DNA from: Thioalkalivibrio sp. XN279
GTDB taxonomy: Bacteria > Pseudomonadota > Gammaproteobacteria > Steroidobacterales > XN24
Assembly: GCF_011089885.1 (NCBI RefSeq)
Contig: NZ_JAANBD010000027.1
Location: 124,001 to 188,000, forward strand
Direction: 5' to 3'
Length of the DNA stretch: 64,000 nucleotides
The translations under genes were made by a program, and so were the position numbers. Below are positions 1-64,000 of the stretch, piece after piece. A model generated the notes under the pieces. That model was not told where the DNA came from. It saw only the letters and a program-made list of their open reading frames with translations, and searched no databases. Every line of letters starts with the position of its first letter. Position 1 is the first letter of the stretch.

Positions 1-594
1 CTGCACAAGCGGATCGGCTGCCTCATCAGCCAGCGCGAGGTCGGCAACCACACCCCCAGCTTCTCCGAGGCGCTGCATTCGGCCTTGCGCGAGGACCCGG
101 ACGTGGTGCTGGTGGGCGAGTTGCGCGACCTGGACACCATGGCCACGGCGATCACCGCGGCGGAGATGGGCATCCTGGTCATGGGCACGCTGCACACCAA
201 CGGCGCCGCAGCCACCGTCGACCGCATCGTGCACGCCTTCCCGCCCGACAAGCAGCCGCACGTGCGCACCATGATGTCCACCTCGCTGCGCGGCGTCATT
301 TCGCAGCAGCTGTGCCGGCTCAAGGCCGGCGAAGGCCGGGTGGCGGCCCTGGAAATCCTCATCAACACGCCCGCCGTGGCCAACCTGCTGCGCCAGGGCA
401 AGCTGGACCAGCTCGAGACTGCCATGCAATCGGGCTCCGCGGTCGGCATGCGCACCATGGACGCGGCGTTGCAGGAGCTCCTCGACCGGCGCTTCATCAC
501 CGCCCGCGAGGCGTACGACAAGGCCATCTCCAAGGAGCGCTTCCGCAAGCGCGCGGAGGAGTCCGAGCCGCCGCCGGTCCGTCCCGGGGGCTGA
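1..594 (+). CDS. PilT/PilU-family pilus retraction ATPase (3' part)
   Basis: Hexameric cytoplasmic ATPase that powers type IV pilus retraction. The gene enters from the left edge, so the N-terminal PAS-like domain and Walker A are outside the window; 197 codons and the stop are visible. The reading frame is open from base 1. Seen: the REDPDVVLVGELRD Walker-B/Asp-box region near visible codons 31-44, the His-box-like GTLHTNGA near codon 62, and the MQSG...GMRTMD C-terminal segment typical of PilT. The last ~15 residues are an Arg/Glu/Pro-rich tail. PilT and PilU cannot be told apart with certainty from this half; the TAAE..GTLHT stretch looks more PilT-like. Confidence 0.9.
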   Translation: MHKRIGCLISQREVGNHTPSFSEALHSALREDPDVVLVGELRDLDTMATAITAAEMGILVMGTLHTNGAAATVDRIVHAFPPDKQPHVRTMMSTSLRGVISQQLCRLKAGEGRVAALEILINTPAVANLLRQGKLDQLETAMQSGSAVGMRTMDAALQELLDRRFITAREAYDKAISKERFRKRAEESEPPPVRPGG

Positions 595-604
595 GCCCCG
601 GATA

Positions 605-613
605 TGGCATAAT
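605..613 (+). promoter_or_regulatory. Putative extended -10 promoter for metG
   Basis: TGGCATAAT reads as an extended -10 element (TGn plus CATAAT, 608-613) ending 29 bases before the metG ATG. No convincing -35 is visible, as is usual for extended -10 promoters. The assignment is by eye only. Confidence 0.4.
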
Positions 614-642
614 TTCCCGCTTATCATCGGCGGGAAGCCACC

Positions 643-2673
643 ATGAGCGACAGCCGCGAAATCCTCGTCACCAGCGCCCTGCCCTACGCCAACGGCCCGC
701 TGCATCTCGGCCACATGGTCGAGTACATCCAGACCGACATCTGGGTGCGCTTCCAGCGCATGCGCGGGCATCGCTGCGTTTACGTGTGCGCCAGCGACGC
801 CCATGGCACGCCGATCATGCTCAAGGCCCGCCAGGACGGCATCACGCCGGAAGCCCTGATCCGGCAGGTCCACGCCGGGCAGGTCGAGGACTTCGCCGGC
901 TTCCACGTCAGCTTCGACAACTACCACACCACGCACTCGGACGAGAACCGCGCGCTGGTGGAAGAAATCTTTGCCGCGCTCGAGGCCCGGGGCCATATCG
1001 AGAGCCGCACCATCCGCCAGTCCTACGACGAGCAGGAGCAGATGTTCCTGCCGGACCGTTTCGTGCGCGGCACCTGCCCGCGCTGCGGCGCCGCCGACCA
1101 GTACGGCGACAGCTGCGAAGTCTGCGGTGCCACTTACCGTCCCGCCGAGCTGCTCGACCCGGTCTCGGTGTTGTCCGGCACGCGGCCCGTGGAGCGGGAA
1201 TCCGCGCACCTGTTCTTCAAGCTGGGGAACTTCGAGGCCCTGCTCAAGTCATGGATGGCTGAAGGGCGCCTGCACGACAGCATGCGCAACAAGCTGGAGG
1301 AATGGTTCGAGGCCGGGCTGCAGGACTGGGACATCAGCCGCGACGCACCCTACTTCGGCTTCGAGATCCTGGGACGGCCGGGCAAGTACTTCTACGTCTG
1401 GCTGGACGCCCCCATCGGCTACATCGCCAGTTTCCGCCACCTGTGCGACCGGCGCAGTGACCTGGACTTCGACGCCTGGTGGCGCCCGGGCAGCGACAAA
1501 GAGCTGTATCACTTCATCGGCAAGGACATCGTGTATTTCCACTCGCTCTTCTGGCCGGCGGTGCTGCACGGCTCCGGCTTCCGGATGCCGACGGCGGTCT
1601 TCGCCCACGGCTTCCTGACCGTGAACGGCGAGAAGATGTCCAAGTCGCGCGGCACTTTCATCCGCGCCAGCACCTGGCTGGAGCATCTCGACCCGGAGGC
1701 GCTGCGCTACTACTACGCCACCAAGCTCGGCGCCGGGCCGGAGGACATCGACCTCAACCTCGACGACTTCGTGCAGCGGGTCAACTCCGACCTGGTCGGC
1801 AAGCTGGTGAACATCGCCAGCCGCTGCGCCGGCTTCATCCACCGCGTCGCCGGCGGGCGACTCGCGGCCGAGCTGCCCGAGCCCGAGCTGCAGGCGTCGC
1901 TGGCGGCGGCCGGGCCGGACATCGCGGAGTACTTCGAGCAGCGTCGCTACGGCCAGGCCATGCGCCAGGTCATGGCGCTGGCGGATCGCGTGAACCAGTA
2001 CATCGACCGCGAGAAGCCCTGGGTCGTGGCGAAGGAAGCCCGGCGCGAGCGCGAGGTGCAGGCGGCCTGCACCCAGGGCCTGAACGGTTTCCGCACCCTC
2101 GTGACCTACCTGAAGCCCGTGCTGCCCCGCCTGGCGGCGGCGTCGGAGGCCTTCCTGCGCTGCCCGCCCATGACCTGGGCGGATGCCGGGCAGCCGCTGC
2201 TCGACCACGAGATCGGCCCCTTCGAACCGCTCATGCAGCGGGTGGACCCGAAGGCGGTGCAGGCCCTGCTCGACGCCTCGCGCGACAGCCTGGAGAAGAA
2301 GCCGGCGCCGCAGCGGGCGGCGGCGGCGCCGGCGCCCGAAGAAGGGCCGGAGGAAATCGGCATCGACGAGTTCCTCAAGGTGGACCTGCGCGTGGCGCGC
2401 ATCGTCGCAGCCGACTACGTGGACGGCGCGGACAAGCTGCTCAAGCTCACCCTGGACCTGGGCCACAGCCAGCGCCAGGTGTTTTCCGGCATCCGCTCCG
2501 CGTATCGCGCCGAAGACCTCCCGGGACGGCTGACGGTGGTGGTGGCCAACCTGAAGCCGAGGAAAATGCGTTTCGGCCTGTCCGAGGGGATGGTGCTGGC
2601 GGCCTCCGGCGGCGACGGCATTTTCCTGCTCGCGCCCGACAGCGGGGCCGAGCCCGGCATGCGGGTCACCTGA
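643..2673 (+). CDS. metG: Methionine--tRNA ligase
   Basis: Charges tRNA(Met) with methionine in the cytoplasm. 676 residues, the long gammaproteobacterial form. The class I HIGH signature appears as HLGH at residues 21-24, and KMSKS is at about 331-335. A zinc knuckle CPRC...CEVC lies at about 145-160. After a Pro/Ala/Glu linker, residues about 571-676 form the C-terminal Trbp111-like tRNA-binding domain ([12 protein letters not shown]) that dimerises MetG. The ATG is preceded by a weak GGAAG. It sits 28 bases before rnfA, so rnf transcription may partly read through from metG. Confidence 0.98.
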
Positions 2674-2701
2674 AACGTTGACGGATCCGGACCCGACGGC
2701 G

Positions 2702-3283
2702 ATGCAAGAACTGGCGCTCATACTCGTGGCCACCGTGCTGGTGAACAACTTCGTGCTGGTGAAGTTCCTCGGCCTGTGCCCGTTCATGGGCGTGTCGCGC
2801 AAGCTCGAGACCGCCGCGGGCATGGCGCTGGCCACCACCTTCGTGCTCACGCTGTCGTCCGTCTGCAGCTACCTGGTGCAGGAGTTCCTCCTCGCGCCAC
2901 TGGGTCTCGAGTACCTGCGCACCATCGCATTCATCCTGGTGATCGCCGGCGTGGTGCAGTTCACCGAGATGGTGGTGAAGAAAACCAGCCCGCTGCTCTA
3001 CCAGGTGCTGGGCATCTACCTGCCGCTGATCACCACCAACTGCGCGGTCCTCGGGGTCGCCCTGCTCAACGTGCAGGAAAGCCACGGCTTCCTCGAATCC
3101 TTCGTGTACGGCTTCGGCGCCGCGGTGGGCTTCTCGCTGGTACTGGTGCTGTTCGCCGGCGTGCGCGAACGTGTCGCGGCGGCGGACGTCCCGCTGCCTT
3201 TCCGTGGCGCCTCCATCGCGCTGGTCACGGCCGGGCTGATGTCGCTGGCCTTCATGGGTTTCGCCGGCCTGGTGCGCGGCTGA
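2702..3283 (+). CDS. rnfA: Rnf electron transport complex subunit A
   Basis: Integral inner-membrane subunit of the Rnf (Rsx) complex, which couples ferredoxin/NADH electron transfer to ion movement and in enterobacteria also keeps SoxR reduced. 193 residues from the ATG at 2702, the same length as E. coli RsxA; a TTG at 2678 would add eight residues with no family support. The sequence is highly conserved ([18 protein letters not shown]-like [23 protein letters not shown]), with about six membrane helices and the paired Cys-containing half-helices that hold the membrane iron-sulfur centre shared with RnfE. First gene of the rnfABCDGE-nth run; the next start follows after one base. Confidence 0.97.
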
Positions 3284-3284
3284 G

Positions 3285-3839
3285 ATGATCGCCGCCGTCG
3301 CCGTCATCGCGGGCATCGCACTCCTCTTCGGGCTCGCGCTCGGCTTCGCTGCCGTGCGCTTCCGCACCGAGGGCGACCCGGTGGTCGACCGCATCGACGC
3401 CCTGCTGCCCCAGACCCAGTGCGGCCAGTGCAGCTTCGCCGGCTGTCGTCCCTATGCCGAAGCCATCGCGGCCGGTGAGGCGGACATCAACCGTTGTCCG
3501 CCGGGTGGAGAGGCCACCATCCGCGCGCTGGCGGACCTGCTGGAACGCGATCCGAAGCCGCTCGATCCCGAGAGCGGGGAGATCAAGCCGCGCACGGTCG
3601 CCATCATCGATGAGCCGCTGTGCATCGGCTGCACCCTGTGCATCCAGGCCTGCCCTGTGGACGCCATCGTCGGGGCAGGCAAGCAGATGCATACGGTGAT
3701 CGCCAGCGAATGCACCGGCTGCGAGCTCTGCGTCGCACCCTGCCCCGTGGACTGCATCGCCATGGTCGAGGAGCCGGTGACGCTGAAGACCTGGAAGTGG
3801 CCGCGCCCAGCAGAGCCGACGGCGGCGGAACGGCGGTGA
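3285..3839 (+). CDS. rnfB: Rnf electron transport complex subunit B
   Basis: Iron-sulfur subunit that carries electrons between the soluble partner and the membrane part of Rnf. 184 residues. An N-terminal membrane anchor (about 1-22) is followed by the 4Fe-4S domain CGQCSFAGC...CPPGG and then two ferredoxin clusters, [12 protein letters not shown] and [12 protein letters not shown]. The ATG follows the rnfA stop by one base (TGAGATG). The length is close to the usual ~190 residues and no cluster cysteine is missing. Confidence 0.97.
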
Positions 3840-5392
3840 ACCCGACGCGGCTCTGGCATTTTCACGGCGGTCTCAAGCTGGACGCACGCACTGCGCGTGC
3901 CACCGCGGCGCCCATCGGCATCGTGCCGGTGCCGTCGCGTCTTGTGCTGCCGCTGTCGCAACACGTCGGCCAGCCGGCGGAACCCGTGGTGAACCCGGGC
4001 GAGCGCGTGCTGAAGGGCCAGCCGATCGCGCGTCCCAACGGCTACGTCGGCGCCAAAGTGCACGCCTCGAGCTCCGGCACCGTGGTCGAGATCGCCGCCC
4101 ATCCGGTCCCGCACCCAAGCGGCCTGTCGGCGCCCTGCATCGTTATCGAGACCGACGGCCTGGACGAGTCCTGGACGGGCTACGAGCCGATCACCGATTT
4201 CACCGCGCTCACCGGGCCGGAACTGCGCGCCCGGGTCAGGGCCGCCGGCGTGGTCGGACTCGGCGGCGCCGCCTTTCCCACGGCCGTGAAACTCGGTGCG
4301 GGCTCGGGGCTGAAACTGCTCATCCTCAACGGCGCCGAGTGCGAGCCCTACATCTGCTGCGACGAGCTGCTGCTGCGCGAACGCGCCGCGGAGGTGCTGA
4401 CCGGTGCGCAGGTGCTGTTGCAGGCGCTGGACATCGCCCGCTGCGTGGTGGCGATCGAGGATGACAAGCCCGCGGCCCAGGCGGCGCTCGAGGCGGCCGT
4501 GCGCGCTGCGGGCGACGCCCGCATCGAGGTCGTCTCGGTGCCGGCGGTCTACCCCGAAGGCGGCGAGCGCCAGCTGATCAAGGTTCTCACCGGCGAGGAG
4601 GTGCCGGCGCGCGGCGTGCCGCCGGACATCGGCTACCTGTGCCACAACGTCGGCACCGCCGCCGCCGTGGCGCGCGCAGTCACGCAGGGCGAGCCGCTGA
4701 TCTCGCGCATCGTGACCGTCACCGGCGACGGCGTCGCCGCGCCGCGCAACCTGGAAGCGCGCCTCGGCACGCCCGTGGCGGCGCTGGTAGCAGCCTGCGG
4801 CGGGTACACCGGCCAGGCCGCCCACCTGCTCATGGGGGGCGCCATGATGGGCTTTCCGCTGGCCGACGACAGCCTGCCGGTGATCAAGGCGACGAACTGT
4901 ATCGTGGTGGCATCGCGCGAGGAGATCCGCCCGCGGGCGCCGGTGATGCCGTGCATCCGCTGCGGCGAGTGCGCCGAGGTCTGCCCGGCGCAGCTGTTGC
5001 CGCAACAGCTCTACTGGCACGTGCGCAGCGACGATCTCGAGCCGCTCGACGAGTACCACCTGTTCGATTGCATCGAATGCGGTTGCTGCGACCTGGCCTG
5101 TCCCAGCCAGATTCCGCTCACGCAGTACTTTCGCTACGCCAAGACGGAGTTGTGGGCGCGGCAGCGCGACCGCGCCCGTTCAGATATCGCGCGCGAGCGC
5201 TTCGAGGCCAGGCGCGAGCGCCTCGAGGCGGAGCAGGAGGCGCGCAAGAAGCGCCTCGAGGAAAAAACGCGCGCCGCCGACCAGGCACGCGGCGACGAGC
5301 AGGCGCGCAAGGCCATGATCGACGCCGCGCTGGAGCGCGTCCAGGCGCGGCGGGGCTCGGACAGTGACGGCTCCCCGGGACCGGGCGCATGA
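3836..5392 (+). CDS. rnfC: Rnf electron transport complex subunit C
   Basis: Peripheral NADH/FMN-binding and iron-sulfur subunit of Rnf. I choose the GTG at 3836, which overlaps the rnfB stop as GTGA and gives [15 protein letters not shown] at the N-terminus, the usual RnfC beginning; upstream in-frame sequence is shadow of rnfB. 518 residues. Two 4Fe-4S motifs, [12 protein letters not shown] (about 373) and [12 protein letters not shown] (about 412), follow the Complex I 51-kDa-like domain. The C-terminal ~75 residues are a charged Arg/Glu/Ala coiled-coil tail, shorter than the repeat tail of some enterobacterial RnfC proteins. Confidence 0.96.
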
Positions 5393-6432
5393 AGTTCGAC
5401 CCCTCGCGGCCGCCCCACCTCCGCCCCGCGCGCAACGTCACCCGGATCATGGGCGAAGTGCTGCTGGCCCTCGTGCCGGCGACCGCCGCCTGGACCTGGT
5501 TCTTCGGTCCCGGGATTCTTTACAACATGGCGGTGGCGACTGCGACCGCCCTCGCCTGCGAGGCAGCCGTGCTCGCCCTGCGCGGGCGCGCGCTCGCGCC
5601 GCAGCTGGCCGACCTGAGCGCCGTGGTCACGGCCGTGCTGCTGGCATTCTGCCTCCCTCCGCTGACGCCGTGGTGGATCACTGCAACCGGGGCGGCATTC
5701 GCCATCCTGTTTGCCAAGCAGCTTTACGGCGGCCTTGGCTACAACCCCTTCAACCCCGCCATGGCCGGCTACGTGGTGCTGCTGATCTCGTTCCCCGAGC
5801 AGATGACGCGCTGGCTGCCGCCGCTGGTCGAGCTTGCCGGCACTATGCCGCCGGCGCTGGATGGCTGGCAGACACTGGTGTTCACCCTGACCGGCGCGCT
5901 GCCGACCGGCACCAGCTGGGATGCCCTGACCGGCGCCACGCCGCTCGACGACCTGCGCACGCAGTTGCAGCTCGGCGTCGCCGTCGAGCAGGTGCGCACC
6001 GGAGCGCTGTACGGCGTGTTCGGCGCCCGGGGCTGGGAATGGACCGCGGCATGGATCGGGCTCGGCGGCCTGTTCCTCCTTTGGCGCCGCGTCATCCGCT
6101 GGCAGATCCCGGTGGCCGTGATGCTCGGCGTCTGCCTGCCGGCGACGCTCGCCTGGCTGCTGGCGCCCGCCGCTTACCCGCCCCCGACTTTTCATCTCTT
6201 CAGCGGCGCCACCCTGCTGTGCGCCTTTTTCATCGCCACCGACCCGGTGTCCGCCGCCACCAGCCCGCGCGGCAGGCTGGTCTACGGTTTCTGCATCGGC
6301 CTGCTGATATTCGTCATCCGCAGCTGGGGCGGCTACCCGGACGGGGTCGCTTTCGCCGTGCTGCTGATGAACATGGCGGTGCCGGCCATCGATCACTTCA
6401 CCCGGCCGCGCACCTACGGTCATGCGGGCTGA
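5389..6432 (+). CDS. rnfD: Rnf electron transport complex subunit D
   Basis: Membrane flavoprotein subunit of Rnf, homologous to NqrB. 347 residues with about nine or ten membrane helices. The covalent FMN attachment motif SGATLL is present, with the acceptor threonine at about residue 275, followed by the conserved FFIATDPVSA segment. The ATG overlaps the rnfC stop by four bases (ATGA), which indicates translational coupling. Confidence 0.97.
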   Translation: MKFDPSRPPHLRPARNVTRIMGEVLLALVPATAAWTWFFGPGILYNMAVATATALACEAAVLALRGRALAPQLADLSAVVTAVLLAFCLPPLTPWWITATGAAFAILFAKQLYGGLGYNPFNPAMAGYVVLLISFPEQMTRWLPPLVELAGTMPPALDGWQTLVFTLTGALPTGTSWDALTGATPLDDLRTQLQLGVAVEQVRTGALYGVFGARGWEWTAAWIGLGGLFLLWRRVIRWQIPVAVMLGVCLPATLAWLLAPAAYPPPTFHLFSGATLLCAFFIATDPVSAATSPRGRLVYGFCIGLLIFVIRSWGGYPDGVAFAVLLMNMAVPAIDHFTRPRTYGHAG

Positions 6433-7099
6433 AGTGGTGCGCAACATGTGGCGCGCCGCCGGCGTGCTGTCCGGCTTCGCGGTGCTGGGTGCACTGCTGG
6501 TGGCGCTGACCTGGGAGTCGACCGCGGAGCGCATCGCGGCGAACGAGCGCGCCTTCCTGCTGCGCACCCTCGCCGAGGTCCTGCCCGCAGGCGAGTACGA
6601 CAACGCCGTGCACGAGGACGCGATCACGGTGCGCGACCCCGACCTACTCGGTACCGAGCGCCCGGTGACGGTCTACCGGGCGCGGGACGGCGAGACGCCC
6701 GTCGCCGCCGTGCTCACGCCGACGGCGCCGGCCGGCTACAGCGGGCCCATTCGACTGCTGGTGGGGATACGCGCCGACGGGCGGCTGTCCGGGGTGCGCG
6801 TCGTCGCGCACCGGGAGACTCCCGGCCTCGGCGACAAGGTGGAGGTGGAGCGCAGCGACTGGATCCTCGGCTTCAAGGGACTGTCGTTGCGCAATCCGCT
6901 GCCGGAGGACTGGGCCGTGCAGCGCGACGGCGGCGCGTTCGACCAGTTCACCGGCGCCACCATCACGCCCCGCGCCGTGGTCTCGGCCGTGCGGGACGCG
7001 CTGATATACTTCCGCCAGCACCGCGACGCCCTGTTTGCCGCGCCCGCCGGCGCCGACGGGCTGCCGGCGCCAACCACGGCAGTGGAGGAACAGCCATGA
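6422..7099 (+). CDS. rnfG: Rnf electron transport complex subunit G
   Basis: Single-span flavoprotein of Rnf whose FMN domain faces the periplasm, related to NqrC. 225 residues. One N-terminal membrane helix (about 12-32), then the FMN-binding domain with the attachment motif FTGATIT; the acceptor threonine is at about residue 180. The chosen ATG lies 11 bases inside rnfD; a later ATG at 6446 would cut into the anchor region. The C-terminal tail is Ala/Pro-rich and unconserved. Confidence 0.96.
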
Positions 7100-7782
7100 G
7101 CTCACGCGCCGCCGAAGTCATCCGTACCGGCCTGTGGACCAACAACGCGGGACTGGTGCAGCTGCTCGGCCTGTGCCCGCTGCTCGCGGTGAGCACGAGT
7201 TTCGTCAACGGCCTGGGCCTGGGCATTGCCACCACCCTGGTGCTGCTGGCGTCCAACCTGACCGTCTCCCTGATTCGCAACGTGGTGCGCCCGGAGATCC
7301 GTATCCCGGTGTTCGTGCTGGTCATCGCTTCCTTCGTCACGGCCGTGGAACTGGCCATGAACGCCTGGTTCCACGAGCTGTTCCGGGTGCTGGGCATCTT
7401 CATCCCGTTGATCGTCACGAACTGCGCCATCATCGGTCGCGCCGAGGCCTTCGCCTCGCGCGAAAAGCCCGGCCTGGCCGCCCTGGACGGCATCGCCATG
7501 GGCCTGGGTTTCACCGGCGTGCTGGTCACGCTCGGGGCCGCGCGCGAGCTCATCGGCCAGGGCACGCTGTTCTCCGGCGCGCACATGATGTTCGGCGAGG
7601 CGGCACGCGGCATCGAGCTGCAGCTCGCAGACGGCGGCTTCCTGCTGGCGCTCCTGCCGCCCGGCGCCTTCATCGGCCTGGGCCTGCTGGTGGCGGCGAA
7701 GAACCTGGTCGATGCGGGCGTGCAGCGCCGGCGTGAAGCGACTGCAGGCTTGCCGGTCACGGCGCATGGCGAGGCGGCCTGA
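7096..7782 (+). CDS. rnfE: Rnf electron transport complex subunit E
   Basis: Membrane subunit paired with RnfA. 228 residues from the ATG at 7096, which overlaps the rnfG stop as ATGA; E. coli RsxE has 231. Family hallmarks are [20 protein letters not shown] near the N-terminus and [19 protein letters not shown] near the middle, mirroring the RnfA cysteine half-helices. About six membrane segments. It ends 13 bases before nth. Confidence 0.97.
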
Positions 7783-7795
7783 GGCCGCGGCACGG

Positions 7796-8497
7796 ATGAA
7801 CAACGAAAAGCGCTACGAGCTGTATCGCAGGTTAAGGGACGCCAACCCGCAACCCACCACCGAGCTCACGTACCGCACGCCCTTCGAGCTGCTGGTGGCG
7901 GTGGTACTGTCCGCCCAGGCCACGGACAAGGGGGTCAACAAGGCGACGGCGCGCCTGTTCCCGGTCGCCAACACGCCCGCGGCCATCCTCGCCCTCGGCG
8001 AAGCGAGACTGAAACGCCACATCAGCACCATCGGGCTCTACAACGCCAAGGCGAAGAACATCATCGCGCTGTGCCGGATCCTGCTGGAGCAGCACGGCGG
8101 CGAAGTGCCGCACGATCGCGCCGCACTGGAGGCGCTCCCCGGGGTGGGGCGCAAGACTGCCAACGTGGTACTGAACACCGCGTTCGGCGAACCGACCATC
8201 GCAGTGGACACGCACATCTTCCGCGTCGCCAACCGCACCGGCCTGGCGCCGGGCAAGACCGTGCGCGCGGTGGAGGAGCGACTGGAGCGCGTCACGCCGG
8301 CCGAGTTCAAGCGCGACGCCCATCACTGGCTCATCCTGCACGGCCGCTATGTATGCAAGGCGCGCAAGCCCGATTGCCCGAGCTGCATCATCGCGGACCT
8401 GTGCGACTACAAGCAGAAGACGTCGGGCGATCCGCCGCCCCGCCCGTTGCGCCCGCCCCTGCGCCGCAAGGCAAGCCGTCGTGCTGCTGCCGAATGA
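7796..8497 (+). CDS. nth: Endonuclease III, DNA glycosylase/AP lyase
   Basis: Base-excision repair enzyme for oxidised pyrimidines. I take the ATG at 7796 (MNNEKRYELYRRL), aligned with E. coli Nth; in-frame residues before it are shadow of rnfE. 233 residues. The helix-hairpin-helix LPGVGRKTANVV carries catalytic Lys120, and Asp138 is in AVDTHIFRV. The 4Fe-4S cluster pattern C-x6-C-x2-C-x5-C is intact near the end. About 20 extra Pro/Arg-rich residues follow the cluster, absent from E. coli Nth. Its position at the end of the rnf operon is a common gammaproteobacterial arrangement. Confidence 0.97.
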   Translation: MNNEKRYELYRRLRDANPQPTTELTYRTPFELLVAVVLSAQATDKGVNKATARLFPVANTPAAILALGEARLKRHISTIGLYNAKAKNIIALCRILLEQHGGEVPHDRAALEALPGVGRKTANVVLNTAFGEPTIAVDTHIFRVANRTGLAPGKTVRAVEERLERVTPAEFKRDAHHWLILHGRYVCKARKPDCPSCIIADLCDYKQKTSGDPPPRPLRPPLRRKASRRAAAE

Positions 8498-8918
8498 CCG
8501 CGAGGGCCTGCGGGCTTTCTACCTGCAAGCCTGGCGCAAGCGGCGCGAGCGCCTGCCCGCCGAGCCGCTGGAAATACAGGTCGCCGACGTCATCGAGCTG
8601 CATCCCGAGTACCACGCCCTGCTCGAGGACCCGGATGCCGTGCTGGACCGCGACTGGACGCCTGAGTCGGGCCAGGGCAACCCATTCCTGCACATGGGAC
8701 TGCACCTGGCACTGCGCGAGCAGGTGGGCACCGACCGGCCTGCCGGCATCGCCGCGCTGCACCGAGCGCTGGCTGCCCGCGTCGGGCGCCACGAGGCTGA
8801 GCACCTCATGGCGGAGTGCCTCGCAGAGGCGCTGTGGCAGGCACAACGAAATAATTCCCTGCCCGACGAGGTCTCCTACATGGAGGCGCTGCAGGCGCTC
8901 GAGCGCGCGCAGCGCTGA
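8481..8918 (+). CDS. DUF1841 family protein
   Basis: Small cytoplasmic protein of unknown function, common in beta- and gammaproteobacteria. I choose GTG at 8481, inside the nth stop region; the frame is open further upstream but that part is an Arg/Ala-rich shadow of nth. This gives 145 residues, normal for the family. The signature NPFLHMGLHLALREQV and the later HEAEHLMAECLAEALWQAQR are clearly present, with His residues in the first motif that might bind a metal (inference). It closes the rnf-nth run; the next gene begins 42 bases later. Confidence 0.88.
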   Translation: MLLPNDREGLRAFYLQAWRKRRERLPAEPLEIQVADVIELHPEYHALLEDPDAVLDRDWTPESGQGNPFLHMGLHLALREQVGTDRPAGIAALHRALAARVGRHEAEHLMAECLAEALWQAQRNNSLPDEVSYMEALQALERAQR

Positions 8919-8960
8919 AACGACGCGCAGGGAATGACAAAGGACAGACAGGCAGTAACG

Positions 8961-9797
8961 ATGGACAACCACCCCGTAAGCGGCGTCGGCCTGGGCCTCA
9001 GGCGCAGCATGATGGACGAACTCATGGCCGAACCGCCCTGGGACGTCGACTTCATGGAAGTGGCGCCCGAGAACTGGATCGGCGTCGGCGGGACGCTGGG
9101 GCGCAAGTTCTGCTGGTTCGCGGATCGTTTCCCCTTCGTCATGCACGGCCTGTCGCTTTCCCTCGGCGGGCAGGCGCCGCTGGACGTGGATTTCCTTGCG
9201 CGGGCGCGGCAGTTCATGGACCTGCACGGAATCCGTTATTACACCGAGCACCTGTCCTACACCGGGGACGACGGCCAGCTCTACGATCTCATGCCCATCC
9301 CCTTCACCGCGGAAGCGGTGCGGCACGTCGCTGGACGCATCCGCCAGGCGAGCGAGATTCTCGAGCGCCCCATCGCGGTGGAAAACGTCTCCTACTATGC
9401 CGCGCCTGGCAGGGAGATGAAGGAGATCCAGTTTCTCAAGGCCGTGCTGGAAGAGGCTGATTGCGGGCTGCTGCTGGACGTCAACAACGTCTACGTCAAC
9501 GCCATCAACCACGGCTACGAGCCGGAGGAATTTCTCGCCGCGATCCCGGGCGAGCGGGTGGTCTACCTGCATGTCGCCGGCCACTACGTCGAGGCGGAGG
9601 ACCTGCGCGTAGACACGCACGGCGCCCCGGTGTCGGATCCGGTGTGGGCTCTGCTCGACGAGACCTACCGGCGCTTCGGCGTGATCCCCACGCTGCTGGA
9701 GCGCGACTTCAACATCCCGCCCATGCCCGTGCTGCGGCGCGAGCTCGAGATCATTCGCAGCCTGCAGGCCAGGCACGAGCCGGCGCAACATGTCTGA
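8961..9797 (+). CDS. MNIO-family (DUF692) iron enzyme, BufB/HvfB/MbnB-like
   Basis: DUF692 proteins are TIM-barrel, multinuclear non-heme iron oxidative enzymes that modify cysteine or other residues in ribosomal peptides, usually with a partner protein. 278 residues from ATG 8961, which has an AGG about eight bases upstream; an ATG at 8934 would add nine residues but has its purine run touching the start. Likely metal ligands seen in order: [54 protein letters not shown]. The next gene, a DUF2063 partner, overlaps by eight bases. No DUF2282-like precursor peptide is visible beside it, so the substrate is unknown. Confidence 0.92.
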
Positions 9798-10593
9798 GCG
9801 CGAGAAGCTGCAGCGGCTGCAATTCGAGTTCGCGGCCCACATACGCGACCCGGACAACGCGCCGGCACCGGCGGGCATCGAAGACCGGCGCATGAAGATC
9901 TACCGCGAGCTGTTCTACAACAACCTGCGCGACCTCCTCGGCCGCAGCTTCCCCGTGCTGAAGCGGATCCTCGGCGAAGACGCCTGGAGCGCCATGGTGC
10001 GGGACTGGCTGCGCCATCACCGTGCGCAGACGCCGCTGTTCCTCGAGCTGCCGCAGGAGTTCCTGGCCTACCTGCAACACGAGCGTTCAGCCGCGGCAGG
10101 GGACCCGCCCTTCATGCTCGAGCTCGCGCACTACGAGTGGGTGGAGCTCGCCCTGGGCATCGACGAGCGCGAAATAGACGATGGTGCGCTGGACCCTGCG
10201 GGAGACCTGCTCAAGGGCTGCCCGGTGCTGTCGCCGCTGGCGTCGTCGCTGGCCTACACTTGGCCGGTGCACAGGATCTCGCCCGATTACCAGCCCGCCG
10301 AGCCGCCCGCCGAGCCGACCAGGCTGCTGGTGTATCGCGATCGCCGCGACGAAGTCGGCTTCATCGAGATCAACATGGTCACCGCACGCCTGCTCGAGCT
10401 GCTCGACGTGCCACCCGACGCACGTCGCAGCGGTCGCGACTGCCTGCTGCAGATCGCCGCCGAACTGGGGCGCCCCGGGCCGGAGGCCGTCATCAGCGCG
10501 GGACTGGAAATTCTCTCCGGGCTGCGCGAGCGCGACGTGATCATCGGCGTGGCGCCCTGCCCTGACCCGACCGGCAGGGAAACGGGGCAATGA
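9790..10593 (+). CDS. DUF2063 / HvfC-BufC-like MNIO partner protein
   Basis: 267 residues. The N-terminal half matches the DUF2063 pattern ([44 protein letters not shown]); this domain is annotated as putative DNA-binding but in buf/hvf-type clusters acts as the partner that presents the precursor peptide to the DUF692 enzyme. The C-terminal half (about 150-260) is an alpha/beta domain ending in a winged-helix-like leucine-rich segment. It overlaps the MNIO gene by eight bases and the following channel gene by four, so all three are probably translated as a unit. Confidence 0.88.
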
Positions 10594-11426
10594 CTCGCGC
10601 CACGCACCAGGCCGGCGCGGGACCACTGCGGCAGAAGCTGTTCAGCGTAATTTTCCGCTCGGACACGCCCGCCGGCATGGCGTTCGACGTCCTGCTGATC
10701 GCCGCCATCCTGGTGAGCGTCACGGTGGTGATGCTGACTACCGTGGAAGGCGTGAATTCCCGGCATGGACGCACGCTCTATCTCATAGAGTGGGTTTTCA
10801 CCATCGCGTTCACCGCCGAGTACGTGCTCCGGCTCTACTGCGTGCGCAGACCGGCGCACTACGCCACCAGCTTCTTCGGCATCGTCGACCTGCTGTCGAT
10901 CCTCCCGACCTACCTCGGCCTGCTGTTCACCGGTGCGGGCCCGATGCTGGTGCTTCGGATCCTGCGCATCCTGCGCCTGTTCCGCGTCATGCACATGGCC
11001 AACTACGTCACCGACGCCAACATCCTGCTTGAAGTGCTCAAGAGCAGCTGGCGCAAGACCCTGATCTTCATCTATGCAGTGGTCACGCTGGTGGTGATAT
11101 TCGCCACCCTGATGCATTTCATCGAAGGGCCCGAGGCCGGGTTCACCAGTATCCCCATGAGCATGTACTGGGGCATCGTGACGCTGACCACCGTGGGTTA
11201 CGGCGACATCACGCCGCTGACACCGCTGGGCAAGTTCATCGCGACGATCACGATGATTCTCGGCTACGGCATCATCGCGGTGCCGATGGGCATCTATTTC
11301 TCCGAGTACACCCAAGCCACCCGCCGTGAGCGCAGCAAGGCCACGTGCAAGTCCTGCGGCCAGAGGGGCCACGAGACGGACGCGCGCTATTGCCGCACCT
11401 GCGGCGAAGAACTCGAGCGAGATTGA
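10590..11426 (+). CDS. Voltage-gated-type potassium channel with C-terminal zinc ribbon
   Basis: Six-helix ion channel of the Kv/Kch class in the inner membrane. 278 residues. S4-like helix with spaced arginines (RILRILRLFRVM, about 128-139), and a canonical K+ selectivity filter TVGYGD before the last helix. The cytoplasmic end holds a four-cysteine zinc-ribbon pattern, CKSCG...CRTCG, in the final 30 residues; similar ribbons occur in other proteobacterial 'ion transporter' proteins. The ATG overlaps the DUF2063 stop as ATGA. No RCK/TrkA domain is present. Why it is coupled to a peptide-modifying pair is unclear. Confidence 0.93.
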   Translation: MTRATHQAGAGPLRQKLFSVIFRSDTPAGMAFDVLLIAAILVSVTVVMLTTVEGVNSRHGRTLYLIEWVFTIAFTAEYVLRLYCVRRPAHYATSFFGIVDLLSILPTYLGLLFTGAGPMLVLRILRILRLFRVMHMANYVTDANILLEVLKSSWRKTLIFIYAVVTLVVIFATLMHFIEGPEAGFTSIPMSMYWGIVTLTTVGYGDITPLTPLGKFIATITMILGYGIIAVPMGIYFSEYTQATRRERSKATCKSCGQRGHETDARYCRTCGEELERD

Positions 11427-11435
11427 GCGCGACAC

Positions 11436-12380
11436 ATGAGCCGCGACATTACCGTCGGACTGAATGCAGTGATCGTCTCGGTGCGGGAGGACGAGCCACG
11501 CGTCCTCACCGTGACCGACGCGTCCGAGCTGCCGATGTTGCCGTCGGGTGCGCTCGACCCGGAGAGTGACCGCACGCTGGAGCTCGGCCTGCGCGGTTGG
11601 GTGCGCCACCAGACCGGTCGGGAGCTCGGCTACGTCGAGCAGCTCTACACCTTCGGCGATGAGGGCCGCGACCCGCGCGAACGGGCGGGCGGGCCGCGCA
11701 TGCTGTCCGTCGCCTACCTGGCGCTGACCCAGGACCTGCCGGCGGAGGCCGCCGGCGGACACTGGGTGGGTTGCTATGGGTTCCTGCCCTGGGAGGACTG
11801 GAGAAACGAGCGTCCGTCCGTGCTGGACGACATCGGGCAAGCACTCGATGCCTGGGCGCGCCAGGCCCGATCCGGGGCCGAACGGGAACGCCGCGCCGAA
11901 CGCACCGAAATCTGCTTCGGCCTCGGCGGCGCCGGCTGGGACGGCTACCGCGTCCTGGAGCGTTACGAATTGCTCTACGGCGCTGGGCTGACATACGAGT
12001 CGTGGGTGGACAAGGGTCGGGAGCCACCCGCCTCTGCCCGGCTGTTCGGCAAGCCCATGGCCCACGACCATCGGCGCATCCTGGCGACCGGCCTGGCGCG
12101 GCTGCGCGGCAAGCTGCGCTACCGTCCGCTGGTGTTCGAACTGATCGAGGACCAGTTCACCCTCGCCCAGCTGCAACGCGTCGTGGAGGCGCTGGCCGGC
12201 CTGCGCCTGCACACACAGAACTTCCGTCGGCTGGTGGAGCGTGGCGGCCTGGTTGAGAAGACCGGGCGCATCGACACCCGCACCGGCGGCCGCCCGGCCG
12301 AGTTGTTCCGTTTCCGCCGCGAGGTCCTGCGCGAGCGCCGTGCCCCGGGCGTCGGCGCACTCAGCCCGCGCGGCCGCTGA
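11436..12380 (+). CDS. Nudix-fold plus winged-helix regulator, likely controlling NAD synthesis
   Basis: 314 residues. The first ~140 residues look like a degenerate Nudix domain (LELGLRGWVRHQTGRELGYVEQLYTF), lacking a full catalytic Nudix box, so probably a sensor and not a hydrolase. The C-terminal ~85 residues resemble the NrtR-type DNA-binding winged helix: FTLAQLQRVVEALAG, then LHTQNFRRLVERGGLVEKTG and GGRPAELFRF. Proteins of this build are annotated as NAD regulators (NrtR/COG4111-like). Its location directly upstream of nadAB on the same strand supports control of that operon, probably in response to an NAD-related nucleotide. The target is inferred from context. Confidence 0.8.
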   Translation: MSRDITVGLNAVIVSVREDEPRVLTVTDASELPMLPSGALDPESDRTLELGLRGWVRHQTGRELGYVEQLYTFGDEGRDPRERAGGPRMLSVAYLALTQDLPAEAAGGHWVGCYGFLPWEDWRNERPSVLDDIGQALDAWARQARSGAERERRAERTEICFGLGGAGWDGYRVLERYELLYGAGLTYESWVDKGREPPASARLFGKPMAHDHRRILATGLARLRGKLRYRPLVFELIEDQFTLAQLQRVVEALAGLRLHTQNFRRLVERGGLVEKTGRIDTRTGGRPAELFRFRREVLRERRAPGVGALSPRGR

Positions 12381-12390
12381 TGCCCCTAAC

Positions 12391-12403
12391 GGGGTCTGAC
12401 CCC
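12391..12403. repeat. GGGGTCTGACCCC palindrome, copy 1
   Basis: A 13-base near-perfect inverted repeat just after the regulator stop. The same element occurs in opposite orientation at 45295-45307 before sodB. It is probably a dispersed intergenic palindrome of this genome. Confidence 0.55.
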
Positions 12404-12409
12404 CCAAAG

Positions 12410-12452
12410 GTGTTGTAAACACTGGACAATCGATATGCTCAGGCGTAGCATA
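12410..12452 (+). promoter_or_regulatory. Candidate nadAB promoter with two palindromes
   Basis: Two inverted repeats lie in the nadA leader: GTGTT-GTA-AACAC (12410-12422) and TATGCT-n7-AGCATA (12434-12452). A weak promoter, TGGACA (12423-12428), 17-base spacer, TAGCAT (12446-12451), runs between and over them. The arrangement fits operators for the adjacent Nudix regulator, but no binding consensus was tested. Confidence 0.4.
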
Positions 12453-12458
12453 AGTCTC

Positions 12459-12482
12459 GCCCTTGCGTATCGGGCTTTTTTT
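12459..12482 (+). terminator. Rho-independent terminator-like hairpin before nadA
   Basis: GCCC-n9-GGGC followed by seven T residues (12476-12482). The 4-bp stem is short. It may end the regulator transcript, or act within the nadA leader if transcription starts near 12458. Confidence 0.5.
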
Positions 12483-12494
12483 ACAGACCAGTTT

Positions 12495-12509
12495 TACTCT
12501 TTTTGAGTA
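12495..12509 (+). promoter_or_regulatory. TACTC-TTTTT-GAGTA palindrome at the nadA start
   Basis: A perfect 5-bp inverted repeat with a 5-base spacer, ending seven bases before the nadA ATG in an AT-rich patch unlike its surroundings. A protein bound here would block ribosome access or elongation. It is a candidate operator for the neighbouring Nudix regulator. Confidence 0.45.
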
Positions 12510-12516
12510 TAAATAA

Positions 12517-13515
12517 ATGACGATAGAGCTCAGCTACACGCCCGAGGTTGCGCGCCAGGTGCAGCCGATTTACGACCGCCTCCGGCACGTGATCCCGGAA
12601 GCGGAGTGGGGCGTGCATGCGCCGTACATCGCCGCCATCAACGAGCTCAAGCGCCGCATGAACGCCGTGCTCCTGGTGCACAACTACCAGACGCCCGAGA
12701 TCTTCCACGGCGTGGCCGACTACACGGGCGACTCGCTGGGGCTGGCGCGCGAAGCGGCCAAGACCGATGCCGACGTCATCGTGCAGTGCGGCGTGCACTT
12801 CATGGCGGAGACCTCGAAGATCCTCTGCCCCGACAAGACCGTGCTGATCCCCGACCTCCGGGCCGGCTGCTCCCTCGCGGACTCCATCACCGGGGAAGAC
12901 GTACGTCGACTGAAGGCCCAGCACCCCGGCGTGCCGGTAGTGACCTACGTCAACACCAGCGCCGACGTGAAGGCCGAGTCTGACATTTGCTGCACCTCCG
13001 GCAACGCGGTGCGCATCGTCGAGTCGCTGGGCGTGGACCGCGTCATCTTCCTGCCGGACCAGTACCTGGGCCGCTACGTGGCCAGCCAGACCGACGTCGA
13101 GCTGATCCTCTGGGAAGGCGCATGCGAGGTGCACGAGCGCTTTACCGGCGCCGAGCTGCGCGACTATCGCAAGCAGTTCGACCGCATCAGTATCATCGCC
13201 CATCCGGAGTGCCCGCCCGACGTGCTCGACGAAGCCGACTTCGTCGGCTCGACCAAGGGCATGATCGACTGGGTCGGCGATCATCGCCCCGAGCGCGTGG
13301 TGATGATCACCGAGTGCTCCATGAGCGACAACGTGGCCGTCGAGCATCCCGAGGTGGACTTCGTGCGGCCCTGCAACCTGTGCCCGCACATGAAGCGCAT
13401 CACGCTGCCGAAGATCCTGCGTTCCCTGCAGACCCGCACCCACGAGATCGTCATCGACCCCGAAGTCTCGCGCCGCGCCCGCAAGGCCGTCGAGGCCATG
13501 CTCGAGGTGGCATGA
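12517..13515 (+). CDS. nadA: Quinolinate synthase
   Basis: 4Fe-4S enzyme that condenses iminoaspartate with dihydroxyacetone phosphate to quinolinate, the second step of NAD synthesis. 332 residues. The conserved [13 protein letters not shown] segment and the three cluster cysteines are present: [18 protein letters not shown] and PCNLCPHMK. The other family motifs [15 protein letters not shown] and CSMSDN are intact. The ATG has no strong Shine-Dalgarno; it follows an AT-rich palindrome. nadB starts four bases before the stop. Confidence 0.97.
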
Positions 13516-15152
13516 GCATGAGCGCGCGCACCGTCAGCGACGTGATCGTCATCGGCGCCGGCGTCGCCGGGGCCTCGGTCGCGCTGCGCCTCGCTGACGC
13601 CGGGCGCCACGTCACCGTGCTGGCACGCCACCCGCTGGAGGATTCCGCCAGCAACCAGGCCATGGGCGGTATCGCCGCCGCCATCGGTCCGGACGACTCC
13701 CCTGCCCTGCACATGGCCGACACGCTGGACGCCGGCGGCGAGCTGTGCCGCGAAGCCACGGTGCGCGGCGTGGTGGAGCGCGCGCCGGCCGCCATCGAAT
13801 GGCTGCTGGCGCAGGGCGTCGCTTTCGACCGCGACGGCGATGCCCTCGACCTCACGCAGGAAGGCGCGCACAGCCGGCGGCGCGTGGTGCATGCAGCCGA
13901 CACCACGGGGCGCGCAGTGATGCTGGCGCTGACCCGTCGCCTGCGCGCGCACCCGCGCATCACGCTGCTCGGCGCACACGCGGCGGTGGAACTGCTGGTC
14001 GAGGACGACCCGGCGGGCACCAGCGGGCGCAGCTGCCGCGGCGTGCGTGCGCTCGAGATGCAGCACGGGCTGCTCAGGACGTTGCATGCAGACCACGTCG
14101 TGCTGGCCACCGGCGGGGCCTCGGGGATCTACCCGGTGTCTACCAACCGCTCGCGGCCGGTGGGCGACGGCATCGCGCTGGCCTGGCGCGCCGGCTGCCG
14201 CGTGGCCGACATGGAGATGGTGCAGTTTCATCCCACGGCGCTGCGCCATCCGGCCGCCGAGGGCTGGCTGGTGACCGAGGCCGTGCGCGGCGAAGGCGGC
14301 CGCCTGATGCTCCCCGACGGCGAGCGCTTCATGCACCGTTACGACGCGCGCGGCGAGCTGGCGCCGCGCGACATCGTCGCGCGGGCGATCCACGCCGAGA
14401 TGGCTGCGCACAAGCTGGAGTTCGTCCTGCTGGACATCAGCCACAAGGGGCCGGACTTCATCCGCAGTCACTTCCCCAACACCTACCAGCACTGTCTTGC
14501 GCTCGGCCTCGACATCACGCGCGAGCCCATCCCCGTCTCGCCGGCCGCGCACTACACCTGTGGCGGCGTGGTCACTGGCGGCGCCGGGCAGACCGACGTG
14601 GCGGGACTGTATGCCATCGGCGAGACGGCCTGGACTGGCCTGCACGGCGCCAACCGCCTCGCCAGCAACTCGCTGCTGGAAGGCCTGGTATACGGCGAAG
14701 CGGCTGCGGCCGCGATCCTCGCCGACGTGCCCCGCGGCACGGCCCTGGAAGACGCGCAGGGGCGGACCGCGCTGCATGCCGTGACCCCGGCGCTCGACGC
14801 CAGGGTCGCGCACGAGGCCCGCCAGCTGGGGGCCGGTGTCCGCCGCCTGCTGGCGCGGGAGGTCGGCATCGTGCGCAGCGACAACGGCCTCGCCGCCGCG
14901 GCGGCGCGACTGGAGGTCATGCTGTCGCGGGCCGAGGGCCTGTTCCGCACGCACGGCCCCGCCCCGCAACTGCTCGAGCTGCGCAACCTGGCCTGCGTCG
15001 GGCTGCTGGTGACGCGCAGCGCGCTGCTGCGCGGCGAGAGCCGCGGTGCGCACTACAACCGCGACCACCCGGACGCCGGTCCGCACGCCATGTCGACCAT
15101 GCTGCAGTCACGTGCGCCGGCCGTGCTGGTCGACCCCCGCGCCGTCGCCTGA
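13512..15152 (+). CDS. nadB: L-aspartate oxidase
   Basis: FAD enzyme that oxidises L-aspartate to iminoaspartate for NadA. I choose ATG 13512, overlapping the nadA stop as ATGA (a second ATG is two codons later); the open frame upstream is nadA shadow. 546 residues. The dinucleotide-binding [13 protein letters not shown] lies at the start, [13 protein letters not shown] near residue 45 is the flavoprotein signature, and [22 protein letters not shown] and [16 protein letters not shown] are all typical of the succinate dehydrogenase/NadB family. Confidence 0.96.
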
Positions 15153-15221
15153 GCCGCTCCTGGCCCCACTTCCGGCCTCTTTTGCGCTAGTCTCGGCGCA
15201 AACAAGGCCAGGGGAATCGAC

Positions 15222-15686
15222 ATGGGGAAACTGGAAAAAGCCGAGCAAGCCGAGGCACACACCAAGAACGTCGCCGAGCGCATCGGGGATAAGCTGGTGG
15301 AGACTTTCGAGCTGCTCGCGCTGTTCATCATCGGCGCGGCGATCGTCTTCTCCGCCGCGGACTTCGTGCTCGACATGGTGGCGGCGCGGCACGCCAGCCT
15401 GCACGACATCCTGCTGCTGTTCATCTATCTCGAACTCGGCGCCATGGTGGGGATCTACTTCCGCACCGACGAGCTGCCGGTCGAGTTCCTGCTCTACATC
15501 ACCATCACCGTCATGACCCGGAAGCTCATCAGCGCGGAGGACCTGAGCGAGTCACGCATCATGGTGACGACCGGCGCCGTGCTGATCCTTGCCGTCGCGG
15601 TGCTGCTGCTGCGTTACGGCACGCATCGCTTCCAGAGCAGCGCCCAGGGGCGCAGGCAGGCGGCGCCTGTCGACGTCGAGCGCTGA
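15222..15686 (+). CDS. psiE: PsiE-family phosphate-starvation-inducible membrane protein
   Basis: 154 residues with four predicted membrane helices and a charged N-terminal ~22 residues. The pattern ETFELLALFIIGAAIV, DILLLFIYLELGAMVGIYF and VEFLLYITITVMTRKLI matches PsiE, a small inner-membrane protein induced by phosphate limitation in E. coli; its biochemical role is unknown. AGGGGAA precedes the ATG at good spacing. I see no clear Pho box in the 69 bases upstream. Confidence 0.85.
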   Translation: MGKLEKAEQAEAHTKNVAERIGDKLVETFELLALFIIGAAIVFSAADFVLDMVAARHASLHDILLLFIYLELGAMVGIYFRTDELPVEFLLYITITVMTRKLISAEDLSESRIMVTTGAVLILAVAVLLLRYGTHRFQSSAQGRRQAAPVDVER

Positions 15687-15711
15687 ACCCCGAGCCCTGA
15701 ACCCTCGACCC

Positions 15712-16299
15712 TCAGCCCGGGAACCAGCGCAGCAGCAGCAGGTGCGTGGGCACGAAGACCAGCAACAGGAAGCACAGGTAGAGCAACAGCAGGTAAGCGG
15801 CCGGCGGCATCCGGTGCTGCACCATGGCCGGTCCGAACACCCAGTTGATGTTCTTCTCCTTGCTGCTCAAGAGCCGGCTGAGGCCGAGTACCAGCGCGCC
15901 GCAGGCGGCCGACCAGAGCAGCGATTCAGGCGGGTAGCCGTAGGCGGCCACCAGCCAGACCAGCACCAGCGGCAGCGGCACGTGGAACAGCGACACGGCG
16001 CGCAGCCAGCGCGGTATGAAGGGATCGAACATGTACTCGGTCAGGCCGGTGATGCGCCGGCGCAGCACAAGGCGCAAGGCATAGTCGACGTTCCACAGCA
16101 CCTCGGGCAGAAGCACCATGCAGGCCAGCACCCCCGAGAGCAAGGCGCTCTCCAGCCACATCGCCGGCACCGCCCCGATGAAGGCGATATCCGAGAACCA
16201 CAGGAAGTTGGCCGGCCCGTGCCGCGGCCAGTAGATGACGATGAACGCCAGCACCAGCACCGTGTAGGCGATCTTGAACCACTCCGGGATATCGAGCAT
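15712..16299 (-). CDS. Multi-pass membrane protein, unknown function
   Basis: 195 residues from the ATG at 16299; the open frame further upstream is shadow of the divergent genes. About six membrane helices. Conserved-looking stretches include EYMFDPFIPRWLRAVSLFHV and KNINWVFGP..QHRMPP..YL near the C-terminus, with PTHLLLLRWF at the end. I recognise this as a recurring uncharacterised membrane protein but know no function. It converges with psiE (26 bases apart) and diverges from the next gene. Confidence 0.75.
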   Translation of the reverse strand: MLDIPEWFKIAYTVLVLAFIVIYWPRHGPANFLWFSDIAFIGAVPAMWLESALLSGVLACMVLLPEVLWNVDYALRLVLRRRITGLTEYMFDPFIPRWLRAVSLFHVPLPLVLVWLVAAYGYPPESLLWSAACGALVLGLSRLLSSKEKNINWVFGPAMVQHRMPPAAYLLLLYLCFLLLVFVPTHLLLLRWFPG

Positions 16300-16419
16300 C
16301 CGTCCCGCGCCGCTGCCGGCCGCATGGCCGGCAACTAAGCTAACATCCGGGGCTCCGGGGCCCAAGCCGCCGGGCCCATGGCTGGCTATACTGAAGCCGT
16401 AACGGGCCGCCATGGATGC

Positions 16420-16770
16420 ATGCCGATGACCGACTTCGTGCGATTCCTTGCCGCATGGGCCTTGCTCCACGAGAGCGCCGACGAGGGCTGGAAGGCCGCC
16501 ATTGCGCGTGGTCGCGCGCAGTCTCCGGGCGATGCCGAGGCCGGGCCTGATGCCTTCGTCGACGGCCTCGCCGCCCTCGTCGAGAGCGAGAAGGAGCGCC
16601 TCAAGCAGGAGCTGGCGCAGCAGGGCGACCAGGGTCACGCCACGCGGGGCGAAGATGCGGCGCTGGCAGCGCAGGTCGATGCCGTGCGGTTCGAGCTCGC
16701 CGAGCTGCGCGGTCGCATCGAGTCGCTGCAGGCCTCCATCGACGCCCTGGTGGCGCAGAAGGGGGACTGA
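16420..16770 (+). CDS. Hypothetical coiled-coil protein upstream of an ABC1 kinase
   Basis: 116 residues from ATG 16420 (another ATG lies two codons later). The N-terminal ~35 residues are aromatic and amphipathic (FVRFLAAWALLHESADEGW); the rest is charged with two heptad-like helices, the last ending in QVDAVRFELAELRGRI..LQASIDAL. It resembles a phasin-like or assembly-factor coiled coil but I cannot name it. It ends five bases before the ABC1 kinase GTG, so the two are likely co-translated and may act together. Confidence 0.6.
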   Translation: MPMTDFVRFLAAWALLHESADEGWKAAIARGRAQSPGDAEAGPDAFVDGLAALVESEKERLKQELAQQGDQGHATRGEDAALAAQVDAVRFELAELRGRIESLQASIDALVAQKGD

Positions 16771-16774
16771 CCCA

Positions 16775-18133
16775 GTGGCCTCGCGCGGCCGGACCATCGC
16801 AGCGGTCGCCCTCGGGCGCCTGTCGCGGGCCGTCGTCGAAGCACGCCTCGGTCTCGTGCGCGGGCATGCGCGCCGCGCCATCTTCGCCCGCCACGCCCGG
16901 CTCGCCTGCGAAGCGCTCGGCCCGGCCTTCATCAAGCTGGGGCAGCTGGCCTCCGTGCGGCCCGATGTGTTCGCGCCCGAGACGGTGTTCGAAATGGAGC
17001 AGCTGCAGGACCGCGTGCCGGCAGTGCCGGCTGAGGACATCGAAGCCATCGTCAGGCACGAACTCGGGCGGCCGGTACAAGACCTGTTCGCGGAGTTCCG
17101 CGCCGAGCCCGTCGCCACGGCCTCGATCGCGCAGGTCCATCGCGCCGAGCTGGCGCGCGACTATCGCCCGGTGCAGGGCGCGCTGCTGCCGGCCGGCACG
17201 CCGCTGGCGGTGAAGGTGGTGCGCCCCGGCGTGGAGGCTTCCATCGAGGCCGACCTTGCAGTCGCCCGACGCTGGGCGGCGCGACTGGAAAAGCTCTCCC
17301 GCCTGGCGCGCTGGCGCCCGGCGGCGCTGCTGGAAGAGTTCGAGCACACCCTCGCCAGCGAGCTCGACCTGCGCAACGAGGGCCGCGTGGCGGACCGCTT
17401 CGCCCGGGATTTCTCCGACGATGCGCGCGTCGTGGTGCCGCGCGTGGTGTGGCCGCTCACCACGCGCCGGATCCTCGTCACCGAGTTCGTCGAGGGCTGG
17501 CGCCTGAACGACCTCGGCGAGGCCGAACGCGCGGGCATCGACGCCCGCGGCCTGGCGGCCCACGGCGCGGAAGTGTTCATGCGCCAGGTGCTGGTGCACG
17601 GCCGCTACCACGCCGACCTGCACCCGGCCAACCTCTTCGTCACGCCGGACGGCCGGATCTGCTACCTGGACTTCGGCATCGTGGGGCGCACCACGCCGAG
17701 CCAGCGCATCGCCATCGCGCAGGTGCTGGTGGCGACCGTCTACGGCGATGCCGACCGCGCCCTGCGCTACTCGCGCGAGCTGGGGCTTGAGATTCCGCAG
17801 CACCAGGAGGCAGCGGTGCGGGCACGGGTCGTCGAGCTGATGCAGCGGACCCTGTCGGCGCCCGGGCGGGCCGACGTGCGCGGTTTCGCGCTCGGCTTCC
17901 TCGAGATGCTGGCGGACTTCCGCATCCCGATCCCCTCGGGCTACGGCCTGCTGGTGAAGGCGCTGGTGACGGTCGAGGGCGTGGCGCGCGCCATTTACCC
18001 CGACATCGACATCGTCGAGTCCGCGCGCCCCTTCGCCACCCGGCTCATCGCCGCCCAGCTGGCACGACCGGAACGCCTGCGCGAGCGCCTGCCGGCCGCG
18101 CTCAGTGCAGCGCTGCGCGAGCTGGCCGCCTGA
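16775..18133 (+). CDS. ABC1/AarF/UbiB-family atypical kinase
   Basis: 452 residues from GTG 16775, preceded by a GGGGGA run; open sequence upstream is shadow. Family motifs are in order: KxGQ as FIKLGQLASVRPD, the Ala-rich nucleotide loop region ATASIAQVHRAELA, the VAIK-like lysine in LAVKVVRPGVE, ELDLRNEG, YHADLHPANLF and the metal-binding YLDFGIVG. UbiB supports ubiquinone synthesis as an ATPase/lipid-extracting factor. This protein is ~90 residues shorter than E. coli UbiB and lacks its two C-terminal membrane helices, so it may be a paralogue with another lipid role. Its 3' end overlaps the convergent gene by 32 bases. Confidence 0.88.
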   Translation: MASRGRTIAAVALGRLSRAVVEARLGLVRGHARRAIFARHARLACEALGPAFIKLGQLASVRPDVFAPETVFEMEQLQDRVPAVPAEDIEAIVRHELGRPVQDLFAEFRAEPVATASIAQVHRAELARDYRPVQGALLPAGTPLAVKVVRPGVEASIEADLAVARRWAARLEKLSRLARWRPAALLEEFEHTLASELDLRNEGRVADRFARDFSDDARVVVPRVVWPLTTRRILVTEFVEGWRLNDLGEAERAGIDARGLAAHGAEVFMRQVLVHGRYHADLHPANLFVTPDGRICYLDFGIVGRTTPSQRIAIAQVLVATVYGDADRALRYSRELGLEIPQHQEAAVRARVVELMQRTLSAPGRADVRGFALGFLEMLADFRIPIPSGYGLLVKALVTVEGVARAIYPDIDIVESARPFATRLIAAQLARPERLRERLPAALSAALRELAA

Positions 18134-19943
18134 GCTCGAGCCAGGCGTCGACCTGGTCCTCCAGCAACTCCAGCGGCAAAGCGCCGTTGGCCAGCATGAT
18201 GTCGTGGAACTCGGCCAGCTTGAAGTCGTCCCCCAGCGCCGCCTGCGCTCGCGCGCGCAGCTCCAGGATCTTGCGCATTCCGATCTTGTACGCCAGCGCC
18301 TGCCCCGGCATCACCAGGTAGCGCTCGATCTCGGCGACGACTTCCTTCTCGCCCATGCCGGTGTGCTCGCGCATGTAGTCGATCGCTTCCTCGCGGGTCC
18401 AGCGCTTGGCATGCAGGCCGGTGTCCACCACCAGCCTGACGGCGCGAAACATTTCCGCCTGCAGCCGGCCGAGGTTGTCCAGCGGGTCTTCCTGGAAGCC
18501 CAGCTCCCACGCGAGCTGCTCCGCATACAGCGCCCAGCCTTCCGTGTAGGCGATGAAAGGGATCATGCGCCGGAAAATCGGCAGGTCGCTGAGCTGCTGG
18601 GCGATGGCGAGCTGGAAGTGGTGTCCCGGGATCGCCTCGTGGTACGCCAGGGTGCGCATGCCGAAGCGCGGCGCCTCGTTCACATCGCGCAGGTTGATGT
18701 AGAACACCCCGGGCCGCGCGCCGTCGAGCGAGGGTCGCTGGTAGTAGGCGCCCGGGGCGCCGATCTCGCGAAACTCCGGGACCCGCTCGACCTTCACCCC
18801 GGTGTCCGGCCGCAGGTTGAAAACCCCGCCCAACCCCGTGTCGATCTCGTCGATGATCGCCTGGTAGTCGGCGATGATCTGCGCACGACCCGCATCGGAA
18901 TCATCGTACAGCTGCCCGGGCGCCCGCCGCAGCGCCAGCAGCCGCTCACCGATGCTGCCTTCGGTGTAGCCCTGCGCGCGCAGGATGGCGTCCATCTCCG
19001 CGCCGATGCGCGCCACCTCGGCGAGGCCGTAGGCATGGATCTCGGCCGCGTCAAGGTCGGTGGTGGTCATCATGCGGATGCGGTACTGGTAGAACGCGTC
19101 GCCGTCCGGCAGCGCCCACACGCCGTGGTTGCCCTGTGTCCGCGGCAGCACCTCGTCGTAGTAGGCAATCAGGCGGCCGTAGGCGGGATAGACCGTGTCG
19201 CGGATCTGCGCTGCGGCTTGCGCCAGCAGGGAATCCCGCTCCGCGGCCGCAAGTTCGGCGCGCTCGACCAGCGTTGCCAGGTGCCCTTCCAGCGCGGTGT
19301 AGAGAATGTTCTCGCGTGGCTCGGTGCCGACGAAGCCGCGCATCTCGTCGAGCACTTTCTCCACCACGAAGGTCGGCGGCACGACGCCCTCGGCCTCGCG
19401 GCGCTGCACGCCCTCCAGCGCCTGGTCGAGACGGCGCCCGAACTGCGAGAGCCGGGCGATGTAGTGCTCGGCGCCCTTGCGGTCGGGCACGCGGTGGGTG
19501 GTCGCCATGAAGCTCGGCAGGCCGTTCTGCACTCCGAACATCTGGTTCAGCGGGTAGTCGTGGTGGCGCCAGCGCTCGCCCTCGACGGCCATCTCCAGGA
19601 AGCGTTCCATGGCGTCGTAGCTGAGCTGCTGCTGGAGTTCGAGGCTGTCGCGGTCGTAGCTGCGCAGCGTGGCGAGATTTTCCCGGGCACGCTCCATGAG
19701 CCTGAGCTCGCGCTCCTCGGAGCCGTCGCTGAGCTTCGCGTTGTGGCCGCGCAGCCCGATGCCGTCGAGCATGCCGAGGCTGCTCAGCAGCTGCGGGTCG
19801 TCGAGGGCGAACTCGAGCATGACGCGGTCGAAGAACCAGTCGATCTGCAGCGGCTTGAACCAGATGGTGTGCCCGACCAGCACGGCGCCAGCCGCCACCA
19901 GCACAGCCAGCCCGCCACCGAGCCACTTGAAAACGCGCTTCAT
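18102..19943 (-). CDS. DUF885 family membrane-anchored metallopeptidase
   Basis: 613 residues from the ATG at 19943, with a GGGGGTGGAG run just upstream; the frame is open further but that segment is Pro/Arg-rich shadow. One N-terminal hydrophobic helix (about 8-28) suggests a signal anchor with the body in the periplasm. The zinc-peptidase motif HEAIPGH is present, followed by ..AYTEGWALYAEQLAWELG, both hallmarks of DUF885 enzymes. Substrate unknown. Its end overlaps the convergent kinase gene by 32 bases; a 101-base gap separates its start from the divergent lactonase-like gene. Confidence 0.9.
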   Translation of the reverse strand: MKRVFKWLGGGLAVLVAAGAVLVGHTIWFKPLQIDWFFDRVMLEFALDDPQLLSSLGMLDGIGLRGHNAKLSDGSEERELRLMERARENLATLRSYDRDSLELQQQLSYDAMERFLEMAVEGERWRHHDYPLNQMFGVQNGLPSFMATTHRVPDRKGAEHYIARLSQFGRRLDQALEGVQRREAEGVVPPTFVVEKVLDEMRGFVGTEPRENILYTALEGHLATLVERAELAAAERDSLLAQAAAQIRDTVYPAYGRLIAYYDEVLPRTQGNHGVWALPDGDAFYQYRIRMMTTTDLDAAEIHAYGLAEVARIGAEMDAILRAQGYTEGSIGERLLALRRAPGQLYDDSDAGRAQIIADYQAIIDEIDTGLGGVFNLRPDTGVKVERVPEFREIGAPGAYYQRPSLDGARPGVFYINLRDVNEAPRFGMRTLAYHEAIPGHHFQLAIAQQLSDLPIFRRMIPFIAYTEGWALYAEQLAWELGFQEDPLDNLGRLQAEMFRAVRLVVDTGLHAKRWTREEAIDYMREHTGMGEKEVVAEIERYLVMPGQALAYKIGMRKILELRARAQAALGDDFKLAEFHDIMLANGALPLELLEDQVDAWLELRRPARAALH

Positions 19944-20044
19944 GCTCCACCCCCAGGACGGCACAAGCGGCACATGTTGCGTGACCGGCGCTTCTGGTTC
20001 AATGTCGGGCCGCGCCGGGCGCCGCCGGCGGCAAGGAGCAACGT

Positions 20045-21106
20045 ATGAAGATCCTGGTGGCATTGATCATCGCCACGCTGGTCTGGCTGGCCTTCTCACC
20101 CGTGCCGATCGAGCCCGTGGCCTGGGAACCACCACCCGCGCCGGCGCTCGAGGGACCATATGCGCCGAACGACCGCCTCGCAGAGGTGCGGCGCGTGGGC
20201 CGTGGCGTCGGCGCCGGGCCCGAGGACGTTGCCGTGACCGCGAACGGCACCGTCTACGTCGGCTACGAGGACGGTCGTATCGTCCGCTTCGTCCCCGGCC
20301 AGGGCGCACCCCGGCTGTTCGCCCAGACGGGCGGGCGGCCGCTCGGACTGGAGTTCGACGGCGAGGGCCGCCTGGTCGTCTGCGACGGCTACCAGGGGCT
20401 GTTGCGAATCAAGTCCGACGGGACCATCGAGGTGCTCGCCACCGAGGCCGACGGACTGCCCTTCGGCTTCACCAACGACCTGGATATCGCCGCCGACGGC
20501 ACGATCTATTTCACCGACGCCTCGTGGAAGTTCGGCCCCGCCATGAAGGCGCGCGACGACATCCTCGAGCACGGCGGCAATGGGCGCCTGATGAAGTACG
20601 ACCCGGCGACGGGCCGGGTCACGGTGCTGCTGGACGGCCTGCAGTTCGCCAACGGGGTGGCGCTGGCGCCGGACGGGCGCTCGGTGCTGGTGGCGCAGAC
20701 CGGCAGCTACAACGTGTTGCGCTACTGGCTGGCCGGCGACCGCGCCGGCACGCACGAGGTGTTCTTCGACAACCTGCCCGGCATCCCGGACGGCCTCTCC
20801 AGCAATGGGCGCGACACTTACTGGCTGGCGCTGTTCACGGTACGCAATCCCGCCCTCGACGCGCTTGCCGGTTCACCCTGGCTGCGGAAACTCGTCTACC
20901 GCCTGCCACAGTTCCTGCAGCCCCAGCCGGCGCCACACGCCTTCGTGCTCGGCCTGTCGCTGGACGGCGAGGTGCTGCATAACCTGCAGCACGACAGCCC
21001 GGGCAGCTTCGCCCCGGTGACCAGCGTGACGGAAGCCGGCGGCCGCCTCTACCTCGGCAGCCTCACGCAGGACGCCTTCGGCGTCTACAAGTTGCCGGCC
21101 CCCTGA
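20045..21106 (+). CDS. SMP-30 / strictosidine synthase-like beta-propeller protein
   Basis: 353 residues. An N-terminal hydrophobic segment (about 2-18) followed by a Pro-rich stretch suggests export or membrane anchoring. The rest shows repeated propeller blades: GPEDVAVTANGTVYVGYEDGRI, RPLGLEFDGEGRLVVCDGYQ, TNDLDIAADGTIYFTDAS and FANGVALAPDGRSVLVAQT. The last two match the Str_synth/SMP-30 region that binds the metal and substrate in lactonases. Probably a hydrolase of lactone-type substrates; the true substrate is unknown. Divergent from the DUF885 peptidase. Confidence 0.85.
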   Translation: MKILVALIIATLVWLAFSPVPIEPVAWEPPPAPALEGPYAPNDRLAEVRRVGRGVGAGPEDVAVTANGTVYVGYEDGRIVRFVPGQGAPRLFAQTGGRPLGLEFDGEGRLVVCDGYQGLLRIKSDGTIEVLATEADGLPFGFTNDLDIAADGTIYFTDASWKFGPAMKARDDILEHGGNGRLMKYDPATGRVTVLLDGLQFANGVALAPDGRSVLVAQTGSYNVLRYWLAGDRAGTHEVFFDNLPGIPDGLSSNGRDTYWLALFTVRNPALDALAGSPWLRKLVYRLPQFLQPQPAPHAFVLGLSLDGEVLHNLQHDSPGSFAPVTSVTEAGGRLYLGSLTQDAFGVYKLPAP

Positions 21107-21121
21107 AAGCGCCTTTGATCG

Positions 21122-23281
21122 TCAGCCGCCGAAGAGGCCCGCGAACACGCCCTGGCGCCACAACACCAGCAGCAGCACGACCAGCGCGACGAGTAACAGC
21201 CAGGTCTTCCACGGCCGCTTCCGGTCGGCGAAGGGATCATGCAGGGATCGCTTCGACCCCGCAGGCAGCTCCGCCAGGCCGGTCAGGGACTCGCCGAAAG
21301 GCAGGTTGATCCTTGCCCGAGCGTTCACCGCCCAGCCATTGGCGTCCAGCAGCGGACCGAGGTTGCGCCGCCTGAGCGTGAGCCAGGCCAGCAGCATGGA
21401 CGGCCCCGAGATGATCGCCACCATCGCGACCAGGACCAGCGGCAGCTGCCACCATGCCAGGCTGAACAGGCCGGCAATGGCGGCCGCGAGGGCGGTGCCG
21501 ATGGCGCCCACGGCGAGGCCGATGGCGGCGAAAATACCCGCGAACTTGGCGATGTCGAAAGGCGGCGCAGCGGCCTGCCCGCCCTCGGCCTTGACGGCGG
21601 CACCGGCGACATTGGCCGCCGCCTTGTTTTCCATGTCCTTGTCGCGCGAGGCGGCGAACTTGCGCAGCTGGTTCTCGATCATCGCGCCGACGCGCCGGTA
21701 GGGCGACCAGAAGGCCTGGCGAATGCTGACCGGTTGCTCGACGACCTTCACCACGGTCGCCTTCCAGTCGACCCCCTCGCGATCGCAGAACATGCCGTTG
21801 CGCCCCGGCACCATGAGCTCGTCGACCTCGCCGCCGGTCAGCGCCGCGACGATCTCGATGGGGCCGGCGCCGGCACGCACGCAGCTGCAATAGACGAGGT
21901 AGCAGCCGCTGAACGGCGCCAGGCTGGCGTGCTTGGCCATGTCGGAGACACGCATGACGAGTTCGCAGCTGCGCTGGTCGAGGTACAGCGTGCCGGCCTG
22001 GAAGATGGCCTTCTTTTCGCCGCCGTAGAACTCGCTCAACGTGACGAAATTACGCAGCAGCGTGACCAGGTCGCGCTGGTAACGCACCAGCCGTTCTACG
22101 GCATCAATGTTCGCTGCGGACGCCTCCGCCCTGAGATCGCGCTCGATCAGCGCAGCAAGGCGCGTGCGGGTGTCGTCGGCCACGATCGTCTCGAGCTGCG
22201 CCAGCTCGATGTCGTGCACGGCCGTAGCGGGCCGGTCCGCCATCCAGGCGCGGTAGGCGTCGAACCTGGCGGACAGCTCAAGCCACGCCTCCAGGGTCAG
22301 CGTCTCGCGCGCGCCGAGCAGCGGTTGCACGACCTCGTCGTGCAACTGGGCGAGGTGTTCCGCCCACGCCGGGTTCATGCCCTCGGCCAGCGGCAGGGGC
22401 TTGTCGGCAACGATTTCCGCCAGCGGCAGCGCCGCGACCTCGGCATCGCCGACACCGATCACGCGCTCCCCGAGCATGCCGTAGACGGCCACCGGCGCGT
22501 TCAGGCCCTCTGCGGCACGCGGGTCGAAGGCCGCGAGGCGACAGCGGGCGAAGTAGTCATCGACCTTGGCGCGCACTGCCTCGAAGGCCTCTGCCGCCCC
22601 GGCCGTGGCATCGCCCAGCGGCAGGATGAGTTCGGCGGACTCGGCAGCCCGGTGGCGCCATGCCAGCACCGCCTCGGCCTCAGTGAAGAATGCTTCCAGG
22701 GTCTCGGCCGTGATGCCCGGTTCGCCGCTGCGATCCGGCACGCCGCCCTGGGTAGCGATGATGTCCCCGATGACCTGCGCCAGCCCCTCGTCGCCCGCAA
22801 CGCCGGCAGGCACCACGCCGTCGCCGTTGACATGCTCGGGGGAGAACATCTTCGTCATGTCGGCGAAGTCCGGCACCGACAGCGCGCCGACGTCCGATTT
22901 GCCCAGGTAGCCGAGGATTTGCGTCGCCGCGGCCTTGAGGACGGCGCCCTCTTCATGACTGTCGTCGATGGCCTCGACCGGGAGCGCGCCGTCGCCGAAC
23001 AGCGCCTGCGGGTCCTTCACCATGCGGCAGGCCCAGTCCACCGCGGCCACGATCTCGGGCACGCGAATCTGGCCGTCACCGTCGGTATCGAGCAGCGCCA
23101 GGGTGCGGGCGTCGAATTCCAGGCCGGTGGTGGGGCAGCTCAGCGCGGTCCAGAGCTTGGGGTCGAGCTCGGACAGGTGGCGCAGGTCCTCGCCCGTCTC
23201 GATCGCGACCTGGTCGAAACCGCCGCAACGGAAGAAGCGCCAGGCGTGCGTGCTGCCGGCATCGGTGTTGTTATTCGCCAT
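21122..23281 (-). CDS. Large EF-hand membrane protein, unknown function
   Basis: 719 residues from ATG 23281 (a TTG one codon earlier also exists). A canonical calcium-binding EF-hand loop, DTDGDGQIRVPE, lies at about residues 66-77; a second, weaker GDG loop occurs near 155. The long middle part is helical and soluble-looking. The C-terminal third has an Ala-rich pair of membrane helices (about 575-640) and one more at the very end. The N-terminus contains WRFFRCGGFDQVAIETG. Starts four bases after the cytochrome b561-like gene ends. I know this only as an uncharacterised family. Confidence 0.78.
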   Translation of the reverse strand: MANNNTDAGSTHAWRFFRCGGFDQVAIETGEDLRHLSELDPKLWTALSCPTTGLEFDARTLALLDTDGDGQIRVPEIVAAVDWACRMVKDPQALFGDGALPVEAIDDSHEEGAVLKAAATQILGYLGKSDVGALSVPDFADMTKMFSPEHVNGDGVVPAGVAGDEGLAQVIGDIIATQGGVPDRSGEPGITAETLEAFFTEAEAVLAWRHRAAESAELILPLGDATAGAAEAFEAVRAKVDDYFARCRLAAFDPRAAEGLNAPVAVYGMLGERVIGVGDAEVAALPLAEIVADKPLPLAEGMNPAWAEHLAQLHDEVVQPLLGARETLTLEAWLELSARFDAYRAWMADRPATAVHDIELAQLETIVADDTRTRLAALIERDLRAEASAANIDAVERLVRYQRDLVTLLRNFVTLSEFYGGEKKAIFQAGTLYLDQRSCELVMRVSDMAKHASLAPFSGCYLVYCSCVRAGAGPIEIVAALTGGEVDELMVPGRNGMFCDREGVDWKATVVKVVEQPVSIRQAFWSPYRRVGAMIENQLRKFAASRDKDMENKAAANVAGAAVKAEGGQAAAPPFDIAKFAGIFAAIGLAVGAIGTALAAAIAGLFSLAWWQLPLVLVAMVAIISGPSMLLAWLTLRRRNLGPLLDANGWAVNARARINLPFGESLTGLAELPAGSKRSLHDPFADRKRPWKTWLLLVALVVLLLVLWRQGVFAGLFGG

Positions 23282-23284
23282 CAA

Positions 23285-23800
23285 TTACTCCCTGATGAAA
23301 TCGAGCAGGTGCAACGACACGGTGATCACATGCAGCACCAAGAGCGCAATCATGCCCTGCGCCGCGAGGATGTGGTAGCCGCGCCAGGCCACCGCCTCGG
23401 GCGTGCCGGCCAGCGCCAGCCAGGCCACGCCGGTGAGCCCGGCCGCGAGCATGGCGAGCAGCAACAGGCCCTCGATGAGCGCGAACAGGCCGCCGCCCTC
23501 GGCGGTCGGCAACTCGCCGCGGAACAGGCCGCGCAGTTCCCGCGTCACTGGCGCCATGCGCCCCGAGAGCCAGGGGAGATAAACACGCCAGCCGCCGCCG
23601 CGAAAACAGGCGACGAGGTAGGTCAGCGCCAGCACGGTCGCCAGCAGGCCGAGGCCGAGGTGGGCGTAGTCGAGCCAGCCGGCGTTGCGCGGGATGCGGC
23701 GCAGCATGTGCACCCAGGGGCTGGTCAGCGCCAGCCAGGCCGCCAGCAGCGCGAGCCATAGATGCTGGCGCCGGCTGCCCTGCCCGCCCGCCGTGCTCAT
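23285..23800 (-). CDS. Cytochrome b561-like four-helix membrane protein
   Basis: 171 residues with four predicted membrane helices. Histidines lie in helix positions suited to bind heme b: WVHML in helix 1, YAHLGLG in helix 2, and GYHILAAQGM plus VLHVITVSLHLLDF in helix 4. This is the build of the cytochrome b561 / hydrogenase b-subunit fold, which passes electrons across the membrane to or from quinone. It starts four bases after hemG ends and is followed within four bases by the EF-hand gene, so all three are one transcription unit. Confidence 0.75.
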   Translation of the reverse strand: MSTAGGQGSRRQHLWLALLAAWLALTSPWVHMLRRIPRNAGWLDYAHLGLGLLATVLALTYLVACFRGGGWRVYLPWLSGRMAPVTRELRGLFRGELPTAEGGGLFALIEGLLLLAMLAAGLTGVAWLALAGTPEAVAWRGYHILAAQGMIALLVLHVITVSLHLLDFIRE

Positions 23801-23804
23801 TGGC

Positions 23805-24344
23805 TCAGCGCGCCGCCGCGCCCGCCAGGTCGGCGAAGCGCTCGGCGAATCGCTCCACCTCTTCCCAGTTGGTGTATTCGGCCTTGGTCTGCGGGTCGGT
23901 CGGCCCCTTGGTCAGCCACATGATGAAGCGGATGACGTTGCGGTCGAAGGCGCTGTAGCGCTGGTAGTCGAGATCCCCGCCGAACACGCCCAGCAGCTTC
24001 GGCTGCCACGGACTCTTGGCGACGAAGGCCTTGGTGTAGGGGTTGGTCTCGGGCGTGTTCTTGTGCGGCTTGCGCGCCACCAGGTTGACCGAGAAGAAGG
24101 CGCTGGGCTTCGCCTCCAGCGCAGCCTTGTGGCGCGCGATGAACTCCATCACCGCCGGGTTGTGCTTGCCGTTGCGGATGGCCGCGCCGATCAGCACGGC
24201 GTCGTAAGCGGCCGGGTCCGCGGCCTCCGCCACGGGCAGCAGCTCCACGTCCAGGCCGCGCGCCTCGAGCGTGGCCTTGATGCGGTCGCTGATGCGGCGG
24301 GTGTGGCCGTAGACGCCGGAATAGAGCTGGAGAATCCTGGGCAT
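23805..24344 (-). CDS. hemG: Protoporphyrinogen IX oxidase, quinone-dependent flavodoxin type
   Basis: Oxidises protoporphyrinogen IX to protoporphyrin IX in heme synthesis, using FMN and passing electrons to membrane quinones. 179 residues, matching E. coli HemG (181). Seen: N-terminal flavodoxin strand and phosphate loop (ILQLYSGVYGHTRRISDRI), then IGAAIRNGKHNPAVMEFI and SAFFSVNLVARKPHKNTPETN, the HemG-specific long insert. An operon with a b-type cytochrome is consistent with a quinone-linked membrane partner. Confidence 0.92.
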   Translation of the reverse strand: MPRILQLYSGVYGHTRRISDRIKATLEARGLDVELLPVAEAADPAAYDAVLIGAAIRNGKHNPAVMEFIARHKAALEAKPSAFFSVNLVARKPHKNTPETNPYTKAFVAKSPWQPKLLGVFGGDLDYQRYSAFDRNVIRFIMWLTKGPTDPQTKAEYTNWEEVERFAERFADLAGAAAR

Positions 24345-24426
24345 CGCTGTCCATCCTGGGGCGTGACTGGCGCCAATTCTAGCGGATCGGCCCGCCCTGC
24401 TCGCCCGTATGTTCCACGACCGCCGC

Positions 24427-25623
24427 TCAGGCGGCGGCGCGACCCAGCATGCCTTCCGCGGACTCCACGCCCGCTGCGGCGTTCACGCCCTCGACGCCCG
24501 CCAGCGCCGTACCGAGCGCGCGCAGGCACAGGCGCACGTTGTCCGGCCGCGCGGCGTAGCCCATCAGGCCGATGCGCCAGGCCTTGCCCGCGAGCGCGCC
24601 GAGACCGCCGCCGATCTCCAAGTCGAACTCGGCCAGCAGCCGCTGGCGTACGGCCGCCTCGTCCACGCCGACGGGCACGCGCACGGCGTTGAGCTGCGGC
24701 AGCCGCCAGGGCGCCGCGACGATCAACTCCAGCCCCATGGCCTCGATGCCAGCAGCAAGGGCCTCGTGCATGCGCCGGTGGCGCGCCCAGCTCGCCTCCA
24801 GGCCCTCCTCCGCCAGCATCACCAGCGATTCGTGCAGGCCGTAGAGCGCGTTGATCGGCGCGGTGTGATGGTAGGCGCGCTTCGGCGTGGCGTCGCCACC
24901 GCCCCAGTAGCCCATCACCAGGTTGAGGTCGAGGAACCAGCTCTGCACCTTGTGCGTGCGGCTGCGGATGCGCTCTACCGCGCGTGGCGAAAAGCTCACG
25001 GGCGAGAGGCCCGGGGTACAGGACAGGCACTTCTGCGAGCCCGAGTACACGGCGTCCACGCCCCAGGCGTCGATCTCCACCGGGATGCCGCCCAGGGACG
25101 TCACGGCATCCATGATCACCAGGCAGCCGTATTCGTGCGCCAGGCGGCACAGCGTCTCGGCGTCCGAGCGCGCGCCGGTCGAGGTCTCGGCATGCACAAA
25201 GGCCAGCACGCTCGCCTCCGGGTGCGCCTTCAGCGCCAGTTCAACCTTGTCGACGTCCACGGGGTGGCCCCACGGGTCCTCGACCATGACGGCGGTGGCG
25301 CCGCAGCGCTCCACGTTCTCTTTCATGCGCCCGCCGAACACGCCGTTGATGCACACGATCACGGTGTCGCCCGGCTCCACCAGGTTGACGAAGGCCGCCT
25401 CCATGCCGGCCGAGCCCGGCCCGGAGACGGGAATGGTCAGCGGGTTGGTGGTACGGAAGGCGTACTGCAGGAGCTGCTTGAGCTCGTCCATCATCGCCAC
25501 GAACTGCGGGTCGAGGTGCCCGATGGTCGGCCGCCCCAGCGCCTCGAGGACGCGCGGGTGGACGTCGGAGGGACCCGGCCCCATCAGGGTCCGGTGCGGC
25601 GGCTGGAAGGTCTTGAACTGCAT
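24427..25623 (-). CDS. Class V aminotransferase, alanine/serine--glyoxylate type
   Basis: PLP enzyme, 398 residues from ATG 25623 (MQFKTFQPPHRTLMGPGPSDV). The PMGPGPSDVHPRVLEAL beginning and VSGPGSAGMEAAFVNLVEPG are typical of alanine-glyoxylate / serine-pyruvate aminotransferases. The PLP-binding lysine is in YSGSQKCLS, and DAVTSLGGIPVEID holds the cofactor aspartate. Likely role is glyoxylate/glycine-serine metabolism; the exact amino donor cannot be read from sequence. Divergent from the serine hydrolase gene with a 49-base gap. Confidence 0.9.
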   Translation of the reverse strand: MQFKTFQPPHRTLMGPGPSDVHPRVLEALGRPTIGHLDPQFVAMMDELKQLLQYAFRTTNPLTIPVSGPGSAGMEAAFVNLVEPGDTVIVCINGVFGGRMKENVERCGATAVMVEDPWGHPVDVDKVELALKAHPEASVLAFVHAETSTGARSDAETLCRLAHEYGCLVIMDAVTSLGGIPVEIDAWGVDAVYSGSQKCLSCTPGLSPVSFSPRAVERIRSRTHKVQSWFLDLNLVMGYWGGGDATPKRAYHHTAPINALYGLHESLVMLAEEGLEASWARHRRMHEALAAGIEAMGLELIVAAPWRLPQLNAVRVPVGVDEAAVRQRLLAEFDLEIGGGLGALAGKAWRIGLMGYAARPDNVRLCLRALGTALAGVEGVNAAAGVESAEGMLGRAAA

Positions 25624-25659
25624 CCTGCTCAGGCTCCATCGATCGAGTAATGCGGGCAG

Positions 25660-25665
25660 TATAAT
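25660..25665 (+). promoter_or_regulatory. Consensus -10 box TATAAT for the serine hydrolase gene
   Basis: A perfect TATAAT ends seven bases before the ATG at 25673. Transcription would then start at about the first base of the coding region, giving a leaderless mRNA. No good -35 and no Shine-Dalgarno are visible, which agrees with leaderless initiation but may also mean the hexamer is chance. Confidence 0.4.
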
Positions 25666-25672
25666 GCCGCCC

Positions 25673-26878
25673 ATGAATACCTACCGCCACGCCGCCGTGC
25701 TGTTCGCGGCCACCACCCTCCTCGCCCTGCCCGCCACGGCCGACGATGCCGCGCTGCGCACCGCCATGGAGCCCGTCAACACCCGCGGCACCGAGGTCTT
25801 CACCTGGGACCTGGAGCAGAAGAAGAGCGGCTTTCGCGCCATGGAGGCGCTGTTCCCGGCCCGCGTCGTGAGCCGCGGCGCGACGCCCGCGCCACTGCCG
25901 GCCGGCGCACCGTTGGCAGCCTTCGAAGCCGGCGGTGCGCAGGCCGATCGGCTGGCCGGCTTCATCGCCGACGAATACGTCGCCGGACTGATCGTGGTCC
26001 ACGACGGCACGGTGCGCCTGGAGCGCTACGGCCTCGGCCAGTCGCCCGACGATCGCTGGACGTCGTTCTCGGTGGCCAAGAGCATCACTTCGACCCTGGT
26101 CGGAGCCGCCATCCGCGACGGTCACATCGAGAGCCTGGACACGGAGATCACGCGCTACATCGACGAACTGGAGGGCACGGCCTACGACGGCGTGACCGTG
26201 CGCCAGCTGCTCACCATGACCTCGGGCGTGGCCTTCAACGAGGACTACGCCGATCCGGACTCCGACATCCGCCGCCTGTACCGCGAGCCGCCGGCGCCCG
26301 GCATCGACGCCTCGGTCGGCTTCATGCGCCACCAGCCGCGCGAGTTCGCCCCCGGCACGCAATGGCGCTACAAGACGCCGGAGACCAACCTCGCCGGCCT
26401 GCTCGTGATGAAGGCGACCGGCAAGCCGCTGGCCGAGTACCTGGCGGAAAAGATCTGGCAGCCCTACGGCATGGCGCGGGACGCGACCTGGCTGGTGGAC
26501 CACGTCGGCAACGAGCAGGGCGGCTGCTGCCTGCAGGCAACGCTGCGCGACTATGCCCGCTTCGGCCAGTTCATCCTCGACGGTGCCCGTATCGACGGCG
26601 CGTCCATCCTGCCCGATGGCTGGCTGGACGCGGCGACCAGCACCCAGGCCGACACCGGTGTCCCCGGCGGCTACGGCTACCAGTGGTGGCCGCTGGGCGA
26701 CGGCACTTTCCAGGCGCGCGGCATCTTCGGCCAGTTCATCCATGTCGATCCTGCTCGCCGCCTCGTGATCGCGATCTCGGCTGCATGGCCGGGACCGCGT
26801 GAACAGGAACGCCGCGCCGCGCAGGTACAGCTGGCGTACGAGATCGCCGCCGCCATCGACGCCGAATCCGGCACCTAG
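25673..26878 (+). CDS. Exported serine hydrolase, beta-lactamase / NylB-like family
   Basis: 401 residues from ATG 25673; in-frame sequence upstream is aminotransferase shadow. An N-terminal signal peptide (about 1-23, ending LPATA-DDA) sends it to the periplasm. The catalytic SxxK is in [13 protein letters not shown], followed by [20 protein letters not shown], a region very like 6-aminohexanoate-dimer hydrolase and class C esterases. The YKTPETN segment is the probable second motif. Likely an esterase or amidase, not a resistance beta-lactamase; the substrate is unknown. Confidence 0.88.
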
Positions 26879-26880
26879 GC

Positions 26881-27801
26881 ATGGCCGGCGCCAGCCTGCT
26901 CGCGCTGCTGGACGACATCGCCACGGTCCTCGACGACGTGGCGGTGCTGAGCAAGGTCGCGACCAAGAAAACTGCCGGCGTGCTGGGCGACGACCTGGCG
27001 CTGAACGCGCAGCAGCTGACCGGGATCCGCGCTGCGCGCGAGCTGCCCGTGGTGTGGGCCGTGGCCAAGGGCTCGCTGCTGAACAAGGCGATCCTCGTGC
27101 CCGCCGCGCTGGCGATCAGTGCAGTGGCGCCCTGGGCCGTGACGCCGCTGCTGATGCTCGGCGGGCTGTTCCTCTGCTACGAGGGCTTCGAGAAGGTGGC
27201 GCACAAGTTCCTGCACCGGCCGTCGGAGGACCAGGCCGAGCGTGAAGTGCTGGTGCGCGCCCTGGCCGATCCAAACATTGATCTCGTGGCGCTGGAGCGA
27301 CAGAAGATCAAGGGCGCCATCCGCACCGACTTCATTCTCTCGGCCGAGATCATCGTGATCTCGCTCGGCATCGTCGCCGACGCCGCCTTCGGCACGCGCG
27401 TCGCCGTGATGGTGACCATCGCGCTGTTGATGACGGTCGGCGTCTACGGCCTGGTGGCGGCGATCGTGAAGCTGGACGACGTCGGCCTGTACCTGTCGCG
27501 CAAGGAAGGCTCGAGGGTCGCGACAGCGGCGGGGCACGGCATCATTCGCCTGGCGCCGTGGTTGATGAAGGGCCTGTCCATCGCCGGTACCGCCGCCATG
27601 TTCCTCGTCGGCGGCGGCATCATCGTGCACGGCATCGGGCCGCTGGCGCAGTGGGCGCACGTCATGGCCAACGTCCTCGGCGGCGCAGGGTTCCTGGCGC
27701 CGGCGCTGTTCAACGCGGTGGTGGGTATTACGGCCGGGGCGGTGGTACTGCTGGTGGTGACTGCCGTCCGACGACTGCGCGCGCCTCATGCCGATGCCTA
27801 G
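26881..27801 (+). CDS. DUF808 family inner-membrane protein (YedI-like)
   Basis: 306 residues, the same size as E. coli YedI. Seen: [41 protein letters not shown] and [21 protein letters not shown], all strongly conserved in DUF808, with about six membrane helices in the second half. Function unknown. The ATG follows the serine hydrolase stop by two bases, so the two are probably co-transcribed. Confidence 0.93.
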
Positions 27802-27821
27802 CCTTTCGGCTACCGAGACGG

Positions 27822-28373
27822 TCAACCTCGCTTGAAGCGCCCGGCCAGCCGCATGGCGGAACGAGAAAGCGTGCGGGCCAGCCAAGAGAACGTCGCGAAG
27901 ACGGCGGCAAAAAACATCGGCAGGATGCCGCCGAAAGTGAACATCATCCCGAGCACGAACCCAAGGATGTACTCACCGCGATAGATCGGCAGCACCACAC
28001 CGATCGCGAAGGGCGCGAGAACCAGGTAACGCTCGACACCGAAGGCGAAAGCGAACGACAGGGCAAAGATGCCGCCGTAGACCAGCGCGCCGCAAAATGC
28101 CGGCAGCGCGCGGCGGATGTTCGCGGGGATCAAGCCGTCGCCAAGCTCGTTGTGGGTTCCCCGACCCAGGACTCGGCCGGCCACGAACCACGCCAGCGCC
28201 GGCACCAGGACCAGGCCCCACCAATTCGAGATCGACGGCATGTCGGCACGGGCAAGGAAATGGTGGCTGACGACGCCGCCGCGCATCAACTCCCAACCGA
28301 GATGAAGTACAACCAGCGCGAAGACGCCTGATGTGACAGCCAACTGTGCCTGTTGGAATTTCGCTGTCGACAA
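27822..28373 (-). CDS. Hypothetical five-helix membrane protein
   Basis: 183 residues, mostly hydrophobic, with about five membrane helices and a basic C-terminal end (SRSAMRLAGRFKRG). I do not recognise the family. It converges with the DUF808 gene at a 20-base gap and stands alone on this strand, upstream of the TonB receptor's 3' hairpin. A conserved-looking segment is YRGEYILGFVLGMMFTFGG. Confidence 0.65.
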   Translation of the reverse strand: MSTAKFQQAQLAVTSGVFALVVLHLGWELMRGGVVSHHFLARADMPSISNWWGLVLVPALAWFVAGRVLGRGTHNELGDGLIPANIRRALPAFCGALVYGGIFALSFAFAFGVERYLVLAPFAIGVVLPIYRGEYILGFVLGMMFTFGGILPMFFAAVFATFSWLARTLSRSAMRLAGRFKRG

Positions 28374-28424
28374 TGCAGGAGGCCTTCAGTCAATCACCCA
28401 GGCACCCGAGTCTACGCTGAAGTA

Positions 28425-28460
28425 ATGCCGCGGGACGAGCGGAGCCCCGTCCCGCGGCAT
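28425..28460 (-). terminator. Perfect 12-bp hairpin after the TonB receptor gene
   Basis: ATGCCGCGGGAC pairs exactly with GTCCCGCGGCAT around a 12-base loop, 16 bases past the receptor stop. There is no long U-tract on either side, so it may stabilise the mRNA 3' end or act with Rho. Confidence 0.55.
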
Positions 28461-28475
28461 CTTCTGTTACAAGGC

Positions 28476-30602
28476 CTAAATCTCGAAGCGGAAGCCGGCG
28501 TAGAACATACGTTCGGCCGCGGGCTCGATGCCGTCGCTGCGGACGCGGCTGTAATAGTCCTCGTCAAGCAGGTTGTTGATGCCGCCGTACAGTGTCCACG
28601 ACCTGTTCAGGCGGTACTCGCCGGTCAGGTCCAGGACCTCGTAGGCCGGCACCACGGCGTCGATCTGGGCGTCGCCCGTGCCTCGCGGCAGGTTGGAATC
28701 CTGCCAGTACTGCTCATCCACCAGGGTCGCGGTCAGCGTGAGCTTCAGGCGGTCGTTGTAGTACATCAGGCCCGTCCGGAACAGGTACTCAGGCGCAAAG
28801 GCCGGCGTATTGCCCACCAGGTCGGGGGTCACGCTGCGGGTGATCTCGGCATCCAGCAGCGAGCCGTTGATGAAGCCGACCAGGTGGCTGGGTGAGTTGC
28901 CGAGAGCGAAGAAATCGTACTCGGCGCTGAACTCCAGGCCCTGGTGGCGGGAATCGCCGCTGTTGACCCGCAGCACGTCGCTGACGTTGACCTGGATCTG
29001 CTCGATCTTGTCTTCGAACTCGATGCGGAACACGCTGACGTCCAGCACCAGGCCGGTGACCGGGCTGGTGCGCAGGCCGAGCTCGTAGTTCATGGCGGTG
29101 GAAATATCAGGCCCGTTTTCCGCCGCCAGCTCGGAACTCGGGTTGGCCAGGTCGTCGAAGCGCTGCGGCCGGTAGGACTCCGAAATGTTCGCGTACAGCT
29201 CCGTGACGTCGCCCAGACGGTACATGCCGCCGAGGCCGAACAGGAACTCGTTCTCCGTCTTGTCCACGTCGATCGGATCGCGCGACAGGCTGGGCTGTTT
29301 CACGTTCTCGAACAGGTCGTAGTTGACGCGCTCGAAGCGCATCGCCGGCGCCAGGCTCAGGTTGCCGAAGCGGAACAGGTTCTCGAGGAACACGGCGTTG
29401 TACGTGATCACCCGGTCCTGGTCGTACAACAGGTCCTCGGCAAGCTGCGCATTCGAGCGGATGTCCGAGCTGACGTGCCGGGTACGCGGGCTGTCCGTGC
29501 GATAGGCCGTCGTGCCGACCGTCAGGACATGGTCCTCACCCCAGCCGCGCGCGTAGCGCAGGTCAAGGCCGAGGGTCTTGAATTCCTGCTGGTCGATGTT
29601 GGTCGTGGCGGGCTCGTCGGCGGGATCGATGAAGGCGGACGAGCGCCGGCTGAAGCGGTCCTGGTAGGAATGCCAGAGCCGGCCATTCAGCGTCGCATCC
29701 TCGCTGAGCTTATGGTCGTAGCTGAGGGTGGCCATGAGCCGGTCGATTTCCACCCGGTTGAACGGCGTCTTGGTCAGGTCGCGGTTGGTCGCGAATTCCG
29801 CCGAAGTCAGCCGCCCTGCCTCGCCCGAGTCCGACTGGTAGAGATCGAGATCGAAGCCGATGCGAACGTCCTCGATGCCTTCGTAGGAGACGCCGAAGTA
29901 CCCGGCATCGACGTCGTAGTCCTCATTCAGGCGCGGCCCGTCGGCCTGGCGATGATCGTAGCTCGCCAAAAGTCCCCAGGTGCCGTCGCCCCAGTTCGCC
30001 TGGTTGAACGTGCTGTAGAAGCCGTCGGTGCCGAAGCCGTGCTCGGTGGACGCTCCGAACTCGGCCTGCGCGTCGGCGCGGAAAGTCACGAAGTTGATGG
30101 TCGGACCGATCTGCGGCCCGTACAGCAGGCCGGAACCGCCGCGCACGAACTCCACCCGCTCGATGCGCTGTGCCGGCGGCAGGTAGTAGATCGTCGGGTA
30201 ACCGAAGAGATCCGCCGCCAGGGGCACGGAATTCTGGAAGAAGGCCACGAACTCCGACTCGTGCGGATTGCCCAGGCCACGATAGTTCACGTTGAAGATG
30301 CTGGGGATTTTCTGCTCCGACACGAACAGGCCCGGCAAGCGCGCGAACATCAGGCGCAGGTTGGGCTCGACGAAGGTCGGCTGCGTTTCCAGGTCGATTG
30401 CCGTGGTCTTTTTCCCCGCAAAGACCATGCCCTCCTCGACGGACGGCAGGTTGTCCGGCAGCAGGGGATCCATGCGCTGGCTGCCCGACACTTCGAGCGG
30501 TGCAAGGTCCGCGGCGCGTTCCTTGTTGTTTTCATCGGCGAGCACTGCAGGCGAGCACAGCACCAGCGCCAGGCCGGCGGCGAGAGATTTGTTCGAGAGC
30601 AT
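28476..30602 (-). CDS. TonB-dependent outer-membrane receptor, FecA-like
   Basis: Outer-membrane gated transporter for an iron chelate. 708 residues from the ATG at 30602; the track-like extension upstream has no Shine-Dalgarno role. Signal peptide about 1-23 (ending AVLA-DE), plug domain with MFARLPGLFVSEQ and the VEFVRGGSGLLYGPQ segment near residue 160, then a 22-strand barrel with late TonB motifs (GINNLLDEDYYSRVR) and a C-terminal aromatic-rich strand ending FRFEI. FecA-like features are in the plug, but no FecI/FecR genes are nearby. A Fur-like palindrome lies 31 bases upstream. Confidence 0.92.
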   Translation of the reverse strand: MLSNKSLAAGLALVLCSPAVLADENNKERAADLAPLEVSGSQRMDPLLPDNLPSVEEGMVFAGKKTTAIDLETQPTFVEPNLRLMFARLPGLFVSEQKIPSIFNVNYRGLGNPHESEFVAFFQNSVPLAADLFGYPTIYYLPPAQRIERVEFVRGGSGLLYGPQIGPTINFVTFRADAQAEFGASTEHGFGTDGFYSTFNQANWGDGTWGLLASYDHRQADGPRLNEDYDVDAGYFGVSYEGIEDVRIGFDLDLYQSDSGEAGRLTSAEFATNRDLTKTPFNRVEIDRLMATLSYDHKLSEDATLNGRLWHSYQDRFSRRSSAFIDPADEPATTNIDQQEFKTLGLDLRYARGWGEDHVLTVGTTAYRTDSPRTRHVSSDIRSNAQLAEDLLYDQDRVITYNAVFLENLFRFGNLSLAPAMRFERVNYDLFENVKQPSLSRDPIDVDKTENEFLFGLGGMYRLGDVTELYANISESYRPQRFDDLANPSSELAAENGPDISTAMNYELGLRTSPVTGLVLDVSVFRIEFEDKIEQIQVNVSDVLRVNSGDSRHQGLEFSAEYDFFALGNSPSHLVGFINGSLLDAEITRSVTPDLVGNTPAFAPEYLFRTGLMYYNDRLKLTLTATLVDEQYWQDSNLPRGTGDAQIDAVVPAYEVLDLTGEYRLNRSWTLYGGINNLLDEDYYSRVRSDGIEPAAERMFYAGFRFEI

Positions 30603-30632
30603 GGGATGGGTCCCCTTTGCGAATGACGCGCG

Positions 30633-30651
30633 AATACTAATGATTCGTATT
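30633..30651 (-). promoter_or_regulatory. Candidate Fur box upstream of the TonB receptor
   Basis: Read on the minus strand, AATACGAATCATTAGTATT is a 19-base 9-1-9 inverted repeat with a single mismatched pair, the form of a Fur site. It keeps the AATCATTA core of the consensus; about 11 of 19 positions match. Its place 31 bases before an iron-type receptor start supports iron control. Confidence 0.55.
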
Positions 30652-30701
30652 TCGTCTTGCAATAGGGAAAACCACTACTCCCGGTTCAGGGCGGCAGAGC
30701 G

Positions 30702-30815
30702 TCAATGGGCAAGCTCGCCCCCACTTCGCCGCGCTCCCCCCGGCAGCTGCAGGTCCGCTCGGGCGCCGATCCACAAGCTGGAGAACAACAGCGTGTAGAT
30801 GTGGCGCTTTTTCAT
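30702..30815 (-). CDS. Possible small exported peptide (37 aa), unproven
   Basis: Starts MKKRHIYTLLFSSLWIGARA, a plausible signal peptide, followed by a Gly-rich tail of 17 residues (DLQLPGG...GGELAH). It sits between the outer-membrane protein and the TonB receptor on the same strand. No Shine-Dalgarno is visible and such frames arise by chance in GC-rich DNA, so this is a weak call. Confidence 0.2.
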   Translation of the reverse strand: MKKRHIYTLLFSSLWIGARADLQLPGGARRSGGELAH

Positions 30816-30837
30816 CGCACACGAGAACAGGTCGAGA

Positions 30838-30933
30838 CTACAGTTCTCGCTCAAGTCGCTGCACCGTCCGCACGCTGACATCCATCGGTTCGGCGAACTG
30901 ATCCTGCGACCCGTGGCACGGCAACTCGCGAGC
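30838..30933 (-). pseudogene. Fragment of an XRE/HigA-type HTH regulator
   Basis: Thirty-one codons then a stop read ARELPCHGSQDQFAEPMDVS followed by VRTVQRLEREL. This resembles the helix-turn-helix of antitoxin-like regulators (the SQEQFAELLGVSVRTLQ pattern). No start codon, N-terminus or C-terminus of a full gene is present, so it looks like a decayed remnant, with an upstream in-frame stop shared with the outer-membrane protein gene. Confidence 0.4.
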
Positions 30934-30951
30934 CGCCGGCGCGGGGAGAAA

Positions 30952-31854
30952 TTACCAGCGATGCCCTGCCGCCAGTTCGAAGAATCCCGCCTCTCCAACC
31001 GCACGGTTCACCGTTGCGCCCGTGTCATCTTCGAGCCGGTGGCGGCGCTCGAACTCGAGCCCGGCTCGCGTGGTGAGGAAGAGCCCGCCCGAGGATTCCC
31101 AGCGCAGCGTCGCACCAGCCCGCCACGCCCGCACCTCGTAGTCGAAGGCGGCTTCGTCGCGTTCGTCGCTGACCACGTGCCAGCGGGCCCCGGCAGGCGC
31201 CACCTCCCCGCCCACGGCGAAGCCGCGGCCCACCTCGAGCATGGCCCGCGTCACCGGCCAGCCGAGTTCCATCCGCATGCCGTGGTGCTCTCGCAGCAGC
31301 GCGAATAGCGGGTAGGCCTGCTCAGCGCCGAAGGCGTCGTCGTAAGCGATGCCCGCGCGCCAGCCCCAGCGCGCGCCCTGGGGCTCACGCTGGCGCAGCA
31401 CCCGACCGTGCCACATGAAGTCATCCGAACTGCCGCGCGACCAGAGCTCCTTGAAGACGTTGGACGAGGTCGCCACGACCGGCCTGAACTCGGCCTCCCA
31501 GGCCGTCGGCGCCAAGCCGCGCCAGGTGAGCGGGACCTCCACCCGGTGCAGGTCGCGGTTGCGGGTCGGCAGTCCGGAATACTCGTAGCGCTGGTAGGCG
31601 TAGTCCAGCGCCCAGCGGAACTGGCCCTCGCCCGCCGGGATCGCCGGGCCGCGGACCGCAAGACGGTTCTCGCTGCCGCTCAGGCGCGCGTCGCCGAAGT
31701 CCGCAGTGGCGAGCGCGCCACGGGTGAACTCGAACTCAAGCGTCGCGCCGGGGGCGCCAAGCGCCAGCCCAGGCGCGGCCACTGCGAGCAGCAACCCGGC
31801 TAGATGCGGCCCCACACGCTGACCTCGGCGAGGCTGTTCACGCAGCCGCTCCAT
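30952..31854 (-). CDS. Putative outer-membrane beta-barrel protein
   Basis: 300 residues. Signal peptide: basic start (MERLREQPRRGQRVG), hydrophobic core, and cleavage after about residue 33 (ALG-APG). The body shows alternating polar/hydrophobic strands with frequent aromatic residues (FRWALDYAYQRYEYSGL, WRAGIAYDDAF, AWRAGATLRWE) and ends in an aromatic residue (GHRW), as expected for an outer-membrane barrel. I cannot assign a function. It starts nine bases after the MscS gene ends, so both are likely in one operon. Confidence 0.72.
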   Translation of the reverse strand: MERLREQPRRGQRVGPHLAGLLLAVAAPGLALGAPGATLEFEFTRGALATADFGDARLSGSENRLAVRGPAIPAGEGQFRWALDYAYQRYEYSGLPTRNRDLHRVEVPLTWRGLAPTAWEAEFRPVVATSSNVFKELWSRGSSDDFMWHGRVLRQREPQGARWGWRAGIAYDDAFGAEQAYPLFALLREHHGMRMELGWPVTRAMLEVGRGFAVGGEVAPAGARWHVVSDERDEAAFDYEVRAWRAGATLRWESSGGLFLTTRAGLEFERRHRLEDDTGATVNRAVGEAGFFELAAGHRW

Positions 31855-31863
31855 AACGCGACT

Positions 31864-33303
31864 TCAACTGGGATCCTTGGACGGCGCGGGGGTCAGGAGG
31901 TTCTCCCCGGGCGTCCAGGATTTGCGCGCCTGCTCCTTGATGTCCCCGGCCTCGCTCTGCAGGCCCGCTTCGGCTCGGGTCGCAACGGTTTCGGGCTCGG
32001 CGCTCGGCTTCGCCGCGGCTGCGACTGCCGCCTCGGCAGGCCCCTCGCTTTCGATCATGCGCACCGGCACCCCGTAAGGGAAGGTGACCTCGCGCGCCTC
32101 GTCCGGGAGGGAGATTCCCTCGTCCTGGAAGGCCCGCTTGACCAGCCGAATGACGGACGACTTCACTTTCGCCCAGCTGTGCCGGGTGCCATCGAGCCAG
32201 AAATAAACCCGCAGGTTGACGGTGGACGATCCAAGGTTCTCTACGAGCACCAGGGGCTCCGGCTCAGCCAGGACGACCGGGTGCTCAGCGAGCACTTTCA
32301 GGACGATGTCCTGGGCATGGGAGATGGAATCTTCGTAGCCGATCCCGACGATGAAGTCCTCGCGGCGATTGGGATTGCTCGTGAAGTTGCGGATGGTGCT
32401 CTTGAAGACGGTCGCATTGGGCACTTGCACCTGGTTACCGTCGAGTGTCAGCAGGACAGTGGTGCGCGAAGTCAGTCGCTGGACGTAACCCGTGACAGCA
32501 GCCACCTCGACCAGGTCGCCCTCCCGAAACGGTTGCTGCAGGCTGAGAAACAAGCTGGCGAGAAAATTCTCGGTGATGTCGCGGAAAGCGATGCCCAGCG
32601 CCAGGCCGATCAGGCCCGTGCCGCCCACCACCGTGAACGCGAGCTGCGTGAGGCCGGCGATGCGCAGCACCAGGTAGACGCCGAAAAGCATCACGAGTAT
32701 GCCGCCGCCCCGGGCGAGGACTTCGCGCAGCAGCGGGCTGAGAGCGCGCGCTTGCAGCCGGCGACGCAGGAGATACACGGTCAAGCGGGCCAGGATCCAG
32801 GAAATCGCGGTGACGACCACGGCCACCACGATCAGCGGCAGCATGCGCACGAAGTTGCGCGCCAAATCGTTCAACACCTGGAAGGCTGGATCGAAGTTCC
32901 AAACCGCGCCCGGGGTCACCTCGACCTGGTTGACGACGGCGACCACGCCCTCGGTGTTTTTCGCCAGGTCTCCGGCCCATTGCCTGGCGTCATCGCTCTG
33001 TGTCGTGCCTTGCAGGAAAACGATGCCGTCCTGGACGCTGACCTCGGGCGCGCCGAACCAGCCGGTCGTCGCGAGAATGTCCGTTATTCGTTGCCTGATC
33101 TCGTCATCCCTGGCGACGGGTTGGATCTCGACTTTGCCCGGGGACTCCGGATTGCCTTCAAGTGCTTTGGCCGGTACCGGCTGTTCCGCTCCAGGGCCGG
33201 GCTGTTGGGCCGCAACCGAGGTGAACGCAAAGAGGGCAACGCACAGGACTGCGGCCCAGGTCAGTCGGGCCGGTCGCCACCAGGCCACACATCTGTCGTC
33301 CAT
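31864..33303 (-). CDS. MscS-family mechanosensitive channel with N-terminal BON domain
   Basis: 479 residues. Signal-like N-terminus (about 1-32), then a periplasmic BON domain at about 65-130 (EIRQRITDILATTGWF..VSVQDGIVFLQGT), membrane helices from about 155, and the MscS pore helix TGLIGLALGIAFRDI followed by NFLASLFLSLQQPFREGD. The cytoplasmic cage contains VPNATVFKSTIRNFT. The C-terminal ~60 residues are Ala/Glu/Pro-rich and disordered-looking. BON domains may bind phospholipid, which suggests the sensor part touches the membrane surface (inference). Confidence 0.9.
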   Translation of the reverse strand: MDDRCVAWWRPARLTWAAVLCVALFAFTSVAAQQPGPGAEQPVPAKALEGNPESPGKVEIQPVARDDEIRQRITDILATTGWFGAPEVSVQDGIVFLQGTTQSDDARQWAGDLAKNTEGVVAVVNQVEVTPGAVWNFDPAFQVLNDLARNFVRMLPLIVVAVVVTAISWILARLTVYLLRRRLQARALSPLLREVLARGGGILVMLFGVYLVLRIAGLTQLAFTVVGGTGLIGLALGIAFRDITENFLASLFLSLQQPFREGDLVEVAAVTGYVQRLTSRTTVLLTLDGNQVQVPNATVFKSTIRNFTSNPNRREDFIVGIGYEDSISHAQDIVLKVLAEHPVVLAEPEPLVLVENLGSSTVNLRVYFWLDGTRHSWAKVKSSVIRLVKRAFQDEGISLPDEAREVTFPYGVPVRMIESEGPAEAAVAAAAKPSAEPETVATRAEAGLQSEAGDIKEQARKSWTPGENLLTPAPSKDPS

Positions 33304-33359
33304 TAGCGCTTGTCCGTCCGCCCGCGAGGTTGATGACCGTACCGAGTCGATACTACATC

Positions 33360-34250
33360 TTAGGCCATGCCCGCACCGGGACGCAGCCGGCCCTGCACCG
33401 CGCGGGCGAAACGCCCCGCCGCCTCCGGGTCGTGAGCGAGGAACATCAGCGGCTCGAAGACCTCGAGCTCCATGAGCAGAAACTGCCCGTCCTTCACCAC
33501 ACCGTCGACGCGCGCATAGACCGGCAGCGACGGCGCCGCCAGGGCACAGGCGCGTGCCTGCTCCACCAGCGCCGGCTCGACCTCGATGCGCTCGGTGGTG
33601 CCGCCGAAGCGGAATTGCACCCGGTAGTCGCCCGGCTTCGGCCGCTTGCGAACGGCGTGGCTGAATATGCCGTCGAAGAACAGCAGCGACAACTCGCCGT
33701 CCAGAATCTCTGGCAGGAAAGGCTGCACCATCAGCCCCCGGTCGGCGAGCGTCTCGTCGATCTCTTGCTGGTAAGCTGTCGCGTCATCGACACGGAAGCG
33801 ATGCGTGCGATAGGCGCCGCCCGAGACGGTCGGCTTCACCACGATCTCGTCCCAGCCGCGCGACTGGGCCACCACCGCGACATCGGCCTGCTCGCCGCGG
33901 CCGATGAAGATGGTCGGCACCAGTGGCACGCCACACGCCTCAAGGTCCAGCAGGTAGTTCTTGTCGTAGTTCCAGTCGAGGATGTCGCCGGCGTTACACA
34001 TCAGCACCCTGCTGGCGATGCGCGCATCGAGCCACGCGCGAAACTCCGCCGCGCGCTCGAAGTAGTCCCACGGCGTACGGATTACCAGCGCGTCGAAGGC
34101 CGTCCAGTCGATGGCCGGGTCGTCCCAGATCGCCGGCACCGGGTTGATGCCGAGCTCTTCGAGTGCCCGGGCGAGCAGGAGGTCGTCTTCGAAGAGACTG
34201 GGATAGGCGGTACAGGTGACCAGGGCGACGCGTGGCGGGGTCGTGTTCAT
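33360..34250 (-). CDS. ATP-grasp ligase, RimK/glutathione-synthetase-like
   Basis: 296 residues from ATG 34250, the Met before NTTPPRVALVTCTAYPSLFEDD. N-terminal half matches the pre-ATP-grasp domain; ATP-grasp features include WDEIVVKPTVSGGAYRT (ATP-binding lysine) and the metal-binding end YARVDGVVKDGQFLLMELEVFEP. It resembles the DcsG-like group of ATP-grasp enzymes, which join an amino group to a carboxylate, but the substrates are unknown. The start has no Shine-Dalgarno of its own and overlaps, by ATGA, a short upstream reading frame that does. Confidence 0.82.
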   Translation of the reverse strand: MNTTPPRVALVTCTAYPSLFEDDLLLARALEELGINPVPAIWDDPAIDWTAFDALVIRTPWDYFERAAEFRAWLDARIASRVLMCNAGDILDWNYDKNYLLDLEACGVPLVPTIFIGRGEQADVAVVAQSRGWDEIVVKPTVSGGAYRTHRFRVDDATAYQQEIDETLADRGLMVQPFLPEILDGELSLLFFDGIFSHAVRKRPKPGDYRVQFRFGGTTERIEVEPALVEQARACALAAPSLPVYARVDGVVKDGQFLLMELEVFEPLMFLAHDPEAAGRFARAVQGRLRPGAGMA

Positions 34251-34390
34251 GAGCAAGTCAGTGCGCGGAAAAACGAACAGGAAGTCTCTGCGCGGCACCT
34301 TGCCGCCATGGAAACCCACGAGAAAATGCTCAGGCGAGCCTGGTCCTTCTTGGTCTTGATGAGAATCTCGATTTCCTTGCCTTCAATCAC
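34247..34390 (-). CDS. Candidate 47-codon small gene coupled to the ATP-grasp gene
   Basis: GTG start at 34390 preceded by a perfect GGAGGA (34403-34398) at seven-base spacing; the stop overlaps the ATP-grasp ATG as ATGA, the coupling used throughout this window. It begins VIEGKEIEILIKTKKDQARL, a charged helix/strand-like segment with GC-rich third positions, and ends in a Cys-containing stretch. I recognise no family. It could instead be a leader frame that only opens the ATP-grasp start. Confidence 0.35.
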   Translation of the reverse strand: MIEGKEIEILIKTKKDQARLSIFSWVSMAARCRAETSCSFFRALTCS

Positions 34391-34424
34391 TTCCTGCTCC
34401 TCCTGCGCCCATCGCCGCGTGGAG

Positions 34425-34769
34425 TCATTTCATGCAGTCGATCCAGTCGAGCGCCATGTGGATCAGCAGGCCGAGACCAACCAGGAGCAGTACGCGCGCG
34501 GCGGGACGCAAACTATTACTTTCGCTCTCGCGCCCCACAAATAGCGGAAGAACGAACAGAGCGGCGTAGATCACAATCGCGGGGGTGGTGTGCAGTGGGT
34601 GAAAGCCAATGGAGCACCGGTTCGGATCGTATATCGGGTCAGCCAGCAAGTGGTCGACATCCACGAACATGGTCGCAATCATGATCAACGTCGCGTTGCG
34701 CCAGCGGCTGCGGAAGAACGCGAGCGCGACCAGCAGCGGGACAATGAAATGCAGGGTGATATGGATCAT
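34425..34769 (-). CDS. DUF6122 family membrane protein
   Basis: 114 residues with about four membrane helices. Family pattern seen: LHFIVPLLVALAFFRSRWR, ATMFVDVDHLLADPIYDPNR, CSIGFHPLHTTPAI and IHMALDWIDCMK, with conserved His and Asp residues that look metal-binding (VDVDH...HPLH...DWIDC), reminiscent of membrane phosphohydrolase-like folds. Function unknown. It precedes the small frame and ATP-grasp gene on the same strand. Confidence 0.8.
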   Translation of the reverse strand: MIHITLHFIVPLLVALAFFRSRWRNATLIMIATMFVDVDHLLADPIYDPNRCSIGFHPLHTTPAIVIYAALFVLPLFVGRESESNSLRPAARVLLLVGLGLLIHMALDWIDCMK

Positions 34770-35023
34770 TTATGAGCCTGGGGCGGCGAAGGCGGCATAA
34801 CCAAAACAGGTGTAATAACTGCGGCAACCGCATACGGCGAACCCGCCGGACAACGACTACTCAATACGCCTAACGCCATAAATTCCTACACCATGGCAAT
34901 CGGTCTGCCACAGAGATTCGCAAGCTGGTTTTCCGGCAATCTACGGTCCGCAAATCACGCACCATCAACGTTTCCGCGGAGACGCGACGTGCTCCCAAGC
35001 CCCAGGGGGCCTGGGGGCCGGCC
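34770..35023. other. Intergenic region, lower GC, no gene seen
   Basis: 254 bases that are less GC-rich than the neighbouring genes. Apart from a small CCCCAGG / CCTGGGG hairpin at 35000-35016, just past the lpdA stop and likely part of its 3' end, I see no coding or RNA signal. Confidence 0.5.
35000..35016 (-). terminator. Short GC hairpin after lpdA
   Basis: CCCCAGG pairs with CCTGGGG around a 3-base loop, eight bases beyond the lpdA stop. There is no U-tract, so termination strength is uncertain. Confidence 0.35.
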
Positions 35024-36847
35024 CTACTTCCCGCGCTTCTTCGGCAGGTAAAGATCCGTCAGCGTCCCCTCGAACGCCTCGGCCGCCATGGCGACGGTCT
35101 CGGACAGCGTCGGATGCGGATGGACGGTGAGGCCGATGTCCGCGGCGTCGCAGCCCATCTCGATGGCGAGCCCGACTTCGGAGATGAGGTCGCCGGCGTT
35201 GGTGCCGACGATGCCGGCGCCGAGCACGCGGCCGCTCTTGGGGTCGAACAGCAGCTTGGTGATGCCCTCGTCGCGGCCGATGGCCAGCGAGCGGCCTGAG
35301 GCGGCCCAGGGGAACACGCCCTTCTCGTAGGCGACGCCTTCAACCTTGGCCTGGCCCTCGGTGAGGCCGACCCATGCGACCTCGGGATCGGTGTAGGCGA
35401 CCGACGGGATCACGCGCGCATCGAAGGCGCTCTTCTCGCCCGAAGCCACTTCCGCGGCGACCTTGCCCTCGTGCGTCGCCTTGTGGGCCAGCATGGGCTG
35501 GCCGACGATGTCGCCGATGGCGAAGATGTGCTGCACGTTCGTACGCTGCTGGCGATCGACGGGGATGAAGCCGCGCTCGACCTTGACGCCCGCAGCCGCC
35601 GCATCGATCGCCTCGCCGTTCGGCTTGCGCCCCACCGCGACCAGCACGCGGTCGTAGGTCTGCGGCTTGTCGGGGGCGTTCTTACCCTCGAAGCTCACCT
35701 TGATGCCGCTCTTGAGCGCCTTGATCTCGGTGACCTTGGTGCCGGTCATGATTGCGGCATAGCGCGCCTTGATGCGCTTCTCCAGCGGCCGCACCAGGTC
35801 GCGATCACAGCCCGGCATCAGCGTGTCAGTGAGTTCCACCACGCTGACCTTCACGCCAAGCGCGTCGTACACGCAGGCCATCTCGAGGCCGATGATGCCA
35901 CCGCCGATGACGAGCATGGTCTTCGGCAGATCTTCCAGCGCCAGCGCGCCGGTGGAATCCATCACACGGGGATCGTCCGGCATGCCGGGCAGCGCCACCG
36001 ACTCGGAGCCGGCGGCGATGATGCACTGGCGGAAGCTGAGCTCCTGCTCGCCGTCGGGGCCGTCGAGCTTGAGGGTGTGCGCGCCGGTGAACTTCGCCGT
36101 GCCGCGCAGCACTTTGACCTTGCGCTGCTTCGCGATGGTGTCGAGGCCCTTGGTGAGACGGCCGACCACGCCCTCCTTCCAGCTGCGCAGCTTCTCGAGC
36201 TCGATCTTCGGCGTGCCGAACACGATGCCGTGCTCGGACATGTGCGCCGCTTCCTCGATCACCGCGGCGGCGTGCAGCAAGGCCTTCGAGGGAATGCATC
36301 CGACATTCAGGCACACGCCGCCGAGGGTGTCCCAGCGCTCGATCAGCGTCACGTCGCGGCCCAGGTCGGCGGCGCGGAATGCCGCGGTGTAGCCGCCCGG
36401 CCCGGCGCCCAGCACCAGCAGCTCGGTGTCGTAGTCGCCCTGGTCGTCGCTCTCGTCGTCGGGCTGGTCGTCGGCCCGTGCGGCAGCGGCGCCCTGTTCG
36501 GCGCCGCGGTCCTCCGCCGGTGTATCCTTCGCGCCTTCGTCGTCGACCTTCTCGCTCTTCGCCTCGGGCTCGTCGCCTGCGTCTTCGCCGTCTTCTTTGT
36601 CTTCCTCCTCGACGGCCACCACGGCGATCAAGTCGCCCTCGGAGACGCGATCACCCTTCCCCACCTTCAGCTCGACGATCTTGCCCGCATGCGTCGCCGG
36701 CACGTCCATCGAGGCCTTGTCGGTCTCGAGCGTGACGAGGCCCTCGTCCAACGCGACGCTGTCGCCCGCGGCGACCAGCACCTCGATGATCTCGACGTCC
36801 TTGAAGTCGCCGATGTCGGGGACGCGGATTTCCTTGTTCGCGCTCAT
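35024..36847 (-). CDS. lpdA: Dihydrolipoyl dehydrogenase with N-terminal lipoyl domain (PDH E3)
   Basis: Reoxidises dihydrolipoyl groups of the pyruvate dehydrogenase complex with NAD+. 607 residues from ATG 36847; longer than plain E3 because residues 1-80 are a lipoyl domain (VTLETDKASMDVP, lysine acceptor). A very acidic linker (about 80-140, Glu/Asp/Lys) joins it to the E3 core, which has LVLGAGPGGYTAAFRAADLG, the redox pair GGVCLNVGCIPSK (about 176 and 181), the second VIGGGIIGLEMA nucleotide fold and the catalytic HPHPTLSE (about 576). The ATG overlaps the aceF stop as ATGA. Confidence 0.97.
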   Translation of the reverse strand: MSANKEIRVPDIGDFKDVEIIEVLVAAGDSVALDEGLVTLETDKASMDVPATHAGKIVELKVGKGDRVSEGDLIAVVAVEEEDKEDGEDAGDEPEAKSEKVDDEGAKDTPAEDRGAEQGAAAARADDQPDDESDDQGDYDTELLVLGAGPGGYTAAFRAADLGRDVTLIERWDTLGGVCLNVGCIPSKALLHAAAVIEEAAHMSEHGIVFGTPKIELEKLRSWKEGVVGRLTKGLDTIAKQRKVKVLRGTAKFTGAHTLKLDGPDGEQELSFRQCIIAAGSESVALPGMPDDPRVMDSTGALALEDLPKTMLVIGGGIIGLEMACVYDALGVKVSVVELTDTLMPGCDRDLVRPLEKRIKARYAAIMTGTKVTEIKALKSGIKVSFEGKNAPDKPQTYDRVLVAVGRKPNGEAIDAAAAGVKVERGFIPVDRQQRTNVQHIFAIGDIVGQPMLAHKATHEGKVAAEVASGEKSAFDARVIPSVAYTDPEVAWVGLTEGQAKVEGVAYEKGVFPWAASGRSLAIGRDEGITKLLFDPKSGRVLGAGIVGTNAGDLISEVGLAIEMGCDAADIGLTVHPHPTLSETVAMAAEAFEGTLTDLYLPKKRGK

Positions 36848-38178
36848 GCCAGCAGCCGGTCGGTGTCGGCCAGCAGCTCGGCCAGGTAACGGGTGAAGCG
36901 CACCGCGGCGGCGCCATCGATGACGCGGTGGTCGTAGGACAGCGACAGTGGCAGCATCAGCTTCGGCACGAACTCGCCGTCCTGCCACACCGGCTGCATC
37001 TTGTGACGCGACACGCCGAGGATCGCCACGTCGGGCGCGTTGATGATGGGCGTGAAGAAGGTGCCGCCGATGCTCCCGAGGCTGGAGACGGTAAAGTTGC
37101 CGCCCTGCATGTCGGCGGCGGCGAGCTTGCCGTCGCGCGCCTTCTCCGACAGCTCGCCCAGCTCGCGCGCCACCTGGAACAGGCTCTTCTTCTCCAGGTC
37201 CTTGATCACCGGCACCACCAGCCCGCCCGGCGTGTCCACCGCGAAGCCGACGTTGTAGTAGTGCTTCATCACCAGCTGCTGCCCGTCGGCGTGCAGCGAA
37301 GCGTTGAATTGCGGGAACTCGCGCAGCGCCTTGACGCAGGCACGCAGGATGAAGGCCAGCGGCGTCAGCTTCACACCTTCCTTCTCGGCGTCGGATTTAA
37401 GCTCCTTGCGCGTGCGCTCGGTCTCGGTGATGTCGGCCTCGTCGAACTGCGTGACGTGCGGCAGGTTGACCCAGGAGGCATGCAGGCGTGGGCCGGAGAT
37501 GCGCTGAACGCGCGACAACGGCTTGAGCTCGGTCGGGCCGAATTTCGAGAAATCGACCTCGGGCACGGCCGGCAATCCCGTACCGCCGCCAGCGCCGCCC
37601 TGCAGCGCCTGCTTCACCCAGGCCTTCACATCGTCGTGCGTGATACGGCCCTTAACCCCGCTGCCGTTGACGCGCGCCAGGTCCACACCCATTTCGCGTG
37701 CGAACTTGCGCACCGAGGGACCGGCATGCACTTCGGCGCCGGCCTGCGGGCCCAGCTGCGCCGGCGCGTAGGCGGTGCGGCCCTGCTTTTCCGGCTTCCC
37801 GCCCTTTTCTTCCTTGTCGGGCTGCTCGGCCTGCCGGGACTCCTGGTCTTTCTGCGGTTTCTCTTCCTGCCGTGGCTCTTCGTCTTTCTGGAGCTCCTCG
37901 GAGTTCTTCTCTTCGTCCTCGGCGTCGCCGCCGTCGTCCGCGCCTTCCAGCACCACGATGACGTCGCCTTCCGACACGCGATCGCCCTTGGCGACCTTGA
38001 CCTCGGCGACCTTGCCCGCGGACGGCGCCGGCACGTCCATGGAGGCCTTGTCGGTTTCCAGCGTGATGAGCGGATCCTCGGCGGCGACCGTGGCGCCCTG
38101 CTGCACGTGCACCTCGATGATCTCGACGCCTTCGAAGTCGCCGATGTCCGGGACTCGCACCTCGTTGCGGCCGGCCAT
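36844..38178 (-). CDS. aceF: Dihydrolipoyllysine acetyltransferase (PDH E2)
   Basis: Core of pyruvate dehydrogenase; moves the acetyl group to CoA. 444 residues from ATG 38178; the upstream open frame is aceE shadow. One lipoyl domain (TLETDKASMDVP near 40), a ~70-residue linker unusually rich in Glu, Lys and Gln, a peripheral-subunit-binding domain (AGPSVRKFAREMGVDLARV), and the catalytic domain with DHRVIDGA (His near 416) and the final helix. Enteric E2 usually has three lipoyl domains, here only one. aceE ends two bases upstream. Confidence 0.96.
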   Translation of the reverse strand: MAGRNEVRVPDIGDFEGVEIIEVHVQQGATVAAEDPLITLETDKASMDVPAPSAGKVAEVKVAKGDRVSEGDVIVVLEGADDGGDAEDEEKNSEELQKDEEPRQEEKPQKDQESRQAEQPDKEEKGGKPEKQGRTAYAPAQLGPQAGAEVHAGPSVRKFAREMGVDLARVNGSGVKGRITHDDVKAWVKQALQGGAGGGTGLPAVPEVDFSKFGPTELKPLSRVQRISGPRLHASWVNLPHVTQFDEADITETERTRKELKSDAEKEGVKLTPLAFILRACVKALREFPQFNASLHADGQQLVMKHYYNVGFAVDTPGGLVVPVIKDLEKKSLFQVARELGELSEKARDGKLAAADMQGGNFTVSSLGSIGGTFFTPIINAPDVAILGVSRHKMQPVWQDGEFVPKLMLPLSLSYDHRVIDGAAAVRFTRYLAELLADTDRLLA

Positions 38179-38180
38179 GC

Positions 38181-40859
38181 TCAGAGCTCCACCGGGTCGG
38201 GCTTGTCGGGATCGATGTCGTAGGCGCTGATGGCCTTGTGCGCCGCCTTCGCCTCGATCACGCCGTCGGCCGCCAGCGCGGCGAGCGCGGCGGCAGTGAC
38301 GTAGCGCCGATCGACCTCGAAATGATTGCGCAACGGCGCACGTGCGTCGCTGCGGCCGTAGCCGTCGGTGCCGAGCGTGACGTAGCGGCCCGGCACCCAT
38401 TCGCGCACCTGGTCCGGCACGGCGGTCATGTAGTCGGTGGCGGCGATGAACGGCCCCTTGCGCCCGTCGAAACACTGCTCGACGAAAGACTGCTCGGGCT
38501 TCTGGGTCGGGTGCAGGCGGTTGCGCCGCGTCACCGACAGCGCCTCGCGGCGCAGCTCGTTGAAGCTGGTGACGCTCCACACGTCGGCGTCCACGCCGTG
38601 CTCCTCGCGCAGCATGTCGGCCGCGGCCAGCACCTCGCGCAGGATGGTGCCGGAGCCCATCAGCTGCACCCGCGGGCGCTTGTCGCCCTTGCCGGCCTGC
38701 CCCGCGTTATGCAGCTCGTACATGCCCTTGAGGATCCCATCGGCCGCACCCTCGGGCAGCGCCGGGTGAGCGTAGTTCTCGTTCATGCAGGTGATGTAAT
38801 AGAAAACCCGCTCGTTGCGCTGGAACATGCGCTCCAGCCCGTCGTGCACGATCACCGCCAGCTCGTAGGCGTAGGCCGGGTCGTAGGAGCGGCAGTTCGG
38901 CACCGTGGACGACAGCAGGTGGCTGTGGCCGTCCTGGTGCTGCAGGCCCTCGCCCGCGAGGGTGGTGCGCCCGGCGGTACCGCCGATGAGGAAGCCGCGC
39001 GCTTGCGAGTCGCCGGCCGCCCAGATGAAGTCGCCCACGCGCTGGAAGCCGAACATCGAGTAGAAGAGATAGAACGGCACCATGTTCACGCCGTGGTTGG
39101 CGTAGGCCGTGCCGGCCGCGGTCCAGGCGCACAGGGAGCCGGCCTCGTTGATGCCGAGCTGCAGGATCTGGCCGCTCTTGTCTTCCTTGTAGTAGCTCAG
39201 CGTGTCGGCATCCTGCGGGGTGTACAGCTGTCCTTCGCGCGACCAGATGCCGAACTGGCGGAACATGCCCTCCATGCCGAAGGTGCGCGCCTCGTCCGGC
39301 ACGATCGGCACGATGTGCTTGCCGATCGACTTGTCGCGACACAGCGCCGTCAGCATGCGCACCATGGCCATGGTCGTAGAGATTTCCCGGTCGCCGGTGC
39401 CCTCGAGCTGGCCCTTGAATATCTCCTCGCAGGCCGGGATGTCCAGCGGCGGCGCCTTCGCGATACGCCGCGGCAGGTAACCGCCCAGCGCCTCGCGGCG
39501 CGCCTTCAGGTACTCGATCTCCGGGCTGTCGTCGTCCGGCCGCCGGAAAGGAATCTCGTCGATCTCGGCGTCCGAGATCGGGATGTCGAAACGGTCGCGG
39601 AAGGCCTTGAGGTCGTCCAGCCCGAGCTTCTTCTGCTGGTGGGCGATCATGCGGCCCTCGCCGGCCGCGCCCATGCCGTAACCCTTCACCGTCTTGGCGA
39701 GGATCACCACCGGGCGGCCCTCGGTCTCCACGGCTTCCTTGTAGGCGGCGTAGACCTTGCCGCGGCTGTGGCCGCCGCGGTTCAGGCCCCAGATCTCGGC
39801 GTCCGACATGTTGGCGACCATGGCCTTCAGCTCGGGGTACTTGCCGAAGAAATGCTCGCGCACGAAGGCGCCGTCCTTGGACTTGAAGTTCTGGTAGTCG
39901 CCGTCGACGCACTCTTCCATGCGCTTGCGCAGCAGGCCCTTGTCGTCGCGCGCCAGCAGCGCGTCCCAGCCGTGGCCCCAGATGACCTTGATGACTTTCC
40001 AGCCCGCGCCCTGGAAGGTCGCCTCGAGCTCCTGGATGATCTTGCCGTTGCCGCGCACCGGGCCGTCGAGCCGCTGCAGGTTGCAGTTGATGACGAACAC
40101 CAGGTTGTCGAGGCGTTCGCGCACCGGCAGCCCTATCTCGCCCATGGATTCGGGCTCATCCATCTCGCCGTCGCCGAGGAAGGCCCACACCTTGCGATCC
40201 GACGGCTCAACCAGCCCGCGGTGCTCGAGGTACTTGATGAACTTGGCCTGGAAAATGGCCTGCATCGGGCCGAGGCCCATGGACACCGTGGGAAACTGCC
40301 AGTAGTCGGGCATCAGCCAGGGATGCGGATAGGACGACAGCCCGCCGCTGACTTCCTGGCGGAACTTGAGCAGGTCGTCTTTCTGCAGGCGCCCCTCGAG
40401 GAAGGAGCGCGCGTAGATGCCGGGCGCGGAATGGCCCTGGATGAAGATCATGTCACCGCGGTTCTCTTCCGTGGCGCCGCGCCAGAAGTGCTGGAAGCCG
40501 ACCTCGTACAGCGTCAGCGAGGAGGCATAGCTGGCGATATGGCCGCCGTACTCCGAGGACTCGCGGTTGGCGTGCACCACCATGGCCATGGCGTTCCAGC
40601 GCAGCCAGGCCTCGATGCGTTGCTCGATGGCGCGGTCGCCTGGGTAGGATGGCTCACGCGCCGTCGAGATGGTGTTCAGGTACGCCGTGTTCGGGCTGAA
40701 CGGCAGGTAATGCCCGGCGCGGCGCACGTGGTCGATCATGCGCTCGACCAGCCAGTGGGCGCGCTCGCCGCCGTGCACCCGCAGCACGGAATCGATGGAA
40801 TCCAGCCATTCCCGGGTCTCGTCCGGGTCCCGGTCCTGGAAGTTGGGATCGTAGGACAT
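38181..40859 (-). CDS. aceE: Pyruvate dehydrogenase E1 component, homodimeric type
   Basis: Thiamine-diphosphate enzyme that decarboxylates pyruvate and acetylates E2. 892 residues from ATG 40859, which has GGGAG nine bases upstream; E. coli AceE has 887. Seen: GGHIASYASSLTLYEVGF, the ThDP/Mg motif VWAFLGDGEMDEPES...VFVINCNLQRLDG, GHGWDALLA and the glutamate region GINEAGSLCAW. First gene of aceE-aceF-lpdA. No pdhR regulator is next to it. Confidence 0.97.
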   Translation of the reverse strand: MSYDPNFQDRDPDETREWLDSIDSVLRVHGGERAHWLVERMIDHVRRAGHYLPFSPNTAYLNTISTAREPSYPGDRAIEQRIEAWLRWNAMAMVVHANRESSEYGGHIASYASSLTLYEVGFQHFWRGATEENRGDMIFIQGHSAPGIYARSFLEGRLQKDDLLKFRQEVSGGLSSYPHPWLMPDYWQFPTVSMGLGPMQAIFQAKFIKYLEHRGLVEPSDRKVWAFLGDGEMDEPESMGEIGLPVRERLDNLVFVINCNLQRLDGPVRGNGKIIQELEATFQGAGWKVIKVIWGHGWDALLARDDKGLLRKRMEECVDGDYQNFKSKDGAFVREHFFGKYPELKAMVANMSDAEIWGLNRGGHSRGKVYAAYKEAVETEGRPVVILAKTVKGYGMGAAGEGRMIAHQQKKLGLDDLKAFRDRFDIPISDAEIDEIPFRRPDDDSPEIEYLKARREALGGYLPRRIAKAPPLDIPACEEIFKGQLEGTGDREISTTMAMVRMLTALCRDKSIGKHIVPIVPDEARTFGMEGMFRQFGIWSREGQLYTPQDADTLSYYKEDKSGQILQLGINEAGSLCAWTAAGTAYANHGVNMVPFYLFYSMFGFQRVGDFIWAAGDSQARGFLIGGTAGRTTLAGEGLQHQDGHSHLLSSTVPNCRSYDPAYAYELAVIVHDGLERMFQRNERVFYYITCMNENYAHPALPEGAADGILKGMYELHNAGQAGKGDKRPRVQLMGSGTILREVLAAADMLREEHGVDADVWSVTSFNELRREALSVTRRNRLHPTQKPEQSFVEQCFDGRKGPFIAATDYMTAVPDQVREWVPGRYVTLGTDGYGRSDARAPLRNHFEVDRRYVTAAALAALAADGVIEAKAAHKAISAYDIDPDKPDPVEL

Positions 40860-41040
40860 GTTCGCGGGCTCCCTCGGGGCGGGAGCGACCGGTGCCTCCA
40901 AGGGTCGCTCGGGTGAATATTCGCGGTCTTGCTGCTACGATGACGCCCCGCAAAAAACAGGGCCGGGACACGTCGAGACCGTCGTTTTTTTGTCGTGTCG
41001 GTATCTTCCTGTCTCGCCCCGATGAGGTCAAGGATCACCC
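40860..41040. other. Divergent promoter region of aceE and the M17 peptidase gene
   Basis: 181 bases between two divergent starts, so it must hold two promoters. It contains two A/T runs (AAAAAA near 40952 and TTTTTTT near 40985) within GC-rich sequence. I see no clear -35/-10 pair and no tRNA or hairpin strong enough to call. Confidence 0.45.
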
Positions 41041-42558
41041 ATGTCGAGCCTGCTGCCGGAAGGCGCCCTGCCCCGCATCGTCAAGCGGCGTGACCCGCGC
41101 GCGCTGCCGCACCTGGACCACCTGCTGGTCGTAATGCCGGCGAGCCCCTCGCGCAGCACCTGGGACATGGTCCCCGGGGGAGAAGCGCTGGCCGCGGCCG
41201 CGCGGCGTCGCAAGCAGACCAAGGCCGGCTCAGTGTTCACCCTGCATCTCGATGCGCCCTGCCCGGTCACGGTCGCCATGGCCGACCCTAAGGGCACGCC
41301 GTTCAGCTGGCTGACCCTGGCGCGCAAGGCCGCCGCGGAAATCCGCAAGCACCGCCCCGCGAAGGCCGGAATCTGCACCGCCGGGGCCGATGCAGGCATC
41401 GCCGCAGCGTGGCTGGAAGCCGGGCTCTCCGGCCTCCTCGCGGCCGAGGGCGAGATGCCGCGCTTCCGCAGCAAGGACGACGCGTCGCAGTCACGCCTGT
41501 CCACCATCACCGTGCTCGACGATGCGCCCGGGCTCGACCTGGCGCGCATCCGCGCCGAGGCCGAAGGCAACCACCTGGCACGCTGGCTGGCCGCCTTGCC
41601 GCCCAACATGCTGCACGCGGCCGCTTACCGCGGCCTGATCAAGGAACTCGCCGACGCGGAAGGCTGGGAGATGAGCTTCCTCGGCGAGAAGGACTTGGCA
41701 AAGCTCGGCGCGGGCGCCTTCCTCGCCGTGGCGCAGGGCAATGCGCACCGAGACGCGGGCATCGTGCGCCTGCGCTACCGGCCGCGCGGCGCCCATGCGG
41801 GAATGCAACCGCTGGCGCTGGTCGGCAAGGGCATCTGTTTCGACACCGGCGGCACCAACCTGAAGCCCTTCCGCAGCATGCTCGACATGCAGGAGGACAT
41901 GCAGGGCAGCTCGGTGGCGCTCGGCACGCTCCTCGCGCTCAGCCGCGTCGGCTTCGAGCAGCCGGTGGACTGCTGGCTGGCCATCACGGAGAACCGCATC
42001 GGGTCCACGGCCTACACCTCGCGCGACGTGGTCACGGCCGTCAACGGCGTGACCATCGAGGTCATCCACACCGACGCCGAGGGGCGCATGATCCTGGCCG
42101 ACACTCTCGCCCTGGCGGCGCGCGAGAAGCCGGCGCTGATGATCGATTACGCCACCCTCACCGGCGCCTGCGTCGCCGCGCTGACGCACCGCTACAGCGG
42201 CGTGTTCGGCAATCGCCCCGCCGTGCTGGAACGGGCCATGACCGCCGGTCGCGCCTGCGGCGAGCGCGTCTGGTCGTTCCCGCTGGACGAGGACTTCGAC
42301 GAGCCGCTGGAGAGCCGCGTGGCCGACGTGCTGCAATGCTCGCTGGACAACGACGGCGACCACATCCTGGCGGCCCGGTTCCTGCAACGCTTCATCCCGG
42401 ACGAACTGCCCTGGCTGCACGTCGACCTCGCCGCCGGGCACAACAAGGGCGGGCTGGCCCACGTGCCGACGCCGCAGACGGGTTTCGGCGTGCGCCTCAC
42501 GCTCGCCATGCTGCTCGACCACGAACTGGTCAAGGCCGCCGGAGAACAGGCCCCATGA
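41041..42558 (+). CDS. M17-family leucyl aminopeptidase
   Basis: Two-metal cytosolic aminopeptidase. 505 residues. The metal/catalytic segments are present: [15 protein letters not shown] (lysine and aspartate ligands), the [10 protein letters not shown] version of the NTDAEGR motif, and [21 protein letters not shown]. The N-terminal ~180 residues form the variable domain. It resembles PepA-related proteins, though the DTGG motif (in place of DTGGI/LSIKP) is of the diverged subgroup. Overlaps pyrC by ATGA, so it heads a peptidase-pyrC-rnt unit. Confidence 0.9.
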
Positions 42559-43589
42559 AACTGACGCTGCGCCGCCCCGACGACTGGCACCTGCACCTGC
42601 GCGACGGTGACATGCTCGCCGCCGTGTTGCCGCACACCGCGGCCCGTTTCGCCCGCGCCATCGTCATGCCGAATCTCGCGCCGCCCGTGACCACCACGGC
42701 CGCCGCGCTCGCGTACCGCGAGCGCATCCTGGCAGCCCTGCCTGCCGGCAGCGACTTCGAACCGCTGATGACCCTGTACCTCACCGACAACACGCTGGCC
42801 GAGGAGATTCATCGCGCCGCCGCCAGCGGCGCCGTGTTCGGGGTCAAGCTGTACCCGGCCGGGGCGACCACCAACTCCGACTCCGGCGTCACCCACCTGC
42901 GGCACTGCGACGCAGTGCTGGCGGCAATGGAAGAAGCCGGCATGGTGTTGCAGGTGCACGGCGAGGTCACTGCACCGGGCATCGACGTGTTCGATCGCGA
43001 GCGCGTCTTCATCGAGCGCGTGCTGGCGCCGGCGGTCGAGCGATTCCCGCAGCTCAAGGTGGTGTTCGAGCATGTCACCACGGCCGACGCGGTGGAGTTC
43101 GTGCGCGGTGCGCGCGACGGCATCGCCGCCACCGTGACGCCGCAGCACATGCTGCTCAACCGCAACGCGCTGTTCGCCGGCGGGCTGCGGCCGCACCATT
43201 ACTGCCTGCCGGTGCTCAAGGCCGAGCGTCACCGCGAGGCCGTCCTCGCGGCGGCGACCAGCGGCAGCGCGCGCTTTTTCCTCGGCACCGACAGCGCGCC
43301 GCACACGCGCGGCAGCAAGGAGTCTTCCTGCGGCTGCGCCGGCATCTACTCCGCCCCCGTGGGCATCGAGATCTACGCCGAGGCCTTCGAGCAGGCGGGC
43401 GCGCTGGACCGGCTGGAGGCTTTCGCCAGCGAGCACGGGGCGCGCTTCTACGGCCTGCCGCTGAACGACACCACCATCACCCTGGAGCGCCGTGACTGGA
43501 TGCCGCCGGCAGAGTACGCCGCGGGCGCCGATACGCTGGTGCCCTTCCGCGCCGGCGAGACCGTGCGCTGGCAGCTGGTGGCTGCGTGA
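42555..43589 (+). CDS. pyrC: Dihydroorotase, class II
   Basis: Cyclises carbamoyl-aspartate in pyrimidine synthesis. 344 residues from ATG 42555; the upstream open frame is peptidase shadow. The dizinc site shows as [12 protein letters not shown], the carboxylated lysine in [33 protein letters not shown] and [10 protein letters not shown]. Length and order match E. coli PyrC (348 residues). It ends with a GTGA overlap with rnt. Confidence 0.97.
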
Positions 43590-44233
43590 GCGCCACCCCG
43601 TCCGGGGCCGGCACCAACGTCAGCGGCCTCATGGCGCGGCGCTTCCGCGGCTTCCTGCCGGTGGTGGTGGACGTCGAGACGGGCGGGTTCAACGCCCGCA
43701 CCGACGCCCTGCTGGAAATCGCCGCGGTATTGATCGAGCCGGATGCGGAAGGCTGCTTCGCACCGGGCGAGAGCTGGCGTTACCACGTCCAGCCCTTCGA
43801 GGGCGCGAACATGGAAGCCGCCTCGCTGGAAGTCAACGGTATCGACCCGTGGCACCCGCTGCGCCCGGCGCTGCCGGAACGCGACGCCCTGCAACGCGTG
43901 TTCCGGGAAGTGCGCGCCGCCGTGCGGCGGCATGACTGCACGCGTGCCATCCTGGTCGGCCACAACGCCTTCTTCGACCTCAACTTTCTCAATGCCGCGG
44001 TGGAGCGCTGCGGCATCAAGCGCAATCCCTTCCATCCCTTCTCCAGTTTCGACACCGCCACCCTCGGCGGCGTCGCCTACGGCCAGACGGTGCTGTCGCG
44101 CATCGTCGAGGCCGCCGGCCTGGAATGGGACAGCAGCGCTGCGCACTCGGCCGGCTACGACGCACGTATCACCGCCGAGGTGTTCTGCCGCATCGTCAAC
44201 CAGTTCCAGTCGATCTACGAAGCGCGGCAGTAA
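43586..44233 (+). CDS. rnt: Ribonuclease T
   Basis: DEDD-family 3'-5' exoribonuclease that trims the CCA end of tRNA and stable RNAs. 215 residues, GTG start overlapping the pyrC stop. DEDDh motifs: [20 protein letters not shown], then [16 protein letters not shown], and [14 protein letters not shown] with the general-base histidine. RNase T is essentially limited to gammaproteobacteria, supporting the host assignment. Confidence 0.96.
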
Positions 44234-44260
44234 ACGCGCGCCGGCAAACCTGCCGCAACG

Positions 44261-44292
44261 AAAAAGGGGACGCCGCGCGTTGCGACGTCCCC
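44261..44292 (-). terminator. Intrinsic terminator for grxD, shared with rnt
   Basis: GGGGACG pairs with CGTCCCC around a 13-base loop, with AAAAA on the plus-strand left side, which becomes UUUUU after the stem on the minus strand. It lies 22 bases past the grxD stop and 28 past the rnt stop, so it can end both convergent transcripts. Confidence 0.75.
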
Positions 44293-44314
44293 CTCGAGCT
44301 TGCGCCGGCCCGGA

Positions 44315-44638
44315 TCAGGCCTTCGCGGCAACCTCGTCCAGCAGCTTCTTCAGCTCGCCGGAGTGGTACATCTCCACCACGATGTCGCAACCGCCGATCA
44401 GCTCGCCGTTGACGTAGAGCTGGGGATAGGTCGGCCAGTTCGAATACGACTTCAAGCCCTCGCGGATCTCCGGGTCCTCGAAGATGTTGAAGTGGGTGAA
44501 GTCCGTGCCGCAGGCACGCAGCGCGGCCACGGCCTGCGCCGAGAAACCGCACTGGGGAAAGTCGGGGCTGCCTTTCATGAACAGCAGCACCGGGTGCGAC
44601 TCGAGGGTCTGCTTGATCCGCTCGTTGATGGCTTCCAT
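44315..44638 (-). CDS. grxD: Monothiol glutaredoxin, CGFS type
   Basis: Carries [2Fe-2S] clusters with glutathione for iron-sulfur assembly. 107 residues. The active site QCGFSAQAV (Cys near 30) and the glutathione-binding WPTYPQLYVNGELIGGCDI are present. It follows sodB by 37 bases on the same strand; the rnt-grxD-sodB neighbourhood is conserved in gammaproteobacteria. Confidence 0.96.
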   Translation of the reverse strand: MEAINERIKQTLESHPVLLFMKGSPDFPQCGFSAQAVAALRACGTDFTHFNIFEDPEIREGLKSYSNWPTYPQLYVNGELIGGCDIVVEMYHSGELKKLLDEVAAKA

Positions 44639-44675
44639 CGACAGGTGTCTCCTCGTTTGATTCTTTGTGTCGTGT

Positions 44676-45254
44676 TCAGTCCAGGTTCGACGCGACGAAG
44701 TCCCAGTTGACCAGCTGCCAGAAGGCCTCCAGGTACTTGGGCCGCGCGTTGCGGTAATCGATGTAGTAGGCGTGTTCCCAGACGTCGCAGGTCATGAGCG
44801 GCTTGCTGTCGCCGGTGAGCGGCGTCTCGGCATTGCCGGTCTGGACGATCGCAAGCGAGCCGTCGGGCTTCTTCACCAGCCAGGCCCAGCCGGAACCGAA
44901 CAGGGTCACGGCCTTGTCGGAGAACTGTTCCTTGAACTTGTCGAAGGAACCGAAGGCAGCGTCGATGGCCTTCGCCAGCTCTCCGCTCGGCGCGCCGCCG
45001 CCGTTGGGCGACAGGCAGTGCCAGTAGAAAGTGTGGTTCCACACCTGCGCGGCATTGTTGAACACGCCGCCAGAGCTGCCGCGGACGATGTCTTCCAGCG
45101 TGGCATCGGCCCACTCAGTGCCACCGATCAGGCCGTTGAGCTTCTCCACGTAGGTGTTGTGATGCTTGCCGTAGTGGTACTCCAGCGTCTCGCGGGAGAT
45201 GTGGGGCTCCAGGGCGTCCATCGCATAGGGAAGGTCGGGCAGGGTGTGCGCCAT
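44676..45254 (-). CDS. sodB: Superoxide dismutase, iron type
   Basis: Dismutates superoxide in the cytoplasm. 192 residues. Metal ligands: His27 in EYHYGKHH, His near 74 in [10 protein letters not shown], and Asp/His in [12 protein letters not shown]. The GGVFNNAAQ stretch and Gln near 70 are typical of the Fe-form. GAGGAG precedes the ATG. It begins an operon with grxD. A TATACT-like -10 lies on this strand at 45323-45328. Confidence 0.96.
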
Positions 45255-45294
45255 TGCGTGCTCCTCAGAAACTTTTCTTGCTCAATGAATTACG

Positions 45295-45307
45295 GGGGTC
45301 AGACCCC
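45295..45307. repeat. GGGGTCAGACCCC palindrome, copy 2
   Basis: Reverse complement of the element at 12391-12403. It lies in the sodB 5' region, between the sodB start and its likely -10. The two copies are both intergenic. Confidence 0.55.
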
Positions 45308-45380
45308 ATACGTATAAGCCGAAGTATAACAGACCACCCCCCGGGCCCGCCGCGCCGCGGCCGGTCCGGGACGGGGCCGC

Positions 45381-45386
45381 TATACT
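45381..45386 (+). promoter_or_regulatory. Putative -10 box TATACT for nadC
   Basis: TATACT ends 26 bases before the nadC ATG, with GAGGA Shine-Dalgarno in between. No strong -35 is seen in the GC-rich sequence upstream. It lacks the TACTC-n5-GAGTA palindrome found before nadA. Confidence 0.4.
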
Positions 45387-45412
45387 CGCGCTGCCGCCAG
45401 AGAGGAACGCCA

Positions 45413-46270
45413 ATGTCTCCCGCCACGCCTCCCCCGGACCTGACTGATGTCGTCCGCCGCGCCGTCGCCGAGGACCTCGGCCCCGGCGACGTCACCGCCG
45501 ACCTTGTGCCGCCGGAAACGGTCGCGGACGCCACCGTGCTCACCCGTGAAGACGCCGTGCTCTGCGGCAGGGCGTGGTTCGAGGAGGTGTTCGCCCAGCT
45601 CGACCCGGCGGTTTCCATCCACTGGCAGGCTGCCGACGGCGACTTCGTGGTCGCCGGGACCGAGCTGTGCCGCCTCTCCGGCCCGGCGCGGCCGCTGCTC
45701 AGCGGCGAACGCACGGCGCTGAACTTCCTGCAGACGCTGTCGGGCACCGCCACGCTGGCGCGGCGTTACGCCGAGGCCGTGGCCGGTACCGGCTGCCGCG
45801 TGCTGGATACCCGCAAGACCCTGCCCGGCCTGCGCTCGGCGCAGAAATACGCCGTGACCTGCGGCGGCGCGAGCAACCACCGCCACGGTCTCTACGACGC
45901 CGTGCTCATCAAGGAAAACCACATCATCGCCGCCGGCGGGTTGCTCGAGGCCCTGCGGGCCGCGCGCGCCGCCCATCCCGGGCTGACGGTGGAGATCGAG
46001 GTGGAGTCCCTGGCCGAGCTGGAACAGGCGCTCGCCGGCGCCCCGGACATCGTGCTGCTGGACAACTTCGACCTGGAATCCCTGCGCGCAGCCGTGGCCT
46101 GCGTACGCGGGCGCCCGGATTGCGCAGTCCGCCTCGAGGCCTCCGGCAACGTGTCGCTGGACACCGTGGGCGCCATCGCCGCCACCGGGGTCGATTTTGT
46201 CTCCGCCGGGGAGTTGACGAAAAACGTGCGCGCAACCGACCTTTCCATGCGCTTCAAGCTGCGCCGCTGA
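45413..46270 (+). CDS. nadC: Nicotinate-nucleotide diphosphorylase (quinolinate phosphoribosyltransferase)
   Basis: Third step of de novo NAD synthesis: quinolinate plus PRPP to nicotinate mononucleotide. 285 residues from ATG 45413, with GAGGA well placed. Seen: EDLGPGDVTADLVP, GERTALNFLQTLSGTAT, the substrate-binding DTRKTLPGLRSAQKYAV and HRHGLYDAVLIKENHI, and VEIEVESLAELEQAL. It is far from nadAB in this window and has its own promoter. Confidence 0.97.
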   Translation: MSPATPPPDLTDVVRRAVAEDLGPGDVTADLVPPETVADATVLTREDAVLCGRAWFEEVFAQLDPAVSIHWQAADGDFVVAGTELCRLSGPARPLLSGERTALNFLQTLSGTATLARRYAEAVAGTGCRVLDTRKTLPGLRSAQKYAVTCGGASNHRHGLYDAVLIKENHIIAAGGLLEALRAARAAHPGLTVEIEVESLAELEQALAGAPDIVLLDNFDLESLRAAVACVRGRPDCAVRLEASGNVSLDTVGAIAATGVDFVSAGELTKNVRATDLSMRFKLRR

Positions 46271-46549
46271 CGCTGGGGCCTGCAGTCCTGTTGCAGCGCA
46301 CAAAACACGCCCGCCCGATGCGCGCCGGCCGGAAGCGTGGAGTCGCCCGGCACAAAGGCCCCCCGCGCCTCACCGCCCGTGGCCGCCGCCCTCTTTTGCG
46401 GCGCAAAAACAGAATCCCAACGACTGTTTGAAACGAAGGCCTGGTTGCTTGCAGGGCCGTATTTGCGTGGGTTATAAGCGGATGATGCGGCGCGGCATAT
46501 GCGGCGCGACTTTGCGCTGCGCGCAACCTCGAACAGGGCGGAGGACACC
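46271..46549. other. Intergenic region before fadE with a likely promoter
   Basis: 279 bases. It contains the promoter called below, a short palindrome GTTTGAAAC (46426-46434) 14 bases before the -35, and a direct repeat ATGCGGCGCG at 46485-46494 and 46499-46508 (14-base period). The first ~120 bases show only weak GC hairpins near the nadC end. Confidence 0.5.
46449..46478 (+). promoter_or_regulatory. Putative fadE promoter
   Basis: TTGCAG (46449-46454), an 18-base spacer, then TATAAG (46473-46478), which would start transcription near 46485, about 65 bases before the ATG. The -35 is poor (3 of 6); the -10 is good (5 of 6). Confidence 0.4.
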
Positions 46550-48967
46550 ATGACAGTACTCACCACCATTCTGCTCACCCTCGTCGTCATCGGCGTGCTC
46601 GCCTACCGGCGCAGCAGCCTGCCGGTCTGGACCGGCGCGCTCGCCGTCCTGCTGCTGGCCGTGCAGCTGGCGGGCGGCGGACTGTCCCCGCTGCCGTGGG
46701 TCTTGTTCGCGCTGGTCGCCGGACTGCTGAACCTGAAACCGCTGCGCCGCACCGTGCTCAGCCGGCCGCTGCTGAAGTGGTTCAAGTCCGTGCTGCCGCC
46801 GATGTCGCAGACGGAGAAAGACGCCATCGACGCCGGCACCGTGTGGTGGGACGCCGAGCTCTTCACCGGCAACCCGAACTGGAACGCCCTGCTGCGCACG
46901 CCGCGCGCGGAGCTGAGCGAAGAGGAACAGGCCTTCCTCGACGGCCCCGTCGAAGAACTTTGCCGCATGCTGGACGACTGGAAGATCAACCGCGAACTGG
47001 ACGACCTGCCGCCCGAGGTGTGGGAGTTCCTCGGCAAGCATCGCTTCTTCGCCATGATCATTCCGAAAGAATTCGGCGGGCTCGATTTCTCCGCGCGCGC
47101 CCAGTCGGAGATCGTGATGAAGATCGCCAGCCGCAGCGTGGCCGCGGCCGTCACGGTGATGGTGCCGAACTCGCTCGGCCCGGGCGAGCTGCTCATGCAT
47201 TACGGCACGCCCGAGCAGAAGCAGCACTTCCTGCCGCGCCTCGCCAAGGGCCTGGAGATTCCCGCCTTCGCGCTCACCGGGCCGTGGGCCGGCTCCGACG
47301 CGGGCTCGATGCCGGACGACGGCATCGTGTGCAAGGGCGAGTACAAGGGCAAGGAAGTCCTGGGCTTCCGCGTCAACTGGTCCAAGCGCTACATCACGCT
47401 CGGCCCCATCGCCACCATTCTCGGCCTGGCCTTCAAGGCGCGCGACCCGGACGGCCTGCTGGGCGGCAAGAAGGAGCTGGGCATCACCTGCGCCCTCATC
47501 CCGACCGACACGCCGGGCGTGGAGATCGGACGGCGCCACAACCCGGCCGGCGCATTCCAGAACGGACCCAACTACGGCACCGACGTGTTCGTGCCCATGG
47601 AGTGGGTCATCGGCGGCCAGGCCCAGGTCGGCAACGGCTGGAAGATGCTCATGGACTGCCTGTCCGTGGGCCGCGCCATTTCCCTCCCGGCGCTCGGCAC
47701 CGCGGGCAGCAAGATGGCTGCACGCATGACCGGCGCCTATGCGCGCGTGCGGCGCCAGTTCAAGATTCCCATCGGCCGCTTCGAAGGCATCGAAGAGCCG
47801 TTGGCGCGCATCGCCGGCGTCACCTACCGCATGGACGCCGCGCGCATCCTGACCGCCACTGCCCTCGCGCTCGGCGGCAAGCCTTCCGTGCTGTCGGCCA
47901 TCCTCAAGTACAACAATACCGAGGGCATGCGCCAGGCCATCAACGACGCCATGGACGTGCACGCCGGCCGCGCGGTCTGCCTGGGCCCGAAGAACTACCT
48001 CGCCCAGACCTACCAGACCGTGCCGGTGGCGATCACGGTGGAAGGCGCCAACATTCTCACGCGCAGCATGATCATCTTCGGCCAGGGCGCCATCCGCTGC
48101 CATCCCTACGTGCTGAAGGAGATGCTCGCCGCAGCAGACACGGACGAGAGCGCCGGGCTGAAGGCCTTCGACGAGGCGTTCTTCGGCCACGCCGGTTTCA
48201 CCATCAGCAACCTGGTGCGCTCCTTCGTGCTCGCGCTCACGGGCGCGCGCTTCGTCAAGGCGCCGGACCTCGGTCCCACCGCGGTCTACGCCCGCAAGCT
48301 CACGCGCATGAGCGCCTCGTTCGCGCTGCTGGCGGACGTCGCCATGCTCACCCTGGGCGGCGACCTGAAGCGCCGCGAGAAGCTGTCCGGCCGCTTCGCC
48401 GACATCCTCAGCCACCTCTACATGGCCTCGGCCGTGCTCAAGCGCTTCGAGGACGACGGCCGCCCGGCCGCCGACCTGCCCATCGTGCGCTGGGCGCTGG
48501 ACGACTCCCTCGCCATCATCGAGGAGCGTCTCGACGGGATCTTGCGCAACTTCCCGGTGCCGGGCGTCGGGGGCTTCCTGCGGCCCTTCGTCCTGCCGCT
48601 GGGCCGCCGTTGCCGCCCGGCCTCCGACCACCTCGGCCACGAGGTGGCGAAGCTGATGCTCAGCCCCTCCGAGACGCGCGACCGCCTCACCGCCGGCATG
48701 TACTTCGAGCGCAGCGAGGACGATCCGCTGGGCCTGATGGAACTGGCGCTGGAAAAGGTCATCGCCTTCGAGCCCATCGAGCGCAAGCTCGGCACGGTGG
48801 TCAACACCAGCAACATGGAGAAGGTGCTGGCGAAGGGGCTGGCCGACGGCGTGATCAACGAACTCGAGGCCGAAACGGTACGCGAGGCCATGGCCATCAC
48901 CACCGAGGCCATCGCCGTGGACGACTTCCCGGGCCGTTCGCGCAAGGCCGGGCAGCAGGCGGCCTGA
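46550..48967 (+). CDS. fadE: Acyl-CoA dehydrogenase, FadE type
   Basis: First oxidation step of fatty-acid beta-oxidation. 805 residues from ATG 46550 with GGAGG seven bases upstream; E. coli FadE has 814. Two N-terminal membrane helices (about 2-60) anchor it, unlike ordinary soluble acyl-CoA dehydrogenases. The FAD/substrate part includes MIIPKEFGGLDFSARA, ALTGPWAGSDAGSMPD, and ISLPALGTAGSK; the C-terminal extension (about 500-805) is the FadE-specific domain. Confidence 0.96.
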   Translation: MTVLTTILLTLVVIGVLAYRRSSLPVWTGALAVLLLAVQLAGGGLSPLPWVLFALVAGLLNLKPLRRTVLSRPLLKWFKSVLPPMSQTEKDAIDAGTVWWDAELFTGNPNWNALLRTPRAELSEEEQAFLDGPVEELCRMLDDWKINRELDDLPPEVWEFLGKHRFFAMIIPKEFGGLDFSARAQSEIVMKIASRSVAAAVTVMVPNSLGPGELLMHYGTPEQKQHFLPRLAKGLEIPAFALTGPWAGSDAGSMPDDGIVCKGEYKGKEVLGFRVNWSKRYITLGPIATILGLAFKARDPDGLLGGKKELGITCALIPTDTPGVEIGRRHNPAGAFQNGPNYGTDVFVPMEWVIGGQAQVGNGWKMLMDCLSVGRAISLPALGTAGSKMAARMTGAYARVRRQFKIPIGRFEGIEEPLARIAGVTYRMDAARILTATALALGGKPSVLSAILKYNNTEGMRQAINDAMDVHAGRAVCLGPKNYLAQTYQTVPVAITVEGANILTRSMIIFGQGAIRCHPYVLKEMLAAADTDESAGLKAFDEAFFGHAGFTISNLVRSFVLALTGARFVKAPDLGPTAVYARKLTRMSASFALLADVAMLTLGGDLKRREKLSGRFADILSHLYMASAVLKRFEDDGRPAADLPIVRWALDDSLAIIEERLDGILRNFPVPGVGGFLRPFVLPLGRRCRPASDHLGHEVAKLMLSPSETRDRLTAGMYFERSEDDPLGLMELALEKVIAFEPIERKLGTVVNTSNMEKVLAKGLADGVINELEAETVREAMAITTEAIAVDDFPGRSRKAGQQAA

Positions 48968-48992
48968 CGGCCGCCGCCACGGGCAAGCCGGT

Positions 48993-49559
48993 CTAGCCGA
49001 CCGGCATGCCCACCAGCCAGACGTGGCCGCCGCGGATGAGGATCATCCAGGCGGCCACGCCGACCAGCACGGCCACGAGGTCGAACACCGGCCCGTTGGG
49101 GCCGGCTGACGGCTTCCAGGGCCGCCGCCAGGCCGCGATCGTCACCACCACCGCCCAGGCGAGGATGCTGCCGAACAGCACCAGGTCAGCGACGCGCCCG
49201 TTCGACATCAGGTGCACGACCGCCCAGGTGATAGTCGCCAGCAGCATGGGATGCCGCAGGCCGTCCCGGATCTTTCCCGGCAGGTAGGCCGAGACGAAGA
49301 TCACCAGCACCGGCGCCATGGCCAGCGTCGCCACCATGCGGGTCCAGGGCGGCGAGTTCCACAGCACGGGGCTGTTCCAGCGTGCGGCGTCGTAGCCGAT
49401 CACCATGAGCACGAAACCGGCCAGCGCGGGTATCGAGTAGAGCGCCTTCCAACCCCATGGCCCGAGCCGGGTGATCATGGTCTCGCGCATTCCGGGCGCG
49501 ACGAGCCGGAACATGTGGCCGCCGAGGAACAACAACAGGCCGACGACGAGCAGCGTCAT
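48993..49559 (-). CDS. NnrU-family membrane protein
   Basis: 188 residues with about six membrane helices. Seen: FLGGHMFRLVAPGMRETMI, LGPWGWKALYSIPALAGFVLM and RHPMLLATITWAVVHLMSNG, the NnrU pattern. NnrU was named from denitrification loci, but most members occur outside them, and no denitrification gene is nearby. The fold is related to membrane isoprenylcysteine methyltransferases. Converges with fadE. Confidence 0.88.
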   Translation of the reverse strand: MTLLVVGLLLFLGGHMFRLVAPGMRETMITRLGPWGWKALYSIPALAGFVLMVIGYDAARWNSPVLWNSPPWTRMVATLAMAPVLVIFVSAYLPGKIRDGLRHPMLLATITWAVVHLMSNGRVADLVLFGSILAWAVVVTIAAWRRPWKPSAGPNGPVFDLVAVLVGVAAWMILIRGGHVWLVGMPVG

Positions 49560-49609
49560 GATGACGACTCCGCTGGAAAAGATGGCGCGAGTCTAGCAGC
49601 GTGGACGCG

Positions 49610-52303
49610 CTAGCGGGCGTTGCGCACGGCGAACTCCGGATCCATGATGCGGCGCGGCTCGCCCACGCCGTAGCCCTGCGCATAGTCCACGCCCATGCCG
49701 CGCAGCATGGTGATGAGTTCCTTGTTCTCGACGAACTCGGCGATGGTCTTCTTGCCGGTGAGGTGACCGATCTCGTTGATGGAACGCACCATCTCGCGAT
49801 CGATCGGGTCGTGCAGGATCTCTTTCACGAAGCTGCCGTCGATCTTGAGGAAATCGACCGGGAAATGCTTCAGGTAGCCGAAGGAAGACAAGCCGGTGCC
49901 GAAGTCGTCGAGTGCGAACTTGCAGCCCAGCTCCTTGAGCGAGTTGATGACGCGATTGGCCTGCGAATAGCTGGCGATGGCCGCCGTCTCGGTGATCTCG
50001 AAGCAGATCTTGGTGGCGTCGAGGCCGCTGTGCTCGAACTGCTCGATGACGAACGGCAGGAACTTGTCGTCGCACAGGCTCTGGCCGGACAGGTTGATGG
50101 AGCACATCGCGAGGCGCTCGCGCTCGTCGGCCTCGGAGACCAGCCAGCGCAGGGCGTTGCTGATGACCCAGCGGTCGATGTTCGGGGTGAGGCCGTAGCG
50201 CTCGGCGGCGTTGATGAACACGTCCGGCGCAATGATCTGGCCCTGCTCGTCACGCATGCGCAGCAGCAGCTCGTAATGCGCGCCCTGGTCGTCGTTCTGC
50301 AGCGGCATGATGGGCTGGCGGAACAGCTCGAAGCGCGACTCTTCCAGCGCGTTGTTGATGCGCGCCGCCCACTGCATCTCGCGCCGCCGGCGCATCAGGT
50401 CGATGTCGTTTTCCTGCCAGGTCTGCACGCGGTTGCGCCCGGCTTCCTTGGCGGCGGCGCAGGCGCTGTCCGCAGCGGTCAGCAGCTCGGCGACGCTGGC
50501 CGTCTCCGGCGCAATCGGCACTACGCCGATGCTGGCGCCGAGGCGGAAGCTGCGGTCTTCCCAGACGAAGCGGAACTCCTGCACCGCCTTCAGCAAGGCC
50601 TCGGCGGTCTCGATGGCCTCCTCCAGCGTGCAGTTCTCCAGCAGGATGCCGAACTCGTCGCCGCCGAGGCGGGCCAGCGTGTCGCGCCAGCGGATCTTGG
50701 ACTTCAACAGCGCGCCGAGCTGGCCGAGCAGGGCGTCGCCCGCCATGTGGCCGCAGGAGTCGTTGATGATCTTGAACTGGTCGAGGTCCATGTAGCACAG
50801 CGCGTACTGGGCTTCGCGCGCCCGGCCCATCTTCAGCGCCCGCTCCAGCCGCGCCTCGAACTCGCGGCGGTTCACCAGGCCCGTGAGCATGTCGTGGCTG
50901 GCGTGGTACGAGAGACGCCGATTCAGCTCGCGCGCCTCGCTGACGTCGTGGAACACCAGCACGCCGCCGATCACCTGGCTGACATCGTTGCGGATCGGCG
51001 CGGCGGAACTCTCGACGTAGAGCTCGTTGCCGTCGCGCCGGATGAGCAGCATCGGGCGCATGGACTTGTACAGCCGGTCGCGGCGGATGGCGACGGAGAG
51101 CGGGTTCTCCATCGGCTCGCAGGTCTCCTCGTGGAAACTGCGGAAGATCTCGTCCACCGCGCGGCCGGCGGCGTCGTCCAGGGTCCAGCCTGTGAGCTCT
51201 TGCGCCACCGGGTTGAGATACTCGATGCGGCAGTCGGAGTCGGTGGTGATCACGCCGTCGCCGATGGACTGCAGCGTGATCTGGGCGTTCTGTTTCTCGC
51301 GGAACAGCGCTTCCTCGTAGAGCTTCTGGTCGGTGATGTCGAGCTCCACGCCCACCAGGCGCAGCATGCGGCCCTCCTCGTCCACCATCGCCTTGGCCCG
51401 GCTCATCACCCAGCGCCAGTCGCCGGAACGATGCCGCATGCGGTGCACGCTCTCGAACAGTTCCGACTTGCCCTCGAGGTGGTCGCGGATCTTGCCCTGC
51501 ACCCGCACCATGTCCTCGGGATGCACCAGCTGGCGCCAGTCGGGCATGTCTTCGTCGGGCTCGTCCTCGCCGTAGCCCATCATCACTTTCCAGCGCGGCG
51601 AGAAGCGGATGGTGTTGCTCTCGACGTCGAAATCCCACACGCCGTCGTTGGCCGCGTGGCGCGTCAGCTCCTCGCGTTCCTGGATGTCGTCCAGCTCCCG
51701 TCCGAGCTTGAGCCGGGTCAGGGCTGCGGACAGGCTGGCGCCCAGCAGCTTCAGCAGCAGGTAGACGTCGACGTGCCATTTCTCGACGGGGCGCGCCGAC
51801 AGTACCCCCAGCACGCCGCCGAGGCGTCCCTGGATGTCCAGGCCGGCAAACAGCGCCGCGCCGGCCGCCACCTGGCGCATCAGCGCCGCCTCGCCCTCGA
51901 GCTTGGGTGACAGCCGTCCGGCGTCGCGAATCTCCACTAGGCGCATATGACCGAGCTTGCCGCGCAGCCACTCGACGTCGGCCAGCTGCGCGCCGGAGAG
52001 GCGTTCGGGGCAGCAGCCGGACATGACGGTGGAAGCATGGCTGACCTGTTCGAAGGCAGTGCCGTCCTCGGTCAACAGGGCGAAGCAGACGGAGTCCGCC
52101 CCGATGGCGTCGCGGATGACCTCGAGCGACTCGCTCAGGGTCTGTTCCGCGGACTCAGGCTCGATGTTGAGGAGGTCGACCGCCACCTTGGTGATGGCGG
52201 GATTCAAGCCGACTCGGGATGGCGTGGCCCGGTTCCTGCGAAGGGTGCCGCCCAGATCAGCGCTGATCCGGGACACCGACTCGGGCGATGGGGCTTCGCT
52301 CAT
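49610..52303 (-). CDS. GAF-PAS-PAS-GGDEF-EAL cyclic-di-GMP protein
   Basis: 897 residues, soluble. Domains in order: GAF (about 35-200), PAS (about 215-335, with a WRQLVHPEDM PAC segment), PAS (about 345-460), GGDEF (about 465-625) with intact GGDEF in RLGGDEFGILL near 545, and EAL (about 640-890). In the EAL domain the motif reads YELLLRM, keeping the catalytic Glu and Arg; DDFGTGLSSFGYLKHF and KIDGSFV are intact. Both synthesis and breakdown of c-di-GMP are therefore possible. Sensory input is through GAF/PAS; the ligand is unknown. Confidence 0.93.
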   Translation of the reverse strand: MSEAPSPESVSRISADLGGTLRRNRATPSRVGLNPAITKVAVDLLNIEPESAEQTLSESLEVIRDAIGADSVCFALLTEDGTAFEQVSHASTVMSGCCPERLSGAQLADVEWLRGKLGHMRLVEIRDAGRLSPKLEGEAALMRQVAAGAALFAGLDIQGRLGGVLGVLSARPVEKWHVDVYLLLKLLGASLSAALTRLKLGRELDDIQEREELTRHAANDGVWDFDVESNTIRFSPRWKVMMGYGEDEPDEDMPDWRQLVHPEDMVRVQGKIRDHLEGKSELFESVHRMRHRSGDWRWVMSRAKAMVDEEGRMLRLVGVELDITDQKLYEEALFREKQNAQITLQSIGDGVITTDSDCRIEYLNPVAQELTGWTLDDAAGRAVDEIFRSFHEETCEPMENPLSVAIRRDRLYKSMRPMLLIRRDGNELYVESSAAPIRNDVSQVIGGVLVFHDVSEARELNRRLSYHASHDMLTGLVNRREFEARLERALKMGRAREAQYALCYMDLDQFKIINDSCGHMAGDALLGQLGALLKSKIRWRDTLARLGGDEFGILLENCTLEEAIETAEALLKAVQEFRFVWEDRSFRLGASIGVVPIAPETASVAELLTAADSACAAAKEAGRNRVQTWQENDIDLMRRRREMQWAARINNALEESRFELFRQPIMPLQNDDQGAHYELLLRMRDEQGQIIAPDVFINAAERYGLTPNIDRWVISNALRWLVSEADERERLAMCSINLSGQSLCDDKFLPFVIEQFEHSGLDATKICFEITETAAIASYSQANRVINSLKELGCKFALDDFGTGLSSFGYLKHFPVDFLKIDGSFVKEILHDPIDREMVRSINEIGHLTGKKTIAEFVENKELITMLRGMGVDYAQGYGVGEPRRIMDPEFAVRNAR

Positions 52304-52583
52304 GCAGGATCCAAATAAAAGGCCTTAATAACTATCGCTAAGTCTTTGTTCCGTCCGATTTCTTTACTACGCGGCATTCTGGACAGTACAGGTAGAAAAT
52401 ACAAGACGCGCGCCCCCTGCGGCAGGAACGACGTCACAGTTGCGCTACCGTTTTGCATTACCTGGTGCAGCGGGCGTCGCGGTGGAAATAGCACTGCGCC
52501 GGAACTACGCTCAAGTCAGGAGCGGCCTGGTTGGACATCCCCCGCCTGGCCGCAGCGTGATGACATCTGAGGGAGAGAGCAAG
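52304..52583. other. Divergent intergenic region, no gene seen
   Basis: 280 bases between the c-di-GMP protein and the host-attachment protein. The first ~100 bases are AT-richer and hold the minus-strand promoter region. The frame of the next gene is open from 52440, but no Shine-Dalgarno or family match supports a longer protein. No RNA gene is seen. Confidence 0.5.
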
Positions 52584-53021
52584 ATGAGCGATGTCTGGGT
52601 AGTCGTGGCATCCAGCACCCGGTGCAGGATCTTCACTCAGCACAAGCACAGCGCGCCGCTCGAGGAGCTCGAGGACCTCGTACATCCGGAGGGACGGCTG
52701 CATGACCGGGACCTCGCCACGGACCGGCCCGGGCGCAGTTTCGACAGCTTCGGCTCCGGCCGGCACGGCATGGGCCAGCCGGTCAGCCCCACCGAACAGG
52801 AGAACATCCGTTTCGCCAAGACGGTCGCCTCGCGGCTCGATGCGGCCCGCAAGGAGGATGCTTTCGACCGGCTGGTGCTGGTCGCCGACCCGCGTTTCCT
52901 CGGACACCTGCGCCAGGGACTGACGCCGGCCACCCGCGGTCGCCTGACGACGGAATTGCAAAAGAACCTCACGGACGCCGACCCGGCGACGATCCGGGAA
53001 GCGCTGCCGTACCGGATCTGA
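52584..53021 (+). CDS. Host attachment protein family (BaeRF/HAP-like)
   Basis: 145 residues from ATG 52584, preceded by GGGAGAGA; earlier in-frame starts lack support. Family pattern: WVVVASSTRCRIFTQHK, LEELEDLVHPEGRLHDRDL, DRPGRSFDS, then FAKTVASRLDAAR and RLVLVADPRFLGHLRQGL. The family is named from plant-attachment proteins but resembles the archaeal/bacterial release-factor-like (baeRF) fold; the true role is unknown. Monocistronic, with a convergent small gene after it. Confidence 0.88.
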   Translation: MSDVWVVVASSTRCRIFTQHKHSAPLEELEDLVHPEGRLHDRDLATDRPGRSFDSFGSGRHGMGQPVSPTEQENIRFAKTVASRLDAARKEDAFDRLVLVADPRFLGHLRQGLTPATRGRLTTELQKNLTDADPATIREALPYRI

Positions 53022-53035
53022 GGGCCGGGCGGCGC

Positions 53036-53251
53036 TCAGTGCAGTTCGCAGTCGGGGGGCGCGCTCTGCTCCTCGCCACCCAGCGCCAGGTTGACCGCTT
53101 CGCCGACGCAGTGCGGGCAGACCGTGAGGTACACGCCCTGGTCATCGACATTCACCTCGAAGCTGACCGAGTGGTCGCCGATGAAGACATCGAGCTGGCC
53201 TTCCTCCTGCAACTCGCGGATCGCCTCGGCGACCTCTTTCCAGCGTGTCAT
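53036..53251 (-). CDS. Small CxxC protein, unknown function
   Basis: 71 residues from ATG 53251, with GGAG at eight-base spacing (a GTG one codon earlier is also possible). The N-terminal helix (TRWKEVAEAIRELQEEGQL) is followed by strands and one CPHC pair (YLTVCPHCVGEAVNL) that could bind zinc or form a disulfide. I do not recognise the family. It converges with the host-attachment gene (14 bases). Confidence 0.6.
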   Translation of the reverse strand: MTRWKEVAEAIRELQEEGQLDVFIGDHSVSFEVNVDDQGVYLTVCPHCVGEAVNLALGGEEQSAPPDCELH

Positions 53252-53381
53252 CACTCTATCTCCCCTGGCTCACAGCCGCGTGCGCACAATTGTACGGCCC
53301 GCGCCGCCGCTTGGCGCGCCGCCGCCGCAAATAAATACGGGCGCCGCCCCGCCGGGACGGCGCCCGCAAGCCCGCAGGCGC

Positions 53382-53885
53382 TTACTTGATTTCGAGTACC
53401 TTGACGTCGAAGTGCAGTTTCTGGCCCGCCAGGGGATGGTTCAGGTCGAGCACGGCGGTTTCCTCGCGCACTTCCTTGACCTGCGCATGGATCGGCTGGC
53501 CCTGCTGGTTCTGGCCCACCAGCCGGGAGCCCGGCTCGCGGGCATCCTCGGGGATCATTTCCAGCGGCACTTCCTGGAAGCCTTCCTCGCGCACCGGGCC
53601 GTAACCTTCCTCGGCACTGAGGGTGACCTCGCGCGTCTCGTCGGCCTTCATGCCGGCGAGCTGCGCCTCCAGGGCGGGCAGGATCTGCTGCTCGCCTTGG
53701 ACGTAAGTCAGGGGCTCGCCCCCGACGTTGGTGTCCGCAGTGGAGCCGTCATCCAGCTTGAGGGTGTATTCGATGCTTACGGTGCTCCCGTCCTTGATCA
53801 CGGGCACTTCCTCCTGCGCCTCAAGCGACGCTCCAATGAAAAGAAAACTCAAAGCCGCGACAGCGGCTGCGTGCATGTTGCGCAA
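53382..53885 (-). CDS. Exported FKBP-type peptidyl-prolyl isomerase (SlyD-like)
   Basis: 167 residues if it starts at TTG 53885, which has a perfect GGAGG six bases upstream; ATG 53876 is 15 bases from that GGAGG and another TTG exists at 53915. Signal peptide (MHAAAVAALSFLFIGASLEA-QEE). The mature part has the SlyD/FKBP core: VSIEYTLKLDDGSTADT, GMKADETREVTLSAEEGYG and the insert-in-flap segment followed by NHPLAGQKLHFDVKVLEI. It acts on proline peptide bonds of exported proteins (family knowledge). No metal-binding His-rich tail as in E. coli SlyD. Confidence 0.88.
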   Translation of the reverse strand: MRNMHAAAVAALSFLFIGASLEAQEEVPVIKDGSTVSIEYTLKLDDGSTADTNVGGEPLTYVQGEQQILPALEAQLAGMKADETREVTLSAEEGYGPVREEGFQEVPLEMIPEDAREPGSRLVGQNQQGQPIHAQVKEVREETAVLDLNHPLAGQKLHFDVKVLEIK

Positions 53886-53949
53886 AGCGTGCCTCCGGTA
53901 GTTTGTGCAATGCAAGCGACCACCCTAACACAGGGACGGGACTCCATGC

Positions 53950-55239
53950 TCAGGGCCGGGTCTGCCCGCTTCCCAGGACCTGGTACTTGTAGCTGGTGAG
54001 CTGCTCCACGCCGACCGGGCCGCGGGCATGTATCCGCCCGGTGGAAATGCCGATCTCGGCCCCCATGCCGAACTCGCCGCCATCCGCGAACTGGGTCGAA
54101 GCGTTGTGCAGCACGATGGCGCTGTCGACCTCGTCGAGGAAGCGCCTTGCGACGGCCTCGTCCGCCGTGACGATGGACTCGGTGTGCCCCGAGCCGAAGC
54201 GCGCAATGTGGGTGATGGCTGCAGCCGCGCCGTCGACGACGCGCACCGCGATGATGGCGTCGAGGAATTCCCTGCCCCAGTCCGTGGCGACGGCCTCGCG
54301 CACGCGCCGGTCGACGGCACAGGCGGCCGCGTCGCCGCGCACCTCGCACCCGGCGTCCAGCAGCGCGCGTACCAGCGGCTGCAGGTGGCTGTCGGCACAG
54401 GCGCGATCGACCAGCAGCGTCTCGGCCGCACCGCAGATCCCGGTGCGGCGCATCTTGGAGTTGAGCACCACCTCACGCGCCATCGCGAGGTCCGCGGCGC
54501 CGTCCACGTAGACGTGGCAGATGCCCTCGAGGTGGCCGATGACCGGCACGCGGGCGTCGCGCTGCACGCGCTCGATCAGGCTGCGGCCGCCACGCGGCAC
54601 GACCACGTCGACGCAGCCGCCGAGGCCGCCGAGCAGTTCGCCGACCGCGGCCCGGTCGCGCGTCGGCACCATCTGCACGGCCTCTGCGGGCAACCCCGCC
54701 ATGCGCAGCGCCTCGGCCAGGCAGGCGTGAATCTGCATGCTGGTAGCGAAGCTCTCCGAACCTCCGCGCAGGATCACGGCGTTGCCCGACTTCAGGCACA
54801 GGGCGCCGGCGTCTGCGGTCACGTTGGGACGGCTCTCGTAGATGATGCCGATCACGCCGAGCGGCACGCTCACGCGCCGGATCAGCAGCCCGTTCGGGCG
54901 CGACCACTCGGCGAGCACGCGGCCGAGCGGGTCGGGCAGCGCACGGATGGCCTCAATGCCTGTCGCCATGGCCTCGATCCGGCCCTGGTCGAGCCGCAGC
55001 CGGTCCAGCATGGCCGCGGACAGGCCCCTCTCCTCTGCCGCGGCGACGTCGTCCGCATTCGCCTGGAGGATCAGGCCGGCGCGCTCCCGCAGCAGGGCTG
55101 CCGCCGCCTCCAGCGCCGTATCGCGCGCCGCGGGCGTGGCCCGGGCCAGCGCAGCCGCCGCCTTGCGAGCCTGGTGGCCCAGCTCTGCCATGAGGCGCTG
55201 CACGGCCTCGGGTCCTTCCTGCCCCATCAAGTCAACCAT
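53950..55239 (-). CDS. proA: Glutamate-5-semialdehyde dehydrogenase (gamma-glutamyl phosphate reductase)
   Basis: Second step of proline synthesis. 429 residues. Seen: [48 protein letters not shown] and [16 protein letters not shown] with the catalytic cysteine. The C-terminal [21 protein letters not shown] is intact. It overlaps the end of proB by eight bases. Confidence 0.97.
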
Positions 55240-56398
55240 GGGTCTCCACCATTGCCAGGTCGTTGCGGTGAATCAGCTCCTCCCGCCCACGATAGCCCAG
55301 CACCTGCTCGATCATGCTGCTGCGCAACCCGATGATGCGCGCCGCCTCCGCCGAATCGTAGGCCGAAAGCCCGCGCGCCAGGACCCGGCCGCCGGTATCG
55401 CGCACCAGCACGAGGTCGCCGCGTTCGAAGCGCCCCTTCACTGCCACCACGCCGGCCGGCAACAGGCTCTTGCCCTGGGTGAGGGCGGCAGCCGCGCCGG
55501 CGTCGACCACCAGCTCGCCGCTGGGCTGGAGCGCCCCGGCGATCCATTGCTTGCGCACCCGCGCCGGGCTGGACGAGGCGACGAACCAGGTGCACTCCGC
55601 GCCCGCCTCGAGAGCGGCGAGCGGATGCCTGACGCGGCCCGAGGCGATCACCATGTGGCAGCCGGCGGCGAGCGCGATGCGCCCCGCCATGACCTTGGTG
55701 ATCATCCCGCCAGAACCGACATCCGTGGCCGAGGCGCCGGCCATGGCCTCGATCTCCGGCGTCACCGCATGCACCTCGGGAACCAGCCGGGCGGTGGGGT
55801 CGCACGCCGGGTCGGCGGTGTGCAGCCCGGTGGTGTCCGAGAGCAGCACCAGGCAATCCGCACTGATCATCTGCGCCACCCGCGCCGCCAGGCGATCGTT
55901 GTCGCCGTAACGGATTTCCTCCGTCGCCACGGTGTCGTTCTCGTTGATGACGGGCACGGCGCCCAGCGCCAGCAGGGTCTCGAGCGTGCCGCGGGCATTC
56001 AGGTAGCGGCGGCGCTGCTCGGTGTCACCCAGCGTCAACAGGACCTGTGCCGCGGGAATCTGCTCGCGGCCGAGGGCCTCCTGCCAGGCATGGGCGAGTT
56101 GCACCTGGCCGGCGGCGGCGGCCGCCTGGCTCTCCTCCAGGCGCAGGGCGCCGCTGCGCAGGCCGAGGTGACGCCGTCCCAGCGCGATGGCGCCGGAGGA
56201 CACCACCAGCACTTCCTGGCCCCGCCGCCGCAGGCGGGCGATGTCTTCGACAAGGCTCTCGAACCAGGGTGCGTCGAGACGATTGCTCGCACGGTCCACG
56301 AGCAGGGCCGAGCCGATCTTGATCACGACCCGCCTGGCTGCCGCGATGCGGCTGGGCGCAATGTCCGCTGGATCCCGCGTCATCTTGCCGGACAGCAT
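55232..56398 (-). CDS. proB: Glutamate 5-kinase with C-terminal PUA domain
   Basis: First step of proline synthesis, usually inhibited by proline. 388 residues. The amino-acid kinase domain shows [48 protein letters not shown] and [18 protein letters not shown]. The last ~90 residues are the PUA domain ([19 protein letters not shown]). A second ATG at 56383 is a possible start. It follows the ribbon-helix-helix gene by 39 bases and so may be read from the SPFH promoter. Confidence 0.96.
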
Positions 56399-56437
56399 GA
56401 CCGCTGCAGCGCATCATGTGAAGCCCTGGCCGCATGC

Positions 56438-56662
56438 TCAGTCCGGGCCGGAATCCTCGCCCGGAGCATTGCCACCCCTCGCCTCCTCGCGGCGCCGCCC
56501 GCCGGTGCCCCGCGCGGGCATCCGGCCGGCCTCGCGCAGGCGCTGCCGCAGCAGGTAGTCGATCTGGGCATTCAGGCTGCGCAGGTCATCGTCCGCCCAG
56601 CGTCTCAGGGCGGCAAGAATTTCCGGATCGATGCGCAGCAGGAAGGCGTCGCGTTTGGCCAA
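56438..56662 (-). CDS. Arc-family ribbon-helix-helix protein
   Basis: 74 residues. The first ~45 ([20 protein letters not shown], then [14 protein letters not shown]) are a ribbon-helix-helix fold of the Arc/MetJ kind: strand, helix A, N-containing turn, helix B. The rest is Arg/Gly/Pro/Glu-rich and probably disordered. Such proteins often follow SPFH genes; here it starts 24 bases after the SPFH gene stop. It is the natural candidate to bind the TGATRTSR repeats in the SPFH promoter. Confidence 0.78.
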
Positions 56663-56686
56663 AGGCCAGGCTCCCGGGTACGCGGG

Positions 56687-57628
56687 CTAGCTGTAGAGCG
56701 TGCCGGTGTTCACGACCGGCTGGGTGTGCCGGTCGCTGCAAAGCACCACCAGCAGGTTCGAGACCATGGCCGCGCGCCGCTCGTCATCGAGTTCGACCAC
56801 CTGGTCGCGCGCGAGATGGTCGAGCGCCATCTGCACCATGCCAACCGCGCCCTCGACGATCTTCGTGCGCGCCGCAACCACGGCCTGCGCCTGCTGGCGC
56901 TGCAGCATGGCCGCCGCGATCTCCGATGCGTACGCCAGGTGGCTGATGCGCGCCTCTATGACCTCGACGCCCGCCTTGTCGAGCCGCTCCTGGATGTCGT
57001 CGCGCAACTGCCCCGAGATCTTGCTGGTGTCGCCACGCAACGAGATCTCGTGATCCTCGCTGTCGTAGGGATAGCGACTCGCCATGCTGCGCAGCGCCGC
57101 TTCGCTCTGCACGGCGACGAAGTCCTCGTAGTCGTCGACCTCGAACAGCGCTTCGACGGTGTTAACCACGCGCCAGACCACGACGGCGGAAATGTCGATC
57201 GGGTTGCCGTCGCGATCGTTCACCTTCGACGGCCGGCCGTGGGTGCGGGTGCGCTCCTGCACGACCTTGCCCGCCGCATCTTTTTTCTCCGGGGTGGAAA
57301 GCGAGCCGGTCTCGAAGTTGCGCACGCGCAGCGACAGTTTCTTCTTGCTGAAGAACGGGTTGACCCAGAAGAAACCCGACGCGCGCACCGAGCCCTTGTA
57401 CTCGCCGAACAGCAGCAACACGCGGGAATCGTTGGGCGCGATCGCCATGAAACCGAAGATCATGACCAGGCCCACCGCCAGCGCCACGATACTGCCCGCG
57501 ATGGGCCAGCCGGAGGCGCCGGCCTGGATGGAATAGAAGAAATACCAGGGGCCGCCGACCAGCAGGACGATGACGACGGCCAGCGGCAGCCAGCCCGACA
57601 AGGGGCGATAGTCTCTTTCCTCGACCAC
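56687..57628 (-). CDS. SPFH/Band 7 domain membrane protein
   Basis: 313 residues from GTG 57628, with an AGGTAGAG Shine-Dalgarno. Two N-terminal membrane helices (about 12-32 and 40-62), then the SPFH domain ([21 protein letters not shown]...[19 protein letters not shown]) and a coiled-coil C-terminal part with [24 protein letters not shown] proteins organise membrane microdomains or regulate membrane proteases. No NfeD-type partner is adjacent; an RHH protein follows. Confidence 0.9.
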
Positions 57629-57651
57629 GGCTCTCTACCTCGGTGAATAAA

Positions 57652-57681
57652 TGATGTCAGGATGATATCACTTTGATATGG
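57652..57681 (-). promoter_or_regulatory. Three TGATRTSR-type boxes with 11-bp period (SPFH operator)
   Basis: TGATGTCA (57652), TGATATCA (57663) and TGATATGG (57674) are separated by exactly three bases each, putting them one helical turn apart, 24-53 bases upstream of the SPFH start. TGATATCA is a perfect palindrome. Tandem, helically phased sites are what ribbon-helix-helix dimers bind, so autoregulation by the downstream RHH protein is likely. Confidence 0.55.
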
Positions 57682-57687
57682 CCCCCG

Positions 57688-58878
57688 CTACCCCGCGGCC
57701 ACCGCCGCGAGCGGCCTCGCCGCCGCCTGGGCACGCTCCAGTGCAGCCTCGAGGTCGGCCACGAGGTCCGCGGTGTCCTCGATGCCAACGGAAAGGCGCA
57801 GCAGGGCGTCGCTGATCCCGGCGACGCGACGCGCCTCCGGGTCCATGGCGGCATGGGTCATGGACGCCGGGTGGGCTACCAGGCTCTCCACGCCACCCAG
57901 CGACTCGGCGAGAAAGAACAACTCGAGACCATCCAGGAACGCCCGCACCGCCGGCTCGCCGCCCGCGAGCTCGAAGCTGAGCATGCCGCCGAAACCGGAC
58001 TGCTGGCGGCAGGCGATGTCATGACCCGGGTGTCCTGGCAGGCCGGGATAATGCACCCGGCTCACGGCTGGATGGCGGCACAGCAGCTCGGCCAGCGCGG
58101 CCGCGTTCTCACCGTGGCTGCGCAGCCGGGCGTGCAGCGTACGGATGCCGCGCAGGGTCATGTAGCTGTCGAACGGCGCGCCGGTGAGGCCGAGGCAATT
58201 GGCCCACCAGTCGAGACGCTCGTGCAACTCCGTGCTGCCGGCCACTACCGCGCCGCCCACCACGTCGCTGTGGCCGTTGAGGTACTTGGTGGTCGAGTGC
58301 AACACGATATCTGCGCCGTGCGCCATGGGCCGCTGCCAGCCGGGCGAAAGGAAGGTGTTGTCAGCGACGAACAGCGTGCCGGTCGTGCGGCACAAGCGCC
58401 CCACCGCATCCAGGTCGGTGATCCGGAGCAAGGGATTGCTCGGCGTCTCGACCAGGATCATGCGCGGCCGCGCGGCGAAGGCGGCCGCCAGCGCCCGCGC
58501 GTCGGACTGGTCAATGAACGACAGGCGGAACTGGCCGCGCGCGGCCAGCGAGGACAGCAGCCGGTGTGTGCCGCCGTAACAGTCGTGCGGCGCCAGCAGC
58601 AGGTCGGCGGGCTCGAGCAGCTGGCACACCAGCGTGATCGCCGCCATGCCCGAGCAGGTCACGACGGTGCCGGCACCGCCCTCGAGCTCGGCCAGCGCCT
58701 CGCCGAGGGCGTCGCGCGTCGGGTTGCCGGAACGCGTGTAATCGTAACGACGCTTGTCGCCGTAGCCGGCAAAAGTGAAGTTCGAACTCAGGTGCAGTGG
58801 CGGCACGACGGCGCCGTGCTGGGTGTCGCTGCCGAGTCCGGACCGGGCGGCACGGGTGGCCGGGGCTCTGTTGCTCAT
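57688..58878 (-). CDS. metB: Cystathionine gamma-synthase
   Basis: PLP enzyme joining an activated homoserine with cysteine to give cystathionine, in methionine synthesis. 396 residues. Seen: DTQHGAVVPPLHLSSNFTF (close to E. coli MetB), DYTRSGNPTRDALGEALAEL, ADNTFLSP and the PLP-lysine motif STTKYLNGHSDVVGG near 197. The C-terminus shows SLGGVESLVAHPASMTHA. GGAGGA precedes the ATG and can be masked by an upstream anti-Shine-Dalgarno. Regulation is by a SAM-I riboswitch in the leader. A close alternative is cystathionine gamma-lyase, but the MetB-like N-terminus and SAM control favour the synthase. Confidence 0.92.
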   Translation of the reverse strand: MSNRAPATRAARSGLGSDTQHGAVVPPLHLSSNFTFAGYGDKRRYDYTRSGNPTRDALGEALAELEGGAGTVVTCSGMAAITLVCQLLEPADLLLAPHDCYGGTHRLLSSLAARGQFRLSFIDQSDARALAAAFAARPRMILVETPSNPLLRITDLDAVGRLCRTTGTLFVADNTFLSPGWQRPMAHGADIVLHSTTKYLNGHSDVVGGAVVAGSTELHERLDWWANCLGLTGAPFDSYMTLRGIRTLHARLRSHGENAAALAELLCRHPAVSRVHYPGLPGHPGHDIACRQQSGFGGMLSFELAGGEPAVRAFLDGLELFFLAESLGGVESLVAHPASMTHAAMDPEARRVAGISDALLRLSVGIEDTADLVADLEAALERAQAAARPLAAVAAG

Positions 58879-58884
58879 GACTCT

Positions 58885-58939
58885 CCTCCGTCTAGGCTCC
58901 CGTGGGAGCGGGTTCGGCTCATCGCGAACCCTGCGGAGG
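58885..58939 (-). promoter_or_regulatory. Riboswitch expression platform masking the metB Shine-Dalgarno
   Basis: On the mRNA, CCUCCG (58939-58934) can pair with CGGAGG (58890-58885), the metB Shine-Dalgarno, six G-C-rich base pairs across two small hairpins (GGGUUCG/CGAACCC and GCUCCC/GGGAGC). This suits translational control. No U-tract terminator is present. The pairing is by eye and was not folded. Confidence 0.5.
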
Positions 58940-58996
58940 CGTCGGGCGGGGTCACCGGGCCCACGAGTCCGCCGGCAAAGGCGGGGCTGCCCGGCA

Positions 58997-59126
58997 ACTC
59001 ATCTCCCGGCAAGCGCACGGCATCGGCCGCTTCGCTCCCCGCAGGAGTTGGCACCGTTGCGGGATGGTGAGTCCCGCAGGTTGCCCCGGCATCAAAGGGC
59101 CTGTCCCTCCGCCGGTCTGGATGAGT
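58997..59126 (-). ncRNA. SAM-I (S-box) riboswitch aptamer, metB leader
   Basis: Read on the minus strand: P1 5' ACTCATC (59126-59120) pairs with GATGAGT (59003-58997). The conserved core follows the S-box consensus in order: GGAGGGAC..GGCCC, TTTGATGCC, GGCAACC, a perfect P3 stem (TGCGGGA / TCCCGCA), then CGGTGCCAACTCCTGC, and a P4-like hairpin. It binds S-adenosylmethionine and lowers metB expression when SAM is high. Such riboswitches are most common in Firmicutes and less usual in gammaproteobacteria. Confidence 0.95.
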
Positions 59127-59136
59127 ATGCGTCTCT

Positions 59137-59164
59137 ACTGTAACCGTTCGTGGCGCTCAGGCAA
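59137..59164 (-). promoter_or_regulatory. Putative metB promoter
   Basis: On the minus strand TTGCCT (59164-59159), a 16-base spacer and TACAGT (59142-59137) place transcription start near 59130, a few bases before riboswitch stem P1. Each hexamer matches 4 of 6 consensus positions. The -35 overlaps the leuB stop codon. Confidence 0.5.
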
Positions 59165-60242
59165 TAGCCCGCGCCGGTGATCTCGTCCCGAGCGCAGCGG
59201 CGACGGCCGCCGCGACCTGCTGTGTGGTGACGGCGCGTTCGCGCCCGGCGACGTCGGGGGTGCCGATGCCACGCACCACGGTGTCCTGCACCGCCTGCTC
59301 CACTGCGCTTGCCTCGTCCTCCAGCCCGAGCGAGTGGCGCAGCAGCATGGCCGCGCTGAGAATCGTGCCGCAGGGATTGGCAATGCCCTGTCCGGCGATG
59401 TCGGGGGCAGAGCCGTGGATAGGCTCGTAAAGTCCCGGCCCGGACTGCGCCAGCGAGGCGGACGGCAGCATGCCGATCGAGCCGGTGATCACGGACGCCT
59501 CGTCGGTGAGGATGTCGCCGAACATGTTCTCGGTCACCACCACGTCGAAGCGCCGCGGATCCTGGATCAGCTGCATCGCCGCGGCGTCGACCAGGGCATG
59601 CTCCAGGCGCACGTCGGGAAACTCGTCGCGCCCCATGCGCGTGGCGATTTCGCGCCACAGCCGGGAAGTCTCCAGCACGTTGGCCTTGTCCACTGAAGTC
59701 AGGCGGCCGTTGCGTTTCCGGGCCAGCTCGAAGCCCAGCCGCAGCACGCGCTCGATTTCCTCGCGGCTGTAGCTGCACACGTCCGAGGCACCGTCGGCGT
59801 CGCGCTGCTTGGCACCGAAATAAATGCCCCCCGTGAGTTCGCGCACGAACAGTATGTCGACGCCCTCGAGCAGGTGTTCCTTCAACGGCGAGGCGCCGTA
59901 CAGCGCCGGATGGGTGGCGACGGGGCGCAGGTTGGCGTAGACGCCGAGCGCGCGACGCAACGCCAGCAGCCCTTGCTCCGGCCGCACCGGGGCCGCGGGA
60001 TCGGACCACTGCGGCCCGCCGACCGCGCCGAGCAACACACCCTCGCTCGCCAGGCACAGTTCAAGCGTCGCCGCCGGCAGCGCCTCACCGGTGGCCTCGA
60101 TGGCACAGCCGCCGACGAGGCCGTCGCGGAACTCGAAATCGTGGCCGAAGGTTTCTGCCACGGCGTCCAGCACCACCCGCGCCGCAGCGACGACTTCCGG
60201 ACCGATACCGTCGCCGGGCAGCAGCGCGATCAGGCGGGACAT
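59157..60242 (-). CDS. leuB: 3-isopropylmalate dehydrogenase
   Basis: NAD-linked oxidative decarboxylation in leucine synthesis. 361 residues. Seen: [29 protein letters not shown], the active-site [31 protein letters not shown] and [20 protein letters not shown]. It is last in leuA-ilvE-leuC-leuD-leuB and overlaps leuD by 13 bases. The end of its reading frame contains the metB -35. Confidence 0.97.
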
Positions 60243-60817
60243 GCGCGGCGGCCCTCGTAGGCCTGTATCGCCGGTTCCTGGCTCAGCAACCAGCCCAGCG
60301 GATCGACGCCGTTGAGCATGCAGTGGCGCGCGAAAGCCTCGACCTCGAAGCCGGCCTCGCGCCCTGCCTCCAGCCGCACCGTGCAGTTGCGCAGGTCGAT
60401 GGTGATTTCGGCGCCGGGGTGCGCCAGCAGCCAGGCATGCGATTCCGCATCCAGCACCACCGGCAGCAGTCCGTTGCGCAGGGCGTTGCTGCGGAAGATG
60501 TCGGCGATCTCGGTACTGATCACCGCGCGAAAGCCGTAGTCGAGCAGCGCCCAGGGCGCATGCTCGCGCGAAGAGCCGCAGCCGAAGTTGCGCCCCGCCA
60601 CCAGGACCCGCGCGCCCTCCGACTCTGGGCGGTTGAGCACGAAGTCCTCGCGCGGCCGATTGGCTGCATCGCGCCGCCAGTCCGCGAACAGGTGCCGGCC
60701 GAGGCCGGTGCGCTGGGTGGTGGTGAGAAAACGTGCCGGGATGATCTGGTCGGTATCGACGTTATCCACGGGCAGGACAGCGGTGCGCGCGGTGAGCACG
60801 GAGAAGGGCTCGGTCAT
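60230..60817 (-). CDS. leuD: 3-isopropylmalate dehydratase small subunit
   Basis: Swivelling-domain partner of LeuC in isomerising isopropylmalate. 195 residues from ATG 60817 ([20 protein letters not shown]); the longer open frame is shadow. Seen: [40 protein letters not shown] and LRNCTVRLE. The ATG overlaps leuC's stop as ATGA. Confidence 0.97.
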
Positions 60818-62235
60818 GCGATGCGCCTCCCTTCCTCCAGCAACGGCCGCGGGTCGGCCACCTTGCCGGTGATGGCGGATGCGGCCGCCGTGAGCGGGCT
60901 GGCCAGCAGCGTGCGCGCGCCCTGTCCCTGCCGGCCCTCGAAGTTGCGGTTGCTGGTGCTGACCACGTACTGGCCGGCGGCGGCGCGGTCGCCGTTCATG
61001 GCGATGCATAGCGAGCAGCCGGACTGGTGCCACTCGGCACCGGCATCACGAAACACGCGGTCGAGCCCCTCGGCCTCGGCGTCACGGCGCGTCTGCTGGC
61101 TGCCCGGCACGACCAGCGCGCGCACGCCGGGCGCCACCCGCCGGCCGCGCAGCAGCGCCGCGGCCGCACGCAAGTCGCTGAGGCGCGAGTTGGTGCAGCT
61201 GCCAATGAATACGAGCTGGATCGGCTGGCCCGCGATGGCTGCGCCCGGCTTCAAGCCCATGTAGTCCAGCGCCTTGCGCTGCCCGCTGCTGACCCGCTCC
61301 GGGATGCGGCCGCTGACCGGCATGACCATGCCCGGGTCGGTGCCCCAGGTGACCTGCGGCTCCAGCGCCGAGACGTCGACGATGACGCTGCGGTCGTACT
61401 CGGCGCCCGGATCCGAGCGCAGCTGCCGCCAGTCCGCCACGGCGCGGTCCCAGTCGGCGCCGCGGGGCGCCATGGGCCGGCCCTCGAGATACGCGAAGGT
61501 GGTCTCGTCCGGCGCCACCATGCCGGCGCGGGCGCCGGCCTCGATGGCCATGTTGCACAGGGTCATGCGCTCGTCCATCGACATCGCGTCCACCGCCGCG
61601 CCGCGGAACTCGATCACGTGGCCGGTGCCCCCGTCGACGCCGATGCGGCCGATCACGGCCAGGATCACGTCCTTCGCAGTGACCCCCGGGCCCAGACGCC
61701 CCTGCAACTCCACCAGCAGTGTCTTCGGCATGCGTTGCAGCAGGCACTGCGTCGCCAGCACGTGGCCGACCTCGGTAGTGCCGATGCCGAAGGCCAGCGC
61801 GCCGAAAGCGCCGTGCGTCGTGGTGTGGCTGTCGCCGCAGACGATGGTCATGCCCGGCTGGGTGGCGCCCTGCTCCGGGCCGATGACGTGCACGATACCG
61901 CGGCGCGTGCTGTTGACGCCGAACAGCCGCACGCCGGCGCGGCCGCAGTTATCGCCCAGCATGCGCACCTGGTAGCGCGCCGCGGCATCCATGTCGCCCA
62001 GGCCCTCGGCCCAGCTGCCGTCATCGGTCGGAATGGAGTGGTCCACCGTGGCCAGCGTGCGCTCGGGACGGCGCACCTTGAGGCCGCGCTCGCGCAGGGC
62101 CGCGAAGGCCTGCGGCGAGGTCACCTCGTGCACCAGGTGCAGGTCGATGTACAGCACCGCAGGCGTCTCCGCGGTCTCGGGGACGACGACATGCCGGTCC
62201 CAGACCTTGCGGAACAAGGTGCGCGGCGCACTCAT
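60814..62235 (-). CDS. leuC: 3-isopropylmalate dehydratase large subunit
   Basis: 4Fe-4S aconitase-family enzyme of leucine synthesis. 473 residues from ATG 62235. Seen: [52 protein letters not shown] (cluster cysteine) and [13 protein letters not shown] with the other two cluster cysteines, then [12 protein letters not shown]. The ATG overlaps the ilvE stop as ATGA. Confidence 0.97.
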
Positions 62236-63203
62236 ACCGCCACCGAGGCGACCGGCGTGAAGGCCGACTCCGGCGACTCCAGCGGCTGCAGCCAGCCCCA
62301 CTCGTCACGCGTCTCCCCGTTGAACAGCCCGAAGAAGCGCTGCTGCATGAGCTCGGTGACCGGCCCCCGTGTGCCGCTGCCGATGGCGATGCGATCCACG
62401 GAGCGCACCGGGGTCACCTCGGCCGCGGTGCCGGTGAAGAAGATCTCGTCGGCGAAATACAGCATCTCGCGCGGCATCGGCTGTTCATGCACCTCCAGGC
62501 CCGCGGCGTGCGCCAGGGTGATGACGGTGTCGCGGGTGATGCCGGCGAGGATCGAGCAGGCAGCCGGCGGCGTGTAGATCTTGCCGTCCTTGACGATGAA
62601 GATGTTCTCGCCCGCGCCCTCGCCGATCATGCCGTCGGTGGTGAGGCCGATGCCCTCGGCATAGCCGTGGCGCTTCGCCTCCATGCTGATGAGCTGGCTC
62701 GACAGGTAGCCGCCCGCGGCCTTGGCGCCGGACGGAATGGTGTTCGGCGCCACCCGGTTCCAGGACGAGACGCAGACGTCGACGCCGTTCTTCATGCCTT
62801 CATCGCCGAGGTAGGCGCCCCACTGGATGGCGGCGATGGCCACCTCCACCGGCGAGTCGGCCGGCGCGGTCAGGCCGAGGCCGGCATAGCCGCGGAACAC
62901 CACCGGGCGCACGTAGGCGCCGGCGTTGAGCTCGTTGGCCAGTACCGCCTGGTTACACGCGGCCTCGATCTCCTGCGGCGTGAACGGCATGCGCAGGTGA
63001 TAGATCTTCGCCGAGTTGAACAGGCGCTGCACGTGCTCGCGCAGGCGGAATGAGCGGGAGCCTTCCGGCGTGCGATAGACACGAATGCCCTCGAACACCG
63101 AAGAGCCGTAGTGCAGGGCGTGCGAAAGCACGTGCACCGTGGCGCTCTCGCCGGGGACGATCCTGCCGTTCTGCCAGATATAGCGTGGAAACTGGGGCGC
63201 CAC
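62232..63203 (-). CDS. ilvE: Branched-chain amino acid aminotransferase
   Basis: Final transamination for leucine, isoleucine and valine. 323 residues. Class IV PLP fold: [37 protein letters not shown] with the PLP lysine, [18 protein letters not shown] and [16 protein letters not shown]. It is placed between leuA and leuC, so the last step is co-regulated with the leucine pathway. It follows leuA by 52 bases. Confidence 0.96.
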
Positions 63204-63255
63204 TTGAATACTCCGTTGACTCGTGCCTGGTAAAAAAACTCTGTCGTGTGCCTGC

Positions 63256-64000
<745 letters not shown>

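Follow-up and report, generated by a model that had tools for sequence, protein, structure and literature searches.

A predicted SAM-I riboswitch upstream of metB in Thioalkalivibrio sp. XN279 and a candidate decoy of its P1 helix in related leaders

The window analysed here, a 64,000-nt stretch of contig NZ_JAANBD010000027.1 of Thioalkalivibrio sp. XN279 (positions 124,001 to 188,000), carries on its minus strand an open reading frame for cystathionine gamma-synthase, metB (396 aa; 57688-58878), preceded by a SAM-I (S-box) aptamer with helices P1-P4 (58996-59127). The metB start codon, ATG at 58878, lies 117 nt downstream of the aptamer on the same strand. The identification of the gene as metB in the original prediction, which had been made from the sequence alone, is confirmed by TIGR02080, which scored 587.7 bits (cut-off 504.55) and was the only passing family among the 25 families listed; PRK08776 gave a larger score, 599.8, that nevertheless misses its own cut-off. 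The upstream neighbour, which we take to be a leuB-like gene, ends at 59157. Two promoter-like hexamers, TTGCCT and TACAGT, separated by a 16-nt spacer, were recognized by eye at 59137-59164 (minus), ending 9 nt before the aptamer, and inspection by eye upstream of the aptamer in five relatives of the window's family found TTGACC in three and TTGACG in one.

The aptamer is matched end to end by the Rfam model RF00162 (model positions 1-108 of 108; window 59127-58996, minus), with 80.9 bits against a gathering cut-off of 44.4 bits and an E-value of 1.8e-17, computed against 4227 families. This is the sole Rfam match at or above the gathering score within the 64-kb window, and RF00162 is the best-scoring family reported for the site, overlapping matches of the same clan having been reduced to the best one. 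The S-box core that had been proposed for the leader is present in full. P1 consists of 7 bp between ACTCATC (59120-59126), the proposed switching strand, and GATGAGT (58997-59003), which are paired with each other in the Rfam alignment, where the eighth, outermost model pair is non-standard in the window; the core motifs GGAGGGACAGGCCC, TTTGATGCC, GGCAACC and GGTGCCAACTCC are all found in the aptamer sequence; and the P3 stem, described beforehand as perfect, is indeed uninterrupted in its distal helix, TGCGGGA/TCCCGCA. The P4 arm exceeds the consensus length, and non-standard pairs are marked there in the Rfam alignment. The SAH riboswitch model RF01057 matched none of five genomes, this one and four relatives, and the control genomes likewise gave none. 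Judged by the RF00162 match and the core motifs, a genuine SAM-I riboswitch precedes metB, and it is predicted to sense SAM.

A genome-wide search (3.13 Mb, 29 contigs, 99.9% complete) returned this single RF00162 match and no second S-box leader, and a profile search for MetJ (PF01340), in which the E. coli control was positive, found no match in the genome. The earlier picture of a gammaproteobacterium with SAM-I before metB and without detectable MetJ is therefore supported. Enteric MetJ likewise represses met genes with SAM as the signal, as stated in the available part of PMC7270179, but is a protein. Because the genome holds one SAM-I element, RNA control is indicated for metB, and the suggestion of RNA control of methionine synthesis holds to that extent but does not reach the whole pathway.

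The implied rarity of such elements among gammaproteobacteria stood at the level of the class, where 10 of 369 sampled genomes carry SAM-I (four of the 10 from the window's order), but not within particular orders. In the window's order, presumably GTDB Steroidobacterales, SAM-I was found in 96 of 196 sampled genomes, and in a second order (around G359), probably Xanthomonas-like to judge by its leaders and met genes, in 127 of 200. MetJ was detected in two of the 196 genomes (G014 and G027, both of family f14), and since these sole two carriers both lack a SAM-I match, a changeover between RNA-based and protein-based regulation inside a single order is suggested. SAM-I in gammaproteobacteria has been listed among sporadic occurrences, according to the available part of an earlier survey (PMC2258182, which we take to be Barrick and Breaker, 2007). 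The large RNA searches behind these genome counts applied stricter filters, by which weak matches are lost. Among the matches listed for the open-access literature, no title named SAM-I in Woeseia or Steroidobacter.

A relative of the window's metB was found by tblastn downstream of 94 of the 99 SAM-I matches in the window's order, either immediately or beyond an intervening gene of roughly 1 kb; the exceptions are G031a, G018, G044a, G029 and G160, for the last of which just 560 nt of sequence are available. The gene adjoins the aptamer directly in the window's genus and in family f7, which is probably Woeseiaceae-like and in which G083 carries a distant relative (30.5% identity). The metB match begins about 1.1-1.4 kb downstream in 34 of the 38 matches of family f11, and the same gap occurs in four leaders from three other genera of the window's family (G037, G074, G059 and G067); the intervening gene is presumably metX-like in the four cases that were translated. 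Among the other targets, G029 has what we take to be a metA-like gene, and G083 what we take to be a metY-like protein of 441 aa. Two SAM-I leaders occur in some genomes of the order: in G128 both (L003/L130) are followed by metB relatives, and in G031 (L007/L131) and G044 (L011/L175) one leader is, the other lying ahead of a metX-like gene for which no metB match was found within 1.5 kb.

Within the window's genus, the riboswitch and metB appear to have been lost or gained together, because G049 has both, the aptamer scoring 75.1 bits, and G011 (100% complete) lacks the two: it shows no SAM-I match, and its best metB match, at 48% identity, is not a close orthologue. A more distant metB paralogue (48-49% identity to the query) is retained in G011, G000 and G049. 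In G000, a metX-like stretch (35% identity) lies beside a distant metB-like one at C27:8392-10697, and a second metX-like gene (41%) lies at C28:456138-457202; no SAM-I was found at either place.

Several structural elements are predicted in the 117-nt leader between P1 and metB. When P1 is forced, a P5 hairpin, GCCGGGC...GCCCGGT, is predicted directly 3′ of P1 (58954-58995), followed by an anti-Shine-Dalgarno sequence, CCTCCG (58939-58934), whose predicted partner, CGGAGG (58890-58885), covers the metB Shine-Dalgarno sequence GGAGGAG (58889-58883). The duplex of the latter with the 16S rRNA tail scores -10.3, including a start-codon bonus of -0.8 from the script. A P8 hairpin, GGGTTCG-CGATGAGC-CGAACCC (58931-58910), appears in the predicted folds, and its loop holds GATGAG (58923-58918), which copies the 3′ strand of P1, can pair with CTCATC of the 5′ strand and is aligned with the decoys of 35 relatives. 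A different way of freeing or hiding the ribosome-binding site was considered and set aside: the leader sequence CCGCAGG can pair with the 5′ strand of P4, CCUGCGG, in the window and in many relatives, which would capture the anti-Shine-Dalgarno sequence. Since changes in G190, G024, G056 and G177 track a local hairpin or the Shine-Dalgarno sequence rather than P4 (by eye), this pairing is retained as a possibility for the window, whose decoy-forced fold is predicted to use it.

Premature transcription termination, intrinsic or Rho-dependent, would be another way to link the aptamer to metB. Intrinsic termination is the mode of earlier characterized SAM-I switches, and Rho was left open in the Xanthomonas study, where the transcriptional fusion fell by about 24% (both from the available part of PMC7270179). 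GC-rich hairpins lie between P1 and metB in the window, but to the eye none of those in the 117 nt has a U run behind it. The yitJ-type S-box of Bacillus subtilis belongs to the same aptamer family, RF00162, and appears to differ in this respect. Because a stem sequestering the Shine-Dalgarno sequence is predicted instead and has a counterpart in relatives, control by termination is unlikely.

This counterpart was examined in alignment A1, which consists of the window and 35 Woeseiaceae-type (f7) leaders, 36 in total; G083 was excluded because its gene and platform differ. The bound-state fold (P1, P5, the Shine-Dalgarno stem and P8) is paired in 88.0% of the cells, and 11 pairs show changes on both sides, a number that none of 500 shuffles and none of the slid versions reached. 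Eight of the 11 belong to P5, one to the Shine-Dalgarno stem and two to P8. The hairpin at the P5 position has both-side changes in 8/8 pairs, with 83.5% of cells paired over the 36 leaders, and the counterpart of the Shine-Dalgarno stem has 94.6% paired. In this register the window itself forms five of the six pairs of the Shine-Dalgarno stem, has three non-pairs in P5 and also has non-pairs in P8; a companion hairpin of the ON state in the relatives (CCCUUGCG with CGCAGGG) makes three of seven pairs in the window. Four f11 leaders are built differently (L127, L181, L151 and L180, from G010, G172, G166 and G186): their start codons, as called by script, lie 10-14 nt past P1, which leaves no room for an expression platform, and the SAM-bound aptamer may itself cover the ribosome-binding site.

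Some 50-90 nt past the aptamer, the f7 leaders other than G083 carry CGAUGAG or a version of it that differs by one base, and when A1 is folded by RNAalifold without constraint, the 5′ strand of P1 is paired to this decoy and not to its P1 partner. Forcing one or the other helix changes the accessibility of the Shine-Dalgarno sequence in the same direction in 36/36 leaders: its mean unpaired probability is 0.05 with P1 forced and 0.51 with the decoy helix forced (0.17 and 0.56 in the window). The two folds are similar in energy (mean difference 0.61 kcal/mol), and in 15 of the 36 the decoy fold is no higher than the P1 fold. In the window, forcing P1 gives a fold 4.8 kcal/mol more stable than forcing the decoy helix; left unconstrained, the same stretch folds to a still lower energy (-128.8), with the Shine-Dalgarno sequence unpaired to 0.17, the same as with P1 forced. 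The effect is partly inherent in the approach, since nested folding does not allow a Shine-Dalgarno stem that crosses the decoy helix. When only the 5′ strand of P1 is kept single, the Shine-Dalgarno sequence stays closed (mean 0.07; window 0.17), and when only the decoy is kept single, it opens slightly (mean 0.24; window 0.17). These model folds suggest, partly by construction, that the Shine-Dalgarno sequence is hidden when P1 forms and more accessible when the decoy helix does.

The decoy helix is paired in 97.6% of the cells of A1 but is nearly invariant, and no covariation was found within these 36 leaders, so that a wider set of 215 leaders from 22 families was assembled. It comprises 99 leaders from the window's order, 114 of 132 from the second order (18 matches were left out) and two, G480 and G427 (families f189 and f133), from outside both orders in the class-wide sample. 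As judged by eye, P1 varies from family to family, and in many of them the decoy changes with it: CUCAUUG is accompanied by CAAUGAG in f201, ACUCAUUG by CAAUGAGU in f198, CCAUCGAG by CUCGAUGG in f28, and AUGUUAU by AUAACAU in f202 (G627). The best helix between the platform and the leader's own P1 5′ strand scores 6.63 on average; the mean is 5.40 when P1 strands of other types are used and 4.99 with mononucleotide shuffles. The score is at least 6 in 161/215 leaders, and the shuffle P is 0.05 or lower individually in 86/215. With one leader per family and P1 permuted between families, the own strand scores 6.76 and the permuted strands 6.05, and one of 1000 draws was as high, kinship being ignored. 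The signal is uneven: scores of at least 6 are reached by 0/4 leaders in f9 and f15, 15/32 in f195 and 21/38 in f11, and in f197 the helix test gave no excess over other P1 types.

A strict search, in which the six core bases only were used, all six had to pair and at least five of the pairs had to be Watson-Crick, found a decoy in 78/215 leaders. The flanking base, which was not used in the search, pairs in 69 of the 78, compared with 62.2 upon within-family permutation and a maximum of 68 in 5000 permutations (kinship ignored). In alignment A2, composed of 22 leaders (20 from f201 and two of the four from f198; G562_C125 and G572_C7 were omitted beforehand because these leaders looked different), the flanking pair is G-C in 13, C-G in seven and U-A in two, unbroken in 22/22 with kinship ignored, and 98.1% of all cells of the decoy helix are paired, with another pair broken in 3/22. 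Only 2/22 leaders allow the flanking base to pair with its neighbour in P1, and P1, on this sequence evidence, does not explain the covariation of the flanking pair. Leaders of two orders, then, have a decoy near the ribosome-binding site that co-varies with P1.

The decoy often contains ATG or GTG, and GATGAG could instead be kept as the start of a short upstream frame, a leader peptide coupled to metB. Three f201 leaders have TTG where the decoy pairing breaks, and in the window a 15-codon frame runs from ATG at 58922 to TGA at 58875 (minus; by eye), overlapping the metB start. Any sequence complementary to CUCAUC, however, has an AUG as a matter of course, some decoys (AUAACAU in f202) lack ATG, and the decoy covaries with P1. 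When the start is defined as the first NG(A/G)TG at 45-100 nt with N not G, the frames of the 35 Woeseiaceae-type leaders are scattered relative to metB (16, 13 and 6), with no common frame, and they stop within 15 nt of the metB start in 13, before it in seven and beyond it in 15. Retention as a peptide start is accordingly quite improbable, and a decoy of P1 is the preferred reading of GATGAG.

In the window, the decoy helix has 6 bp, a shuffle P of 0.11 and a C-C mismatch at the adjoining pair, which makes this leader one of the nine, of 78, in which the flanking base does not pair; G049 has no clear decoy. For these two reasons, the exchange in this genome rests on homology, and the weak 6-bp helix may still work here. 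A weak decoy, the want of a clear one in G049 and the single copy of the aptamer found in the genome would also fit a degenerate relic aptamer that has lost switching. This is very improbable, given the intact core motifs at 80.9 bits, the retention of the aptamer in G049 at 75.1 bits and the fact that G011, which has no close metB orthologue, has no riboswitch either.

With the aptamer, its target gene, the predicted sequestering stem and, in relatives, the decoy and its covariation observed by computation, it is highly probable that this SAM-I riboswitch turns metB off when SAM is plentiful and does so by acting on translation. Binding of SAM would close P1, and the leader would then adopt a fold in which the Shine-Dalgarno sequence (58890-58885) is held by CCTCCG (58939-58934), whereby ribosomes could not start on metB. 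Without SAM, P1 would open, and in the lineage at large its freed 5′ strand would be captured by the decoy near the ribosome-binding site, breaking the sequestering fold. SamR, proposed to control met genes including metB in Xanthomonadales (PMC4239095), could act on metB in addition.

The closest characterized system is SAM-I Xcc of the Xanthomonas campestris met operon, described in 2018-2020 (PMC6230763; PMC7270179; statements here follow the available parts of both). Its control is mainly translational, with about 98% repression in the translational fusion compared with about 24% in the transcriptional one, and it binds uncharged initiator tRNA (tRNA-fMet) at the anti-Shine-Dalgarno sequence in EMSA (PMC7270179). 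As in the window, met genes of a gammaproteobacterium lie behind a SAM-I aptamer, no Rho-independent terminator is found (by eye in the window), the Shine-Dalgarno sequence is sequestered (in the window by prediction, and equally with P1 forced or without any constraint) and metJ was not found; metJ is reported missing in Xcc (PMC6230763), although PMC7270179, in its introduction, regards the MetR/MetJ system as conserved as far as Xanthomonas. In contrast, metB comes first in the window without metA or metX ahead, and its P1 strand is ACUCAUC, compared with CCAUC in Xcc. The Xanthomonas-like leaders, which are probably the same element as SAM-I Xcc, have a decoy, CUCGAUGG, that is complementary to their P1 5′ strand, CCAUCGAG, and overlaps the published anti-AUG, AUGGC (PMC7270179). 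Pairing of P1 with a decoy is not described in the available text of that paper, whose SAM-free model may already show it. We consider it fairly probable that the two orders share a strand exchange in which a co-evolved decoy, located within the fold around the ribosome-binding site, competes for the 5′ strand of P1 and, in Xanthomonas, overlaps the anti-AUG.

Given the experimental precedent in X. campestris (PMC7270179), a switch in the window is no surprise, and the novelty of the riboswitch itself is low. SAM-I before methionine genes is common, not sporadic, in the two sampled gammaproteobacterial orders, and the comparison of decoys across relatives provides an added lead on mechanism. 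If the decoy exchange holds, it would provide a concrete, testable base-pair model for translational SAM-I switches.
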